Below are positions 1 to 64,000 of a stretch of 64,000 nucleotides of DNA, in pieces. Under the pieces are notes generated by a model. It saw only the letters and a program-made list of their open reading frames with translations, was not told the DNA's origin and did no database searches. The stretch is from assembly GCA_902604005.1 (NCBI GenBank), contig CACKXH010000003.1, forward strand, positions 1 through 64,000, in the 5' to 3' direction. This DNA comes from an uncultured Pelagibacteraceae bacterium (GTDB taxonomy: Bacteria; Pseudomonadota; Alphaproteobacteria; Pelagibacterales; Pelagibacteraceae). Numbering within the stretch: position 1 is the first letter of the stretch; each line of letters starts with the position of its first letter. Made by a program: the position numbers and the translations under genes.

Positions 1-8
1 GATATAGT

Positions 9-623
9 TTAACTTTTACCTGATGAAGTTCCTGCTGAAACAATAAACTTAGAAGCTTCTTCAAAACTCATATTTAAATGAATAACGTCATCAATTGGGA
101 ACATTAATAGAAAACCACTTGTGGGATTTGGAGTAGTAGGAATAAAAACATTAATTAATTTTTGTTTAGTTTTATCAGCCATTTCGGTTTTATTTTCTTT
201 AGTGGCGAAACCAACTGCCCAAACACCTTTTCTAGGATATTCAACAAGTACTACACTTTTTTTATCATTTTCTTTGTTAGAAAAAGTTTCGGTCATTTGT
301 AAAATTGCTGAATAAATTGTTCTTAAAAAAGGAATTCTTTTAAATAAATCATCAATTAATTTTAAAATTCTTTTTCCTAAAAAAGACAATGATAAACCAC
401 CTACGAATGTTATAAAAATTATTGAAATTAAAATCTCAATTCCAGGTATTGCGTAAGGAAGATAACTATTAGGGTTTATATTTTCTGGAATAATATTAGA
501 TGATATGGAAATAATAAATTTAGTTAGATATAATGTAAAACCAATTGGTATTAAAACAACCACTCCAGTAATGAAATAGTTTCTTAAAATAAGAGTTAAA
601 GATTTTTTTTTTTTATTTTTCAT
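9..623 (-). CDS. DUF502 family membrane protein
   Basis: 204-aa ORF; two N-terminal TM segments and a 'PRKGVWAVGFAT...VFIPTTPNPTSGFLLMFP' motif typical of DUF502. Confidence 0.85.
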   Translation of the reverse strand: MKNKKKKSLTLILRNYFITGVVVLIPIGFTLYLTKFIISISSNIIPENINPNSYLPYAIPGIEILISIIFITFVGGLSLSFLGKRILKLIDDLFKRIPFLRTIYSAILQMTETFSNKENDKKSVVLVEYPRKGVWAVGFATKENKTEMADKTKQKLINVFIPTTPNPTSGFLLMFPIDDVIHLNMSFEEASKFIVSAGTSSGKS

Positions 624-737
624 TATCTGTCACTTAAAACTTGAGTAAATTACGAAAGAAATTGCTACTATGAATAAGATTAATAATATTTTATTATTTA
701 GATTCATTGAAAAATATAATATCAATGTTAGATCAAA

Positions 738-1562
738 ATGAATAGAAGAAAATTTTTATCATATGTGGGTTGTGGATGTTGTGGTTTCATTTTAAATTCA
801 TGTTCTACAGCACCTATAACTGAAAGAAGACAATTAAAGATTATTCCAGAATCCAAACTTAATGCCCAGGCAGCTCAAATCTACCAACAAGTTAAAGAAA
901 AAGAAAAATTAATAACCGATTCTAAATTAGATGAAATCAGAGATATTGGTAAAAAAATGGAAAATTCAATTGCAGAATATTTTTACCAAGCAAAATTAAA
1001 TGACCCTACTGCAAATTTTGATTGGGAATATATTTTAATAGATAATAAGAATGTTAGGAATGCATGGTGTATGCCTGGAGGTAAAATTGCTGTTTACTCT
1101 GGCATTTTAGATGTCACAAAAAATACTAATGGATTGGCTGCTGTTATGGGTCACGAGATTGCTCATGCTGTTGCCAAACATTCGGTTGAGAGAGCTAGCA
1201 GAGGAGCTGTTCTTAATGTCAGCACTCAAGTTATAGATATTTTATCAGGAGGAAAACTATCTACTGTAAATAGAACAACTGGAATGAATACTGTTGGTTT
1301 GCTGTCCCAACTTGGCCTTATGAATCCTTTTAATAGAAAACAAGAAACGGAAGCCGATTATCTTGGAATGATTTTTTCATCATTATCCGGTTATGACATA
1401 AGAGAAACTTCAAAAATTTGGGAAAGAATGAAAGAATTTAATAAAGGTAAAGAACCACCAGAGTTTATGAGCACACACCCATCATCAGATAATAGAATTA
1501 AAAAAATTAACGATTGGACAAACCAGATAATTATTGATTATCCACCAATTAACGCATCATAA
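738..1562 (+). CDS. M48 family metallopeptidase, lipoprotein-like N-terminus
   Basis: HEIAHAVAKHSVER zinc motif, downstream E-x-EADYLG, lipobox-like 'GFILNSC'. Confidence 0.9.
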   Translation: MNRRKFLSYVGCGCCGFILNSCSTAPITERRQLKIIPESKLNAQAAQIYQQVKEKEKLITDSKLDEIRDIGKKMENSIAEYFYQAKLNDPTANFDWEYILIDNKNVRNAWCMPGGKIAVYSGILDVTKNTNGLAAVMGHEIAHAVAKHSVERASRGAVLNVSTQVIDILSGGKLSTVNRTTGMNTVGLLSQLGLMNPFNRKQETEADYLGMIFSSLSGYDIRETSKIWERMKEFNKGKEPPEFMSTHPSSDNRIKKINDWTNQIIIDYPPINAS

Positions 1563-1570
1563 ACATTAAT

Positions 1571-1645
<75 letters not shown>

Positions 1646-1726
1646 ATTTTTGTATTGAATGACAACGTATATATAGAATTATTCAAATATTTCAAATAGG
1701 AATTTCTGAGACAAATAGTTTCTTAT

Positions 1727-2839
1727 TTACAACTTATTAATGTATTTATTATGAAAATCATCAAATGTTCCATTTTTAATATTTTTTCTAATTGAAGACA
1801 TTAATTCTTGATAAAAATTAATATTATGTAGAGTTAAAAGCATAGATCCAAGAATTTCATTTGTATTAAAAAGATGATTTAAATAATTTTTTGAATACTT
1901 ATTTAAACTTAGATTTTTACAATTTTCATCTAAGGGTCTATCATCATTTTGATATTTATTATTTTTAATATTTACTCTTCCGTTCCAAGTGAAAGCAAGA
2001 CCAGTTCTTCCTGATCTAGTAGGTAACACACAATCGAACATATCTATTCCCCTCTTTACAGCACCCAGGATGTCAGCAGGAGTGCCTACACCCATTAGAT
2101 AGTGAGGTTTATTTACTGGGAGCTCATCCTTGATATCATCCAAAACGCTAAACATTTCTTCCTGGGTTTCCCCAACTGCTAATCCTCCAATAGCAAATCC
2201 ATCAAAATCTATGTCCATAAGTTTATTCAAAGATTCAATTCTAAGGTCTTTAAATAAACCACCTTGTATAATACCAAAAAGACCTTTATGAGGATTATTT
2301 CCAAAAGCCTTTTTTGATCTTTCTGCCCAATACAAAGACAAATTCATTGATTCTTTAATTAAATCATAATCATTAGTTTTTTTGGGACATTCATCCATGA
2401 TCATTACAATATCTGAATTTAATTTAAGTTGAATTCTTATACTTTCTTCTGGACTAAGATAAAATTTTTTACCATCAATATGAGAATTAAATATTGCTCC
2501 TTTTTCTCTATCGATTTTATTTAATTTAGAAAGAGACATAACTTGAAAACCACCAGAATCTGTTAGTATTGGCAAATCACAATTCATAAATTGATGCAAG
2601 CCACCTACTCTTTGTATTCTATTAACACCAGGGCGTATCATTAAGTGATAAGTATTTCCTAAAATTATTTCAGTACCAGTTTTTTTAATATCATCAATTG
2701 TACATGCTTTAACAGTCGCTTGAGTTCCAACTGGCATAAATGCTGGAGTTTGAATATTGCCTCTATGAGTTTCAATAGATCCAAGTCTAGCGTATTTATC
2801 TTTATTTAATATTTTAAAGGCAAAATTTTTTAATGCCAT
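1727..2839 (-). CDS. tgt: Queuine tRNA-ribosyltransferase
   Basis: TDSGGFQVMSL, GIIQGG, YLMGVGTP and CVLPTRSGRTG motifs; full length. Confidence 0.97.
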   Translation of the reverse strand: MALKNFAFKILNKDKYARLGSIETHRGNIQTPAFMPVGTQATVKACTIDDIKKTGTEIILGNTYHLMIRPGVNRIQRVGGLHQFMNCDLPILTDSGGFQVMSLSKLNKIDREKGAIFNSHIDGKKFYLSPEESIRIQLKLNSDIVMIMDECPKKTNDYDLIKESMNLSLYWAERSKKAFGNNPHKGLFGIIQGGLFKDLRIESLNKLMDIDFDGFAIGGLAVGETQEEMFSVLDDIKDELPVNKPHYLMGVGTPADILGAVKRGIDMFDCVLPTRSGRTGLAFTWNGRVNIKNNKYQNDDRPLDENCKNLSLNKYSKNYLNHLFNTNEILGSMLLTLHNINFYQELMSSIRKNIKNGTFDDFHNKYINKL

Positions 2840-2845
2840 TAATTT

Positions 2846-3406
2846 TTACAAAGATTTAAAACTGATTATCTTATCAGGATCTGAAACGGCTCCATTATTG
2901 TTTTCATCTCCACGCTTAATCTTGTCTATTATTTCCATACCCTCTATAACTTTACCAAAAACTGTATACTGTTTATCTAAAAAAGGAGCAGGCTTAAAAC
3001 AAATAAAAAATTGGCTATTTGCACTATCAGGATCTGAGGATCTTGCCATCGACAAAGTTCCTCTGTCATGTGGAAGACTGTTAAATTCCTGCTTTAAGTC
3101 AGGTAAATCTGAACCACCCATACCAGCTCTACTTAAATTAAAATCATCAGATGATGAATTGCCAAACTTTACATCACCAGTTTGAGCCATAAAACCGTCA
3201 ATCACTCTATGAAAAACAACATTATCATATTTACCTGAATCAGCTAATTCCTTAATTCTTTTGACATGATTTGGTGCTACATCATCAAATAATTCAATTT
3301 TTACATCTCCATCTTTTAATTTTAAAATCATTACATTCTCCTCTGACATTGTTGGGTTGATTAATAAAAACAAAAAAAGCAATAAACTTACAAAAAAATT
3401 ATTCAT
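2846..3406 (-). CDS. Peptidyl-prolyl cis-trans isomerase, cyclophilin type, with signal peptide
   Basis: FHRVIDGFMAQTGD, ANSQFFICF and cyclophilin core. Confidence 0.95.
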   Translation of the reverse strand: MNNFFVSLLLFLFLLINPTMSEENVMILKLKDGDVKIELFDDVAPNHVKRIKELADSGKYDNVVFHRVIDGFMAQTGDVKFGNSSSDDFNLSRAGMGGSDLPDLKQEFNSLPHDRGTLSMARSSDPDSANSQFFICFKPAPFLDKQYTVFGKVIEGMEIIDKIKRGDENNNGAVSDPDKIISFKSL

Positions 3407-3893
3407 ATTTTTTTTTTAAAGATTTAATAGTGCTTTTTGTAGTAAATTTTTTTATATCGCCTTTTAGTTTAACAATTTCTTTAACAAATTTAGAGGATAT
3501 AATTTGATTTTCTACATCTGACATTAGAAATAAAGTTTCAATGTTATTATTCAATTTTCTATTCATTCCTGCTAGTTGAAATTCATATTCGAAATCTGAT
3601 ACAGCTCTTAATCCTCTTAAAATTATATTTGATTTATATTTCTTGCATAAATCAGTCGTTAAAGATGTAAATGAGATAATTGTAATTTTTTTTTTACTTA
3701 ATTTCAAATCAGAAAATAAAGCTTTCTTTACTATTTCAATTCTTTCGAATGAATCAAAAAGATAATTTTTATTATCTACATCAGAAACAGCTACAACTAT
3801 TTTATCAAATAATTTGAGCCCTTTTTTAATTACATCAATATGACCTAAAGTTATTGGATCAAACGTACCAGGATAAATTGCTACCTTATTCAT
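3399..3893 (-). CDS. coaD: Pantetheine-phosphate adenylyltransferase
   Basis: AIYPGTFDPITLGHIDVI N-terminus; LRGLRAVSDFEYE. Confidence 0.96.
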   Translation of the reverse strand: MNKVAIYPGTFDPITLGHIDVIKKGLKLFDKIVVAVSDVDNKNYLFDSFERIEIVKKALFSDLKLSKKKITIISFTSLTTDLCKKYKSNIILRGLRAVSDFEYEFQLAGMNRKLNNNIETLFLMSDVENQIISSKFVKEIVKLKGDIKKFTTKSTIKSLKKKYE

Positions 3894-6469
3894 TAAACTA
3901 AATTATCATCGATTTTATCAGCTGATACAACTTTTTCTTCTCCTGATAATTTAATAATTCTAACTCCTTGAGTATTTCTTCCAGCAGTTCTGATTTCTTT
4001 TACTGCAATTCTAATAACCCTACCTTTATTTGTAGAAATTAGAATTTCATCACCATCAAAAACCGGGAACGATGACGATATATTACCATTTCTTGGAGAG
4101 TTTATGATACCAATGATACCTTTTCCTCCTCGATTTGTAACTCGATAATCTGTATGAGGAGTCTTTTTACCAAAACCATTTTCTGTAATTGATAAAATAA
4201 ACTTTTCTACAGCTTTTAATTCTGATTTTGCATCTTTAGATTTTCCATTTCTTAATTTATTTGTGTTATCAATGATTGATAAAGAGACAATTTGATCCCC
4301 AGGTGCTAAAACTACCCCTCTTATACCTTTGGAAGATCTACCTTTAAAAACTCTTAATTTTTTAGATTCAAATCTAATACATTTACCCAATTTAGTGCTT
4401 AGCATAATATCTTGATCATCTTTACAAATTTTAACCCCAACAATTTTATCATTTGAGTCAAGTTTCATGGCTATTTTTCCTGCAGAATTTATTGAGGAAA
4501 AATCTTCAAGACTATTTTTTCTAATTTTACCCTCTGCAGTAGCAAAAACAATTTGATAATTTTTTAACTCAGAATCATCATCAGGAAAAGGCATTATAGA
4601 GCTAATTGATTGATGATTTTTTAAAGGTAAAATATTGAATAGAGATTTTCCCTTAGAAGATGCTGAACCTTCAGGTATTTTCCAGGCTTTAATTCGATAA
4701 ACCAAACCTTCTGTTGAAAAAAATAATACTGAAGTATGAGTATTAACAGATAATGTTTGAACAACTGAGTCTTCGTTTCTTGTAGTAATACCTGTTTTTC
4801 CTTTTCCTCCTCTTTTTTGAATCTTGACACTATTTAACGATCCTCTCTTTATATAGCCTTGTAGTGTAACAGTTATTAATACAGATTGTTTTTGAATAGT
4901 TTCTTCAATATCATAATTCAGAACAGCATCAATTATTTTTGTTCTTCTTGGTATTGAGTATTTTTCTTTTATATTTTTTAGTTCTTCACTTATAACTTTT
5001 TGTAGTTCTTTTTTTGAAGAAATTATTTTTTTAAATTTAGATATTAATTCTGATAATTTTTTAATTTCTACTTCTATTTCATTAATACCTAATGCTGTTA
5101 ACTTTTGTAATCTAAGCTCTAAGATTGCATTCACTTGCAATTCAGTAAATGAATATGTTCCTTTAATTTTTTTTCCTTCGACTAAAGAAATAATTTTTTG
5201 AGATTTATTAATTTTCCATTTAGTTTTTAAAATTGAATTCTTGGCATCTTCTGGAGTCTTTGAACCTCTAATAATTTTTATAACCTTATCTAAATTTTCT
5301 ACAGATACAGATAAACCTATTAATATATGAGCTCTTTCCTCCGCCTTTTGTAAATCAAATTTTGTTTTTTTAATAACTACATCTTCTCTAAAAGTTAAAA
5401 AATTTGTTAAAAAATCTTTTAAATTACAAGTTTCAGGTCTACCTTCAACGATTGCCAATGTATTAAAGCCAAAAGAACTTTCTATTTGAGTATTTTTATA
5501 TAACTGTCGTTTTACAGTCTCGGGTTCTATTCCATTTCTCAAATCTATTGATACTCTTATACCTTCTCTATTAGACTCATCTCTTATATCTTTTATCCCC
5601 TCAATTTTTTTTTCTCTAACTAGTTGAGCTATTCTTTCATTTAAAACTGACTTATTCACTTGATAAGGTATCGATGTAATAACAAGTCTCTCTCTTCCAT
5701 TTTTTAGACTCTCAATGGAAATTTCACCTCTAATTTTAAAAGACCCTCTACCTTTATTATAACCTTGTTTAATTATATCTTTACCAATTATAACACCTCC
5801 TGTTGGAAAATCTGGGCCAGGAATATGTTTCATTAATTCTTTAATTTTTATATCTTTATTATCTATTAAGGCTAAAGCTCCATCAATTACTTCACCTAGA
5901 TTATGAGGTGGTATACTTGTCGCCATTCCCACTGCTATTCCTCCAGCACCATTGACTAATAAATTTGGAAATTGGGCTGGTAAAACTGATGGTTCTTTTT
6001 CAGTTTCGTCATAATTACTTTTAAAATTTACAGTATTTTTTTCAATATCATCTATTAAAAATTGGGAAACTTTAGATAATCTTGTTTCTGTGTATCTCAT
6101 TGCTGCTGCAGGATCACCATCAATAGAACCAAAATTTCCTTGACCATCAACTAAAGGTAAACTCATTGAAAAATCTTGTACCATGCGTACTAAAGCATCA
6201 TAAACAGATTGATCACCATGAGGATGATATTTACCTATTACATCACCAACTATTCTTGCAGATTTTCTGTATTGTTTTGACCAGTCATATCCTCCTTTGT
6301 ACATAGCATACAAAATTCTTCTATGAACAGGTTTTAAACCATCTCTGATATCTGGAAGAGCTCTACTTACTATTACACTCATTGCATAAGAGAGATAAGA
6401 TGAGCTCATCTCATCATGCATTGATATTAATTTAATATTTTTATCTTCAGGAACTTCAGTTTTTTGCAT
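3893..6469 (-). CDS. gyrA: DNA gyrase subunit A
   Basis: [42 protein letters not shown]; GyrA C-terminal repeats. Confidence 0.98.
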
Positions 6470-6474
6470 AAATA

Positions 6475-6930
6475 TTAAAATGGAATTTCATCATCCATGT
6501 CATTTGATATTTGAGACATGTCCTCATTATTATTTGACGATTGAGTAGTATCCTTTGAAATTCCTCCTCCAGAATTTCCACCACCTAACATTGTCAATGA
6601 AGAGTTGTAGCCTTGAATAACAACTTCTGTTGAATATTTGTCTTGTCCAGACTGTTCATCTTTCCATTTTCTAGTTGCAATTTGTCCTTCAACATAAATT
6701 TGAGCACCTTTCTTTAAATATTGTTGAACAACGTTTACTAAACCATCATTAAATACAACTATACGGTGCCATTCAGTTTTTTCTTTTTTTTCACCAGTAT
6801 TTTTGTCTTTCCAAGATTGACTTGTAGCAAGGCTTAATCTAGCTACACTTTTTCCATTAACCATTTGTTTGATTTCTGGGTCTGCGCCCAAACGACCAAT
6901 TAAAAGTACTTTATTTAAACTTCCAGCCAT
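6475..6930 (-). CDS. ssb: Single-stranded DNA-binding protein
   Basis: OB-fold SSB sequence and acidic C-terminal tail DMDDEIPF. Confidence 0.98.
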
Positions 6931-7020
6931 AATATTTTAATATTTATTAATTTAATTAATTAGAACTATATCACAATTTACTCTGAATATTAATTTTATT
7001 AAGTCAAAGCAACTAAAATT

Positions 7021-9876
7021 ATGATTAAAAAGATACTTATTAAGGGTGCTAAAGAACATAATTTGAAGAATATTTCTTTAGAAATTCCTAAAGATAAATT
7101 TGTTGTAATAACTGGTTTATCTGGGTCAGGAAAATCCTCTCTAGCTTTTGATACTGTCTACGCTGAAGGTCAAAGAAGATATGTAGAAAGCTTGTCAGCT
7201 TATGCAAGACAATTTTTGGATAAAATGAAAAAGCCGAACGTTGATTTAATTGAAGGATTAAGTCCCGCAATATCTATAGAACAAAAAAATACCTCGAAAA
7301 ATCCTCGTTCTACAGTTGCTACGGTAACTGAAATTTATGATTATATGAGAGTTCTTTATGCGAGAGCTGGTATACCTTTTTCTCCATTTACTGGAAAACC
7401 TATTGAATCTCAAACAGTAAGTCAAATAGTGGACAAGATCAAACAACTTCCAAAAAAATCAACAATTTATCTTTATGCTCCTGTAGTCAGAGGTCGTAAA
7501 GGTGAATACAAAAAAGAAATATTAGCTTATAAAAAAAGAGGTTTTAGAAAAATTAAGATTGATGAAGTTTTATATGAAATTGAAAAAGTTCCAGAATTAA
7601 ACAAAAAAGTAAAACATGATATCTCAATTCTAGTTGATAGAATTGTTCTTAATTCTTCCTTGGGTAATAGATTAGCAGAAAGTATTGAAACATCTATCAA
7701 TTTAGCGAATGGTTTGCTCTTTGCTGAATATGAAGATGAAACATTACCAAAGAAATTTAGAAAATCAGAAAAATTAATATTTTCTACAAAATTTGCATGT
7801 CCAGAAAGTGGTTTTACTATTGAAGAAATAGAACCAAGATTATTTTCTTTCAATAGTCCATTTGGAGCTTGTGAAGAATGTGAGGGTATAGGTATAAAGC
7901 TAAATGTTGATCCAAATTTAGTTATACCTAATGAAAAAAAAAGTATTGCAGATGGAGCAATAGAACCGTGGGCTAAAACCACTACTATGTATTATGCTCA
8001 AACTTTATCATCACTTGCTAAACATTATAATTTTTCATTAGAAGATAAATGGTCAAAACTATCAAAAAAAATTAAAGATATAATTCTTTATGGTTCAGAT
8101 GACGAAGAAATAAAATTCACATATGATGATGGATATGAGAAATATTCACATAAGAAAACTTTTGAAGGAGTTATTAATAATTTGGAAAGAAGATATCTCG
8201 AAACTGATAGTGATTGGAAAAGGGAAGAAATTTCACAATACCAATCTGATACAAAATGTGAAAGATGTAATGGTCATAGACTAAAAGATGAGGCGCTCTG
8301 TGTAAAAATAGATGGTTTACATATAAGTGAAGTTACTGAAAAATCAATTTTGGATGCTGCAAAATGGTTTAATAATCTTAAAAACACTCTAGATAAAAAA
8401 CAAATTAAAATAGCTGAGCATATTCTAAAAGAAATCAATGAAAGATTAAATTTTTTATTAAATGTTGGCCTAGATTATCTAACTCTTTCAAGAGAATCAG
8501 GAACACTTTCTGGTGGTGAAGCTCAAAGAATCAGACTTGCTTCGCAAATAGGTTCAGGTTTAACAGGAGTTTTATACGTCTTAGATGAACCATCTATAGG
8601 CTTACATCAAAAAGACAATGTAAAACTTATTAATGCTTTAAAGAGATTAAGAGATTTAGGTAACACAGTAATAGTTGTTGAGCATGATACCGAAACAATG
8701 GAAAATGCTGATCACATAATTGATCTTGGCCCAGAAGCTGGCAATAATGGAGGCGAAATAGTTGCTCAAGGAACTTTCAATGAAATAAGTAAAAATCAAA
8801 ACAGTATTACCGGAAAATATCTTTCAAATAAATTAAAAATTAACATTCCACAAAAAAGAAGATTAGCGAAAAATGGTAGATTTTTAGAAATTACAGGAGC
8901 TACTGGTAATAATTTAGACAATGTTAATTTAAAGATACCGCTGGGTAGTTTAACTTGTGTAACAGGCGTATCGGGAAGTGGTAAATCAACATTAGTTTTG
9001 CAAACTTTATATAACGCATTGAACTTAACTTTAAATAATAATAAATCTAGAAAAATTCCAAAACCATTTAAAGGATTTAAAGGCACTGAGCTAATTGATA
9101 AAATTATAGATATTGACCAATCTCCTATTGGAAGAACTCCAAGATCCAATCCTGCTACTTATACTGGTGCCTTTGGTCCAATAAGAGATTGGTTTACTAG
9201 TTTACCAGAGTCTAAAACACGAGGATATAAACCTGGTAGATTTTCATTTAATGTGAGAGGTGGAAGATGTGAAGCTTGCGAAGGTGATGGTGTTATTACA
9301 TACGAAATGCATTTTCTTCCTGATGTCTATATACAATGCGATGAATGTAAAGGAACAAGATATAATAGAGAGACACTTGAAATAAAATTTAAAGATAAAA
9401 GTATTGCTGATGTTTTGAACATGACAGTTGATGAAGGATGCGATTACTTTGAAAATATATCTAATATAAAAACTAAATTATTAACTTTAAAAAAAGTAGG
9501 TTTAGGATATATAAAAATTGGCCAACAGGCCACTACCTTATCGGGTGGCGAAGCTCAAAGAATAAAATTGGCCAAAGAATTATCTAAAAGATCTACTGGA
9601 AGAACAATGTATATCCTAGATGAACCGACTACTGGATTGCATCAACATGATATAAAGAAATTACTGGAAATTCTTCATACGTTTGTTTCTCTGGGCAATA
9701 CAGTCGTAGTAATTGAACATAATTTAGATGTAATTAAAACAGCTGATTATATTGTAGATATGGGTCCTGAAGGTGGCGTAAAAGGTGGAAAAATTATTGC
9801 TGAGGGGAAACCTGAAGAAATATGTAAAAATGGTCAAAGTTACACAGGAAAATTTTTAAAACCTCTTTTAAATTAA
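7021..9876 (+). CDS. uvrA: Excinuclease ABC subunit A
   Basis: Two ABC ATPase modules, CxxC zinc motifs, full 951 aa. Confidence 0.98.
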
Positions 9877-9922
9877 AAAAAATTATTGTTATATTTTATT
9901 AAAATTAGTATATAATTTAATA

Positions 9923-10525
9923 ATGGGAAATATTCTTTCATCTTTATCTAAAACTATTCATACATCATTAGCCTTAGCTATTGTTTTATTTTTAGGTTTA
10001 TTTTATCAAAATGATGGGTTCAGTTTTGATAGAAATTTTTGGAGTTGGATAGCAAGGTATACTCACGTTGTAGTTGGAATAATGTGGATTGGATTATTAT
10101 GGTACTTTAATTTTGTTCAAATACCTAATATGTCAAAAATACCTGATGAACAAAAACCAGCTATAGGTAAAATTATAGCCCCAGCTGCTCTTTTCTACTT
10201 TAGATGGGCTGCTGCTTTTACAATATTATCAGGATTAATACTTGCTGGTCTAAATGGATATTTACATGATGCGATGACCTTAAGTATTGGGTCAGGAGTG
10301 CCAAAACATACTGCAATTGGAATTGGTATGTGGCTAGGCGTGATTATGGCATTTAATGTTTGGTTCGTTATTTGGCCAAATCAAAAGAGAGCTTTAGGTA
10401 TAGTTGAGTGTGAGCCAGAACTAAAATTAAAATCAGCAAAAACAGCGATGTTATTTTCAAGAACAAATACATTATTATCATTACCTATGCTTCTCACAAT
10501 GGTAATTGCTCAAAATTTATATTAA
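9923..10525 (+). CDS. Urate hydroxylase PuuD-like / DUF989 membrane protein
   Basis: TM protein with 'ARYTHVVVGIMWIGLLWYFNFVQ' and 'FNVWFVIWPNQKRALG'; no cytochrome c domain. Confidence 0.75.
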   Translation: MGNILSSLSKTIHTSLALAIVLFLGLFYQNDGFSFDRNFWSWIARYTHVVVGIMWIGLLWYFNFVQIPNMSKIPDEQKPAIGKIIAPAALFYFRWAAAFTILSGLILAGLNGYLHDAMTLSIGSGVPKHTAIGIGMWLGVIMAFNVWFVIWPNQKRALGIVECEPELKLKSAKTAMLFSRTNTLLSLPMLLTMVIAQNLY

Positions 10526-11409
10526 TTTTTATCTTCTTCTCTAAGTATAGTTTTTTGAGAAACTTTGAGTCTAACCAGTATGGTATTAGCTATATATATT
10601 GAAGAATAAGTTCCAAAAATTACTCCAAAAATCATAGCTAAAGAAAAGCCTTTTAAAATTTCACCACCAAAGAAAAATATTGATAATAAGGCTAATAAAG
10701 TTGTTATAGAGGTAATTAAAGTTCTAGATAAAGTCTCATTTATAGAAATGTTCGTCAATTCAAAAATTTTGATATCAGAGTACTTTCTTAAATTTTCTCT
10801 TACTCTATCAAAAATCACAACTGTATCATTCATTGAATATCCTACAATTGTCAATACAGCAGCAATAATAGATAAATTAATTTCTAATCCCAATAATGAG
10901 AATAATCCCAAGGTAACTATAACATCGTGAAATAAAGCTAAAATTGCGCCTAGACTAAACTGCCATTCAAATCTAATCCAAATATAAATAAGCATTAAAG
11001 CCAACGCAACCGATATTGCTATTACACCTGATTTTAATAATTCTGCACTTACTTTGGGACCCACATTTTCAACTCTTCTAAAATCAAAATTATTTCCAAA
11101 AGATTTATCTAAGTGTGATTTAATTTCTTCAATAACATTTTTGTTATCATTATTTTCAAATTTAATTAGATAGTCAGTTTCATTACCAAAGTTTTTTACT
11201 GAAACATCACCGAGATTCATTTGATTTAAATTATCTCTTAACGAAGTGATATTAATTTTTGAATCATTTGATCTTAGTTCTATTAGAGTTCCACCTTTAA
11301 AATCTATCCCGAAATTTAAACCTTTAAAAATTAATAATATAAGAGATACAACAACCAGTGAAACTGAGAAAATATTAAATTTATTATAATATTTATTAAA
11401 AGCTATCAT
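10522..11409 (-). CDS. secF: Protein translocase subunit SecF
   Basis: GIDFKGGTLIE; VGYSMNDTVVIFDRVREN. Confidence 0.97.
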   Translation of the reverse strand: MIAFNKYYNKFNIFSVSLVVVSLILLIFKGLNFGIDFKGGTLIELRSNDSKINITSLRDNLNQMNLGDVSVKNFGNETDYLIKFENNDNKNVIEEIKSHLDKSFGNNFDFRRVENVGPKVSAELLKSGVIAISVALALMLIYIWIRFEWQFSLGAILALFHDVIVTLGLFSLLGLEINLSIIAAVLTIVGYSMNDTVVIFDRVRENLRKYSDIKIFELTNISINETLSRTLITSITTLLALLSIFFFGGEILKGFSLAMIFGVIFGTYSSIYIANTILVRLKVSQKTILREEDKN

Positions 11410-12962
11410 CTAATCAATCCTTCTTTTTCCTTATTTTTTGAGACATATAAAACAGTTAATAATCTAGCTATAAAATAAACTGAAAAAAGTGTTGTGAAAA
11501 TTCCAATTCCTAGAGTTAAAGAAAAACCCTTTATTGGTCCTGACCCCATAAAAAACAAAATTATTGCAGCTAATAATGTAGTTATATTTGCATCAAGAAT
11601 AGCTGTTCTTGATTTTGTATATCCGCTATCAAAAGCTATTAAATTATTTTTTTCATTTTTGAGTTCTTCTTTAATTCTTTCAAATATTAAAACATTTGCG
11701 TCTACAGCCATACCAACTGTTAGAATTATTCCTGCAATACCAGGCAAAGTTAAAGTTGCCTCAAATATAGTTAAAATACCAACTAAAAGAAATAAATTTA
11801 TGATTAAAGCTATATTAGTAATAAGTCCAAATATTTTATATTTTATAAAAATAAATAAAATTACAAGTATAAATCCAATAACTAAAGCTATCATACCTGC
11901 ATTAATGGAGTCTTGTCCCAAATCTGGTCCAACTGTTCTTTCTTCAATAATATTTAATGGAGCAGGTAATGCTCCTGATCTTAACAATAAAGCAAGATCA
12001 GTAGCTGATTGAAAAGTAAAACCACCACTAATTTGACCTGATCCACTTGCTATAGTATCTCTAATAACCGGAGCACTTATAATTTTACCATCCAAAACTA
12101 TAGCTAATTGTTTTCCTATACCAGTAGATGTAGCTTTACCAAATCTTTTAGCACCAACTCTATCAAGGGTAAATGAAACAACAGTTTCATTGGTTTCATT
12201 ATTCATTCTCGGTTGAGCATCCAGAAGATTGTCTCCACTTAAAATTATTCTTTTACTTACTATTGCTTCTTCTGAATTATCTTCATATTTTAACTTTTCT
12301 GCACCAAAGGAGTCTTCATTATCGTTAGTAACAAATCTAAAAGTTAAATTTGCTGTTTTTCCAAGTAGAGATTTAATTCTCATAGGATCATCTAGTCCAG
12401 GTAATTCAACTAAAATCCTATCATTTCCACGTTTGAGAATATTAGGTTCATTTGTTCCTATTTCATCTATTCTTCTTCTAACAATTTCTAATGCTTGATC
12501 TTGAGATGAAGTTTTAAGTTCAACAATTCCTTGTCTCGAATAATTTACAATAAAAATATTATTTTCTTCAGTAATATCTAGTTGATGAGATTTAAATCTT
12601 TGATAATAAGGATTTATATCACTTTCTTCGTCATTAAATACATCTAGTACAGTTTGTTTATATTTTTCATCTACAGAAAAAGAAAGTTTTTGGTCTGAAA
12701 GTTTAACATTGTTAATTCTAATATTTTTTTCTTTAAAAAAATTTCTAATAGTTATTGATAAATTTTGAAGTTTTTGTTCAATTACTGGAGTATTATCAAT
12801 TTCTAACAAGAGATATGAACCACCTTGTAAATCAAGACCAAGATTTATCTTTTTGTCTAAAAATTTATTATTAAAATTAAAAATATTAGAGGATGTAAGT
12901 AAAATAAAAAATAAAGAAATTAAACAAACAAAAACTATTCTTATTTTTGAAAAGTATAACAC
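11406..12962 (-). CDS. secD: Protein translocase subunit SecD
   Basis: LGLDLQGGSYLLLEID; GMAVDANVLIFERIKEE. Confidence 0.97.
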   Translation of the reverse strand: MLYFSKIRIVFVCLISLFFILLTSSNIFNFNNKFLDKKINLGLDLQGGSYLLLEIDNTPVIEQKLQNLSITIRNFFKEKNIRINNVKLSDQKLSFSVDEKYKQTVLDVFNDEESDINPYYQRFKSHQLDITEENNIFIVNYSRQGIVELKTSSQDQALEIVRRRIDEIGTNEPNILKRGNDRILVELPGLDDPMRIKSLLGKTANLTFRFVTNDNEDSFGAEKLKYEDNSEEAIVSKRIILSGDNLLDAQPRMNNETNETVVSFTLDRVGAKRFGKATSTGIGKQLAIVLDGKIISAPVIRDTIASGSGQISGGFTFQSATDLALLLRSGALPAPLNIIEERTVGPDLGQDSINAGMIALVIGFILVILFIFIKYKIFGLITNIALIINLFLLVGILTIFEATLTLPGIAGIILTVGMAVDANVLIFERIKEELKNEKNNLIAFDSGYTKSRTAILDANITTLLAAIILFFMGSGPIKGFSLTLGIGIFTTLFSVYFIARLLTVLYVSKNKEKEGLIR

Positions 12963-12978
12963 TTTATTATAGCGAAAT

Positions 12979-13266
12979 TTATTTCTTAACTTCTTGAGAA
13001 CTCATTAAACTTTGAACGCCTGTACCTCTTACAACCTCAACAGTAACATTTTCAGCAATTTCTACTTCTACCTTGTCATTATCGACAACTCTAGTAATAG
13101 TTCCTGTAATACCTCCTGAGGTCACAATTTTATCTCCCTTTTTTAAACTCTCAACCATTGCCTTATGTTCTTTAACTTTTTTTTGTTGAGGTCTTATTAA
13201 GAAAAAATAAAAAATAACAAAAATTAGTATTAGTGGTATAAATTGACCTATCCCTGAACTTTCCAT
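12979..13266 (-). CDS. yajC: Preprotein translocase subunit YajC
   Basis: FYFFLIRPQQKKVKEHKAMV; adjacent to secDF. Confidence 0.97.
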   Translation of the reverse strand: MESSGIGQFIPLILIFVIFYFFLIRPQQKKVKEHKAMVESLKKGDKIVTSGGITGTITRVVDNDKVEVEIAENVTVEVVRGTGVQSLMSSQEVKK

Positions 13267-13320
13267 AAAACTCCTTAATTAAAAATGAATATTTATACTA
13301 TCTATTGGATTAAAACAACT

Positions 13321-14580
13321 TTAATTCATTGAAATTTTTTCCAAATTATTCATATAGGGTCTAAGTATTTTTGGAATGGTTATTGAACCATCTTTTTCTT
13401 GATAATTTTCTAAAATAGCAATAAGTGTCCGACCCACTGCTAAACCACTTCCATTTAGGGTACCCACATAAAGAGTTTCATTTTTATTATTTTTATATCT
13501 TGCTTTCATTCTTATAGCTTGAAATGTAGAACATGATGAACAAGAGGAAATTTCTCTATATTTGTTTTCTGAAGGTAACCACACTTCAATATCATAAGTT
13601 TTTTCAGCGCTAAATCCCATATCACCACTACACAAAATCATTTTTCTATATGGTAATTTTAAGAGATCTAAAATACCTGTTGCGCAATTAGTCATTCTTT
13701 CAAGTTCTTCTAAACATTTGTCTTGCTCTACAATACTGACCATTTCAACTTTATAAAATTGATGTTGTCTGATCATACCTTTTGTATCTTTTCCATAACT
13801 GCCAGCTTCTTTTCTAAAACAAGGTGTTGAAGCAACAAATCTCATAGGTAAAGATTTTAGATCTATAATCTTCTCTTTAACAATATTAGTTAAAATTACT
13901 TCAGCCGTTGGTATCAAAAACTTTCTATCTGTGTTCTCTTCTAATTTTACTTCAAATTGATCATTTTCAAATTTTGGTAATTGTCCTGTTCCAAACATTG
14001 TATTTTCAGAAGCTAACAATGGTGGTGAAATTTCTTTATAACTATTCTGCAATATATGTGTATCTAACATAAAATTAGAAAGCGCTCTTTCTAACAAAGC
14101 TAATTTGTCTTTTACAAAAACAAATCTTGATCCAGTAGTTTTTGTTGCTAAATCAAAATCCAACATTTTAAGATTTTCTCCTATCTCATAATGAGATTTA
14201 GGTTTAAAATCAAACTCAGGAATTTTGCCAAATTTTTCAATTTCAACATTATCATTTTCATCCTTTCCAAAAGGAACGTCCTGATGAGGTATATTTGGAA
14301 TATTAGATAAAATTTTTTCTAAATCATGTTTGACAGATTTGTGCTCTTCGGCAATTTTTTCTAATGATAGAGAAATTTCTTTTGATTTTTTAAATAAAGA
14401 TTTATCTTTAGATTTGGAAATATCTTTTTTTTCTTTTTCTAAAGTTTCTTTTTTCTGAATAAATTCTCTATTTTTTATATCTAAATTTTTAAGTTTATCA
14501 AAATCTAGATCGATAGATCTTTTTTCGAGGGCTTTTTTAAAAGCATCAAAATTTTTTCTAATTTCTTTTAAATTATGCAT
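13321..14580 (-). CDS. serS: Seryl-tRNA synthetase
   Basis: Class II motifs; coiled-coil N-terminus; FRKEAGSYGKDTKGMIRQHQF. Confidence 0.97.
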   Translation of the reverse strand: MHNLKEIRKNFDAFKKALEKRSIDLDFDKLKNLDIKNREFIQKKETLEKEKKDISKSKDKSLFKKSKEISLSLEKIAEEHKSVKHDLEKILSNIPNIPHQDVPFGKDENDNVEIEKFGKIPEFDFKPKSHYEIGENLKMLDFDLATKTTGSRFVFVKDKLALLERALSNFMLDTHILQNSYKEISPPLLASENTMFGTGQLPKFENDQFEVKLEENTDRKFLIPTAEVILTNIVKEKIIDLKSLPMRFVASTPCFRKEAGSYGKDTKGMIRQHQFYKVEMVSIVEQDKCLEELERMTNCATGILDLLKLPYRKMILCSGDMGFSAEKTYDIEVWLPSENKYREISSCSSCSTFQAIRMKARYKNNKNETLYVGTLNGSGLAVGRTLIAILENYQEKDGSITIPKILRPYMNNLEKISMN

Positions 14581-15343
14581 CAGAATCTTTTAAATTTTTA
14601 TTTTCTATAAATTTTACTGAAAATATTGATAATTCATATAAAATTAATAGAGGGATAGCTAAACCAATTTGTGTGATTGGATCTGGTGGAGTTAAGATTG
14701 CTGCGGTTGCAAATATAATTACAACAACATATTTTCTTCTTTTTTTTAAAAAATCAGAATCAACGACTCCCACTCTTGCCAGCAAACTTAAAACTACAGG
14801 TAACTGAAAACTTATTCCGAATGCAAAAATAAGTTTCATAACTAAAGATAAGTATTCATTTACTTTAGCTTCTAATTGAATAGGTAAGTTTGTGGATAAA
14901 CCTGAACTTTCAAAAGATAAAAAAAACTTTATGGCTAACGGCATTATTAGATAATAGACTAACATCCCACCTAAAAAAAATAATATAGGTGTTAAAATCA
15001 AATAGGGTAAAATTGCAATTTTTTCATGTTTATAAAGACCAGGTGCAATAAATTTCCATATTTGCATTAAAATAAATGGGCATGTAACAAAAAAAGCAGT
15101 AAAAAAAGACACTTTTAAATATGTTAAAAATGTTTCTTGAAGAGCTGTAAAAATTAATCTTCTTTCTATTCCGTCATCTTTTACAGCTTGAGCAAATGGA
15201 TCAACTAAAAAACCATATAAATGTTCAGCAAAAAAATAACAAGCTATAAAGAAAATTATCAAAAATATAAAACTATGAATTAATCTTTTTCTTAATTCTG
15301 CTAAATGACTAATGAAGCCACCTTCTTTTTCATCATGAATCAT
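14573..15343 (-). CDS. tatC: Sec-independent translocase TatC
   Basis: HLAELRKRLIHS N-terminus, six-TM protein, next to tatB and tatA. Confidence 0.97.
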   Translation of the reverse strand: MIHDEKEGGFISHLAELRKRLIHSFIFLIIFFIACYFFAEHLYGFLVDPFAQAVKDDGIERRLIFTALQETFLTYLKVSFFTAFFVTCPFILMQIWKFIAPGLYKHEKIAILPYLILTPILFFLGGMLVYYLIMPLAIKFFLSFESSGLSTNLPIQLEAKVNEYLSLVMKLIFAFGISFQLPVVLSLLARVGVVDSDFLKKRRKYVVVIIFATAAILTPPDPITQIGLAIPLLILYELSIFSVKFIENKNLKDSDA

Positions 15344-15545
15344 CTTTTTTATCTTCTTTTTTTTCTATACGATTATCTTCAATATCGATATTTGAAACTT
15401 CATTTTGTACATTGTTAATGTATTTTTTGGCAGTGCCGATCCATGAGCCAACCTTTTTTAACATTATAGGAAAGTCCTTTGGTCCGAGTACCACAATAGC
15501 TATTGCTACTACGATTAAAATCTCAAACCAACCAATAGTAGGCAT
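15333..15545 (-). CDS. tatB: Sec-independent translocase TatB
   Basis: GWFEILIVVAIAIVVLGPKDFP; short form. Confidence 0.9.
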   Translation of the reverse strand: MPTIGWFEILIVVAIAIVVLGPKDFPIMLKKVGSWIGTAKKYINNVQNEVSNIDIEDNRIEKKEDKKDDS

Positions 15546-15550
15546 GTGAT

Positions 15551-15751
15551 TTATTCTTTGTTATTTGAGTCTTGATTTTCGTCGGAAATATTTTTAGGTT
15601 CTGTATCATCAGTTGAATCTGATGCCATACCCTTTTTAAAGCTTTTAATTCCTTTTGCAACATCACCCATTAAACTTGATATCTTCCCTCTACCAAATAA
15701 TAACACAACGAGTATTACAACAATTGCTATTTGCCAAATTCCTATGCTCAT
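15551..15751 (-). CDS. tatA: Sec-independent translocase TatA
   Basis: [24 protein letters not shown]. Confidence 0.95.
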
Positions 15752-15817
15752 ACAAAGCTTATAACCTTTTTATCAATAATTTAAAAGTACCTTTTTTTTA
15801 TTGGTTGAAGTTATGAT

Positions 15818-16519
15818 TTATTTATTTTCTTCTGAATCTAGAGTGCTACTCAACATTTCATCGATATTTGAGTAAATGTCCTCTTTTTTATCATCTTGTT
15901 TTTCTTTATAGAATTTTCCAGTTCCAAAAATTGCATTATCAATATTAGTACTATCTATAAGTCCTGCAGCTCCTAGCTCATCTACTGTAGGTAAATCAGA
16001 TAATTTTTGAAGATTAAAATGGCTTAAGAAATCGTCAGTAGTTATATATTGAATGGGTTTGCCTGGAACATTTTTTCTTCCTCCTGGCTTTACCCAATTA
16101 AGCTCCATTAATATTTCAAGTGTATTAGTTCCAAAGGCAACACCTCTTATTTCCTCAATCTCTGCTCTTGTTACTGGTTGATGATAAACTATAATTGCTA
16201 ATGTTTCTATTGCTGCTCTAGATAATTTTTTTTCAACAGTTTTTTCTTGTGACATTAAGTTTGATAAGTTTGTCGAAGTTCTAAAAGACCATTTTTTTGA
16301 AATACAAACTAAATTAATACCCCTATCTGAGTACTCTGATTGTAATTTTAATAAAACTTTTTCAACATCAATTTTTTTTGAAATCTTATTTTCAATGGTT
16401 TGAATATCTAAAGGTTCAGCTGCAGCAAAAACTATTGCTTCAATTTCTTTTTCTATTTGAGATAACTTAGTAGGAAAATTTATTACATTATCTTTTTTTT
16501 TTATTTTTTTTTTAATCAT
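15818..16519 (-). CDS. scpB: Segregation and condensation protein B
   Basis: IEAIVFAAAEPLD; TLAIIVYHQPVTRAEIEEIRGV. Confidence 0.95.
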   Translation of the reverse strand: MIKKKIKKKDNVINFPTKLSQIEKEIEAIVFAAAEPLDIQTIENKISKKIDVEKVLLKLQSEYSDRGINLVCISKKWSFRTSTNLSNLMSQEKTVEKKLSRAAIETLAIIVYHQPVTRAEIEEIRGVAFGTNTLEILMELNWVKPGGRKNVPGKPIQYITTDDFLSHFNLQKLSDLPTVDELGAAGLIDSTNIDNAIFGTGKFYKEKQDDKKEDIYSNIDEMLSSTLDSEENK

Positions 16520-17256
16520 TTATTTTCTCTAATGTAAATATCGTCAAAAAGTTCTTCTTGTTTCATTTTTAAACTACCTTCTTTTACAAGTTCTAATGAA
16601 CCAGCAAATATACCTGCTTTACCTGTTTTTTTGTATTTTGCTGCTTTTTTAAAATTACTAGGTATTAAATCATCTAACTTTTTCCAATCCATTAATTTAC
16701 CAAAAAAATCTTTTATAGTTTTTATTCCTTCTTCAGTTGTAAAAACTGGTAATTTTGGAATATTTACTCTTTGAAAATCTTTAGTCATAATTATTGAAGA
16801 ATATGTTTTTAATAATTCAAATAAATTTACTTTATATTCACTATTATAAATTGGTCTAATTCCTGATTTACTTCCTCTAAATCTAATTTCTCTTCCGATT
16901 CTTTTTCTTTTAAGCATTTGTTCAGATAATAATCGAATTAACTCTAACTTTTTTAACTGCAATTTTAATCTATCAGCTACTTCTTGAACTTTGAATTCTT
17001 CTTCAGGATCTCCAGGTAGTAATAGTTTAGATTTAAGATAGGCTAACCATGTAGCCATTAATAAATATTCTGAAGCAATTTCTAAATTTAACTTTTTGTT
17101 TTTTGTAATAAAATCATGAAACTGATCAGCTAATTTTGTAATTGATATATCTTCTAAATTAACTTTTTGGGCTTTTGCTAGATCTAACAAAACATCCAAT
17201 GAGCCATTATAATTTTCTACGTCCACTTTAAACAGTGCAGAATCTTTTTCTATCAT
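16516..17256 (-). CDS. scpA: Segregation and condensation protein A
   Basis: FKVDVENYNGSLDVLLDLAKAQKVNLEDISI; YLLMATWLAYLKSKLLLP. Confidence 0.95.
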   Translation of the reverse strand: MIEKDSALFKVDVENYNGSLDVLLDLAKAQKVNLEDISITKLADQFHDFITKNKKLNLEIASEYLLMATWLAYLKSKLLLPGDPEEEFKVQEVADRLKLQLKKLELIRLLSEQMLKRKRIGREIRFRGSKSGIRPIYNSEYKVNLFELLKTYSSIIMTKDFQRVNIPKLPVFTTEEGIKTIKDFFGKLMDWKKLDDLIPSNFKKAAKYKKTGKAGIFAGSLELVKEGSLKMKQEELFDDIYIRENK

Positions 17257-17265
17257 GGGATAATA

Positions 17266-18213
17266 TTAGCTTAAAATTTTGTAAAATTGTGATGTTTTTT
17301 TCAATATAAATTTATTAATAATTGGAGAGTTTTTTCCAACAATTTTCATTTCATTAAAATTTCCATTACAATGTAAGGCTATGTTGCAACCTGCTTTAAA
17401 CGTTTTAATTGTATTTTCTTTAAGTGTACCTTTCAAGCTTTTCATAGATAAATCATCAGAAATTAATATGTTTTTATAACCTATTTTATTTCTAATTAGT
17501 TTGATTAATTTTTTAGAATGAGTAACGGTATTAACTTCATCAATTCTATTAAAAATAATATGACCTGTCATAGCAAAAAAAGTTTTTTTATTTTTAAAAG
17601 CAATAAAATCATTTTTTAATAAGTAACTTTCTTTTTTGTTAATTGTTGGTGTAAAATAATGACTATCTACTTTTGCTCTTCCATGACCAGGAATATGCTT
17701 AATTACAGTGCCAATTCCATTCTTATGAAAATAATGAATACAATAATCTCCTATTTTTGATACAATTTTAGGATCTTTTGAAAATGATCTATCTCCAATA
17801 ATTTTAGATGATCCTTTAACTCTAAGATCTAAAACTGGTGCAGTATTTATATTTGCTCCTATCAATTTCATTAAGTATGAGGTTTTGTCTATAAATAATT
17901 TATAAAAAAATTTAAATTCTTTATAATTCTGCATATATTTAGAACCAAAAAACTCTGAAGTGAGATTGTCAAAAGAAATTATTTTTTTCAATCTATTTAC
18001 TCTACCACCCTCTTGATCAATCAAAATAGGATATTTCATATCATTAAAAATTCTTCTAATTGAAAAAGTTAAATTAGATGTTTGTTTAATATTTTTAATA
18101 TTTCTACTAAATAAAATTATACCCCAAGGTTTATATTTCATTATAAATTTTTTCTCTTGTAATGATAGTTTTGTCGATTTGATGCCAATAATAAATGATC
18201 TGCGATTATTCAT
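17266..18213 (-). CDS. nagZ: Beta-N-acetylhexosaminidase, GH3, NagZ-like
   Basis: PILIDQEGGRVNRLK; KHIPGHGRAKVDSH; LISDDLSMKSL. Confidence 0.93.
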   Translation of the reverse strand: MNNRRSFIIGIKSTKLSLQEKKFIMKYKPWGIILFSRNIKNIKQTSNLTFSIRRIFNDMKYPILIDQEGGRVNRLKKIISFDNLTSEFFGSKYMQNYKEFKFFYKLFIDKTSYLMKLIGANINTAPVLDLRVKGSSKIIGDRSFSKDPKIVSKIGDYCIHYFHKNGIGTVIKHIPGHGRAKVDSHYFTPTINKKESYLLKNDFIAFKNKKTFFAMTGHIIFNRIDEVNTVTHSKKLIKLIRNKIGYKNILISDDLSMKSLKGTLKENTIKTFKAGCNIALHCNGNFNEMKIVGKNSPIINKFILKKTSQFYKILS

Positions 18214-18469
18214 TTGTCTCTAATAATTTCCAAAAATTAAATTTTTTCTTTTTTTTATTATTTAATTGTTCCACGTATTCAATAATATTTTTAGTATCAT
18301 CTTCTAAAACAGGTAAATTTTTTGCATACGTACTGATTTTTTTGTCAATTGTATTTAAAGATCTATACGAATTCTTTTTGTTAGTATCTGAAAAATAATA
18401 TCTTACTGTTAAAAACAAAAATAAACAAATAATGAATATGAATATTAAATATTTTATTTCTCTTAACAT
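18206..18469 (-). CDS. Small single-TM protein in the SPOR-protein position between argS and nagZ, no recognisable SPOR domain
   Basis: 87-aa ORF with N-terminal TM and 8-nt overlap with nagZ; locus position only. Confidence 0.6.
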   Translation of the reverse strand: MLREIKYLIFIFIICLFLFLTVRYYFSDTNKKNSYRSLNTIDKKISTYAKNLPVLEDDTKNIIEYVEQLNNKKKKKFNFWKLLETNE

Positions 18470-20202
18470 TACATTTTCTCAGGTACTGAAACACCCACAA
18501 TATTCATTCCAGATTTGACTACATCTGAAATTACCTTCAAAAAAATTAATTTTTCATCAGTAATTTTTTTTTCATCATTAATAAATCTTTTTTGAGGATT
18601 ATCTTTTCCTAGGTTCCAATATGAATGAAATAAAGATGCTAGCTCATATAAATACGTTGGTATTCTGTGTGGTTCTAATTTTTTACTGGCTGAGTCGATA
18701 CACTTAGGCCATTCAGATATTTTCTTTAAAATACTAATTTCATCATCAGAATATTTAAAGTCTTGCTTTTTAATCTTAATTTCAGATTTTAAATCTATCC
18801 CAAGATGTCTAAAAACAGAGGCAATTCTTGCATAACTATATTGTACATAGTACAGGGGATTATCTTTAGATTTTTCAATGACATTATCAAAATCAAAATC
18901 AAGTTCAACATCACTACTTCTGTTTAGCATAATGAATCTTGTCGCGTCTTTTCCTACTTCGTTAATTAAATCATCTACGGTTATATAATCCCCTTTTCTT
19001 TTAGACATCTTAAAAGGTTTTTTATCTTTAATTAGTTTGACTAGCTGACTGACCTTACAGATCAACTTGTCTTTTGAATTTGATAACGCTTCAACTGAAG
19101 ATGAAATTCTTTTAATGTATCCTGCATGGTCTGCTCCTAAAATATTAATTAAATGATCAAATTTTCTATCTAATTTATTTTTATGATAAGCGACATCACT
19201 GGCAAAATAAGTCCATGTGCCATCTGATTTTTGTAAAACTCTATCCTTATCGTCACCAAAATCTGTAGATTTAAAAAGCAACTGTTCTTTTTCTACCCAT
19301 TTATTATTATCACCACCAGCTGGAGCTTGAATTTTTCCTTTATAAACAAATTTATTTTTTTCAAAAAAATCAATAACTTTTTCAACTTCTAGATTGGTAA
19401 CTAATTTTTTTTCACTAACAAAATTATCATGATTAATACCCAAGCTATTAAGGTTTTTTTTAATTAATTTAAGAGCTTCTTCTATTGATAAAGCAGTTAA
19501 TTGAACAGATATTTTATTAAAATCATTATAGCTTATATTATTGTTTGTATTAATTATGTTTTTAGCAAAATCAATTAGATAATCTCCAGGATATAAATCT
19601 TCATTATCATAAGGAAATGGTTCATTAAAAGTAATTTCTCTTATCCTAAAAAAAACTGATTTTGTAAAATTTACAATTTGATTACCATAATCATTAACAT
19701 AATATTCTTTTGTAACTTTATGTTTATTAAATAATAATATATTAGCAATTACATCACCTAAAATTGCTCCTCTAGAATGACCTACATGTAAGGGTCCAGT
19801 AGGATTTGCAGAAACAAATTCAACTAAATAATTTTTCTTTTTTTCTTTTGTGTTAATTCCAAATGTTTTAGAATTTTTGTTAACTTCTTTAATAAAGTTT
19901 GTCCAAAAAACTGATTTAAACTTAATGTTAATAAATCCTGGCTTAACTATTGTTATATTTTCAATTAGTTCATCACTTTGTTTTATAGCTTCAGCTATTA
20001 TATCTGCTACATCAGAGGGGGGTTTTTGGTTAGCTTTTGATAATACCATTGCAACATTTGTTGAAATATCACTATTAAACTTGGAAGGTGGGATTTCAGC
20101 AGTAATTCCATCTAATTTTTCAGGTAATACTAATTTATTATTTTTAGAAAGATCTAGTATAATTTTCTCAATCTTGTCTAAATATTGATCGAATATATTC
20201 AT
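18469..20202 (-). CDS. argS: Arginyl-tRNA synthetase
   Basis: FVSANPTGPLHVGHSRGAILGD; KMSKRKGDYITVDDL. Confidence 0.97.
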   Translation of the reverse strand: MNIFDQYLDKIEKIILDLSKNNKLVLPEKLDGITAEIPPSKFNSDISTNVAMVLSKANQKPPSDVADIIAEAIKQSDELIENITIVKPGFINIKFKSVFWTNFIKEVNKNSKTFGINTKEKKKNYLVEFVSANPTGPLHVGHSRGAILGDVIANILLFNKHKVTKEYYVNDYGNQIVNFTKSVFFRIREITFNEPFPYDNEDLYPGDYLIDFAKNIINTNNNISYNDFNKISVQLTALSIEEALKLIKKNLNSLGINHDNFVSEKKLVTNLEVEKVIDFFEKNKFVYKGKIQAPAGGDNNKWVEKEQLLFKSTDFGDDKDRVLQKSDGTWTYFASDVAYHKNKLDRKFDHLINILGADHAGYIKRISSSVEALSNSKDKLICKVSQLVKLIKDKKPFKMSKRKGDYITVDDLINEVGKDATRFIMLNRSSDVELDFDFDNVIEKSKDNPLYYVQYSYARIASVFRHLGIDLKSEIKIKKQDFKYSDDEISILKKISEWPKCIDSASKKLEPHRIPTYLYELASLFHSYWNLGKDNPQKRFINDEKKITDEKLIFLKVISDVVKSGMNIVGVSVPEKM

Positions 20203-21317
20203 TTAAAATTATTATGAAGGTTGATTGCATATCTATCAGTCATACCTGATATAAAATCTGAAATTGCTCTATACTTGTTTTTAGATAATTGCTCTTTTGA
20301 AATAAATTTTTTAGGATTTTTTCTTATCATATTAAAAAGCTTTTTAATTATTAATCTACCTTTGTTATTTTTATTTAATACATTTTTATTATTGTACATT
20401 CTAGTTTTTAAAAAATATCTTATTTCTCCTTCAGAACTTTTAACTTTATCAGAAAAATCAACCATTAAAAAACTAGTTTTATTGATATCTTTAAATGTTT
20501 TAATTTTATTATAATTTAAATTATTTTTTGTATTATTTATTAAATCTTTAATCATATAATCTATTGAATCTCTTATAATCTGATAGGTTGCTATCTTATA
20601 ATTTTGTTTATTAATTTTATTCTTGTATTTTTTGTAAATATCCCTAAAGAAATTAATTTCAACTAACTCCTCTAGTTTAAATAAGTTTGCATTTATTCCA
20701 TCTTGAATATCATGATTATTATAAGCTATATCATCGGAAATAGCTGAGATTTGAGCTTCTAAATATGGATAAGTATTAAAATTGATCATATTTTTAAAAT
20801 TTTTAACTCCTACCAAACTATTAACTAAATCTAAGTTATCTATTGGACCATTATGTTTTAAAAGTCCTTCTATAGTTTCGATTGAAAGATTAAGTCCATT
20901 AAATTTTAAATATTTGTTTTCTAAAAACATAATAATTCTTAAAGTTTGTAAATTATGATCAAACCCACCAAAATCATCCATACATTCATTTAATGCATCT
21001 TCTCCTGCATGACCAAAAGGAGTATGGCCTAAATCATGAGCTAAACTTAATGTTTCAGCTAAATCCTCATTGAGATTTAGATATCTAGCAATAGATCTAG
21101 CTATTTGCGCTACTTCAATTGAGTGAGTTATTCGTGTTCGATAATGATCACCCTCAGTGTTAACGAAAACTTGTGTTTTATGCTTCAATCTTCTAAATGA
21201 AGCACTATGGATAATGCGATCTCTGTCCCTTTGGAAGGGGTTCCTATATTTAGATAAAGATTCTTTGTATATTCTACCTTTGCTTTTAAATAGTCCTAAC
21301 TTTGAGTATTTTTTCAT
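20199..21317 (-). CDS. dgt: Deoxyguanosinetriphosphate triphosphohydrolase-like protein (likely start at internal Met; the ORF extends to 21365)
   Basis: HD-domain motifs FRRLKHKTQVF, HSIEVAQIARSIAR, LAHDLGHTPFGHAGEDAL; the conserved N-terminus aligns best from MKKYSKLG. Confidence 0.92.
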   Translation of the reverse strand: MKKYSKLGLFKSKGRIYKESLSKYRNPFQRDRDRIIHSASFRRLKHKTQVFVNTEGDHYRTRITHSIEVAQIARSIARYLNLNEDLAETLSLAHDLGHTPFGHAGEDALNECMDDFGGFDHNLQTLRIIMFLENKYLKFNGLNLSIETIEGLLKHNGPIDNLDLVNSLVGVKNFKNMINFNTYPYLEAQISAISDDIAYNNHDIQDGINANLFKLEELVEINFFRDIYKKYKNKINKQNYKIATYQIIRDSIDYMIKDLINNTKNNLNYNKIKTFKDINKTSFLMVDFSDKVKSSEGEIRYFLKTRMYNNKNVLNKNNKGRLIIKKLFNMIRKNPKKFISKEQLSKNKYRAISDFISGMTDRYAINLHNNFK

Positions 21318-21367
21318 CCTTTTAAATTTAATATTAAGTATTATATTAGTAATAACAGTGATCAATA

Positions 21368-21685
21368 ATGATAAAAGAAATTAAATTTACTGATAAAGCA
21401 CTAAAACAGATAAACAGTCTATTATCGAAAAGAGATAATGGCTCTTTTTTTAGAATCGCTATTAAAGGTGGAGGGTGTTCAGGCTTTCAATATGAATTTA
21501 CCTTTGATCAATCAAAAACTGACGATGATTTAAATTTTAAGAATATTCTAATAGATAAGACATCAGCTGATCTTTTAAAAGGATCTGAAATTGATTATGT
21601 TTCTGAATTAATAGGTGAACAATTTAAAATAACTAATCCACAAACTAAATCTTCTTGTGGTTGTGGTGTTTCATTCTCTCTTTAA
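21368..21685 (+). CDS. erpA: Iron-sulfur cluster insertion protein, A-type (ErpA/IscA)
   Basis: GGGCSGFQYEF and C-terminal SSCGCGVSF. Confidence 0.93.
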   Translation: MIKEIKFTDKALKQINSLLSKRDNGSFFRIAIKGGGCSGFQYEFTFDQSKTDDDLNFKNILIDKTSADLLKGSEIDYVSELIGEQFKITNPQTKSSCGCGVSFSL

Positions 21686-22461
21686 TGTTGATTTCATCGT
21701 GGAATGTTAATTCAGTACGTGCACGTATTGAAAATATTAAAAGTTACATACTAAAATATAAGCCAGATATTGTAATGATGCAGGAAATTAAAACAGAAGA
21801 CAAAAATTTTCCTTATGATGATTTTTCCTCTATGGATTATGAAAGTCATGTATTTGGTCAAAAAAGCTATAACGGTGTTGCAATAATCTCTAAAAGAAAA
21901 TTAAAGAATATTAGAACAGACTTAATTAAAGATAAGCTGAAACAATCAAGAATAATTTCTGGAGAAGTTGAATATAAGAAAAAAGTTGTTCAATTAATTA
22001 ATATCTATACTCCTAATGGAAATCCAGTTGATACTGAAAAATATGATTATAAAAAAAACTGGATGGATCAATTAATCAAACAATTAAAAACTTTATCTAA
22101 AAAAAATTCAAACATAATTCTTGCGGGTGATTTTAATGTTATTCCAGCTGCAGAAGATGTTTACAATGTTAAAAGTTTTGAGGATGATGCTTTATATAGA
22201 TTAGAAATTAGAAAAAAATTCAGAGAGATGCTAAATTTAGGTTTTAGTGATGTTTATAGACATTTTAATGAAACGAAAGAAGGTTATACTTTTTGGGATT
22301 ATATGAGAGGTGCTTGGCAAAAGAATAATGGAATGAGAATAGATCATTTTTTAGTTTCAAACTCTTTAATCGACCAAATAAAATCTATTAATATTAATAA
22401 AGATCCAAGAGGTAGAGAAAAACCTTCTGACCACACTCCAATTGAAATTAAATTAGCTTAA
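21685..22461 (+). CDS. xthA: Exodeoxyribonuclease III (start shifted to TAATG overlapping the erpA stop; the track ORF starts at 21655)
   Basis: SSWNVNSVRARIENIKSYI; LAGDFNVIP; SDHTPIEI. Confidence 0.93.
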   Translation: MLISSWNVNSVRARIENIKSYILKYKPDIVMMQEIKTEDKNFPYDDFSSMDYESHVFGQKSYNGVAIISKRKLKNIRTDLIKDKLKQSRIISGEVEYKKKVVQLINIYTPNGNPVDTEKYDYKKNWMDQLIKQLKTLSKKNSNIILAGDFNVIPAAEDVYNVKSFEDDALYRLEIRKKFREMLNLGFSDVYRHFNETKEGYTFWDYMRGAWQKNNGMRIDHFLVSNSLIDQIKSININKDPRGREKPSDHTPIEIKLA

Positions 22462-23451
22462 CGATTTTATTTTATTAACTAATTCCTCGTTTATATTACG
22501 AGGACCTTTATCTAATCTATTTTTATGTCTTCTTTCACCTGGTAATCTTACTTCACCCATTGATTTCATTTTATCAAAGAATTCATCTGCATGTTGTTGC
22601 CAATTAGTTCCTGCAGTTTTATCAGGAGAGATAGCAAGAATAAATTCTCCTCCACTTGGTGGGCCACCGTCATTGTTATCTTTAGCAGCTGTTTCAAAAC
22701 TAAAATTATCACCAACTAAAGCTCCAGCCATTAACTCTACCATCATTGCTATTGCAGAACCTTTATAGCCACCAAAAGGAAGTAATACTCCACCATCTGC
22801 TATTGCGCCTGGGTCAGTTGTCTCTTTACCATCTTTAGTTAAACCAGTTCCAAGTGGCACCTTGTGCCCTTCTCTTTTGGCAACTTGAACTTCTCCCATT
22901 GCCATTGATGCAGTTGCCATATCATAAACAACTGGAGTTTTGCCTGGTCTTGGCCAGGCAAATGATATTGGGTTAGTTCCAAATAATGGTTTGATTGCTC
23001 CAGCAGGAGCTACTGCAGGCTTGTATGATGTGCAGGCAAAGGCAACTAAACCCTCTTCTGCTAATTTTTCTGTTTCAGGCCACATCGCAGCCATGTGATG
23101 AGAATTATTTATTGAAAGAACTGCAACACCATTTTCTTTTGTTGCTTTTGCTAATTCAGGTAAACCTTTATTTAAAACAACAGGCGCTAAACAATTATTA
23201 CCTTGAACTTTAATTACTGATGGAGAAATCTTTTTAACTTCTGGTTTTCCTTTGCCATTAATTTTTCCACTTTTTAATCCATTTACATATGCTGGTAATC
23301 TAAATAAACCATGAGATAGTGAGCCATCTCTTTCAGCATTTCTGATTAAGTCAGAAAGAATAGATGCTGTTTCATCATCACATCCATTAGCTAATAAGGT
23401 TTTTTTAGCTAAATCAAATATTTCATCTAATGTAAGGGAAACTGTACTCAT
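22453..23451 (-). CDS. Ldh family (malate/L-lactate dehydrogenase type 2) oxidoreductase
   Basis: SHGLFRLPAYVNGLKSG; NNSHHMAAMWPE; LLPFGGYKGSAIAMMVELMAGAL. Confidence 0.9.
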   Translation of the reverse strand: MSTVSLTLDEIFDLAKKTLLANGCDDETASILSDLIRNAERDGSLSHGLFRLPAYVNGLKSGKINGKGKPEVKKISPSVIKVQGNNCLAPVVLNKGLPELAKATKENGVAVLSINNSHHMAAMWPETEKLAEEGLVAFACTSYKPAVAPAGAIKPLFGTNPISFAWPRPGKTPVVYDMATASMAMGEVQVAKREGHKVPLGTGLTKDGKETTDPGAIADGGVLLPFGGYKGSAIAMMVELMAGALVGDNFSFETAAKDNNDGGPPSGGEFILAISPDKTAGTNWQQHADEFFDKMKSMGEVRLPGERRHKNRLDKGPRNINEELVNKIKSLS

Positions 23452-23493
23452 CCCATTATTAGATATTATTTATGACTAAAGATCAATTTTTAT

Positions 23494-24549
23494 TTAACAA
23501 CCTTTAAAAGATTTTGACATGTTGCCAATTAAATCAAAATAAAGATCTTTACCTGGATTAAGAGTTGCTCCTAATGGATCTATAACCCCTGTTGCAACAT
23601 TAGTATCTTTTGCTACAGCTTTTATAATATCAGGGTTAAACTGTGGCTCTGAAAATATACAGCTTACTTTATCGTGCTCAATTATTTCTCTTATTTCAGC
23701 TAATTGTTCAGCCCCAGGCATTACGTCTGTATTTACAGTGAATGCGCCAAGAATATTAATGCCAAATCTTTTTTCAAAGTATTGATATGCATCATGAAAA
23801 ACGATTGATTTGAAATCTTTGTTTAATTCAGATTTTACTTTCTTAGTAAGTTTATCTAAATCTTTATGTGCTTTTTTTAAATTTGCTTTATATTTAGCTT
23901 CATTTTTTTGATCATTCTCGATCAAGTGTTCTGCCATTTCACTTAAAATTACTTTTGCATTCATTGGATCCAGCCAAATATGGGGGTCATACTCACCATG
24001 TGCGTGTCCCTCATGACCGTGATCATCGTGACCATCTTCTTTATGCTCATCGTCATGTCCGTGGTCATCGTGACCATCTTCTTTATGCTCATCGTCATGT
24101 CCGTGGTCGTCATGATCGTCTTCTTTTTTAGCATGATCATCGTGGTCATCCTCTTTATGACCATGATCGTCATGACCTTCAAAAATATTTCTTTCTCTAA
24201 ATTTAAGTTTAGTTAAACCTTTGATTTCCATTAATTCAATTTTTTCAGCTTTTTTTGCAATTGATTTCAATGGTTTTTCTAAAAAACTCTCTATATCTTC
24301 ACCAACCCAAAATATAATATCTGCATTTTGTATCATTTTGGCATGTGAAGGTTTTAATGCAAATCCGTGTGGTGAAGCATAACCATCTACAATTAAATCT
24401 GGTTTTCCAACGCCATCCATAAGATAACTAGCAAGTGAATGAATTGGTTTTATTGTTGCTACAACTTTAATTTCTGCATTAGCAGGTGTAAAAATTGTTA
24501 AGAATGATAAAAATGATAGTAATAATGAAAGTTTTTTTATTGTTTTCAT
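23494..24549 (-). CDS. znuA: Zinc ABC transporter substrate-binding protein with His/Asp-rich loop
   Basis: Signal peptide, YDPHIWLDPMNAK, long HDDHGHDDEHKED repeat, divergent to znuCB. Confidence 0.95.
   Translation of the reverse strand: MKTIKKLSLLLSFLSFLTIFTPANAEIKVVATIKPIHSLASYLMDGVGKPDLIVDGYASPHGFALKPSHAKMIQNADIIFWVGEDIESFLEKPLKSIAKKAEKIELMEIKGLTKLKFRERNIFEGHDDHGHKEDDHDDHAKKEDDHDDHGHDDEHKEDGHDDHGHDDEHKEDGHDDHGHEGHAHGEYDPHIWLDPMNAKVILSEMAEHLIENDQKNEAKYKANLKKAHKDLDKLTKKVKSELNKDFKSIVFHDAYQYFEKRFGINILGAFTVNTDVMPGAEQLAEIREIIEHDKVSCIFSEPQFNPDIIKAVAKDTNVATGVIDPLGATLNPGKDLYFDLIGNMSKSFKGC
24023..24106 (-). repeat. Two exact tandem copies of a 42-bp unit (14 codons) inside znuA, flanked by degenerate copies
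   Basis: tcatcgtgaccatcttctttatgctcatcgtcatgtccgtgg at 24023-24064 and 24065-24106. Confidence 0.95.
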
Positions 24550-24567
24550 AGTTTAATTATTAGAGTT

Positions 24568-24580
24568 GTTATAATATAAC
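24568..24580. promoter_or_regulatory. Candidate Zur box 1 in the znuA/znuC divergent promoter
   Basis: Perfect 13-bp palindrome GTTATAATATAAC; resembles described alphaproteobacterial Zur operators; zur is encoded downstream. Confidence 0.75.
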
Positions 24581-24583
24581 ACT

Positions 24584-24600
24584 ATGTAATAATATAACAT
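24584..24600. promoter_or_regulatory. Candidate Zur box 2 (imperfect palindrome)
   Basis: ATGTAATAATATAACAT, sharing TATAAC with box 1, 16 bp downstream. Confidence 0.6.
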
Positions 24601-24619
24601 ATATTAGTCAAGCGATAAA

Positions 24620-25366
24620 ATGAGTAATAGTCAAAATATATTAGTAAAATTAAAAGATGCAGGATTTTGCATAAACGACAAATGGCTCGTTAAAGGAGTA
24701 TCACTTCAAGTTGAAAAAGGTAAGATTGTTACTCTTATAGGTCCTAATGGGTCGGGAAAAAGTACAACAGCTAAGATTGCTTTAGGTATTTACAAAAAAA
24801 TTGATGGTGAGGTTGAAAAATACACCAATAAAATTGGATATGTTCCTCAAAAAATCTCAATTGATTGGACATTACCACTCAGAGTAAATGATTTTATGGT
24901 ATTAACTGAAAATCTTAATAAAGAAATAATTGATGAAGCTTTATCATTGACAGGTGTTATTCATCTTAAAGATAAAAATTTAGGAGATTTATCTGGTGGT
25001 GAATTTCAAAGAGTATTACTTGCTAGAGCTATTTCAAAAAAACCAGATCTATTAGTACTTGATGAACCAGTACAAGGAGTAGATTTTACTGGTGAAATTG
25101 CTTTGTACGAACTAATAAAAAAAATTTCAGATGAATTAAATTGCGGTATCTTATTGATTTCACACGACTTGCATACTGTGATGAGTGCAACAGACCATGT
25201 TGTTTGTTTAAATGGTCATGTTTGTTGCTCAGGTTCCCCATTAGATGTTGCAAAAAATAATGAGTATAAAGCTTTATTTGGTGAGCAAGCTTCTCAAATA
25301 TTATCAAGATATGAGCATAAACATGATCATATTCATACAGATGAAGGTGAAATTAAAAAAAACTAG
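24620..25366 (+). CDS. znuC: Zinc ABC transporter ATP-binding protein
   Basis: Walker A GPNGSGKST; LSGGEFQRVLLARA; His-rich C-terminus. Confidence 0.95.
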   Translation: MSNSQNILVKLKDAGFCINDKWLVKGVSLQVEKGKIVTLIGPNGSGKSTTAKIALGIYKKIDGEVEKYTNKIGYVPQKISIDWTLPLRVNDFMVLTENLNKEIIDEALSLTGVIHLKDKNLGDLSGGEFQRVLLARAISKKPDLLVLDEPVQGVDFTGEIALYELIKKISDELNCGILLISHDLHTVMSATDHVVCLNGHVCCSGSPLDVAKNNEYKALFGEQASQILSRYEHKHDHIHTDEGEIKKN

Positions 25367-26170
25367 ATGTTTGATGATTTTTTCATAAGAGCTTTGGTTG
25401 CTGGAATAGGAGTTGCTTTTGTAACAGGACCCCTTGGTTGTTTCGTAATTTGGAGAAGATTGTCTTATTTTGGTGATACTCTTGCCCACTCTGCTCTTCT
25501 TGGAGTTACATTGGCTTTTACGATGGAATTTAATATTGCATTATCAGTATTCATAATTTCTTCTTTAATAGCTTTAACTTTAATTCAACTTCAAAAAAGA
25601 ACAAACTTACCTGGTGATGCTTTACTGGGTCTTTTAGCTCATTCATCATTAGCAGTAGGACTTGTTGTTATAGGATTCTTAACATTCATTAGGTTTGATA
25701 TTATGGGACTATTATTTGGTGACATACTAGCAGTTACAGTGGATGATTTATTAATTATATGGATTGGAGGAGCATTAATTCTCTTAATTCTAAAATTGAT
25801 TTGGAAACCTTTATTCGCTTCAACTGTTAATTATGAATTAGCTGAAGCAGAAGGATTAAACCCGGATCGAGCAAAGGCTATATTTACAATTTTAATGGCA
25901 GCAATCATTGCAATATCAATCAAAATGGTCGGATTATTGTTAATAACTGGAATGTTAATTATACCTGCCGCAATGGCTAGAAATATTTCATCAAGTCCTC
26001 AGAAAATGGTAATATATTCAATCATTGGTGGATTATTATCTGTGATTTTAGGATTATTTTCTTCATTAGAATTTAATACTTCCTCAGGTCCATCAATAAT
26101 AACTGCTGCCTTAATATTATTTATACTTTCATTATTCAAAATTAAGCAATCAATTAAATTGAAAAATTAA
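25367..26170 (+). CDS. znuB: Zinc ABC transporter permease
   Basis: GPLGCFVIWRRLSYFGDTLAHSALLG. Confidence 0.95.
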   Translation: MFDDFFIRALVAGIGVAFVTGPLGCFVIWRRLSYFGDTLAHSALLGVTLAFTMEFNIALSVFIISSLIALTLIQLQKRTNLPGDALLGLLAHSSLAVGLVVIGFLTFIRFDIMGLLFGDILAVTVDDLLIIWIGGALILLILKLIWKPLFASTVNYELAEAEGLNPDRAKAIFTILMAAIIAISIKMVGLLLITGMLIIPAAMARNISSSPQKMVIYSIIGGLLSVILGLFSSLEFNTSSGPSIITAALILFILSLFKIKQSIKLKN

Positions 26171-26185
26171 TGAGGAATCAGTAAA

Positions 26186-26587
26186 ATGAAAACAATGCAC
26201 AAAGAACATACTCTCACAAAAAATCAGCAAATTATTTTTGATTTAATTGATAAATCTTCAGAGCCAATGAAAGCTTATGCAATACTTTTTAATGTTCAAA
26301 AAAAAGGTATTAAAGCTCCATTACAAGTTTATCGAGCATTAGATAAACTAGTTGAAATAGGAAAAATTCATAAAATTGAAAGTAGAAATGCTTTTATTGC
26401 GTGTCACAATTCAAGCTGTCAGGTAGCTAAAGCTACTGCTTTTTCTATCTGTGAGATTTGTGAGAAAGTTACAGAAATAAGTAGCGCAGGTCTTTCCAAA
26501 TACTTAGCTAACTTCAAAGACAAAGATGGTATGAAATATAGTAAATACAATCTTGAGTTTTTTGGATTATGTAAAAAGTGTAGATAA
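26186..26587 (+). CDS. zur: Fur-family transcriptional regulator, Zur-like
   Basis: Fur fold with CxxC pairs (CEIC, CKKC); fourth gene of the znu cluster. Confidence 0.88.
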   Translation: MKTMHKEHTLTKNQQIIFDLIDKSSEPMKAYAILFNVQKKGIKAPLQVYRALDKLVEIGKIHKIESRNAFIACHNSSCQVAKATAFSICEICEKVTEISSAGLSKYLANFKDKDGMKYSKYNLEFFGLCKKCR

Positions 26588-26631
26588 GTTATTATCTAAA
26601 ATCAAAATAAAACAAGCTGAAAGGAAAACGA

Positions 26632-26853
26632 ATGTTTATCAAGAAGTACCTTAAATGGATAAGTACATTTCTAGTCTTAGTTGGTATTCTATTAACAAAC
26701 CTAAATATATATCCTTTAAATATATACTTTCACGGATTAGGTGTTATTGGATGGACTATCGCTGGATTTGTTAGCAAAGATAAAGCGATACTAACTAACT
26801 TTGGATTACAAATACCATTGTTCTTAATAGGAATTTATAAGATTATTATTTAG
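26632..26853 (+). CDS. Small membrane protein (DUF6552-like)
   Basis: 73-aa ORF, two or three TMs, 'NLNIYPLNIYFHGLGVIGWTIAG', SD-like AAAGGAA upstream. Confidence 0.65.
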   Translation: MFIKKYLKWISTFLVLVGILLTNLNIYPLNIYFHGLGVIGWTIAGFVSKDKAILTNFGLQIPLFLIGIYKIII

Positions 26854-27287
26854 TGAAAAATATATTATTTGTTTGTACAGGAAACTCTGCAAGAAGTATC
26901 ATAGCTGAGTCTTTAGTTAATAATAGATATAATGATAAATTCAAAGCCTATAGTGCTGGTAGTAATCCTTCTGGAGAAATTAACAAAGATATAAAACATT
27001 TTTTAAATAATAAAGGTTTCAATCTTCAAAACTACTCATCCAAAAATTTTAATGTTTTTGTTAATGGAGAAATCAAAATTGATCATGTTATTACTGTATG
27101 TAATAATGCAAATAATGAAGTATGTCCTATTTGGCCTAAGGAAAATCAAATCATACACTGGGATATTGAAGATCCAGTAACAAAACTAAATAATGCTAGT
27201 GAGGATAAAAAATTTAAGATAATTACTGATACTTTTAATAATATTGATAAAAGAATTAAAAATTGGATTCTAAATGAAAAATACTAA
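26853..27287 (+). CDS. arsC: Arsenate reductase, low-molecular-weight PTPase type (GTG start)
   Basis: VCTGNSARS active-site loop; HVITVCNNANNEVCPIWP. Confidence 0.88.
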   Translation: MKNILFVCTGNSARSIIAESLVNNRYNDKFKAYSAGSNPSGEINKDIKHFLNNKGFNLQNYSSKNFNVFVNGEIKIDHVITVCNNANNEVCPIWPKENQIIHWDIEDPVTKLNNASEDKKFKIITDTFNNIDKRIKNWILNEKY

Positions 27288-27924
27288 CAAAATATTTTTA
27301 GGTGAATTTATTGGAAGTAGCTTTTTAGTAATGGTTATTGTCGGGTCAGGAATAATGGCTGAAAATCTCACAAATGATAATGCTTTGAGATTAACGGCTA
27401 ATACACTCGCAACTGGTGCTGGCCTATTTGTCTTAATAACTGCTTTTGCAAATATTTCAGGTGCACATTTCAATCCTTTTGTGAGTTTAGCGATGTTTTT
27501 AAGAAAAAAAATCAATGGAAAACTTCTCATCATATATATTCCTGCACAAATACTTGGTTGTTTGCTAGGTGTTATGTTGGCTAATGTTTTTTTTGAACAC
27601 GATATTCTTGAGTTATCGACAAAAAATAGAGATGGTTTTCATATTTTCTTATCTGAAATAATTGCTACTTTTGGTTTAATTTTTATTATTTTTGCTACTC
27701 AAAAAGATGGCAAAATAACAATAGCTGCTAGTGTTGCAACATATATTATGGCTGGTTATTGGTTTACATCATCAACATCTTTTGCAAATCCAGCTGTTGC
27801 AATAGCTAGAACTTTTACTGATTCTTTTACAGGAATTAATTATTTGAATACGCCTACATATATTTTAGCTGAATTTTTGGGAGCCCTTATAGCTGTATAT
27901 TTTATTAAGAAATTAATTAAATAA
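27274..27924 (+). CDS. MIP/aquaporin family channel, AqpS-like
   Basis: GAHFNPFVSLA and FANPAVAIARTFTDSFTGI half-helix motifs; overlaps arsC by 14 nt. Confidence 0.85.
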   Translation: MKNTNKIFLGEFIGSSFLVMVIVGSGIMAENLTNDNALRLTANTLATGAGLFVLITAFANISGAHFNPFVSLAMFLRKKINGKLLIIYIPAQILGCLLGVMLANVFFEHDILELSTKNRDGFHIFLSEIIATFGLIFIIFATQKDGKITIAASVATYIMAGYWFTSSTSFANPAVAIARTFTDSFTGINYLNTPTYILAEFLGALIAVYFIKKLIK

Positions 27925-28117
27925 ATACAACTTTATTGAGAAATAAAAAATATTTTAAAGTAGACATCAATATTTAATAGTTTATTAGTTAACGAATCAG
28001 CCCCTTAATTCTCAAATTAGTTTATTCTTTTATAGAATTTTTTTTACTCTCACATTACATAGATTTTAAGTCATGAATCGATAGGAACCGAAAACAATAA
28101 TATAAAGGAGATAAAAA

Positions 28118-29083
28118 ATGGAAATGACTTTAGTTTACACGGTTATAGGGTTTGCCCTTGCCGGTTATAGCGTAATCGCTAACGACTCAATTCAAACACT
28201 TGGTACATTTATAGCTTCAAAGAAGAAGTGGTTTAAATGGTATACACTTGCAGGATCTGCATCAGCTGTAATGATTTTTGCGTTAGCATGGGGATGGTAT
28301 TCATATGATGGTGATATTTCTTATGGAAGATTAACTAGAATACCTTATCAAGAAATTCAGTGGTATCATGCAGTAGCGCCTGCAATATTGCTATTATTAA
28401 CAAGAATTGGAATACCGGTATCTACTACTTTCTTAGTTCTTTCAGCATTTGCTTCAACAGTTGTGCTTGAAAAAATGCTATTAAAAAGTGTAGTTGGATA
28501 TGGTTTAGCGGCAATGGTCGCTTATATTGCTTGGATAGTAGTATCAAAATTTATCAATGAAAAATTAGATGAAGTTGATGAAAAATATATTGGCTTTTGG
28601 AGAAATGCTGTTTGGGTTTCTTCAGGTTGGTTATGGTGGGTTTGGTTATCTCACGATGTAGCTAATATTGCAGTATATCTACCTAGACAGTTAGATTTAA
28701 CATTACTTTTGATTGTAATGGCTTACTTCACTGCATTATTATTTTATATTTTCTACATTCAAGGTGGACCAATTCAGAAAGTTGTTTTGGAGAAGACTGG
28801 AACAAGATATGCAAGATCAGCTACAATTATTAACGTAATTTATGCTGGTGTCTTATTCTACTTTAAAGAACTTAATGATTTGCCTATGTCAACTACATGG
28901 GTTTTCGTTGGTTTGTTGTGTGGAAGAGAACTTGCAATTTCAACAATGAACAAAGATTATAAGTTTAAGTATGTTTTTCCATTAATTGGTAAAGACTTTC
29001 TTAAAATGATCTTTGGATTAAGCGTATCAGTTGGAATTGTTTTAGCAATTCACTACATAATTATTCCAAATAATTGGTTCTAA
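28118..29083 (+). CDS. Polytopic membrane protein, candidate divergent PiT-type (SLC20-like) transporter
   Basis: Two-fold repeated signature GYSVIANDSIQTLGT / SHDVANIAVYLPR and IPVSTTFLVLSAF / LPMSTTWVFVGLLCGRE; SD AAGGAG. Confidence 0.6.
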   Translation: MEMTLVYTVIGFALAGYSVIANDSIQTLGTFIASKKKWFKWYTLAGSASAVMIFALAWGWYSYDGDISYGRLTRIPYQEIQWYHAVAPAILLLLTRIGIPVSTTFLVLSAFASTVVLEKMLLKSVVGYGLAAMVAYIAWIVVSKFINEKLDEVDEKYIGFWRNAVWVSSGWLWWVWLSHDVANIAVYLPRQLDLTLLLIVMAYFTALLFYIFYIQGGPIQKVVLEKTGTRYARSATIINVIYAGVLFYFKELNDLPMSTTWVFVGLLCGRELAISTMNKDYKFKYVFPLIGKDFLKMIFGLSVSVGIVLAIHYIIIPNNWF

Positions 29084-29093
29084 ACAAATCTAT

Positions 29094-29124
29094 ATGGTCG
29101 TGTTAATCTAATTAGCACGACCAT
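29094..29124. terminator. Hairpin between convergent genes (bidirectional terminator candidate)
   Basis: ATGGTCGTGTTAAT-cta-ATTAGCACGACCAT, 14-bp stem with one T/G position, then T-rich sequence. Confidence 0.75.
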
Positions 29125-29133
29125 TATCTTATT

Positions 29134-29478
29134 TTAAGAACTTACTTTTCCTAAATAATTTACAAGAATAACGCCTATAATTATTAGAATTATACCTATA
29201 GTTCCATAAATATTAGGTAATTGATTATATTTTAAAATACCAAAGATCGTTACTGCAGTAATTGTTAATCCTCCATATGTTGCATAAGCAAAACCCACTG
29301 GGATCATCATCATAACTTTAGATAAACAAAAAATACAAAGAACTATTGAAATAATACAAAATAACGTTGGCATTAAGTTTGTAAAACCGTTTGTAGTCTT
29401 TAGCAAACCATTTGAAGCAATACCTAATATTACTGCAAAAAATAAATACAAATATCCAGAAATTTTAAATGTAATCAT
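29134..29478 (-). CDS. SMR-family (EmrE-like fold) membrane protein
   Basis: Four TMs; LLKTTNGFT and PVGFAYATYGG motifs align to SMR proteins; Glu14 position is Gly. Confidence 0.75.
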   Translation of the reverse strand: MITFKISGYLYLFFAVILGIASNGLLKTTNGFTNLMPTLFCIISIVLCIFCLSKVMMMIPVGFAYATYGGLTITAVTIFGILKYNQLPNIYGTIGIILIIIGVILVNYLGKVSS

Positions 29479-29521
29479 TATTACATGATCTTCATAATCA
29501 TATAATAATCAATAAAATAAA

Positions 29522-30349
29522 TTACTTAATTTTAGATCTAATAAATGCTGATAGATGATCTATAATAAAAATTGTTACAAATATTAGAATTATAATTGCA
29601 GAAACTCTTTCATACTCAAACATCCTGAAAGATGATTGTAGTTCATAACCTATTCCACCCGCTCCAACTATACCTAGCATTGTAGCCATTCTAACATTTC
29701 TATCTAAGATATATAAATTGTTTGCAACAAATGATGGTAAGATCTGAGGTATAACACCAAATGAAATTATTTGACTTTTAGTTGCACCAGACGATTTAAG
29801 AGCATCAATTGGTCCTTTGTTAATATGCTCGATATCTTCTGCGTAAAATTTTGCTAAGAATCCCATCGTGTGTAAACCTAATGCAAGTACCCCTGGCATT
29901 GCACCAAATCCAATTGCAATAACTAATATCATTGCAATAATAAATTCAGGTATTGCTCTAAAGAATATGACTATAGTTTTACAGATTAGGTAAACAAAAT
30001 AATTAGGAGCTAAATTTCTTGCTGAAAATAATCCAAGTGGAATTGATAAAACTATGGCAATAAAAGTACCAAGAAAAGCAATTTCAATAGTCTCAAACAT
30101 TGCATAAATTAATTGATTTAAATTACTAAAATCAGGTGGAAGCATTCTTGATAAGATATCTCCAAAATATTTTGAAGAATCTGTAACTAATTTAATAAAA
30201 TCGATTTCTAAGTCATTTACAACAAATACTAAAACAAAAGAAAATATCCCTATAGTGGTAAGGGTTTTCCAAGACCATTGGGGTTTTAAATAAGTCGCAA
30301 GATCTTTGTCTTTATTGTCAACTTTAAGCTTAATAACGTTCCGTTCCAT
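29522..30349 (-). CDS. phnE: Phosphonate-type ABC transporter permease
   Basis: PhnE-like permease with RAIPEFIIAMILV and GIVGAGGIGYELQ. Confidence 0.92.
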   Translation of the reverse strand: MERNVIKLKVDNKDKDLATYLKPQWSWKTLTTIGIFSFVLVFVVNDLEIDFIKLVTDSSKYFGDILSRMLPPDFSNLNQLIYAMFETIEIAFLGTFIAIVLSIPLGLFSARNLAPNYFVYLICKTIVIFFRAIPEFIIAMILVIAIGFGAMPGVLALGLHTMGFLAKFYAEDIEHINKGPIDALKSSGATKSQIISFGVIPQILPSFVANNLYILDRNVRMATMLGIVGAGGIGYELQSSFRMFEYERVSAIIILIFVTIFIIDHLSAFIRSKIK

Positions 30350-30350
30350 A

Positions 30351-31073
30351 TTATACGTAAATTTTTTCTAAATTAGATTTGTTAATATTTTCAGATTTTT
30401 CATCAAATATAATCTTACCATCCAAAAGACCTACTAATCTATCTGAGTATTTTTTTGCTAAATCAACTTGATGAAGGTTACATAAAATAGTTGTGCCAAA
30501 CTCTTTGTTAATTTTCTTTAATAGAGATAAAATCAAATTTGCTGCTTTAGGATCTAAGCTAGCAACAGGCTCATCAGCTAATAATAATAATGGTTTTTTA
30601 ATTATAGCTCTTGCAATTCCAACTCTTTGTCTTTGACCACCAGATAATTCATCAGATCTATTATAAGATTTTTCAAGTAAACCTACAGTTTTTAAAGATT
30701 TTAAAGCTTCAATTTTTTGACCTTTTTTAAATAAATAAAATAAAGATAAAAATTTATTACTTGAATTTAATAGACCTGTTAAGACGTTGTTTATTGCAGA
30801 TAGATTATTTACTAGATTAAATTCTTGAAAAATCATTCCAGTTTTTTTTTGAACTTCTGGAATAGTATTGTTATTTACTATTTGATTATCAAAATAAATT
30901 TCCCCTCCACTTGAGTTTTCAAGTCCATTAATAGTTCTCAATAAAGTTGTTTTACCTGAACCACTGGGCCCTAAAATACTTACAAATTCTCCTTTATTAA
31001 TTTTTAAATTAACACCTTTTAATGCTGGACTTCCATTTTCAAAAGTTTTTTTAAGATCATTTATTTCAAGCAT
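30351..31073 (-). CDS. phnC: Phosphonate-type ABC transporter ATP-binding protein
   Basis: Walker A GPSGSGKTT; ELSGGQRQRVGIARAI; LLADEPVASLDP. Confidence 0.92.
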   Translation of the reverse strand: MLEINDLKKTFENGSPALKGVNLKINKGEFVSILGPSGSGKTTLLRTINGLENSSGGEIYFDNQIVNNNTIPEVQKKTGMIFQEFNLVNNLSAINNVLTGLLNSSNKFLSLFYLFKKGQKIEALKSLKTVGLLEKSYNRSDELSGGQRQRVGIARAIIKKPLLLLADEPVASLDPKAANLILSLLKKINKEFGTTILCNLHQVDLAKKYSDRLVGLLDGKIIFDEKSENINKSNLEKIYV

Positions 31074-31090
31074 GATAGTCCTGTGTTAAT

Positions 31091-31945
31091 TTAACTTTTA
31101 TTCTTATTTAATAATTCAATTACTTCTCTTAAAACATTGTAGTCAGAGTCTTTAACTTCCATATAGTGAGACATCTTTCCACCATACCCACCTATCTGTC
31201 CGTGGTTATGAGCTTCTAAGACAGCTTTTTTAATTTTATCTCTATCTTCTTTTGGAATTATTTTTGAGTATGCCAGTGGTGGTGGAGGAACCCTATCCGA
31301 CTTATGTATAATTCTTACATCTTCTTTTTTAAAAGTTCCATCTTCTAATCTTGCTTCAAAATTTCTAGAACTCATACCACAAACATCAGATTGATTATTT
31401 AATACTGCTAATAAACATGCATCATGACTACCTGCATAAAAAACCTTCTCAAAATGATCTTTATTTTTTATTGAAAGATTGATTTTACTTAATTCTACTT
31501 GTGGAATTAAATCACCACTTGTTGATCCTATAGTGTTTAAAGATAAAATTTTACCTTTAACATCTTTAAATTCTTTTAACGCACTATCTTTTTTAACAAC
31601 AAAGTAAGTATAATAACCTGCATCTTTTTCACCAGGCCTCACTCCTGCAGCAAAAGCTTCTGCATTAGCAATCTCAGCAGCCTTGACATATGTTTTTCCA
31701 CCATACCAAGCTATATGAGCTCTACCCGCTCTCATTGCTTCAACAGCAGCATTATAATCTGTTACTTTAATTGTATCTATATTTAGTCCAGTAAGTTTTT
31801 CAGTGATTGAGATTAAATTTGTATAGTCACTTTCATCACCCTTCTCACTAGCAGGAACAAATACCATTTTATAGGTTTTTGCCTCAGCATTTAGGTTTCC
31901 AGTAAATAAAACTAGAAAAAGTATAAATATTGTTTTTTTTAACAT
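31091..31945 (-). CDS. phnD: PhnD-family phosphate/phosphite/phosphonate-binding protein
   Basis: Signal peptide; RAGRAHIAWYGGKTYVKA; GSTSGDLIPQVEL. Confidence 0.92.
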   Translation of the reverse strand: MLKKTIFILFLVLFTGNLNAEAKTYKMVFVPASEKGDESDYTNLISITEKLTGLNIDTIKVTDYNAAVEAMRAGRAHIAWYGGKTYVKAAEIANAEAFAAGVRPGEKDAGYYTYFVVKKDSALKEFKDVKGKILSLNTIGSTSGDLIPQVELSKINLSIKNKDHFEKVFYAGSHDACLLAVLNNQSDVCGMSSRNFEARLEDGTFKKEDVRIIHKSDRVPPPPLAYSKIIPKEDRDKIKKAVLEAHNHGQIGGYGGKMSHYMEVKDSDYNVLREVIELLNKNKS

Positions 31946-32030
31946 AATTTGTCATTTTGTTATCATTAACTTTGTTCGCTTACAAGTTAATTATTAGGAT
32001 ATACTGAAGGTGAAATCAACATTGGAATTG

Positions 32031-33155
32031 TTAACTTTTTGTGAATTTTTTGTTAAATGCGACTAATGCTTTTTTATAATCTTCGACCGTATCAATTTCT
32101 TTCCAACCACTTTCAATGATAACACAATGAACTTTTATACCTATATCAACAAGTTCCTGAATAAAGTCTGTAAGATAGGCTTTTTGAAAAACTTTAGCTC
32201 TTTGAAAAGGTTTATTCCAATATAATTTTTTTAATCGATGAAAGTGTTCCTTAAATATTTCAGTTCCACGATTAGATAATTTGATCATACCAATAAACTC
32301 ACCGTGAACTTCTTCATTGCCCGTATTTATTTTACCGATTTTTTCAACCTCATTGTTTGAGTTAAATATTACATTTTCAGCTTCAGAAATAGGATGATCT
32401 TTACGACCTACATAATAACCTCTCCAATCAATATCAACTACAACTGAGATATCATGATTTGAATTTAACGTTCTTTCAACAACAGAGGAATCGAATAGTA
32501 TGTCAGAATATGAAATAATGATATTTCCACTGATAACTTTTTCAGCGTAAAAAATAGAGTTCAAAATATTATTATTTTTATAATCTTTGTTTTCGAAATA
32601 TTTTATTCCTTTATAATTAATCTTTTCTTTTTTATATCCTCTAATCAAGGAAATATCTTTAATTCCATTCTTTTTATAAGAGTCTAGTTGACGTTGAAGA
32701 AGAGTTTTTCCACCAAAATCTAACATACATTTTGGAAGATTTTCTGTATGTTTTTTAAGTCTGCTTCCTAAACCTGCAGCAATAACTAATGCTTTACAAT
32801 TATTCTTATTTAATGAATTTTCAATTTTTTCAATTTGATCTTCATCAAGATCGTTTTCTTTAATAGATCTAATTAATGAAACAATTCTGGGATTTTTTTC
32901 AATATACTCTCCAATATCTGGTGCAACATTTCCTTTAGATATTCCTGCCAAATCATTAAGGGTATCAATATTGACTTTTAATAGACTAGAAAGTTTTTTT
33001 ATTACAATTTGTTTTGGAGCAGAACGTTTCTCTTTTTCTATATCATTTAAATATGATGCAGCAATACCAATTTTAGTGGCCAATTCTCTTTGACCGAAAC
33101 CATTCTTAATTCTTAATTCTCGAATTAATGATCCAAAATTTTTTTTCTTAGTCAT
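32031..33155 (-). CDS. XRE-type HTH domain fused to a nucleotidyltransferase (phosphocholine/phosphonate cytidylyltransferase-like)
   Basis: N-terminal HTH IRELRIKNGFGQRELATKIGIAASYLNDIEKEKR; C-terminal KALVIAAGLGSRLKKHTENLPKCML, NNILNSIFYAE, SYSDILF, ESGWKEIDTVEDY. Confidence 0.88.
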   Translation of the reverse strand: MTKKKNFGSLIRELRIKNGFGQRELATKIGIAASYLNDIEKEKRSAPKQIVIKKLSSLLKVNIDTLNDLAGISKGNVAPDIGEYIEKNPRIVSLIRSIKENDLDEDQIEKIENSLNKNNCKALVIAAGLGSRLKKHTENLPKCMLDFGGKTLLQRQLDSYKKNGIKDISLIRGYKKEKINYKGIKYFENKDYKNNNILNSIFYAEKVISGNIIISYSDILFDSSVVERTLNSNHDISVVVDIDWRGYYVGRKDHPISEAENVIFNSNNEVEKIGKINTGNEEVHGEFIGMIKLSNRGTEIFKEHFHRLKKLYWNKPFQRAKVFQKAYLTDFIQELVDIGIKVHCVIIESGWKEIDTVEDYKKALVAFNKKFTKS

Positions 33156-33167
33156 GATAAATTTTAT

Positions 33168-34355
33168 TTAAACTCTCCCATATATATCTTTATACCTCAC
33201 TATATCTGTTTCTTTTAATATAGAACCTACTTGAGCTTCAATAATTTTAACAGGTTTCTTATATGGATTTTCTATTCTATGGATTGCTCCTAATGGTATA
33301 AAGATGGTTTCATTAGGTTTCATAGTAAAACATTTCTTATTTAAAGTAATTTTGGGTTTACCATGAGTAATTAGCCAATGTTCAGCTCTATGGTGATGTT
33401 TTTGAAGACTTAATATACCTTTAGATTTTACGTATAATTCTTTTATCAAAAATTCCTTACCATTAAACAAATTAACGTAACTACCCCAGGGTCTATAAAA
33501 TACGTTTTTCTTATTAAAATATTGTCTTTTATTTTTGCCATACATTTTACAGATTTCTTTCCAAGATCCTAAATCAGACCAAGGTATATCTAATTTGATG
33601 GCGTTTATTTCTTTAGTTTTTTCTAATATTGCATAGTCAAAAGACTTAGTAGCTGATTTATTGAATGCTTGTTTGTTTAAATAATAAACGTTACTTTTAT
33701 ATTTTGCTTTTGTTACTGCTTTAGCACAATTTCGGTAAATATTTGGTTGATATTTCTTAAAATTATTAATTATTGAATCTTTTCTTAAATAAAACATTCC
33801 AGAATTCCAATAACCTTTTTTACTAATTATTTGTTTAGCTCTAGTTTCTTTAGGTTTTTCTACAAATCTAATTACTTTATTATTTTTTGTTAAAAAATAA
33901 CCAAATTCACTAGATGGTATTGTAGGTTTAATCCCAAAAATAAAGATATTATTTTGGGTTAATTTCTTTTGGTTTTTTTTTATAGCTTTATTAAATATAC
34001 CCACTTTATCAATCAAATGATCAGCGGCTAGGAACATTAAAGGTTGTTCATTAGGTATATCCTTTATTAATGCCGTACTTAATATAGCTGGTGCTGTATT
34101 TCTTTTAGCAGGCTCTAAAACTATCTTAAATTTTCTTATTTTGTGTTTCTTTAGGTGTTGTTTTACTTGTCTTAAATATTTAGCATTAGTGCTTATAATT
34201 GGTGCATCAAATATAGATGCTTTCACTCTCTCTAAAGTTTTACCCAATAAAGTCCAATTACCAAATTCTATAAACTGTTTTGCTTGATGTTTTTTGGCAT
34301 TTGGCCAAAGTCTTGTTCCTGCTCCACCACATAAAATGACTGGGCGAATTTTCAT
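33168..34355 (-). CDS. manC: Mannose-1-phosphate guanylyltransferase / mannose-6-phosphate isomerase-like
   Basis: VILCGGAGTRLWPNAK; FVEKPKETRA; C-terminal cupin 'LSLQKHHHRAEHWLITHG'. Confidence 0.9.
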   Translation of the reverse strand: MKIRPVILCGGAGTRLWPNAKKHQAKQFIEFGNWTLLGKTLERVKASIFDAPIISTNAKYLRQVKQHLKKHKIRKFKIVLEPAKRNTAPAILSTALIKDIPNEQPLMFLAADHLIDKVGIFNKAIKKNQKKLTQNNIFIFGIKPTIPSSEFGYFLTKNNKVIRFVEKPKETRAKQIISKKGYWNSGMFYLRKDSIINNFKKYQPNIYRNCAKAVTKAKYKSNVYYLNKQAFNKSATKSFDYAILEKTKEINAIKLDIPWSDLGSWKEICKMYGKNKRQYFNKKNVFYRPWGSYVNLFNGKEFLIKELYVKSKGILSLQKHHHRAEHWLITHGKPKITLNKKCFTMKPNETIFIPLGAIHRIENPYKKPVKIIEAQVGSILKETDIVRYKDIYGRV

Positions 34356-36073
34356 TAAATTTTTGAATAATCCTTAACTTCTTTTTTCTTACCTGGATGA
34401 GTTGGTGCACCTAAGTAAGCAGGACCAACTGTTTGAGCATATTTCCAGAGTGTGCCTGATCCAAAATCAGATTTTCTAGCCTTCCATTTTCTTTTTCTTG
34501 AAGCCAATTGAGATCTTGTTAATCGAACATTTATTGTTCCCTTCTTAGCATCAATATCAATCGTGTCCCCATTACGTAAAAGAGCGATAGGTCCACCCAA
34601 AGCAGCTTCTGGTCCAACATGACCTACACAAAAACCTCTTGTTCCTCCTGAAAATCTTCCATCGGTTATAAGAGCAACCTTTTCACCTTTACCTTGACCA
34701 TAAATTGCACCTGTAGTTGACAACATTTCTCTCATCCCAGGTCCTCCTACTGGACCTTCATATCTAATTACAATTACATCACCATCTTTATATTTTCTAC
34801 TTTGAACAGCTTTCATGGCACTTTCTTCATTTTCAAAACACCTTGCTTTTCCAGAAAATTGTAATCTTTTTAATCCTGCAATTTTTACTATAGCACCGTC
34901 AGGAGCTAAATTACCTTTTAATCCAACGACACCTCCATCTGGTGATAAAGGTCTGTTATAAGCTCTTAAGACTTTTTGTTTTGGATTAAATTTAATTCCT
35001 TTTAAATTTTCTTTCATAGTTTTACCTGTGACAGTCATACAACCACCATGAATATAACCACCATCATAAAGAGTTTTTAAAAGCATTGGCACACCACCTG
35101 CCAACCACAAATCTTTTGCAACATATTTTCCACCTGGTTTTAAATCTGCAAGATAAGGGGTTCTTTTGAATATTTTTGCAACATCCATTAAATCAAATTT
35201 AATTCCAGCTTCATTTGCAATAGCTGGTAAGTGTAATGCTGCATTAGTTGAACCACCTGTAGCAGCAACTATTGTTGCAGCATTCTCTAATGCTTTTTTT
35301 GTGACTATATCTCTTGGTTTAATTTTTTTGGCTAGTAATTCCATTACCATTTTTCCACTTGCTTTTGCATATTTATCTCTTTCTTCATAAGGAGCTGGTG
35401 TTCCTGCTGAATAAGGTAATGCTAAACCAATAGCTTCCGATACACATGCCATAGTATTTGCTGTAAATTGTCCACCACACGCTCCTGCTGTTGGACATGC
35501 AACTAATTCTAATTTTCTTAATTCTTTTGCTGACATTTGTCCTGAAGAATGTTTTCCAACACCTTCAAAAACATCTATAACAGTTACATCCTTTCCCTTG
35601 TATCTACCTGGAAGTATTGATCCACCATAAATAAAAACACTTGGAACATTTAATCGAACCATAGACATCATTAAACCTGGTAAAGACTTATCACAACCCG
35701 CAATACCTACTAATGCATCATAGCAATGTCCTCTTACTGTTAATTCAGCACTATCTGCTATTACTTCTCTTGAGATTAATGAAGATTTCATTCCCTCATG
35801 TCCCATTGCAATGCCATCGGTAACTGTAATAGTACAAAATTCTCTTGGAGTTCCTCCAGACGTTCTAACGCCCTTTTTAACAGATTGAGCCTGTCTCATT
35901 AGCGCTATATTGCAAGGAGCGGCTTCATTCCATGTGGACACAACACCAACAAATGGTTTGGAGACATCTTTTTCAGTTTCTCCCATTGCGTAATAAAAAG
36001 ATCTATGTGGAGCTCTATCTGGACCTAGAGATGTATGTCTACTTGGTAATTTTTTCTTATCAAACTTTCGCAT
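34355..36073 (-). CDS. ilvD: Dihydroxy-acid dehydratase
   Basis: [49 protein letters not shown]. Confidence 0.97.
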
Positions 36074-38700
36074 TATAAATTTTCAATAGTTAGTGATATT
36101 TTTTTGATATCATTTTTTAAATTACTATAGTTAGTTTTTTCTTGTTGAACAATATTTTTTGGAGCTCTATCAGTAAATCCTTTATTAGATAATCGCTGAG
36201 ATATCTTGTCCATTTCCTCTTGATATTTATTTTGTCTTTTAATTAAGTTTTCTTTTATTAGATTTAAATCCACATTCTCATCAAAATATATCTTAAATAT
36301 ATCACCAGATATAACTAATGTAGCTGACGGCTTTTCTTGGTCTTTATCATAGAAGTTATTGATACGACCAAGCTTTTTGAGAATGATTTCATTATTTATC
36401 ATTAGTGTTTTATTTTTTTTAGCAATTTTATTTATTGAAATATCAATAAATGATCCTGGGCTCACATTTAATTCATTTTTAAAAGATCTAAGTTCAGAAA
36501 TAACATTTATAACACTTTCTACATCTTTCATAGATTGATCTTTCTTAGCCTTTCCCGACGGCCAATTAGCGTACATTAGGAAATTCTTATCTGATTTATC
36601 AAATTTATTTTTTAACCATATTTTTTCTGTAACAAATGGAATAAATGGATGAAGAATAACAAGTATTTGTTTAAATACGTAAGCTGATACCTCTTTTACC
36701 TCTTTTTTTGACTTTTCATCATCAGAAAATAAAATAGTTTTTGAAAGCTCAATATACCAGTCACAATAAGAGTGCCATGCAAATTGATAGGCATTTTTAG
36801 CTGCTTCATCAAATCGATAATCTTTTAGATTTTTCTCAATTTTATCTTTGGTCTGAATTAGTTCTGAATAAATCCATTTATTTATGTTTAATGTAGTTTT
36901 GGGAGCTTTATTTGTTTTATTAAAATCACATTCATTAGTAATTAAAAAATTATTGGCATTCCATAGTTTATTTAAAAAATTTCTATATCCTTTAACTCTA
37001 TCCTCTGAAAGTTTAACGTCTGTTCCAGGGGAAGCCATAGATAAAAGAGTAAATCTTAAAGCATCTGCACTATACTTTTCAATTAAATCTAATGGATCAA
37101 TTACATTTCCTTTTGACTTAGACATCTTTTGTCCCTTTTCATCTCTGACTAACGCATGAACATAAATGTCTTTAAAAGGTTCTTTATTTAAAAATTCCAT
37201 TCCAAACATCATCATTCTTGCTACCCAAAAGAAAATAATATCAAAACCTGTAACTAAAACAGTTGTAGGATAAAATTTTTTAACAAAGTCTTTTTTATCA
37301 GGCCAACCTAATGTAGCAAAAGGCCATAATCCAGATGAAAACCAAGTATCTAAAACATCAGGATCTCTGGTAATTTTAACATCTTTTTTATAAAATTTTT
37401 TAGCTTGTTTTTTTGCATCTTCTTCATTCACTGCAACAAATATTTTTTTATCAGGTCCATACCAAGCTGGTATTTGATGCCCCCACCAAAGTTGCCTAGA
37501 GATACACCAAGGCTCAATATTATTCATCCATTGAAAATAAGTCTTTGACCAATTTTCTGGGAAGAAATTTGTTTTTTTTGATTTAACTATTTGCTTAGCT
37601 TTAATAGATAATTTTTTTGCATTTACAAACCATTGCTCAGTTAAAAAAGGTTCAATAACAGAATTAGATCTGTCTCCGTAAGGTACTTTATTTTTAATAT
37701 TTTCTTCTTTAACAAAAAAATCTTTTTCTTTTAATTCATTTAAAATTTTTTTACGTGCTTCAAATCTGTCTAATCCAATATAATTGTTAGGTGCATTATC
37801 GTTAATTTTACCATCTTCTGTAAATACATTTATAATATCTAACCTATTTCTTTGACCAACATCATAATCATTAAAGTCATGAGCAGGAGTAATTTTTAAT
37901 GCACCTGTTCCCTGTTCTGGATCAGCATAATTATCTTTTATAATTTTTATTTTTCTACCTACTATTGGGATAGTGACAGTTTTGCCCACATAATTTTTAA
38001 ACCTTTTATCTTTTGGATTAACAGCAATAGCTGTATCTCCAAGCATTGTCTCAGGTCTTGTGGTTGCAATAGTTATGAAATTAGGGGAATTGTCTATTGG
38101 ATATCTAATATAGTAAATTTTTGAGTTCATTTCCCTTTGATCAACTTCTAAATCAGATATTGCTGTTTTTAAAACTGTGTCCCAGTTGACCAGTTTTTCT
38201 GCTTTATAAATCAATTTTTTTTTGTGTAATTCAACAAAAACTTTAATTACTGATTTAGATAAATTTTCATCCATAGTAAAAGCGTTTCTAGACCAATCAC
38301 AAGAACAACCAAGTTTTTTAAGTTGATTAATAATGATGTCACCATATTGATTTTTCCATTCCCACACTTTTTTTATAAACTTTTCTCTTCCTAAATTATT
38401 TTTATTTAAATTTTCTTTTTCAAGTTTTTTCTCAACAAGTGCTTGAGTTGCAATTCCAGCGTGGTCTGTTCCAGGTTGCCACAAAGTTTCATAATTATTC
38501 ATTCGATAATAACGAACTAAAAGATCCTGAATTGAATTATTCAAAGCATGGCCCATATGTAAACTTCCAGTTACATTGGGTGGTGGAATAACGATTGAAA
38601 ATTTTTTTGAATTTTTCTTAGGTTTAAATAATTCGTTTTTTTCCCAATAAGAATAAATATTATCTTCTACTTCAGAATGTATATATTTATCACTATTCAT
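36073..38700 (-). CDS. valS: Valyl-tRNA synthetase
   Basis: [32 protein letters not shown]; 875 aa. Confidence 0.98.
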
Positions 38701-38821
38701 GGGTATATGTAGTTTATAATTTAATAATTGAAATTAACAATAATCAAATTCGAACGTTATTTAATAGACTAATTACAAATATTTTATATAAAACACCTTG
38801 TAGCTATCTACTAAAACATCT

Positions 38822-38895
38822 GGCAACGTGGCGGAATGGTTACGCAGAGGATTGCAAATCCTTGTATCCCGGTTCGATTCCGGGCGTTGCCTCCA
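38822..38895 (+). tRNA. tRNA-Cys (anticodon GCA), CCA encoded
   Basis: GGCAACGTGGCGGAATGGTTACGCAGAGGATTGCAAATCCTTGTATCCCGGTTCGATTCCGGGCGTTGCCTCCA. Confidence 0.95.
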
Positions 38896-38946
38896 AAAAA
38901 AATTCTTGTTTTAGTTAAAAAAAAAAGTAAGTTGAGCTTTTTATAT

Positions 38947-39022
38947 TCCTCGGTAGCTCAGTTGGTAGAGCAGTTGACTGTTAATCAATTGGTCGCAGGT
39001 TCGAGTCCTGCCCGAGGAGCCA
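38947..39022 (+). tRNA. tRNA-Asn (anticodon GTT), CCA encoded
   Basis: TCCTCGGTAGCTCAGTTGGTAGAGCAGTTGACTGTTAATCAATTGGTCGCAGGTTCGAGTCCTGCCCGAGGAGCCA. Confidence 0.95.
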
Positions 39023-39024
39023 AA

Positions 39025-39396
39025 CTATCCAACTTTAGAAATTGACGAATTATTAATTTGTAAAGATTTGCTAAATTTAATTTTTTGATCCTGAGTAAGT
39101 TCAGAATAGATTTTAGCTAAAAAATTATAATTTACATTCATATGTCCCTCTTGTGATTTTTCTAGATTTACTAAATATTCTGAAAAATCCTCAAAAAAAT
39201 AGTTAATAGGCACTTTTAAGTAATTAGAAAGTTGTAATAACCTAATAGAACTTACACCGTTGGTACCTTTTTCGTATTTTTGGATTTGTTGAAACGTTAC
39301 GTTAATTGCTTTTGCTACTTTTGTTTGAGTTAAACCTAAAGCTAATCTTCTAAGCTTGAGCTTATTGCCTAGATGCTTGTTAAAATTATCTTCCAT
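39025..39396 (-). CDS. XRE-family transcriptional regulator
   Basis: HTH: LRRLALGLTQTKVAKAINVTFQQIQKYEKGTNGVS. Confidence 0.9.
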   Translation of the reverse strand: MEDNFNKHLGNKLKLRRLALGLTQTKVAKAINVTFQQIQKYEKGTNGVSSIRLLQLSNYLKVPINYFFEDFSEYLVNLEKSQEGHMNVNYNFLAKIYSELTQDQKIKFSKSLQINNSSISKVG

Positions 39397-39559
39397 TAAG
39401 ACCCCTCTTAATTTTTTTTAAAAACTCATTCAACTAGTTTTTAATACCTACTGCAACTATATTTTTTTTTATTTTTAATAAAAAACCCTCATATACGAGA
39501 AATATGTCAAGTAATACTTAGGGTATAAATTGAGAAATATTACTTGAAATTAGTATTGA

Positions 39560-40294
39560 CTATAGTATCTGGCTTAAGAAAAGTTTAGTCCTATCGCTCT
39601 TTGGATTTGCAAAAAATTCCTTTGTATCAGCTTTTTCTACTATCATGCCCTCATCCATAAAAATCATTTGATCTGCTACTTCTTTAGCAAAACCCATTTC
39701 GTGGGTAACAACTATCATTGTCATTCCTTGTTTAGCTAAATTTACCATAACATCTAAAACTTCTTTAATCATTTCTGGGTCTAAAGCTGATGTTGGTTCA
39801 TCAAAAAGCATTATTTTTGGCTCCATACAAAGTGCACGAGCTATGGCTACCCTTTGTTGTTGACCTCCAGAAAGTTGACCTGGATATTTTTGTGCTTGAT
39901 CTAATATTTGAACTCTTTCTAAATGTTTTAAAGCTAATTCCTCAGCTTCTTTTTTTGGCATTTTCTTTACCCAAATCGGAGCTAAAGTACAATTATCTAA
40001 AATAGATAAATGAGGAAATAAATTAAATTGTTGGAATACCATACCAACTTCTGCTCTTATTTGTTCTATATTTTTTGTGTCCTCTGTTAATGTTGTGCCA
40101 TCAACTATTATGTCACCTTCTTGGTGTTCCTCCAATCTATTAATACATCTTATCAATGTTGACTTACCTGAACCAGAGGGGCCACAAACAACAATTTTTT
40201 GTTTTGGTTTTACTTCTAAATTTATTCCTTTTAATACTTGGAAATCTCCAAACCATTTGTTCATATTGTTTATTTGAATAATATTATCTGACAT
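39560..40294 (-). CDS. aapP: General L-amino acid ABC transporter ATP-binding protein
   Basis: [44 protein letters not shown]; aap operon order. Confidence 0.95.
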
Positions 40295-40299
40295 AATTT

Positions 40300-41742
40300 T
40301 TATCGATCTGTTTTATATTTTTCTTCTAAATTATAGCTATATTTACTCATTGCATAACAAATAATCCAGAAAATTATTGCAGCAAATACATAGCCTTCCA
40401 TAGCAAAACCTAACCATTCGGGATTAGTTTTAGCTAAATTCAACATTCCTACTATTTCCAAAAGGCCAACTACAAAAATTAATGGTGTATCTTTAACTAA
40501 AGCTAAAAAAGTATTTGCTATACCGGGTATAACCAATTTTAAAGCTTGAGGTAAAATTACAAATATGTGCATTCTCCAATATCCCATTCCTAATGATTTT
40601 GCAGCTTCATATTGACCTCTAGGAAGTGCTTGTAATCCCCCTCTAATAACTTCAGCAACATAAGCTGCCTCAAATAATGAAATAGCTATTATACATCTAA
40701 CCAATTTATCTATAAAAAAATCTGCAGGCAAAAACATTGGAAACATTACAGCTGACATAAATAAAACTGTAATTAATGGAACGCCTCTCCAAAATTCAAT
40801 GAAACCTATAGATATATATCTAATTAAAGGAAAACCTGACCTTCTACCTAAAGCAAAAGCCATTCCAATCGGAAAACAAAAAATCAAACAGAAAAATGAA
40901 ATTATAAAAGTTAAAGATAATCCACCCCAAGCTCCAGTTTCTACCCAGTTCAAACCATCTAATTTACCCAATTCAATATATTCCTCAAAAAATATGAAAT
41001 ATTTTAACAAAATATAAAGTGCAAAAGGAACAATCAAAAAATAATAAAACTTAAATTTGCTAGGAATAAAAAAACCAATAATTATAGACAAAATGGCTGC
41101 AATTATACCGTATGAAAAATCAAAAAAAACTGGACCACCTGAAATAAAGAAAAATATGAACAAGAACGCAATAAATGGATAAATAACTACATAATAAAGA
41201 GTTAAATATTTTTTAAATTTATCGGTAGCAAAATATCCAACTGATCCAAGTAAAGCTAAAGCTATAAATGATAAATTTATTCTCCATTGTTCTCCATTTG
41301 GGTACATTCCATACATAAATCTTCTCATCCAAACTTTGATATACGTCCAACAAGCTCCTGTGCCTGTACAAACATCTTTTGAGTCTCCAGCAAAACTAGC
41401 ATCAACGAAAAACCAACTTAATATAGGTGGAATTGATTTTAAAATTATAAATATAATTAATAAGGACAGAATAGCGTTAAAGTTATTAGTATTTATATTT
41501 TTATTTAATAAATCTAATTGTTTAATTCCGCTTAACTCAATTCTTATAAAATAAAGTCCTATAAAACCTAATATTAGTGGTAATAAAAAGCTTAAAAAAC
41601 CAGGCAAAAAACCAGTTATATTAAAGCTAAAAAAAGAGTTTACCAAAACATCCAATACACTAATAAAAAATAAGAAAGAACCTAGGTATAAAAAAGTATT
41701 TAAGTTAGATTTATCTGGTTTTAAAAAGTTAATTTTAGACAT
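40300..41742 (-). CDS. aapM: General L-amino acid ABC transporter permease
   Basis: HisM/GlnP-type permease [38 protein letters not shown]. Confidence 0.94.
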
Positions 41743-42893
41743 TATTTTTCTGTTATTGCTATTTTTTTATTATACCAATTCATCAATATTGAAATTGAAA
41801 TGCTCAATGATAGATAAGTAAACATTGTTATAGATACAATTTCAATTGCCTTACCAGTTTGCATCAATGCCGTTCCAGCAAAAACCAGTACTAAATCAGG
41901 ATAAGCTATAGCCGCTGCTAATGAAGAATTTTTGGTTAAATTCAAATATTGATTTGTCGTTGGTGGTATTATTATTCTAAGAGCTTGAGGCATTACAACT
42001 AACTTTAAAACTTGATTAGGAGTTAACCCAATTGAAGCTGCAGCCTCTTTTTGGCCTTTGCCAACTCCTTGAATTCCTGCTCTCACACATTCTGCTATAA
42101 AAGTTGCAGTATATAAAGACAAAGATAATGCTAAAGCAATTAATTCAGGTGGTAAACTTACACCCCCTTCATAAATAAATGATGTTGTCGCTAACTGTTT
42201 TAAAACAGGAACTTCAAATGATAATCTTACACCACCAATTAAAAAACTCAAAAGAGGTAAAATCAAAATTAATCCTATTGATATCAATAAAACTGGCGTT
42301 TGTTTACCTTGGGTTTCTTGTAATTTTTTTGCCTGAATACGAATAACAGTTATTGCAATTATTGCAGCGATTATTGAGTAAAAGAAAATATTAAAATTTT
42401 GCCATATAAAAGCTGGAACGTATAAACCTTTTATTGTTAAGAATGCAATTCCAAACATTGCATCAGCATCTTGAGGAAGCGGTAATGCTCTCAAAGCAGC
42501 AAAATACCAAAAAAATATTTGTAGTAGCAATGGGATATTTCTGAAAAATTCCACGTAAAAAGCTGCAAACTTATTTATTAAATAATTGGGAGATAATCTC
42601 GCTATACCAACTATTACTCCAAGTATCGTAGCTAAAATAATTCCAATGACTGATACAAGAATAGTATTTAATAGACCAACTAAATAAGCTCTAAAATAAG
42701 AGTGGGATCCATCATATTCAATTAAAGAAAATTGAACATCGAATGATGACTCTTGTGATAAAAAACCGTAGCCAAAATCAATACCTCTATTCTCCATATT
42801 GACTTGAGCGTTGTAAGTAAAAAAACCAAAGACAAGAACAACAGCTAAAACTGTCATTAATTGTGGACCTATATCTTTAAGTTTAAAATTCAC
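41742..42893 (-). CDS. aapQ: General L-amino acid ABC transporter permease
   Basis: EFFRNIPLLLQIFFWYFA; AECVRAGIQGVGKGQKEAAASIGL. Confidence 0.94.
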   Translation of the reverse strand: MNFKLKDIGPQLMTVLAVVLVFGFFTYNAQVNMENRGIDFGYGFLSQESSFDVQFSLIEYDGSHSYFRAYLVGLLNTILVSVIGIILATILGVIVGIARLSPNYLINKFAAFYVEFFRNIPLLLQIFFWYFAALRALPLPQDADAMFGIAFLTIKGLYVPAFIWQNFNIFFYSIIAAIIAITVIRIQAKKLQETQGKQTPVLLISIGLILILPLLSFLIGGVRLSFEVPVLKQLATTSFIYEGGVSLPPELIALALSLSLYTATFIAECVRAGIQGVGKGQKEAAASIGLTPNQVLKLVVMPQALRIIIPPTTNQYLNLTKNSSLAAAIAYPDLVLVFAGTALMQTGKAIEIVSITMFTYLSLSISISILMNWYNKKIAITEK

Positions 42894-42920
42894 AGTGGGG
42901 ACAATATATGTGTTTATAAA

Positions 42921-42950
42921 AAAAAGGGCTAGAAGAATCTAGCCCTTTTT
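42921..42950 (-). terminator. Intra-operon hairpin (terminator/attenuator candidate) between aapJ and aapQ
   Basis: Perfect 12-bp inverted repeat AAAAAGGGCTAG-aagaat-CTAGCCCTTTTT; U-run on both strands. Confidence 0.88.
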
Positions 42951-42969
42951 ATGTAATTTATAACTTAAA

Positions 42970-44010
42970 TTATCTTGATGGTGGAACGTATAAAATACCA
43001 CCTTTAGTCCATAATTCATTTGGACCTCTGTCTGGTAAAATACCAGTGTCAGCTATATTTCTCTTATAACTTTCACCATAGTTTCCAACTTGTTTGATAA
43101 TTCTTAAGTTCCACTCGTTATCTAAACCGAATGCTGCACCCATTTCACCCTCAGCACCAACAAGTCTTTTGATTTGTGGGTTGTCTGAAGTTTTCATTGA
43201 GTCTGCATTAGCTGAGGTAATACCATATTCTTCTGCTTCGATCATAGTGTTCAAAGACCATCTAACGATATCTTCCCATACTGAATCACCTTGTCTAACA
43301 ACTGGTCCTAAAGGTTCTTTAGAAATAGTTTCTGGTAGAACAATATGTTCATCAGGGTTTTTCATTTTAGTTCTTTGAGCAGCTAAACCAGATTTATCAG
43401 TAGTGTAAGTATCACATCTACCAGCATCATAAGCAGCTACAACTTCATCAGCTTTTTCAAATGCAACTGGCTCATAAGAAATTCCTCTAGAATTAAAGAA
43501 GTCTCTCATGTTTAACTCAGTTGTTGTACCAATGTTTGTACAAGCTGAGATACCATTTTTGAATTGGCTAGTTGAAGTAATACCTGAACTTTTTCTTACC
43601 ATGAAACCTTGTCCATCATAAAAGTTCACACCTACGAATGTAAGCCCGATATCAGCATCTCTAGAAAGAGTCCAAGTTGTGTTTCTTGATAAGATATCAA
43701 TCTCACCAGAAGTTAAAGCTGTAAATCTTTCTTTAGCACTTAGTGGTGTAAACTTAACTTTGTTTGCATCACCTAGAACTGCAGCAGCTACCGCTCTACA
43801 TACATCAACGTCAACACCAGTCCAATTTCCTGCAGCGTCAGCATTAGAAAATCCTGGAAGACCTTGAGATACTCCACATCTTACAAAACCCTTTTTTTGA
43901 GTGTTTTTAAGTGTTTTAGATTTTTTAGCAGCCATAGACTCTGTTGTAAAAGTGAACAACACAGCAACCATAGCAACTAAAGAAGTTAATTGTTTTAAGT
44001 ATTTAAACAT
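42970..44010 (-). CDS. aapJ: General L-amino acid ABC transporter substrate-binding protein
   Basis: Signal peptide; RCGVSQGLPGFSNADAAGNWTGVDVDVCRAVAAAVLGD. Confidence 0.96.
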   Translation of the reverse strand: MFKYLKQLTSLVAMVAVLFTFTTESMAAKKSKTLKNTQKKGFVRCGVSQGLPGFSNADAAGNWTGVDVDVCRAVAAAVLGDANKVKFTPLSAKERFTALTSGEIDILSRNTTWTLSRDADIGLTFVGVNFYDGQGFMVRKSSGITSTSQFKNGISACTNIGTTTELNMRDFFNSRGISYEPVAFEKADEVVAAYDAGRCDTYTTDKSGLAAQRTKMKNPDEHIVLPETISKEPLGPVVRQGDSVWEDIVRWSLNTMIEAEEYGITSANADSMKTSDNPQIKRLVGAEGEMGAAFGLDNEWNLRIIKQVGNYGESYKRNIADTGILPDRGPNELWTKGGILYVPPSR

Positions 44011-44185
44011 ATTTCTTCCTATTGTTTATTTATTTGTTAACAAATAATTCAAAATAACTTTTGAATATCCATAATTTAAGCATGTAAGAAAAAACTCTTC
44101 AACAAATATTTTTTGTCAGAAATGAAATGTGTCAAATGTAGTCAAGTAAAATTTACAGGGGAAATTAAGAGAAAAAAGCTAAAAA

Positions 44186-44262
44186 TGGCGCGCCCTGGAG
44201 GATTCGAACCTCCGACCCTCGGTTTAGAAAACCGATGCTCTATCCAGCTGAGCTAAGGGCGC
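44186..44262 (-). tRNA. tRNA-Arg (anticodon TCT), CCA encoded
   Basis: Minus strand GCGCCCTTAGCTCAGCTGGATAGAGCATCGGTTTTCTAAACCGAGGGTCGGAGGTTCGAATCCTCCAGGGCGCGCCA. Confidence 0.95.
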
Positions 44263-44293
44263 AATTTTAGGTTTATAGATATACAATAATAAC

Positions 44294-45700
44294 TTAACTT
44301 TTAAAAAGAAATTTTTTAATTAGAAGCAAAATTGTTAACAACTCAATTCTACCTATAATCATAAAGAAAATAAGAGTATATTTTGTCAAAAAATGAAGAT
44401 TATTAAAATCAAATCCAGCTAAACCATAAATTGAGGAATTCACAGTGTTCATTAATGTCAAAATTGATAATTTAAATGATTTTTCAAAATGAATGCCACT
44501 TAGACTTAAAAGTGAAGTTAGTATAAAAATAGATAGAATAAATATTAAAATTGTTAAAAAATACTTATTAATTTCATTAAAATCAAAATTAATTTTAGTA
44601 AATATCAATCTATTCATAAAAATATTTTTTGGCCTACTAAAAGATAAAATTTGATTCATGGAATATTTAAATAATGAATAAACTTTAATAAATCTCAATC
44701 CAGAGCTAGTTGAGAAAAAAGAACCACCAATAATCACTAAAATTAAATAAACAAAAATTAAATTCGGTTTTTCTGTATCAAGTGAAAAACCTATATTTGA
44801 TATACTTGTAGAGACAGATAATAAATTATAAGAAAAGTCAGTATTAAAAGAAAAAAAGAGAAAAAAAACAGTAATCACGATTATGAAATAAATTATCAAA
44901 TGTAAATCTTCATAAAAAAAGTTGATATTTTTGTTTTTAATAAAAACCAAGTTATAACTAAAAAAAATACTAAAAAAAGACAAGAGCATTAATATAGATA
45001 AAATAATAACTTGAGTATTTTCTTTAAATATACTTGATAAATCATTTACAGGTAAAAATCCTCCTGAAGAAATAAGTGTAAAAGCTAAATTTAAAGAGTC
45101 GAATGATCTTATAGAAAAAATATTTAAAATTACAAAAATCAAAAAAGTTAAAATTGAATATAAAAGAAAAATCTTACTCGCTTGTTTAAAAATTTCTGAA
45201 CTATTAAATGATATGAAATTTGTTAATGTTTTTTTGAAACTTTCATCGTAAATATCAATTAAATAAATAATAGAAAATAAAAAATAAAGACCCCCTAGCC
45301 ATTGAGTAGAAGATCTCCACAAAACTAAACTTTGATCAATATGTTTTATATTTTCAAAAATAGTAAAACCAGTAGATGTGAAACCTGAAACAGCTTCAAA
45401 AAAAGAGTTTAAAAATGTTAAATTATAAATGCTGAAATAAAATGGCACAGATAGAATTAAAGGTATTAAGATATAACCTAAAAAAACAGTCAAAATCTTA
45501 TTATATATATTTGTTTTAATCTTAGGAGCACTAAACTTATAAAAAAAAATCGAAATTATTAGCGATAATATAAAACTCCAATAATATGTATTTAGATTTA
45601 AATATAGATTGAGATAATAAGAATAAATTATATTAAAAAAAGATAGAATAGAAATTAATCCAAAGAAAAAACTTAAATATTTAATCTGCAAAGCAAACAT
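44294..45700 (-). CDS. trkH: Trk potassium uptake protein TrkH
   Basis: Polytopic; FFEAVSGFTSTGFTIFENI; FLIGGSFFSTSSGLRFIKVY-like pore motifs; next to trkA. Confidence 0.9.
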   Translation of the reverse strand: MFALQIKYLSFFFGLISILSFFNIIYSYYLNLYLNLNTYYWSFILSLIISIFFYKFSAPKIKTNIYNKILTVFLGYILIPLILSVPFYFSIYNLTFLNSFFEAVSGFTSTGFTIFENIKHIDQSLVLWRSSTQWLGGLYFLFSIIYLIDIYDESFKKTLTNFISFNSSEIFKQASKIFLLYSILTFLIFVILNIFSIRSFDSLNLAFTLISSGGFLPVNDLSSIFKENTQVIILSILMLLSFFSIFFSYNLVFIKNKNINFFYEDLHLIIYFIIVITVFFLFFSFNTDFSYNLLSVSTSISNIGFSLDTEKPNLIFVYLILVIIGGSFFSTSSGLRFIKVYSLFKYSMNQILSFSRPKNIFMNRLIFTKINFDFNEINKYFLTILIFILSIFILTSLLSLSGIHFEKSFKLSILTLMNTVNSSIYGLAGFDFNNLHFLTKYTLIFFMIIGRIELLTILLLIKKFLFKS

Positions 45701-45706
45701 ATATAT

Positions 45707-47098
45707 TTAAACTGAACTCAATCTAAAAATATTTTCAACAAATGAAATTGAGTCTTTTTTAGCAATAAAAACAACTTGGTCGTCTTTTTTGAAAATAAAG
45801 TCTGATCTAGGAATAATGACTTTCTTTTCTCTTAAAACAGCACCTATTCTAATTTCATCTGGAAGATTAGAATTTTTTAATTCTTTATTGATTAGCTCAG
45901 ATGTTTCTATAACTTCTGCTTCAATAACTTCATACTCACCATTTGAAATCGTATAAGCATTTTCAATTGTTCCTTTATGAACATGTTTTAAAATACTAGA
46001 AACAGTATTCATTCTTGGATCTATTAAATCATCTATTTTTAAAGAGGATTGAAGTAAGGAATAATTTGGCTTATTAATTAAAGCCATTGTTCTTTTATCA
46101 TCTATATTTTTTTTATCTTTTGCAAATTTTTCAACTAAAACACTTACCATTAAATTGTCTTCATCATCGTTTGTAAGAGCAAGTACAGTTTCTGCTTCAT
46201 CCAAATTAGCTTCTAATAAAACCTCTTCCTCTAACCCGTTGCCATTTATGACAATAGTATCATTTAATTCATTAGCTAAATATTCTGCTCTATCCTTGTC
46301 TTTCTCTACTATTTTTACTCTTACAGTGTCTAATGTTTCCTCAATATTTTTAGCTAAATTATAACCAATATTACCACCACCAATAATTAAAATTTTCTTA
46401 GAAATTTTTTCTTCATGACCAAACGCTTTTAAAGTTTCTGCCATTTGAGATGAATTAATTAAAAGATAAATTTTGTCATCTTTTTTTACAGAATCAGTTT
46501 TTTTGGGAATAAAAAATTTATCATCTCTATTTATACCAATAATATTAGCTTCGAGCTTTGGATACTTTTTTGTAAGTTCGTTAAATTTTATATCTATTGA
46601 CTTACAACCATCTTTTATAAGAATTTCTAATAATCTAATCTTATTATCTGCGAATGGAACACTGTCTAGTGCACCTGGTGCTTCTAATTTTCTTTGAATT
46701 GATTTGGCAATTTCAATTTCGGGAGAAATAATTACATCTATAGGTAAATTTTCTTTACTGTAAACTCTGGTAAACTTGGGATTTAAGTAATCTTGAGATC
46801 TAATTCTAGCAATTTTCTTTTGAATATTAAAAATTGAAAAAGCAATTTGACATATAAGCATGTTAATTTCATCATTTCTTGTGACTGCAATAATCATATC
46901 TGTTTCAGATGCATTAGCTTTTTCAAGGATTGATGGATATGTAGCTTTTCCTACAATCGCCTTGACATCAAGACTATCGTTAATTTTTTGAATATCTTCA
47001 CTAGATTGATCTATAACCGTTATAGAATGTCCCTGTTCACTCAATAGTTTAGCTATAGTGAAACCCACTCTACCAGCGCCACAAATTATTATGTTCAT
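45707..47098 (-). CDS. trkA: Trk system potassium transporter TrkA
   Basis: Two RCK-N domains: IICGAGRVGFTIAKLL and ILIIGGGNIGYNLAKN. Confidence 0.95.
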   Translation of the reverse strand: MNIIICGAGRVGFTIAKLLSEQGHSITVIDQSSEDIQKINDSLDVKAIVGKATYPSILEKANASETDMIIAVTRNDEINMLICQIAFSIFNIQKKIARIRSQDYLNPKFTRVYSKENLPIDVIISPEIEIAKSIQRKLEAPGALDSVPFADNKIRLLEILIKDGCKSIDIKFNELTKKYPKLEANIIGINRDDKFFIPKKTDSVKKDDKIYLLINSSQMAETLKAFGHEEKISKKILIIGGGNIGYNLAKNIEETLDTVRVKIVEKDKDRAEYLANELNDTIVINGNGLEEEVLLEANLDEAETVLALTNDDEDNLMVSVLVEKFAKDKKNIDDKRTMALINKPNYSLLQSSLKIDDLIDPRMNTVSSILKHVHKGTIENAYTISNGEYEVIEAEVIETSELINKELKNSNLPDEIRIGAVLREKKVIIPRSDFIFKKDDQVVFIAKKDSISFVENIFRLSSV

Positions 47099-48454
47099 TT
47101 AATTAAATTCTTTTATTCCTAAACCTTTTAATTTTCTATGAAGTGCACTTCTTTCCATACCTACAAAGTTAGCTGTTTTAGATATATTTCCATTAAATTT
47201 TTTTAATTGAATAGTTAAATACTCCTTTTCAAAATTTTCTCTAGCTTCTTTTAATGGCACAGATAGTCTATTTTCTTTAATTTTATCACTTAAACCGTCG
47301 ATTTTAATTGATTCTTTAATTATATTTGAAACTTTGTCTTTATTATCAGGTTGTAATATTGCTATCCTTTCAATTAAATTTCTTAGTTCTCTAACATTTC
47401 CTTTCCAGTTATGGCTTAAGATATAACTATCATTTTCATCAATTTCTAAATTTTTAATATTATAATTTTGTGAAATTTTCGTTGAAAAATATTTTATTAA
47501 AAGTGGAATATCAGATACTCTTTCATTTAAAGATTGTATGTTTATTTCAAAAACATTGAGCCTATGATATAAATCTTCTCTAAAATTTCCAATTTCAATT
47601 TCTTCTAAAAGATTTTTGCTACTTGAACAAATTAGTCTAACATCAACATTTACTAAATTATTACCATTTAATCTTTTAAATTTTTGATCTGTAAGAACTC
47701 TTAATATTTTAGACTGAATGTCTAAAGGAATTTCAGAAACTTGATCTATAAGTAATGTGCCTTGATTTGCTTTTTCAAGAGCACCATATGAAATTGAACC
47801 ATTTTCTTTTTCTTCACCAAATAACTCCAGTTCATATTTATTTGAGTCTAGCAAAGCTCCGTTCAAAATTATGAAAGGCTTATTATTTCTTTTAGAAATT
47901 TTGTGAATTTTTCTAGCTACTAATTCTTTACCTGAGCCTGAAGGTCCGTTAATAAGAACTCTGCTATCTGTTATTGAAATTTTATTTATTTGTTCTCTTA
48001 TATTGCAAATATTTTTACTATTTCCAATAAGTTCGTATGAAGAAAATAATCTATTTTCATACTCTTTATTTTCAGATTTTAAATTAATATTTTCTACAGC
48101 TCGAGTTATAAAATTAAGTAATCTCGATTGGTCAAAAGGTTTTTCTACAAATTCGAAGGCTCCATGTTTAAGAGAATTAACTGCCATTTCTATATTAGCA
48201 TGGCCTGTAATAATGATTACTGGAACATCTTTATTTTTAGATTTAATATGTGATAAAAGTTCAATACCATCATTATCCCCTTTGTCTAATTTTACATCCA
48301 GAATTGCTACATCTGGCATTTTTTTATCTATTTCAGTTAAAGCTTGATTGTAATTTGCAGCAACTCTTGTTTTATAACCAGCATCTATTATTAATTCATT
48401 AAGAATTTTTCTTATGTCAGCGTTATCGTCAACTATTAAGATTTCTATTGCCAT
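47099..48454 (-). CDS. ntrX: Sigma-54-type response regulator NtrX
   Basis: Receiver domain DVAILDVKL; AAA+ NGPSGSGKELVARKIH; C-terminal Fis-type HTH. Confidence 0.92.
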   Translation of the reverse strand: MAIEILIVDDNADIRKILNELIIDAGYKTRVAANYNQALTEIDKKMPDVAILDVKLDKGDNDGIELLSHIKSKNKDVPVIIITGHANIEMAVNSLKHGAFEFVEKPFDQSRLLNFITRAVENINLKSENKEYENRLFSSYELIGNSKNICNIREQINKISITDSRVLINGPSGSGKELVARKIHKISKRNNKPFIILNGALLDSNKYELELFGEEKENGSISYGALEKANQGTLLIDQVSEIPLDIQSKILRVLTDQKFKRLNGNNLVNVDVRLICSSSKNLLEEIEIGNFREDLYHRLNVFEINIQSLNERVSDIPLLIKYFSTKISQNYNIKNLEIDENDSYILSHNWKGNVRELRNLIERIAILQPDNKDKVSNIIKESIKIDGLSDKIKENRLSVPLKEARENFEKEYLTIQLKKFNGNISKTANFVGMERSALHRKLKGLGIKEFN

Positions 48455-50235
48455 CTAATCTAAAATTAATTTCTACTTTTGCACCATTTGAAATAGGTAA
48501 AAATAAAAGTTCTCCATTATGATCATTTATTATTTTATTAACTATTGATAAACCTAAACCTGTTCCATTTTTTTTTGTAGTAAAATAAGGGTTAATAATT
48601 TTTTTAATATCATTTTTAAACTGATCAAAACCTATTCCATTATCTAATAAAGTGAGTTTAATATGGTCATTATTATCTAAAATTTCAATTGAAATTTTTT
48701 TTCTTAAAATCAGCCACTTTTTCAGACTTTTGGTTAATACTTTCAATAGAATTTTTTATTAAATTAAAAAAAACTCTATTTAACTGCTCTTTATCACAGT
48801 TGAATAAAATCTTATCATGATTTTTTGTAAAATTAATTTCAATAGTTTTATCAAACGTAGAAGATAATTTAATACTTTCATTTAAAATTACTATCAGATC
48901 ATTATCTTTAAATACAGGCTTAGGCATTCTTGCAAAATCAGAAAATTCATTAACTAAATTTTCAATTTGTTTAATTTGGTTATTTATAATTTTTAAATTT
49001 TCTTTAAAATTATCTTGATCATTTGAACCAAGTTGATTTGTATATTTTTCTTTAAGTCTATCAATTGTTAGCTGTAATGGAGTTAGTGGGTTTTTAATTT
49101 CATGGGCTAATTTTCGAGCTAAACTTCCCCATGCTTCATGTCTTTCATTTATGATAAGTTTTGATTGCTGATTTTTTAATCTATTAATCATAGAATTAAA
49201 ATTTTTATTTAGTACCTCTAAATCTTTATCAGTTTTTATTTCGGGCACTTTTGTATCCAAATTACCTTCACCGATTGCAGTTGATGCTAAAATAAGGTTA
49301 TTAATTGATCGAAAAAATCTTGATGAAAATCTAATAGCAATCGAAATTGATAAAAATAATAACATAGTAACAATAATTATATAAATAATAGCGAATGAAA
49401 TTTTTATACCACTGCTTTTTTCTTCTACAGTATAATAAAAACTAATAGCTTCTTGAGATTCAGTAAGATACTTGGAAATATCTGTTCCAAGATATTTTAC
49501 TATATATAAAAATCTGTTTTCAAAAGCTTGTAGTCGCATAATTGCAGCAGATTTGTTTTGTGGTGCATTTATAATCTTTAAAGGTCTATCATCATCTAAT
49601 ATTAAATTTATAGCTTGATCTAATGGTGGATTGTAATTGTCAGGATTTTCTAAAGATGAAAAAATTAATTTTTTATTGTCATCAATTATATGGACTTCAT
49701 CAACATCGCGAATTAATCTTTGAGTATTTAAAAATCTAAAATATTGATCCTTATTATTATTTAAAAAATTAGAACTTTTGTTTACATCAAAAGCAACTAA
49801 GACAATATCTGCTTGAATTTTATTTCTAACCTCTTGGACATAGCTTTTTGCAAGATCATAGGAGTTATCTACGACAGTAGAAATTTTTTTATCAAAATAT
49901 TTTTCTAAAGCAAAAGAAAATAAAAATAATGAAAATATTGAAATTAAAATAGAGGGTATTAAAGTAAATAATGAAAAATATGTAATATATTTTTTATTGG
50001 AATTTAAACCATCCTTATCTATATCATTTTTTATTGATTTTTTAATTTCATTGAAAATAAAAACAAATAATAAAAAAAGTAAAAAAATATTTAAAAGTAA
50101 TAAATATTTAAGGTTGTTTTGATTTAAATTAATAAAACTTTTGTCTATAAAGGTTAAAAAAGTTAAAAAACCAATAAATAGTGTGATACTAGAGAGAATA
50201 ATTATGAATATATTTTTTTTCAAAAATTCTAACAT
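48429..50235 (-). pseudogene. ntrY: Sensor histidine kinase NtrY, interrupted by an apparent frameshift at an A8 tract (ORFs 48685..50235 and 48429..48746)
   Basis: First ORF has TMs, HAMP, H-box HEIKNPLTPLQLTIDRLKEKY and N-box NRVFFNLIKNSIESI, then ends ...VADFKKKNFN*; the second ORF continues KKISIEILDNN...DNGIGF...GTGLGLSIV in another frame. Confidence 0.85.
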
Positions 50236-50261
50236 AATTTAGAATTATAACATTTAAACAA

Positions 50262-51368
50262 ATGAACAACTATTTTGTAATATTAGCTGCTGGCAAAAGT
50301 AAGAGATTTCATAATAAAATAGCTAAACAATTCCACAATTATAAGAATAAAGAAATTATTGATCATTCAATTGACAAATCATTGGATTCAAACCTTTTTA
50401 ATAAAATATTAGTTGTAACAAACAACTTAAATCGACTTAAGAAAAAAAAATATCCTAAAATAGTTAAGATAATTAGAGGTGGTAAAGAGAGATCAGACTC
50501 ATCTTTAATAGCTTTGAAATATCTCAAAAAATATAAGCCAAAAAATGTATTTGTGCATGATGCTGCTAGACCTAATTTTTCGATTAAATTACTTAAAAAT
50601 ATAGCTAAAAATTTAAAAAACTATAAAGCTGTAGTTCCTATTATTAGATCTAAAGACTCAATTAAATATAAAACTCAAAACCAAATATTTAATCTAAATA
50701 GAGATAATTTATTATTAACGCAAACTCCTCAAGCATTTAGGTTTAAAGAACTATATGAATTTGCTAAAAATCAAAAAAATAAAATAACTGATGAAGCAAC
50801 ATTATTTATTAATAAAAATTATAAAATAAAATTCATAAATGGTGAGAACCAAAATAATAAAATTACATATATTAACGATATTAAAACTTCTAAAACTTAT
50901 TATGGTATTGGATTTGATATCCACAAATTAATAAGAAATAAAAAACTTTTTCTTGGTGGAATTAAAATACCTTTTCACTCAGGTCTTGAGGGGCATTCAG
51001 ATGGAGATGTAATTTTACATGCAATTATTGATGCTATTTTAGGCGCTATAAGAAAAAAAGATATTGGAACTTATTTTCCAAATACAAAAATATTTAAAAA
51101 TATTAGGTCTCCAAAAATGTTAAAACCAATTATTAATCATCTAAGTAAATCTAATTTATCTATTAACAATTTAGATATTAATCTGATTTGTGAAAAGCCA
51201 AAAGTTTCAAAATATCGAAATAAAATAATTGCATCAATTTCAAAATTAATAGACTTAAATAAAAATCAAATTAATTTAAAAGGTAAAACAGTAGAAAAGT
51301 TAGGTTTAATAGGTAAAGAAAAAGCGATTGCTTGTGAGGTAATAATTTCAGTTACAAAATATGATTAA
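50262..51368 (+). CDS. ispDF: Bifunctional IspD/IspF (MEP cytidylyltransferase / MECDP synthase)
   Basis: N-terminal VILAAGKSKRF; C-terminal YGIGFDIHKLI, LEGHSDGDVILHAIIDAILGA. Confidence 0.95.
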   Translation: MNNYFVILAAGKSKRFHNKIAKQFHNYKNKEIIDHSIDKSLDSNLFNKILVVTNNLNRLKKKKYPKIVKIIRGGKERSDSSLIALKYLKKYKPKNVFVHDAARPNFSIKLLKNIAKNLKNYKAVVPIIRSKDSIKYKTQNQIFNLNRDNLLLTQTPQAFRFKELYEFAKNQKNKITDEATLFINKNYKIKFINGENQNNKITYINDIKTSKTYYGIGFDIHKLIRNKKLFLGGIKIPFHSGLEGHSDGDVILHAIIDAILGAIRKKDIGTYFPNTKIFKNIRSPKMLKPIINHLSKSNLSINNLDINLICEKPKVSKYRNKIIASISKLIDLNKNQINLKGKTVEKLGLIGKEKAIACEVIISVTKYD

Positions 51369-51864
51369 AACTTTAAATACATTATTTGTCACAATGTTTG
51401 GTTTAGGAAAAGTTTCAAAAATTCCTGGTACTTTAGGATCATTAGTTACAATAATTGTACTTTATATTTTCTTCCATATATTAAATTTATCTTCAAACTT
51501 AATATTGATAGGTTTGATAGTTATTTTTATTATTTCTTTTTTGGCAGTTGCAACTCATATTAAAGAAAGTGAAAACAAAGACCCAAAAGAAATAATTATA
51601 GATGAATTTATTGGTCAATCTATACCAATTTATCTTTATGAAATTTCACATGGAACAGAAAAGTTAGCTGATGAAGCTATAATTTTTTATGGTGTTTGTT
51701 TTATATTATTTAGATTTTTTGACATAGCAAAACCATTTCCAGTAAGTTTTTTTGATAAAAATTTCAAAAATAGTTTTGGTGTTATTATGGATGATGTTTG
51801 TGCTGGTTTTTATGTTGTTTTATCGTTAATTTGTTTTATGGTTTTGAGTAGTTATTTTATCTGA
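51361..51864 (+). CDS. pgpA: Phosphatidylglycerophosphatase A
   Basis: GLGKVSKIPGTLGSL; IIDEFIGQSIP; RFFDIAKPFPVSFFD. Confidence 0.94.
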   Translation: MIKTLNTLFVTMFGLGKVSKIPGTLGSLVTIIVLYIFFHILNLSSNLILIGLIVIFIISFLAVATHIKESENKDPKEIIIDEFIGQSIPIYLYEISHGTEKLADEAIIFYGVCFILFRFFDIAKPFPVSFFDKNFKNSFGVIMDDVCAGFYVVLSLICFMVLSSYFI

Positions 51865-52325
51865 TGAAATCTTTAATAAAAATACTAACTAAAAAAAAAC
51901 TAAAAATTTCACTTGCAGAGTCTTGTACTGGAGGATTACTAGCTAGCAATATTACTTCAATTAATGGCGCATCAAAAGTATTTAATTTAGGTTTTGTTAC
52001 CTATTCTAACCAAGCAAAAATTAAGATTTTAAAAGTAAATAAAAATATTATTAGAAAATATGGTGCTGTAAGCCATGAGTGCTGTTCGATAATGGTTAAA
52101 AATTTATCTAAAATATCTAAAGCTGATATAAATGTTTCAATAACTGGTATTGCGGGACCCAAAGGTGGTACTAAACAAAAACCTGTAGGTTTAGTCTATA
52201 TTGGTGTTAAAAAAGGGAGTAAAACACAAATAATTAAGTGTTTATTTAAAAATAAAAAAAGATCCTCAATACAAAAAGCTACTGTTAAAAAAGCTTTAGA
52301 TTTAGTTCTTAGAATTACCAAATAA
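51864..52325 (+). CDS. CinA C-terminal domain protein (nicotinamide-nucleotide amidohydrolase)
   Basis: LAESCTGGLLASNITSINGASKVFNLGFVTYSNQAK; ITGIAGPKGGT. Confidence 0.94.
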   Translation: MKSLIKILTKKKLKISLAESCTGGLLASNITSINGASKVFNLGFVTYSNQAKIKILKVNKNIIRKYGAVSHECCSIMVKNLSKISKADINVSITGIAGPKGGTKQKPVGLVYIGVKKGSKTQIIKCLFKNKKRSSIQKATVKKALDLVLRITK

Positions 52326-52760
52326 CTCTTCAGCTCTTTTCTGAAAAGCATCAGCTATTTTCTCTAAACCAAATTGAAAAGAAACAACCATTAAAGAGTT
52401 TAAAAATTTATTTTTAATTTCAAAATCAATATCAAAAGTAACTTCTGTAATTCCATTTTTTTTATCAACAAACATCCAATTATTAGATAAATGATTTAAA
52501 GGTCCATCTATATTTTTAACAAATATAGAATCTTTTCTCTTATTAAAGACCACATCACTTTTATAAGTATCCTTAAATACTCCTTTGCCAATTGTTAAAT
52601 CTGCAATAATTTTTGTTAAATCACCCTCATTTTTATTTTCATGTATTTTCGCATCAAAACAAAATGGAACGAATTTTGGATATTTTTCGATATCTAAAAC
52701 TAAATCAATTAAATCTTTTTTTTTACATTCAATTAATCGCTTAACTGAAGCTTTGGGCAT
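52302..52760 (-). CDS. RatA/COQ10-like START-domain protein
   Basis: DLVLDIEKYPKFVPFC; GPLNHLSNNWMF. Confidence 0.9.
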   Translation of the reverse strand: MPKASVKRLIECKKKDLIDLVLDIEKYPKFVPFCFDAKIHENKNEGDLTKIIADLTIGKGVFKDTYKSDVVFNKRKDSIFVKNIDGPLNHLSNNWMFVDKKNGITEVTFDIDFEIKNKFLNSLMVVSFQFGLEKIADAFQKRAEELFGNSKN

Positions 52761-53692
52761 TAATTATTATTTATTCTATTTTGTTGAAGCTTAGCAAAAT
52801 CTTCATCTGCATGATAAGAAGATCTTGTTAAAGGAGATGAAGAAACTAATAAAAAACCTTTTGCTTTAGCAATATCTCCTAATTCTTTAAATTCTTCAGG
52901 TTTATAGTATCTATCTAATGGAAAGTGTTTTGGAGATGGTTGTAAATACTGTCCTATAGTTAAAAAATCTACATCAGCAGATTTTAAATCGTCCATTACT
53001 TGTAAAATTTCATCTCTTGTTTCACCCAAACCAACCATTATTCCTGATTTGGTAAAAACCTTTTTATTAATAATCTTTGCATTTTTTAAAAGTTCAAGAG
53101 AAGCAAAATATCTTGAACCAGGTCTTACTTTTAAATAAAGACTGGGTACAGTTTCAATATTATGATTGAAAACATCAGGATTAGCTTCAAGCACTTTTTT
53201 ATAAGCATCCCCCTTTCTTAAGAAATCAGGTGTTAAAACTTCTATGGTTGTATTAGGATTAGTTTTTCTAGTTTGATTTATTACTTCATAAAAATGGTTT
53301 GAACCACCATCATCTAAATCATCTCTATCTACTGAGGTAATTACAACATGTTTTAAATCTAATTTTTTAACAGCTTGAGAAATCTTAATCGGTTCTATTT
53401 CATCAAGTTTCCCTGGTTTACCAGTTTTAACATCACAAAAAGCGCATGCTCTAGTACATGTATCCCCCATAATCATAAACGTAGCGTGTCTTTTGCTCCA
53501 ACACTCAGTAATATTTGGACAATTAGCTTCCTGACAAACAGTGACTAAATTGTTTTTATTTACTATAGTTTTTGTTAAAAAAAATTCTTTACTATTTGAA
53601 AGTTTAGATCTTATCCATGCAGGTTTTTTTTTGATTGGATTAATCGGATTTTTTATTTTTTCTGGATGTCTGTGTTTAATTTTTTGTACCAT
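52760..53692 (-). CDS. lipA: Lipoyl synthase
   Basis: [53 protein letters not shown]. Confidence 0.97.
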
Positions 53693-53985
53693 TATTTTTT
53701 AATTATATAAATTGTCTCATTTTTTTTTCCTAATAAAAATCTTTCTCTAATTAAAATTTCAATATAATCAAGATCAAGATTGTCACTTAATAATGAATTC
53801 TTAAAATCCAAGTCTTTTATTTGATTTGTTAGGGCTAATTCCTTAGCCTGAATACTTGATAAAATTTGTTTTTTTTCAAAATACGAGATTAAACCTCTTT
53901 GTCCTGACAAAAGATTAAAGAAAAAATATAAAATTAGAAAAGTCGATATTATAAAAAAATAATTTTTTTTTATTTTTTTTAGCAT
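53692..53985 (-). CDS. ftsB: Septum formation initiator family protein (FtsB/DivIC-like)
   Basis: Single TM followed by coiled coil, located between eno and lipA. Confidence 0.8.
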
Positions 53986-55241
53986 TAATGAATCTTATTC
54001 ATTCTAGCTTTTTTTCCAAGTTCTTCTTCTATACGTAATAATTGATTATATTTTGCTACTCTTTCAGACCTAGATAAAGATCCTGTCTTTATTTGATTGG
54101 AATTAGTTCCTACAGCCAAATCAGCAATAAATGTATCTTCACTATCACCAGATCTATGAGAAATAATAGTCTTAAATCCAATAATCTGGGCAAAGTTAAT
54201 AACATCAAGTGTTTCAGTAACAGTTCCAATTTGATTTAACTTAATTAAAATAGCATTTGATGACATATTTAAAAAACCCTTTTTAAGTCTTTCAAGATTT
54301 GTGACGTAAAGATCATCCCCAACAATTTGGACCTTATTAATTGATTTCATTAATTTATTCCATGATATCCAGTCATTTTCAGCAAATGGATCCTCGATTG
54401 ATTTAATCTTATATTTTTTAATTATTTTTTTATATTCCTGAATAGACTTTTGAACAGACACATAATTACTAGAATGAATAGAATATTTATTTTTTTTGTA
54501 TAATTCATTTGCAGCTACATCTAAACAAATTGATACATCTTTACCATTAATAAAACCAGATTTTTTAATTGCAGAAACAATTAAATCTAAAGCTTTATTA
54601 TTATTACTTATCATAGGTGCAAAACCACCTTCATCACCTACAGATGTTGATAAACCTTTTGACTTAATAATTTTGCTTAAATTTTTAATTACAACAAAAC
54701 AAATTCTCATTGCTTCAGAAAAATTTTTTGCCCTATCGGGTCTAATCATAAATTCTTGTATTCTTAAACCATTATTAGCATGTGCTCCTCCATTAATTAT
54801 ATTCATTAATGGATATGGTAACTTAAAATTTTTTTTAACCGTGAAGGTTTTGTATAAAGGCTTTTTTTTTATCTTCGCTGAGAGTTTTTTTACAGCAATA
54901 GATACAGCTAAAATTGCATTAGCTCCTAATTTAGTTTTTTGTCTAGTTCCATCTAAATTGATCATCAAATAATCTATTCTTTCTTGATTATGTAAATTAT
55001 GTCCCTTTAACTTTTTTGAAATTTTTGTATTAATCAAACTAATTGCACTTAGAACACTTTTGCCTAAATATCTTTTATTATTTTTATCTCTTTTTTCAAA
55101 CGCTTCAAAAGTTCCAGTTGATGCTCCAGATGGACAAATTGCAGAAGCACTATTATTCTTTGTAAAAACTTCAGCTTCAATTGTTGGATTGCCTCTACTG
55201 TCAAAAACTTGACGGGCTTTTACTTTTAAAATTTTACTCAC
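53985..55241 (-). CDS. eno: Enolase
   Basis: ARQVFDSRGNPTIEAEV; SVGDEGGFAP; ILIKLNQIGTVTETLD; SHRSGDSEDTFIADLAV. Confidence 0.97.
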   Translation of the reverse strand: MSKILKVKARQVFDSRGNPTIEAEVFTKNNSASAICPSGASTGTFEAFEKRDKNNKRYLGKSVLSAISLINTKISKKLKGHNLHNQERIDYLMINLDGTRQKTKLGANAILAVSIAVKKLSAKIKKKPLYKTFTVKKNFKLPYPLMNIINGGAHANNGLRIQEFMIRPDRAKNFSEAMRICFVVIKNLSKIIKSKGLSTSVGDEGGFAPMISNNNKALDLIVSAIKKSGFINGKDVSICLDVAANELYKKNKYSIHSSNYVSVQKSIQEYKKIIKKYKIKSIEDPFAENDWISWNKLMKSINKVQIVGDDLYVTNLERLKKGFLNMSSNAILIKLNQIGTVTETLDVINFAQIIGFKTIISHRSGDSEDTFIADLAVGTNSNQIKTGSLSRSERVAKYNQLLRIEEELGKKARMNKIH

Positions 55242-56065
55242 TAATTCTTAATTAAGTTATCTATATCTGAAAGTTGTTTTAATAAATCTTCTAATTTGTC
55301 TAATGGAATCATGTTTGGACCATCAGATGGTGCATTATCAGGATCTTGGTGAGTTTCAATAAATACGCCTGCCACTCCTACTGCTACAGCGGCTCTAGCA
55401 AGATGCTCTACAAATTCTCTTTGACCTCCACTTTTTTCTCCAAGACCTCCTGGCTGTTGAACTGAATGAGTGGCATCAAAAATAACTGGGTAACCGTTTT
55501 TAGCCATAATTGGTAATGATCTCATATCGGATACTAGAGTATTATACCCAAAACTCGCACCTCTTTCTGTCACCAATATATTTTTATTTCCTGAGTCTGA
55601 AATTTTTTTTGTAACATTAACCATATCCCATGGAGCTAAAAACTGTCCTTTTTTCACATTGATAATTTTGTTAGTTTTAGCAGCAGCAATTAATAAATCT
55701 GTTTGTCTACAAAGAAAAGCTGGAATTTGAAGTATATCTGCATGTTTACTAACAATTGAACATTGTTCAATATTATGAATGTCAGTTAAGATTGGTACTT
55801 TCAATTCTTTCTTAATTTTATCAAATATAGGAAGTGATATCTCTAAGCCTGCTCCTCTTTTGCCTTTAAGACTTGTTCTATTAGCTTTATCAAATGATGT
55901 TTTATAAATAAAACCAAGGTTAAATTTCTTTGTGATTTCTTGGATTTTTCCTGCCATATCCATTGCATGTTGTTCTGTTTCTAATTGGCAAGGACCTGCA
56001 ATAATACAAATCTTGTTATCATTTGAGATTTCAATATTTCCACAATTAACTTTTAAACTATTCAT
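55241..56065 (-). CDS. kdsA: 3-deoxy-8-phosphooctulonate synthase
   Basis: [42 protein letters not shown]. Confidence 0.96.
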
Positions 56066-57678
56066 TTATGATTTTTTGATGCCTTGATAAATGATGAGAA
56101 TAATGGATGAGGAGCCAAAGGTCTAGATTTAAATTCAGGATGAAATTGAACACCAATAAACCAAGGGTGATTTTTAAGCTCAATTATTTCGGGCAATTTA
56201 TTATCTGGTGACATTCCTGAAAAAATTAACCCTTTTTTTTCAAATTGATTTTTAAGATTATTATTAACTTCATATCTATGTCTATGTCTTTCTTTTATAG
56301 ATCTTGATTTATAGATCCTATTTATGGCAGAATTATTTCTCAATTTAGCTTCATATAAGCCTAATCTCATTGTTCCACCTAGGTTTTTATCTGTTCCTTT
56401 AATTATTCTTCCATTTTTGTCCCATTCATTAATTAAGCCTATAACTGGATAGCATTTTTTATCTAATTCACTTGATCCAGCTTTTTTAATTTTTAATTTA
56501 TTTCTTGCAAATTCAACAATAGCCATCTGCATTCCAAAACAAATACCAAGAAAAGGTATCTTATTTTCTCTAGCATATTTAATTGCTGAGATCTTACCTT
56601 CTGTGCCTCTTTTACCAAAACCACCTGGTATTAATAATCCTGAAATATTTTTAAGTCTTTTTTTAATTTCACTTTTTTTCAAATGATCAGATTCTATTCT
56701 AATTAAATTAACTTTTACTTTATTAGAAATCCCTCCATGTATTAAGGCTTCGTCCAAGGATTTATAGGCATCTTTTAAATTTACATATTTGCCAATAATT
56801 GCAATGTTTACAGATTTTTTTGTATTTAAAACTATTTTAGTTATTTTTTTCCATGGGCTTAAATTTGCTCTTTTTTTAGATTTAATTTTAAAATATTTTA
56901 AAACTTGTTTATCAAGCTTTTGATTAAAAAAACTTATGGGAGCTTCATAAATAGTTCTTACATCTACAGTTTCAATTACATTATCAATAGGAACATTACA
57001 AAATAAAGATATTTTCTTTCTTTGGTCTAGTGGAATTGATTGTTGAGATCTACAAATAATTATATCTGGCTGAATACCAATACTTCTTAACTCCTTAACA
57101 GAATGTTGAGTTGGTTTAGTTTTTATTTCATCTGATGATTTTAAAAAAGGAACAAAGGTTAAATGAATAAATAAGGTTTTTGATTTACCATGTTCGTTTG
57201 AAAATTGCCTTATGGCCTCAACAAATGGTAAACTTTCAATATCTCCAACTGTACCACCAATTTCACATATTACAAAATCTTCATTTGTAATATCTTTTTT
57301 AATAAATTCTTTTATACGATTTGTTATATGAGGAATAACCTGAACTGTCTTACCAAGATATCCTCCTTTTCTTTCCCTTTTAATTACATCGCTATAAATA
57401 CGACCAGTCGTGATATTATCTGATTGTTTACATGACAAATTTGTAAATCTTTCATAATGGCCTAAATCTAAATCAGTTTCAGCACCATCATCAGTTACAA
57501 AAACCTCTCCATGTTGAAATGGACTCATTGTTCCAGGATCGACATTTAAATAAGGGTCCATTTTTCTTAATCTGACTTTATACCCTTGAGATTTTAATAA
57601 ATACGCTAGCGAAGCTGAAGAGAGACCTTTGCCTAAAGATGAAACCACGCCGCCCGTGACAAAAATATATCGCGCCAT
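56062..57678 (-). CDS. pyrG: CTP synthase
   Basis: [32 protein letters not shown] domain with FLGICFGMQ. Confidence 0.98.
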
Positions 57679-57718
57679 GGAAGTATCTTATAGCGAAAAA
57701 AAAAGTAATTGAAAAGTA

Positions 57719-58021
57719 TTAATTGTTATTTTCTGGAATTGCCGGTGTGTCCTCTGTTTTTTCATCAACTGTATCTAAAACTGAGGAGGTAGGAGCCAAA
57801 TCACCTCTAGAAACTATTGTTAAAGCTAAGCTACATACAATGAAAAGGGTAGCTACTATAGCTGTAGCTTTTGTCATAAAATTTCCAGCTGTTCTTGAAA
57901 ACATGAAATTCTCTTGAGAAACACCGATTCCAAGAGCACCACCCTCTGATTTTTGCATTAAAACTAGTAAAACGAGAATGATAGCAAATATGATGTTTAA
58001 GACTAATAATATATTTTCCAT
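57719..58021 (-). CDS. secG: Preprotein translocase subunit SecG
   Basis: LVLLVLMQKSEGGALGIG; TRATAIVATLF-like second TM. Confidence 0.93.
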   Translation of the reverse strand: MENILLVLNIIFAIILVLLVLMQKSEGGALGIGVSQENFMFSRTAGNFMTKATAIVATLFIVCSLALTIVSRGDLAPTSSVLDTVDEKTEDTPAIPENNN

Positions 58022-58026
58022 GATGG

Positions 58027-58764
58027 TTAATTATATGTTTTTTTAATTATATCAATAAATTTTTTTGGATCTTGAGATGCGCCGCCTATTAAAAAACCAT
58101 CAATATTATTAATAGATTTCAACTCACTAATATTTTTAGAATTTACAGAACCTCCATAAAGAATTTTTGAATTTCTATTTTTTTTTTTTATAAAATTAAT
58201 TATTTCAGATAATTCGTTTGATTTTGGAATTAAACCAGTACCTATAGACCAAACAGGCTCATATGCTATTATAATCTTTTTCTTGTCTCTAATCTTACTA
58301 AGTCCTAATTGTATTTGTTTAGTCAAAATTTTTTTAGTAATTTTTTTTCTCTTTTCATTTAATGTTTCACCAATACAAAAAATTATACTTAGATTTGACT
58401 TTAAAGCTGTCTTAATCTTTAGATTTATAATTTTGTTTGTCTCGCCTGCAGCCCTATTTTCTGAGTGGCCAATTATTACATATTTAGCGCCAACGCTTTT
58501 TAACATCGAAGGATTTATTGAGCCAGTAAAAGCACCATAAGATTCTTGCTCATGACAATTTTGTGCTCCGACTTCTATAGAAGTCAATTTTAATTTTTTT
58601 GTCATTGGACGAATTAGAGTACTAGGAGGACAATAAATTATCTTAGCAAATCTATTTTTTTTAAAGGTTTTAAAAAATTTAATCACCTTATGTAGTGAAT
58701 TTAGTGAATTTAAACCCCCAAACATTTTCCAATTAGCAATAAAATACATATATTTATTTGTCAT
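58027..58764 (-). CDS. tpiA: Triosephosphate isomerase
   Basis: FIANWKMFGG; YVIIGHSENR; IIAYEPVWSIGTG; YGGSVNS. Confidence 0.96.
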   Translation of the reverse strand: MTNKYMYFIANWKMFGGLNSLNSLHKVIKFFKTFKKNRFAKIIYCPPSTLIRPMTKKLKLTSIEVGAQNCHEQESYGAFTGSINPSMLKSVGAKYVIIGHSENRAAGETNKIINLKIKTALKSNLSIIFCIGETLNEKRKKITKKILTKQIQLGLSKIRDKKKIIIAYEPVWSIGTGLIPKSNELSEIINFIKKKNRNSKILYGGSVNSKNISELKSINNIDGFLIGGASQDPKKFIDIIKKTYN

Positions 58765-58820
58765 CTACTAAAATTTAATCTATAGGTTTGCTTTTTATAG
58801 TTCAATAAATTTATAGAGTA

Positions 58821-60233
58821 ATGATAAGTAGTTTTAGAAATTTTGCCAAAACTAAATTTGCAGGGTTATTGGTATTTATCATGATTATCCCATTTGTTTT
58901 TTGGGGTATGGGGAGTATGTTTAGTAGCGGTAATACTAACAACATAGCAAAAATTAATAAAACAAATATTTCTACTCAAGAATTTATAGATTACCTTAAT
59001 AACTCTGGTATTCAACAAAAAGCAATTAAAGAAAATTTAAATAATAATATTATTGAAGAATTATTATCAGGTTTAATTTCTACAACTTTACTTGAATTAG
59101 AAGTAAAAGATTACGATCTAATAATCTCTGAAAATACATTATTAAAAATTATAAAAAATAATAAGAATTTTTTTGATGAAAATGGAAAATTCCAAAGAAT
59201 TAAATATGAAAAATTTTTACTTGAAAACAATCAATCAGCTCCAGCATTTGAATTAAGATTAAGAGGTCGTGAATTACAAAAAAATTTATTTGACTATATA
59301 GGTGCAGGTACAGTTACTCCTAATTTTTTAATTAAAAAATTGTATGAAGAGGAAAATAAGAAACTTGAAATTGAATTTATTAATTTACAAAATTTTTACA
59401 AAAAAAAAGAGTCAATTACTAAAAATGATTTAGAGAGTTTTTTGGAAGAAAATAAAGACCAACTTAAAATGGAATATCTAGATTTTAGCTATTCAATTAT
59501 AAATCCAATGAATTTAATAGGTATTGATGAGTTTAATCAATCATTTTTTGATAAAATAGATCAAATAGAAATTGATATATCAAATGATATTAAATTTGAG
59601 ACTATTATTACTAATTTAGATATCGAGTCAAAAGGTGTAAGTAATTTTAAAATTTCGTCAGACAGTAGTGAAATTGAAAAAAAAATCTTTGAATTAAGAA
59701 ATAATGAATTTGATTTATTTGAGATCGACAACAACTATATTCTTTATAATATAAAAAATATTCAAGAAAGAGAGCCAGATTTAAATGACATTCAAACAAA
59801 ACAAGAAATTATTGAACTAGTAAATCAAAAAAATAAATTTGATTATAATAGAAAGTTATTGGATAAAATTAGAAATAAAGAATTCAATAACAGTGATTTT
59901 TTAAAAATGGGCGATAATAAAATTCAAAATGTGCAATTAAATTCTATTAAAGATAATAAAAAATTTGAAATTAATGCTGTTGAAGTTTTATATTCTTTAC
60001 CACTAAATTCTTTTACATTAATTAATGACGATAAGAATAATATTTATCTTGCAAAAGTTAAAAATTTTAAAAAAAACGTTCTCGATAAAGAAAAATTAGA
60101 TGAATATAAGAAGAAACAAAATTCTAATATTAAAAATAATATGTTAAAGTCGTATGATTTATTTTTAAATAATAAATACAATGTAATTTTAAATCAAAAA
60201 ACAATCGAACGAGTTAAAAATTTCTTTCAATGA
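58821..60233 (+). CDS. PpiD-like inner-membrane-anchored SurA_N-domain protein
   Basis: FRNFAKTKFAGLLVFIMIIPFVFWGMGSMF anchor; SurA_N-like region; no clear parvulin domain. Confidence 0.82.
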   Translation: MISSFRNFAKTKFAGLLVFIMIIPFVFWGMGSMFSSGNTNNIAKINKTNISTQEFIDYLNNSGIQQKAIKENLNNNIIEELLSGLISTTLLELEVKDYDLIISENTLLKIIKNNKNFFDENGKFQRIKYEKFLLENNQSAPAFELRLRGRELQKNLFDYIGAGTVTPNFLIKKLYEEENKKLEIEFINLQNFYKKKESITKNDLESFLEENKDQLKMEYLDFSYSIINPMNLIGIDEFNQSFFDKIDQIEIDISNDIKFETIITNLDIESKGVSNFKISSDSSEIEKKIFELRNNEFDLFEIDNNYILYNIKNIQEREPDLNDIQTKQEIIELVNQKNKFDYNRKLLDKIRNKEFNNSDFLKMGDNKIQNVQLNSIKDNKKFEINAVEVLYSLPLNSFTLINDDKNNIYLAKVKNFKKNVLDKEKLDEYKKKQNSNIKNNMLKSYDLFLNNKYNVILNQKTIERVKNFFQ

Positions 60234-61693
60234 TAATTAATCGAAGCTTCAAAGAATTTAAGTTTCGACACAGAAGCAAAAAAAATCAAATAATTTATAC
60301 TTCCAAAAAAATCAAAAATGATGATGAAGTAATAAATTTAATAAATAATTTTCTAACTGAAAAAAATAGTTTTATTTTTGAATCTGTGGAAAAAGGAAAA
60401 ATTAAAGGTAGGTATACTATCTTTGGTAAAAACCCCGATAAAATTTGGGAATTTAACAATAATAGCTCCTATTTAATTAAAAATAGTAGAAAAATAAAAT
60501 TAAAAGATAAGCCTCAAAAATTAATTGAAAATATTATAGAAGAATTCAAATTCAAAATTCCTTCAAATTTACCTCCTATATCATCTTTAATTTCTGGATA
60601 TTTTTCTTACGATTCAATTAGATATATAGAAAATATTCCAAATAATTGTAAAGATGATATCAAAGTTCCTGATGTAAGACTATTGAGGCCAAGAACTTTG
60701 ATAATTCACGACAATTTGAAAAAAAAAATTTTTTATATAATTAATATTTTTAAGGATGAAAGGATAAAGAGTTATGAAAAAAAATATTTAGAAATTAAAT
60801 CAAATTTATATACACTTTTAAATGAATCTTTAGAAAAAAATTATAAATCAAAAATATCTAATAAATTAGATAGGATAACTATAAAATCTAATACACCTAA
60901 ATCCAAATTTTTATCGATGGTTAAAAAAGCAAAAGAATACATTAAAATTGGTGACATTTTTCAAGTTGTTTTAAGTCAAAGATTTGAAGCAAAATTAATA
61001 AAAGAACCGTTAGAAATTTACAAAAAGTTAAGAGTCACCAACCCGTCGCCTTTTATGTTTTTTTTTAATTTTGAAGATTTTCAAATTATAGGAGCTAGTC
61101 CTGAAATCTTAGTAAGATTAAGAGATAATAAAATTACAGTAAGACCTATTGCTGGAACTAGACCTAGAGGAAAAACTGTAACTCAAGATAAATTTTATGA
61201 AAAAGATTTACTTAAAGATAAAAAAGAACTTTCGGAGCATTTAATGTTACTTGATTTAGGTAGAAATGATGCTGGTAAAGTATCAAAAATAAACACTATT
61301 AAAGTTACTGAAAGTTTTTCTATAGAAAGATATTCACATGTAATGCATATAGTTTCTAATGTTGTTGGAGAATATAATAAAAAATTTTCAAAATTTAAAT
61401 CGTTACTAGCTGGTTTTCCTGCTGGAACTGTTTCTGGTGCACCAAAGATTAGAGCAATGGAGATTATTGATGAATTAGAAAACACAAAAAGAAAAGTTTA
61501 CGCTGGTGGGATTGGATATTTCTCTGCTAATGGAGAGTTTGATACTTGTATAGCTCTCAGAACAGCAGTTGCAAAAAATAATAAGTTTTATGTTCAAGCT
61601 GGAGCAGGAATTGTAGCTGATAGTGTTCCGATAAAAGAATACGAAGAAACAGTTAATAAAGCTAAAGCATTAATAAATGCGTTAAAAAAATGA
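60230..61693 (+). CDS. trpE: Anthranilate synthase component I
   Basis: GDIFQVVLSQRFEA; VRPIAGTRPRG; GFPAGTVSGAPKIRAMEIIDELE. Confidence 0.97.
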   Translation: MIINRSFKEFKFRHRSKKNQIIYTSKKIKNDDEVINLINNFLTEKNSFIFESVEKGKIKGRYTIFGKNPDKIWEFNNNSSYLIKNSRKIKLKDKPQKLIENIIEEFKFKIPSNLPPISSLISGYFSYDSIRYIENIPNNCKDDIKVPDVRLLRPRTLIIHDNLKKKIFYIINIFKDERIKSYEKKYLEIKSNLYTLLNESLEKNYKSKISNKLDRITIKSNTPKSKFLSMVKKAKEYIKIGDIFQVVLSQRFEAKLIKEPLEIYKKLRVTNPSPFMFFFNFEDFQIIGASPEILVRLRDNKITVRPIAGTRPRGKTVTQDKFYEKDLLKDKKELSEHLMLLDLGRNDAGKVSKINTIKVTESFSIERYSHVMHIVSNVVGEYNKKFSKFKSLLAGFPAGTVSGAPKIRAMEIIDELENTKRKVYAGGIGYFSANGEFDTCIALRTAVAKNNKFYVQAGAGIVADSVPIKEYEETVNKAKALINALKK

Positions 61694-62262
61694 AAATAAT
61701 ATTAATAGATAATTACGATAGTTTCACTTTCAACTTATTTCATTACTTATCATCTTTAAAAATTGATGTTGATGTAATCAGAAATGATAAAATTACATCT
61801 AATGAAATTATAAAAAAAAAATACAATAGAATTGTAATTTCACCTGGACCAGGGAACCCTAATCAATCTGGTAATTGTTTAAAAATAGTCAAATCTCTAC
61901 ATAAAAAAATACCTATATTGGGCGTTTGTTTGGGTCATCAAATAATAGGTCAAGTTTTTGGTTCTAAAATAATCCAAGCAAAGAAATTAATGCACGGCAA
62001 AACAAGTAAAATTTTTTCTAAAAAGACTGGAATTTTAAAAGGTTTGCCTAAAAACTTTGAGGCAACAAGGTATCACAGTTTGATAATTGATAAAAAAACA
62101 CTATCAAAAGACCTTGAAATCACTGCAGAAACTAAGGATGGTTTAATTATGGGTATTAAACATAAAAAATATAATGTGCATGGTGTACAATTTCATCCTG
62201 AAAGTATTAAAACTAAATTGGGATTAAAAATTTTAAAAAACTTTATAAAATTTAAAATCTAA
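61690..62262 (+). CDS. trpG: Anthranilate synthase component II (glutamine amidotransferase)
   Basis: IDNYDSFTFNLFHYL; ILGVCLGHQIIG; VHGVQFHPESI. Confidence 0.97.
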   Translation: MKIILIDNYDSFTFNLFHYLSSLKIDVDVIRNDKITSNEIIKKKYNRIVISPGPGNPNQSGNCLKIVKSLHKKIPILGVCLGHQIIGQVFGSKIIQAKKLMHGKTSKIFSKKTGILKGLPKNFEATRYHSLIIDKKTLSKDLEITAETKDGLIMGIKHKKYNVHGVQFHPESIKTKLGLKILKNFIKFKI

Positions 62263-63254
62263 TGAAACAATACATAGATAAAATAAAAAATAAACAAAAC
62301 CTTACATTTGATGAAAGTAAAGCAGCATTTGAAATATTGATGGGAGGTAAAGCCAGTGATCAAGAAATATATGATTTTTTAACACTACTATCTGCTAAAG
62401 GTGAAGCTTCTGATGAAATAGCCGGTGGTGTTTACGTTTTAAGAGATAAATCAAAGAGAGTTAATATAGATAATTGCATTGATACATGTGGTACTGGTGG
62501 AGATGGAATGAATACACTTAATATTTCAACAGCATCTGCTCTGTTATTGGCAAGTATGGGTGTCAAGGTAGCAAAACATGGAAATAAGGCAGTATCATCT
62601 AAATGTGGATCTGGTGATGTTTTGGAAGCTTTAAATATTAAAATAAATCTGGAACCTAATGAAATTGAAGATCAAATTAATAAGAATAACTTTGGTTTCA
62701 TGTTTGCACCAAATTATCATAGTACAATGCGATTTGTCGGACCAACTAGAAAAAAAATTGGAAAAAGAACTATATTTAATATGATCGGACCATTAAGCAG
62801 TCCCGCTTTAGTAAAAAAACAGGTAATCGGCGTCTTTGATAAAAACCTCTTAAATATATTTGCAAATGCTTTAAATAATCTGGATATTAAGTTTGCATGG
62901 ATTGTAAATAGTGAAGATGGTTTAGATGAAATTTCACCTTATGCAAAAACTAATATTATTCAATTAAAAGATAATAAAATTTCTGAAATTATTATTGATC
63001 CAAAAGAATTAAACATAAATGCAGATAAATTTGAAAACCTTGTTGGTGATGATGCTAAATTTAATTCAGAAAAAATGATTAATATTTTTAAAGGTGAAGA
63101 CAATGATTTTTCTAAAGCTGTGTGTTTAAATGCAGCTGCAGGATTGATAGTCAATGAAACTCATAAAAATTTTGCCGATGCATATAATAATGCAAGAGAA
63201 CATATTTTATCAAATAAAGTTATTAAACATTTAGAAAAAATTCAAAATGCCTGA
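62262..63254 (+). CDS. trpD: Anthranilate phosphoribosyltransferase
   Basis: DTCGTGGDGMNTLNISTASALLLASMGVKVAKHGNKAVSSKCGSGDVLEAL. Confidence 0.97.
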   Translation: MKQYIDKIKNKQNLTFDESKAAFEILMGGKASDQEIYDFLTLLSAKGEASDEIAGGVYVLRDKSKRVNIDNCIDTCGTGGDGMNTLNISTASALLLASMGVKVAKHGNKAVSSKCGSGDVLEALNIKINLEPNEIEDQINKNNFGFMFAPNYHSTMRFVGPTRKKIGKRTIFNMIGPLSSPALVKKQVIGVFDKNLLNIFANALNNLDIKFAWIVNSEDGLDEISPYAKTNIIQLKDNKISEIIIDPKELNINADKFENLVGDDAKFNSEKMINIFKGEDNDFSKAVCLNAAAGLIVNETHKNFADAYNNAREHILSNKVIKHLEKIQNA

Positions 63255-64000
63255 AAATGTTCTTGATAAAATAATTAAAAAGAAGAGTGAAAAAATAGAA
63301 AATTTAAAAAAAACTATTTCACTAGACTCATTAAATGAATTAATAGGTAAAAACAAATTATTTACTAATTTTAAAGACAAAATTGAAAATAACATTAAAG
63401 AGAAAAAATTTTCAATTATTGCTGAAATTAAAAAAGCTAGTCCTTCAGCAGGAGTAATTATTAGAGATTATAATCCCGTTGAAATAGCCAAAACATATAA
63501 TTCTAATAAAGCAACTTGTTTATCAGTACTTACTGAAGAAGATTTTTTTTTAGGAAACCTTACACATATCAGCAAGATTAAACAAAAAGTTAACTTACCA
63601 ATTCTTTGTAAAGACTTTTTTGTAGATAAATTTCAGATACCCCTAGCAAAAAGTTACGGAGCTGATGCAATATTAATTATATTAGCTGGAGTTAGTGAAA
63701 GTCTTGCAAATGATTTGTATGAAGAGGCATTGAGATTAAATATGTCTGTTATTATTGAGGTTCACACTGTTGAGGAGGCTAAGCAAGCTCTAAAATTTAA
63801 AAATGCTTTGATTGGGATAAATAATAGGAATCTAAAAACTTTAAAAACTGACATAAATACAACTTTTGATATTCATGATGTATTGGTTAATCACCCTGGT
63901 CCATTAATTTCTGAAAGTGGAATTAAAACAAAAGAAGAACTTTTAGATCTCTCAAACAAAACCTCTATTAAAACTTTTTTAATTGGTGAATCACTTTTGA
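63247..64000 (+). CDS. trpC: Indole-3-glycerol phosphate synthase, truncated by the window end
   Basis: Not in the supplied ORF track. ATG at 63247 reads MPENVLDKIIKKKSEKIENLKK...FSIIAEIKKASPSAGVI...LIGESLL with no stop to the window edge; follows trpD. Confidence 0.94.
   Translation, partial: MPENVLDKIIKKKSEKIENLKKTISLDSLNELIGKNKLFTNFKDKIENNIKEKKFSIIAEIKKASPSAGVIIRDYNPVEIAKTYNSNKATCLSVLTEEDFFLGNLTHISKIKQKVNLPILCKDFFVDKFQIPLAKSYGADAILIILAGVSESLANDLYEEALRLNMSVIIEVHTVEEAKQALKFKNALIGINNRNLKTLKTDINTTFDIHDVLVNHPGPLISESGIKTKEELLDLSNKTSIKTFLIGESLL

Follow-up and report, generated by a model that had tools for sequence, protein, structure and literature searches.

What purpose is served by a DNA-binding domain that shares a polypeptide with a nucleotidyltransferase and is encoded next to a phosphonate importer? 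The question is raised by an open reading frame in the window, i.e., the whole stretch of DNA that was analysed (64,000 nucleotides). The genome of origin belongs to the SAR11 group and is 67% complete, with 30 contigs that total 0.70 Mb. SAR11 bacteria are among the most abundant bacteria of the ocean. The phosphonate transporters of some SAR11 cells are usually read as serving phosphorus nutrition through C-P lyase, and the marine phosphonate pool is a precursor of oxic methane. A sequence-only reading had described the protein as an XRE helix-turn-helix (HTH) fused to a LicC/PntC-like nucleotidyltransferase directly before phnDCE. It had proposed either a trigger enzyme or an enzyme that activates an imported headgroup with CMP. 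The present analysis favours both ideas, not as alternatives but probably as the two halves of one protein. With a probability of roughly 0.6, the fusion is considered to act, on one chain, both as a local repressor and as the enzyme of the first committed step in a route of phosphonate surface decoration. The features of the locus are given in Table 1.

Table 1 Features of the fusion locus (positions in the window; functions are predictions)
Feature	Position	Strand	Remarks
XRE-cytidylyltransferase fusion (proposed repressor and CTP:phosphonate cytidylyltransferase)	32031..33155	-	374 aa, ATG start, intact
XRE helix-turn-helix, residues 7-69	32949..33137	-	recognition helix 33-40; S34, Y35, L36, N37 and D38 invariant
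Helical linker, residues 70-118	32802..32948	-	AlphaFold2 helices 79-87, 89-100, 105-118
NTP_transf_3 / LicC-PntC-like catalytic domain, residues 119-374	32034..32801	-	GLGSR...PK, Y216-S-D218 and E353-I-D355 motifs
Operator TTAACTTGTAAGCGAACAAAGTTAA, 25 bp	31966..31990	-	sole copy in genome; predicted from sequence
Predicted sigma-70-type promoter of phnDCE	31990..32019	-	TTGATT, 18 nt, AATAAT; consensus match only
phnD, phosphonate-type solute-binding protein	31091..31945	-	pocket R194 and P222, not E. coli PhnD E177/D205
phnC, phosphonate ABC transporter ATPase	30351..31073	-	TIGR02315 above cut-off
phnE, phosphonate ABC transporter permease	29522..30349	-	TIGR01097 above cut-off
Small multidrug-resistance (SMR) family protein	29134..29478	-	after phnE in many SAR11 loci
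GMP/PMI-type sugar nucleotidyltransferase	33168..34355	-	12 bp upstream of fusion, probably co-transcribed

Architecture and distribution of the fusion protein

The Pfam search placed HTH_3 at residues 11-66 (E 3.3e-11) and NTP_transf_3 and NTP_transferase from residue 121 (E 7.2e-9 and 1.8e-5), all above the curated cut-offs. The NTP_transf_3 domain is MobA-like (PF12804). By sequence, the closest PDB structures of the catalytic domain are LicC 1jyk (2.3e-18, with a family profile) and PntC 6pd1. By fold, they are PntC 6pd2 and LicC, as judged from an AlphaFold2 model of the fusion (mean pLDDT 83.7, pTM 0.68). The domain composition first proposed is hence confirmed. All elements of the fold are present, namely GxGxR...PK, the metal Asp and the C-terminal metal Glu, in the form of a conserved GLGSR...PK, D218 and E353-I-D355. 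Neither the recognition helix S34-Y35-L36-N37-D38 nor the catalytic signature varies across 19 aligned orthologues, the other members being 56-92% identical to the window protein. From the fold and these residues, CTP-dependent headgroup activation would be the activity of the C-terminal domain. As in a trigger enzyme, a DNA-binding domain with a conserved recognition helix and an enzyme domain lie on a single chain.

The fusion was found in about 30 independent genomes, including SAR11, Rhodospirillaceae MAGs and one Omnitrophota MAG. Therefore, a frameshift or assembly artefact, which the sequence-only reading had named as a possible refutation, is ruled out. A scan of genome contigs gave 34 related loci, mostly from Pelagibacteraceae single cells; the remainder belong to Rhodospirillaceae MAGs, the Omnitrophota MAG, a Gemmatimonadales contig and archaeal contigs. 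As only three of 147 family genomes in an even sample carry the fusion (the window's genome included), it is a patchy accessory trait. A viral origin was also considered, and no relative was confirmed among viral contigs.

Gene neighbourhood

In a survey of the neighbourhoods, phnDCE follows directly downstream in 26 of the 28 HTH-bearing loci with a readable next gene. In the window, it is on the same strand as the fusion gene. PhnC and PhnE score above the NCBIfam equivalog cut-offs; PhnD scores above a subfamily cut-off and below the PhnD equivalog cut-off. Both exceptions encode other proteins after the fusion. In the Omnitrophota locus L057, a PgtP/GlpT-type transporter gene comes next. 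In the SAR11 locus L031, methylphosphonate synthase (MpnS, 1.7e-108 to structure 6b9s) takes the place of phnDCE, and the gene order is GMP, PF04464 transferase, PhyH, Ppm, Ppd, Fe-ADH, fusion, MpnS and SMR. Further MpnS genes are found at L060 and L067. In L049, Ppm, Ppd and Fe-ADH genes lie upstream of the fusion and phnDCE downstream. The Ppm proteins of L031 and L049 have their own cytidylyltransferase-like domain, so the fusion may not be the sole activator there.

Genes for PF04464 transferases occur in nine of 25 fusion-clade genomes and in four of 144 others (Fisher p 4e-6, a value to be taken as a guide only since the two genome sets were sampled differently). Several of them adjoin the fusion gene; the window's genome (67% complete) yielded none. 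The GMP/PMI gene upstream was dismissed as a component of the system because it is a conserved neighbour in some SAR11 loci only.

The earlier statement that C-P lyase genes are lacking was extended from the window to its 67%-complete genome, where PhnJ was not found. Among the 25 fusion-clade genomes, which are incomplete, none has PhnJ, and by this marker their loci do not qualify as C-P lyase operons. The background frequency of PhnJ is just two in 147 family genomes, and its absence was consequently given up as positive evidence.

Other observations were made around these loci. In the window, a 321-aa predicted membrane protein is encoded on the opposite strand at 28118-29083 (+), adjoining the phnDCE-SMR block. 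It is conserved in several SAR11 loci, has no Pfam or NCBIfam match, and by eye weakly resembles PiT phosphate permeases. A second XRE regulator, standalone and of 123 aa, lies at 39025-39396 (-); it is conserved, near valS in sister loci. The phnE reading frames of L052 (3169-4725), L053 (10944-12497) and L054 (10874-12445) are about 520 aa long with a second PhnD-like stretch, apparently as permease-binding protein fusions. Another alphaproteobacterium (L115, 6841-12867) has a compact cluster of PF04464-like transferase, MpnS, Ppm, Ppd and Fe-ADH genes without a LicC-like gene.

A predicted operator at the phnDCE promoter

Alignment, across loci, of the spacer that separates phnD from the fusion gene brought out the putative operator TTAACTTGTWAGCGAACAAAGTTAA. 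The window copy matches it exactly, and no shuffled sequence matches at three or fewer mismatches. Exactly one operator is present in 19 of the 24 other fusion-clade genomes; a reversed-pattern control gave no matches. Two family genomes and one single cell (G006, G073, G545) have a diverged form, TTATTACGTTAGCGAAC or TTATTATGTTAGCGAAC. The other genomes without a match are G541, where the contig ends first, and G546 (L055), where the HTH is lost. No operator was found at any of the loci without an intact HTH (L055, L058, L060, L062, L096). Duplications were also seen. The operator is in tandem duplicate in L041 (9169-9212) and L045 (4907-4949), and a second copy, partial and inverted, lies upstream in L047 and L049.

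The last base of the predicted -10 box of phnDCE is also the first of the operator (31990), and the best -10-like hexamer abuts the operator in many loci, which points to repression by occlusion. A conserved operator at a metabolically linked promoter, as predicted from sequence, is another mark of a trigger enzyme. The sequence-only reading had named the interval 31946-32030 as one to be checked for DNA binding, and the unique, conserved candidate operator falls inside it. We strongly infer that the XRE domain controls phnDCE through this DNA. A larger regulon is unsupported, with one operator per genome.

Autoregulation, which had also been suggested, fared differently by lineage. It is unsupported in the window genome since no operator was found upstream of the fusion gene, which appears to form an operon with the GMP/PMI gene. 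It is supported in the relatives from Rhodospirillaceae and Omnitrophota. There the operator is placed before the fusion gene itself, so that the whole operon would be autoregulated; equally good matches arose in 0-1 of 2000 shuffles.

Phylogeny of the catalytic domains

The fusion clade received strong support (100/99) in a tree of 57 catalytic domains; outside the clade, branches are long and some joins uncertain. Two members without the HTH, L055 and L060, are nested inside the clade, and L058 has a truncated HTH. Where the HTH was lost inside the clade, operator and phnDCE are missing as well, and the catalytic domain is still intact. Hence, the enzyme is of use even by itself, and the regulator is retained along with the transporter. 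The nearest relatives lacking an HTH adjoin an archaeal phnD (L062), MpnS and Fe-ADH genes in an alphaproteobacterium (L067), and a gene for a GlpT-like transporter in an archaeon (L064).

A phosphoramidate enzyme of the Cj1416 type was considered and is disfavoured. It falls in a separate part of the tree, where deep support is weak. The Campylobacter enzyme presumably has amidotransferase-like and ~780-aa kinase genes as neighbours, and neither was found beside the fusion. Alphaproteobacterial clusters of LicC-like enzyme, GATase-like, ~780-aa and APS-kinase-like genes do exist (L103-L107), and we take them to resemble the Campylobacter O-phosphoramidate cassette. An APS-kinase-like gene also lies directly upstream of the cytidylyltransferase gene in L036 (7451-7987) and L060 (7443-7976); its product might phosphorylate the CMP-headgroup donor at the 3' position.

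Substrate and alternative explanations

LicC and PntC, the closest solved relatives, act on phosphocholine and 2-aminoethylphosphonate, and the latter two had been named as candidate substrates. phnDCE would then import an aminated headgroup. In the known enzymes, the amine is contacted by acidic residues, E104/E196 in Tde-PntC and D105/D192 in LicC (PMC6697681). These align with Y216 and T329 of the fusion, neither of which is acidic; the mapping of T329 rests on its spacing to the EID motif. Likewise, the phosphonate-binding STS and His are retained in PhnD, but the amine pair E177/D205 of E. coli PhnD is replaced by R194 and P222. No licA or aminotransferase was recognised among the annotated neighbours, and relatives of the fusion lie in gene clusters for 2-hydroxyethylphosphonate (HEP) and methylphosphonate (MPn). 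An aminated substrate is thus very improbable. Y216 and T329 are common to a whole superclade, including phosphoramidate-type enzymes, and were consequently given up as proof of HEP or MPn; they would argue against amines better than they identify either phosphonate.

A small non-aminated phosphonate fits both the fusion and PhnD. In marine dissolved polysaccharide, HEP and MPn predominate among the phosphonates (PMC8931226, PMC5649143). The product of the catalytic domain is probably a CMP-phosphonate, which may serve surface decoration, with one of these two as the hypothetical substrate. Glycerol phosphate is another possible ligand of PhnD because GpxB, which binds G1P and G3P, also has Arg at the position of E. 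coli PhnD E177, occupied here by R194 (PMC12718374). Under that explanation, phnDCE would be a GpxB-like importer, and the fusion would make CDP-glycerol under the same operator-repressor logic. PF04464 proteins, i.e., CDP-glycerol glycerophosphotransferases, would then add glycerol phosphate to surface polymers. Their enrichment in fusion-clade genomes and the GlpT/PgtP-like transporters after the gene in Omnitrophota and archaeal relatives are in line with it. Nonetheless, glycerol phosphate appears unlikely. It does not explain the MpnS, Ppm, Ppd and Fe-ADH genes adjoining close relatives, the second GpxB residue is Thr and not Pro222, and PhnD resembles PtxB-type proteins more closely than GpxB, both in sequence and in the fold of its model. 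The capping Tyr of PtxB is lacking from it. Finally, the cytidylyltransferase domain might be a mere sensor of nucleotide or phosphonate without useful turnover, next to a phnDCE that just supplies phosphorus. Catalytic folds turned into sensors are a known pattern, and the gene is linked to operator and transporter. That the catalytic and metal motifs are conserved throughout, and that L055 and L060 lost the HTH and kept an intact catalytic domain, which indicates selection on that domain itself, makes a pure regulator quite improbable.

Proposed mechanism

In the favoured reading of a repressor and phosphonate-activating enzyme on one chain, the XRE domain would bind the operator abutting the -10 box and block transcription of phnDCE, as a single-target regulator. 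phnDCE may take up HEP or MPn. The C-terminal domain would move CMP from CTP onto this small phosphonate or phosphate headgroup. The resulting CMP-phosphonate may serve transfer to a surface glycan, e.g., by a PF04464 transferase, and not degradation. Occupancy of the active site may set the affinity for DNA, so that the HTH would repress import (or synthesis) of the headgroup, probably upon build-up of the activated product. Such BirA-like co-repression by accumulated CMP-phosphonate is slightly favoured over induction by the substrate because in L031 the operator precedes mpnS, whose product is the presumed substrate. Induction of mpnS by its own product would be self-amplifying.

Implications

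At this locus, an importer is linked to a headgroup-activating enzyme and can be exchanged for methylphosphonate synthase under the same operator, with no C-P lyase marker alongside. Scavenged phosphonates may accordingly become part of the cell surface instead of being degraded as food. We tentatively suggest, at somewhat less than even odds, that SAR11 cells salvage environmental HEP or MPn via phnDCE, activate it intact as CMP-phosphonate and re-display it on the surface, the repressor being the activating enzyme. If this is true, a phosphonate importer would serve acquisition for surface decoration and not phosphorus nutrition, and it would be evolutionarily interchangeable with de novo synthesis by MpnS. 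Phosphonate consumption would then be overestimated by counts of phnDCE genes, and a share of the marine phosphonates would be recycled from cell to cell with the C-P bond unbroken. The compact pair of regulator and enzyme, with a defined 25-bp predicted operator, is amenable to in vitro work.

Comparison with known systems

PntC and LicC (PMC6697681; 6pd1/6pd2, 1jyk/1jyl) share with the fusion the fold, the nucleotide-binding and metal motifs, and the setting, in which phosphonate genes and transferases for surface polymers lie near the gene of a LicC-like enzyme. In contrast, the fusion partner here is a DNA-binding domain, whereas PntC is joined to Ppm or AEP transaminase. The main text of PMC6697681 mentions no XRE, helix-turn-helix or regulators. 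The amine-contacting acids are absent from the fusion, and an importer stands alongside in most loci.

Marine MPn/HEP biosynthesis clusters (MpnS, Ppm, Ppd, PhpC; PMC8931226, PMC9381506) contain relatives of the fusion, namely L031, L049, L060 and L067. Unlike these clusters, the window and most loci would import the phosphonate via phnDCE, with no adjoining Ppm. The phnDCE importer is also a feature of C-P lyase phn operons. These differ in that the window genome and the 24 other fusion-clade genomes yielded no PhnJ, and a proposed XRE-enzyme repressor stands in place of the GntR-type regulator of C-P lyase operons (PMC9381506).

Among trigger enzymes (see PMC8249747), PutA represses putP, which encodes the transporter for the substrate of PutA. 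NadR and BirA each carry a DNA-binding domain on an enzyme that transfers nucleotides. The fusion resembles PutA in its predicted control of the adjoining transporter gene, NadR in carrying an HTH on a nucleotidyltransferase, and BirA in that an activated-nucleotide product could be the signal. NadR combines its HTH with NMN adenylyltransferase and ribosylnicotinamide kinase, whereas the fusion has only the HTH and NTP_transf_3 / NTP_transferase. By its domains it belongs to none of these families. It differs from all three in the PF12804 catalytic fold, in belonging to a phosphonate/organophosphate headgroup pathway, and in having one operator per genome. No description of an XRE-cytidylyltransferase fusion was found in the literature searched, which covered few subscription papers. 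The XRE-cytidylyltransferase is a fusion type new within the LicC/PntC-like fold that would work like known trigger enzymes.
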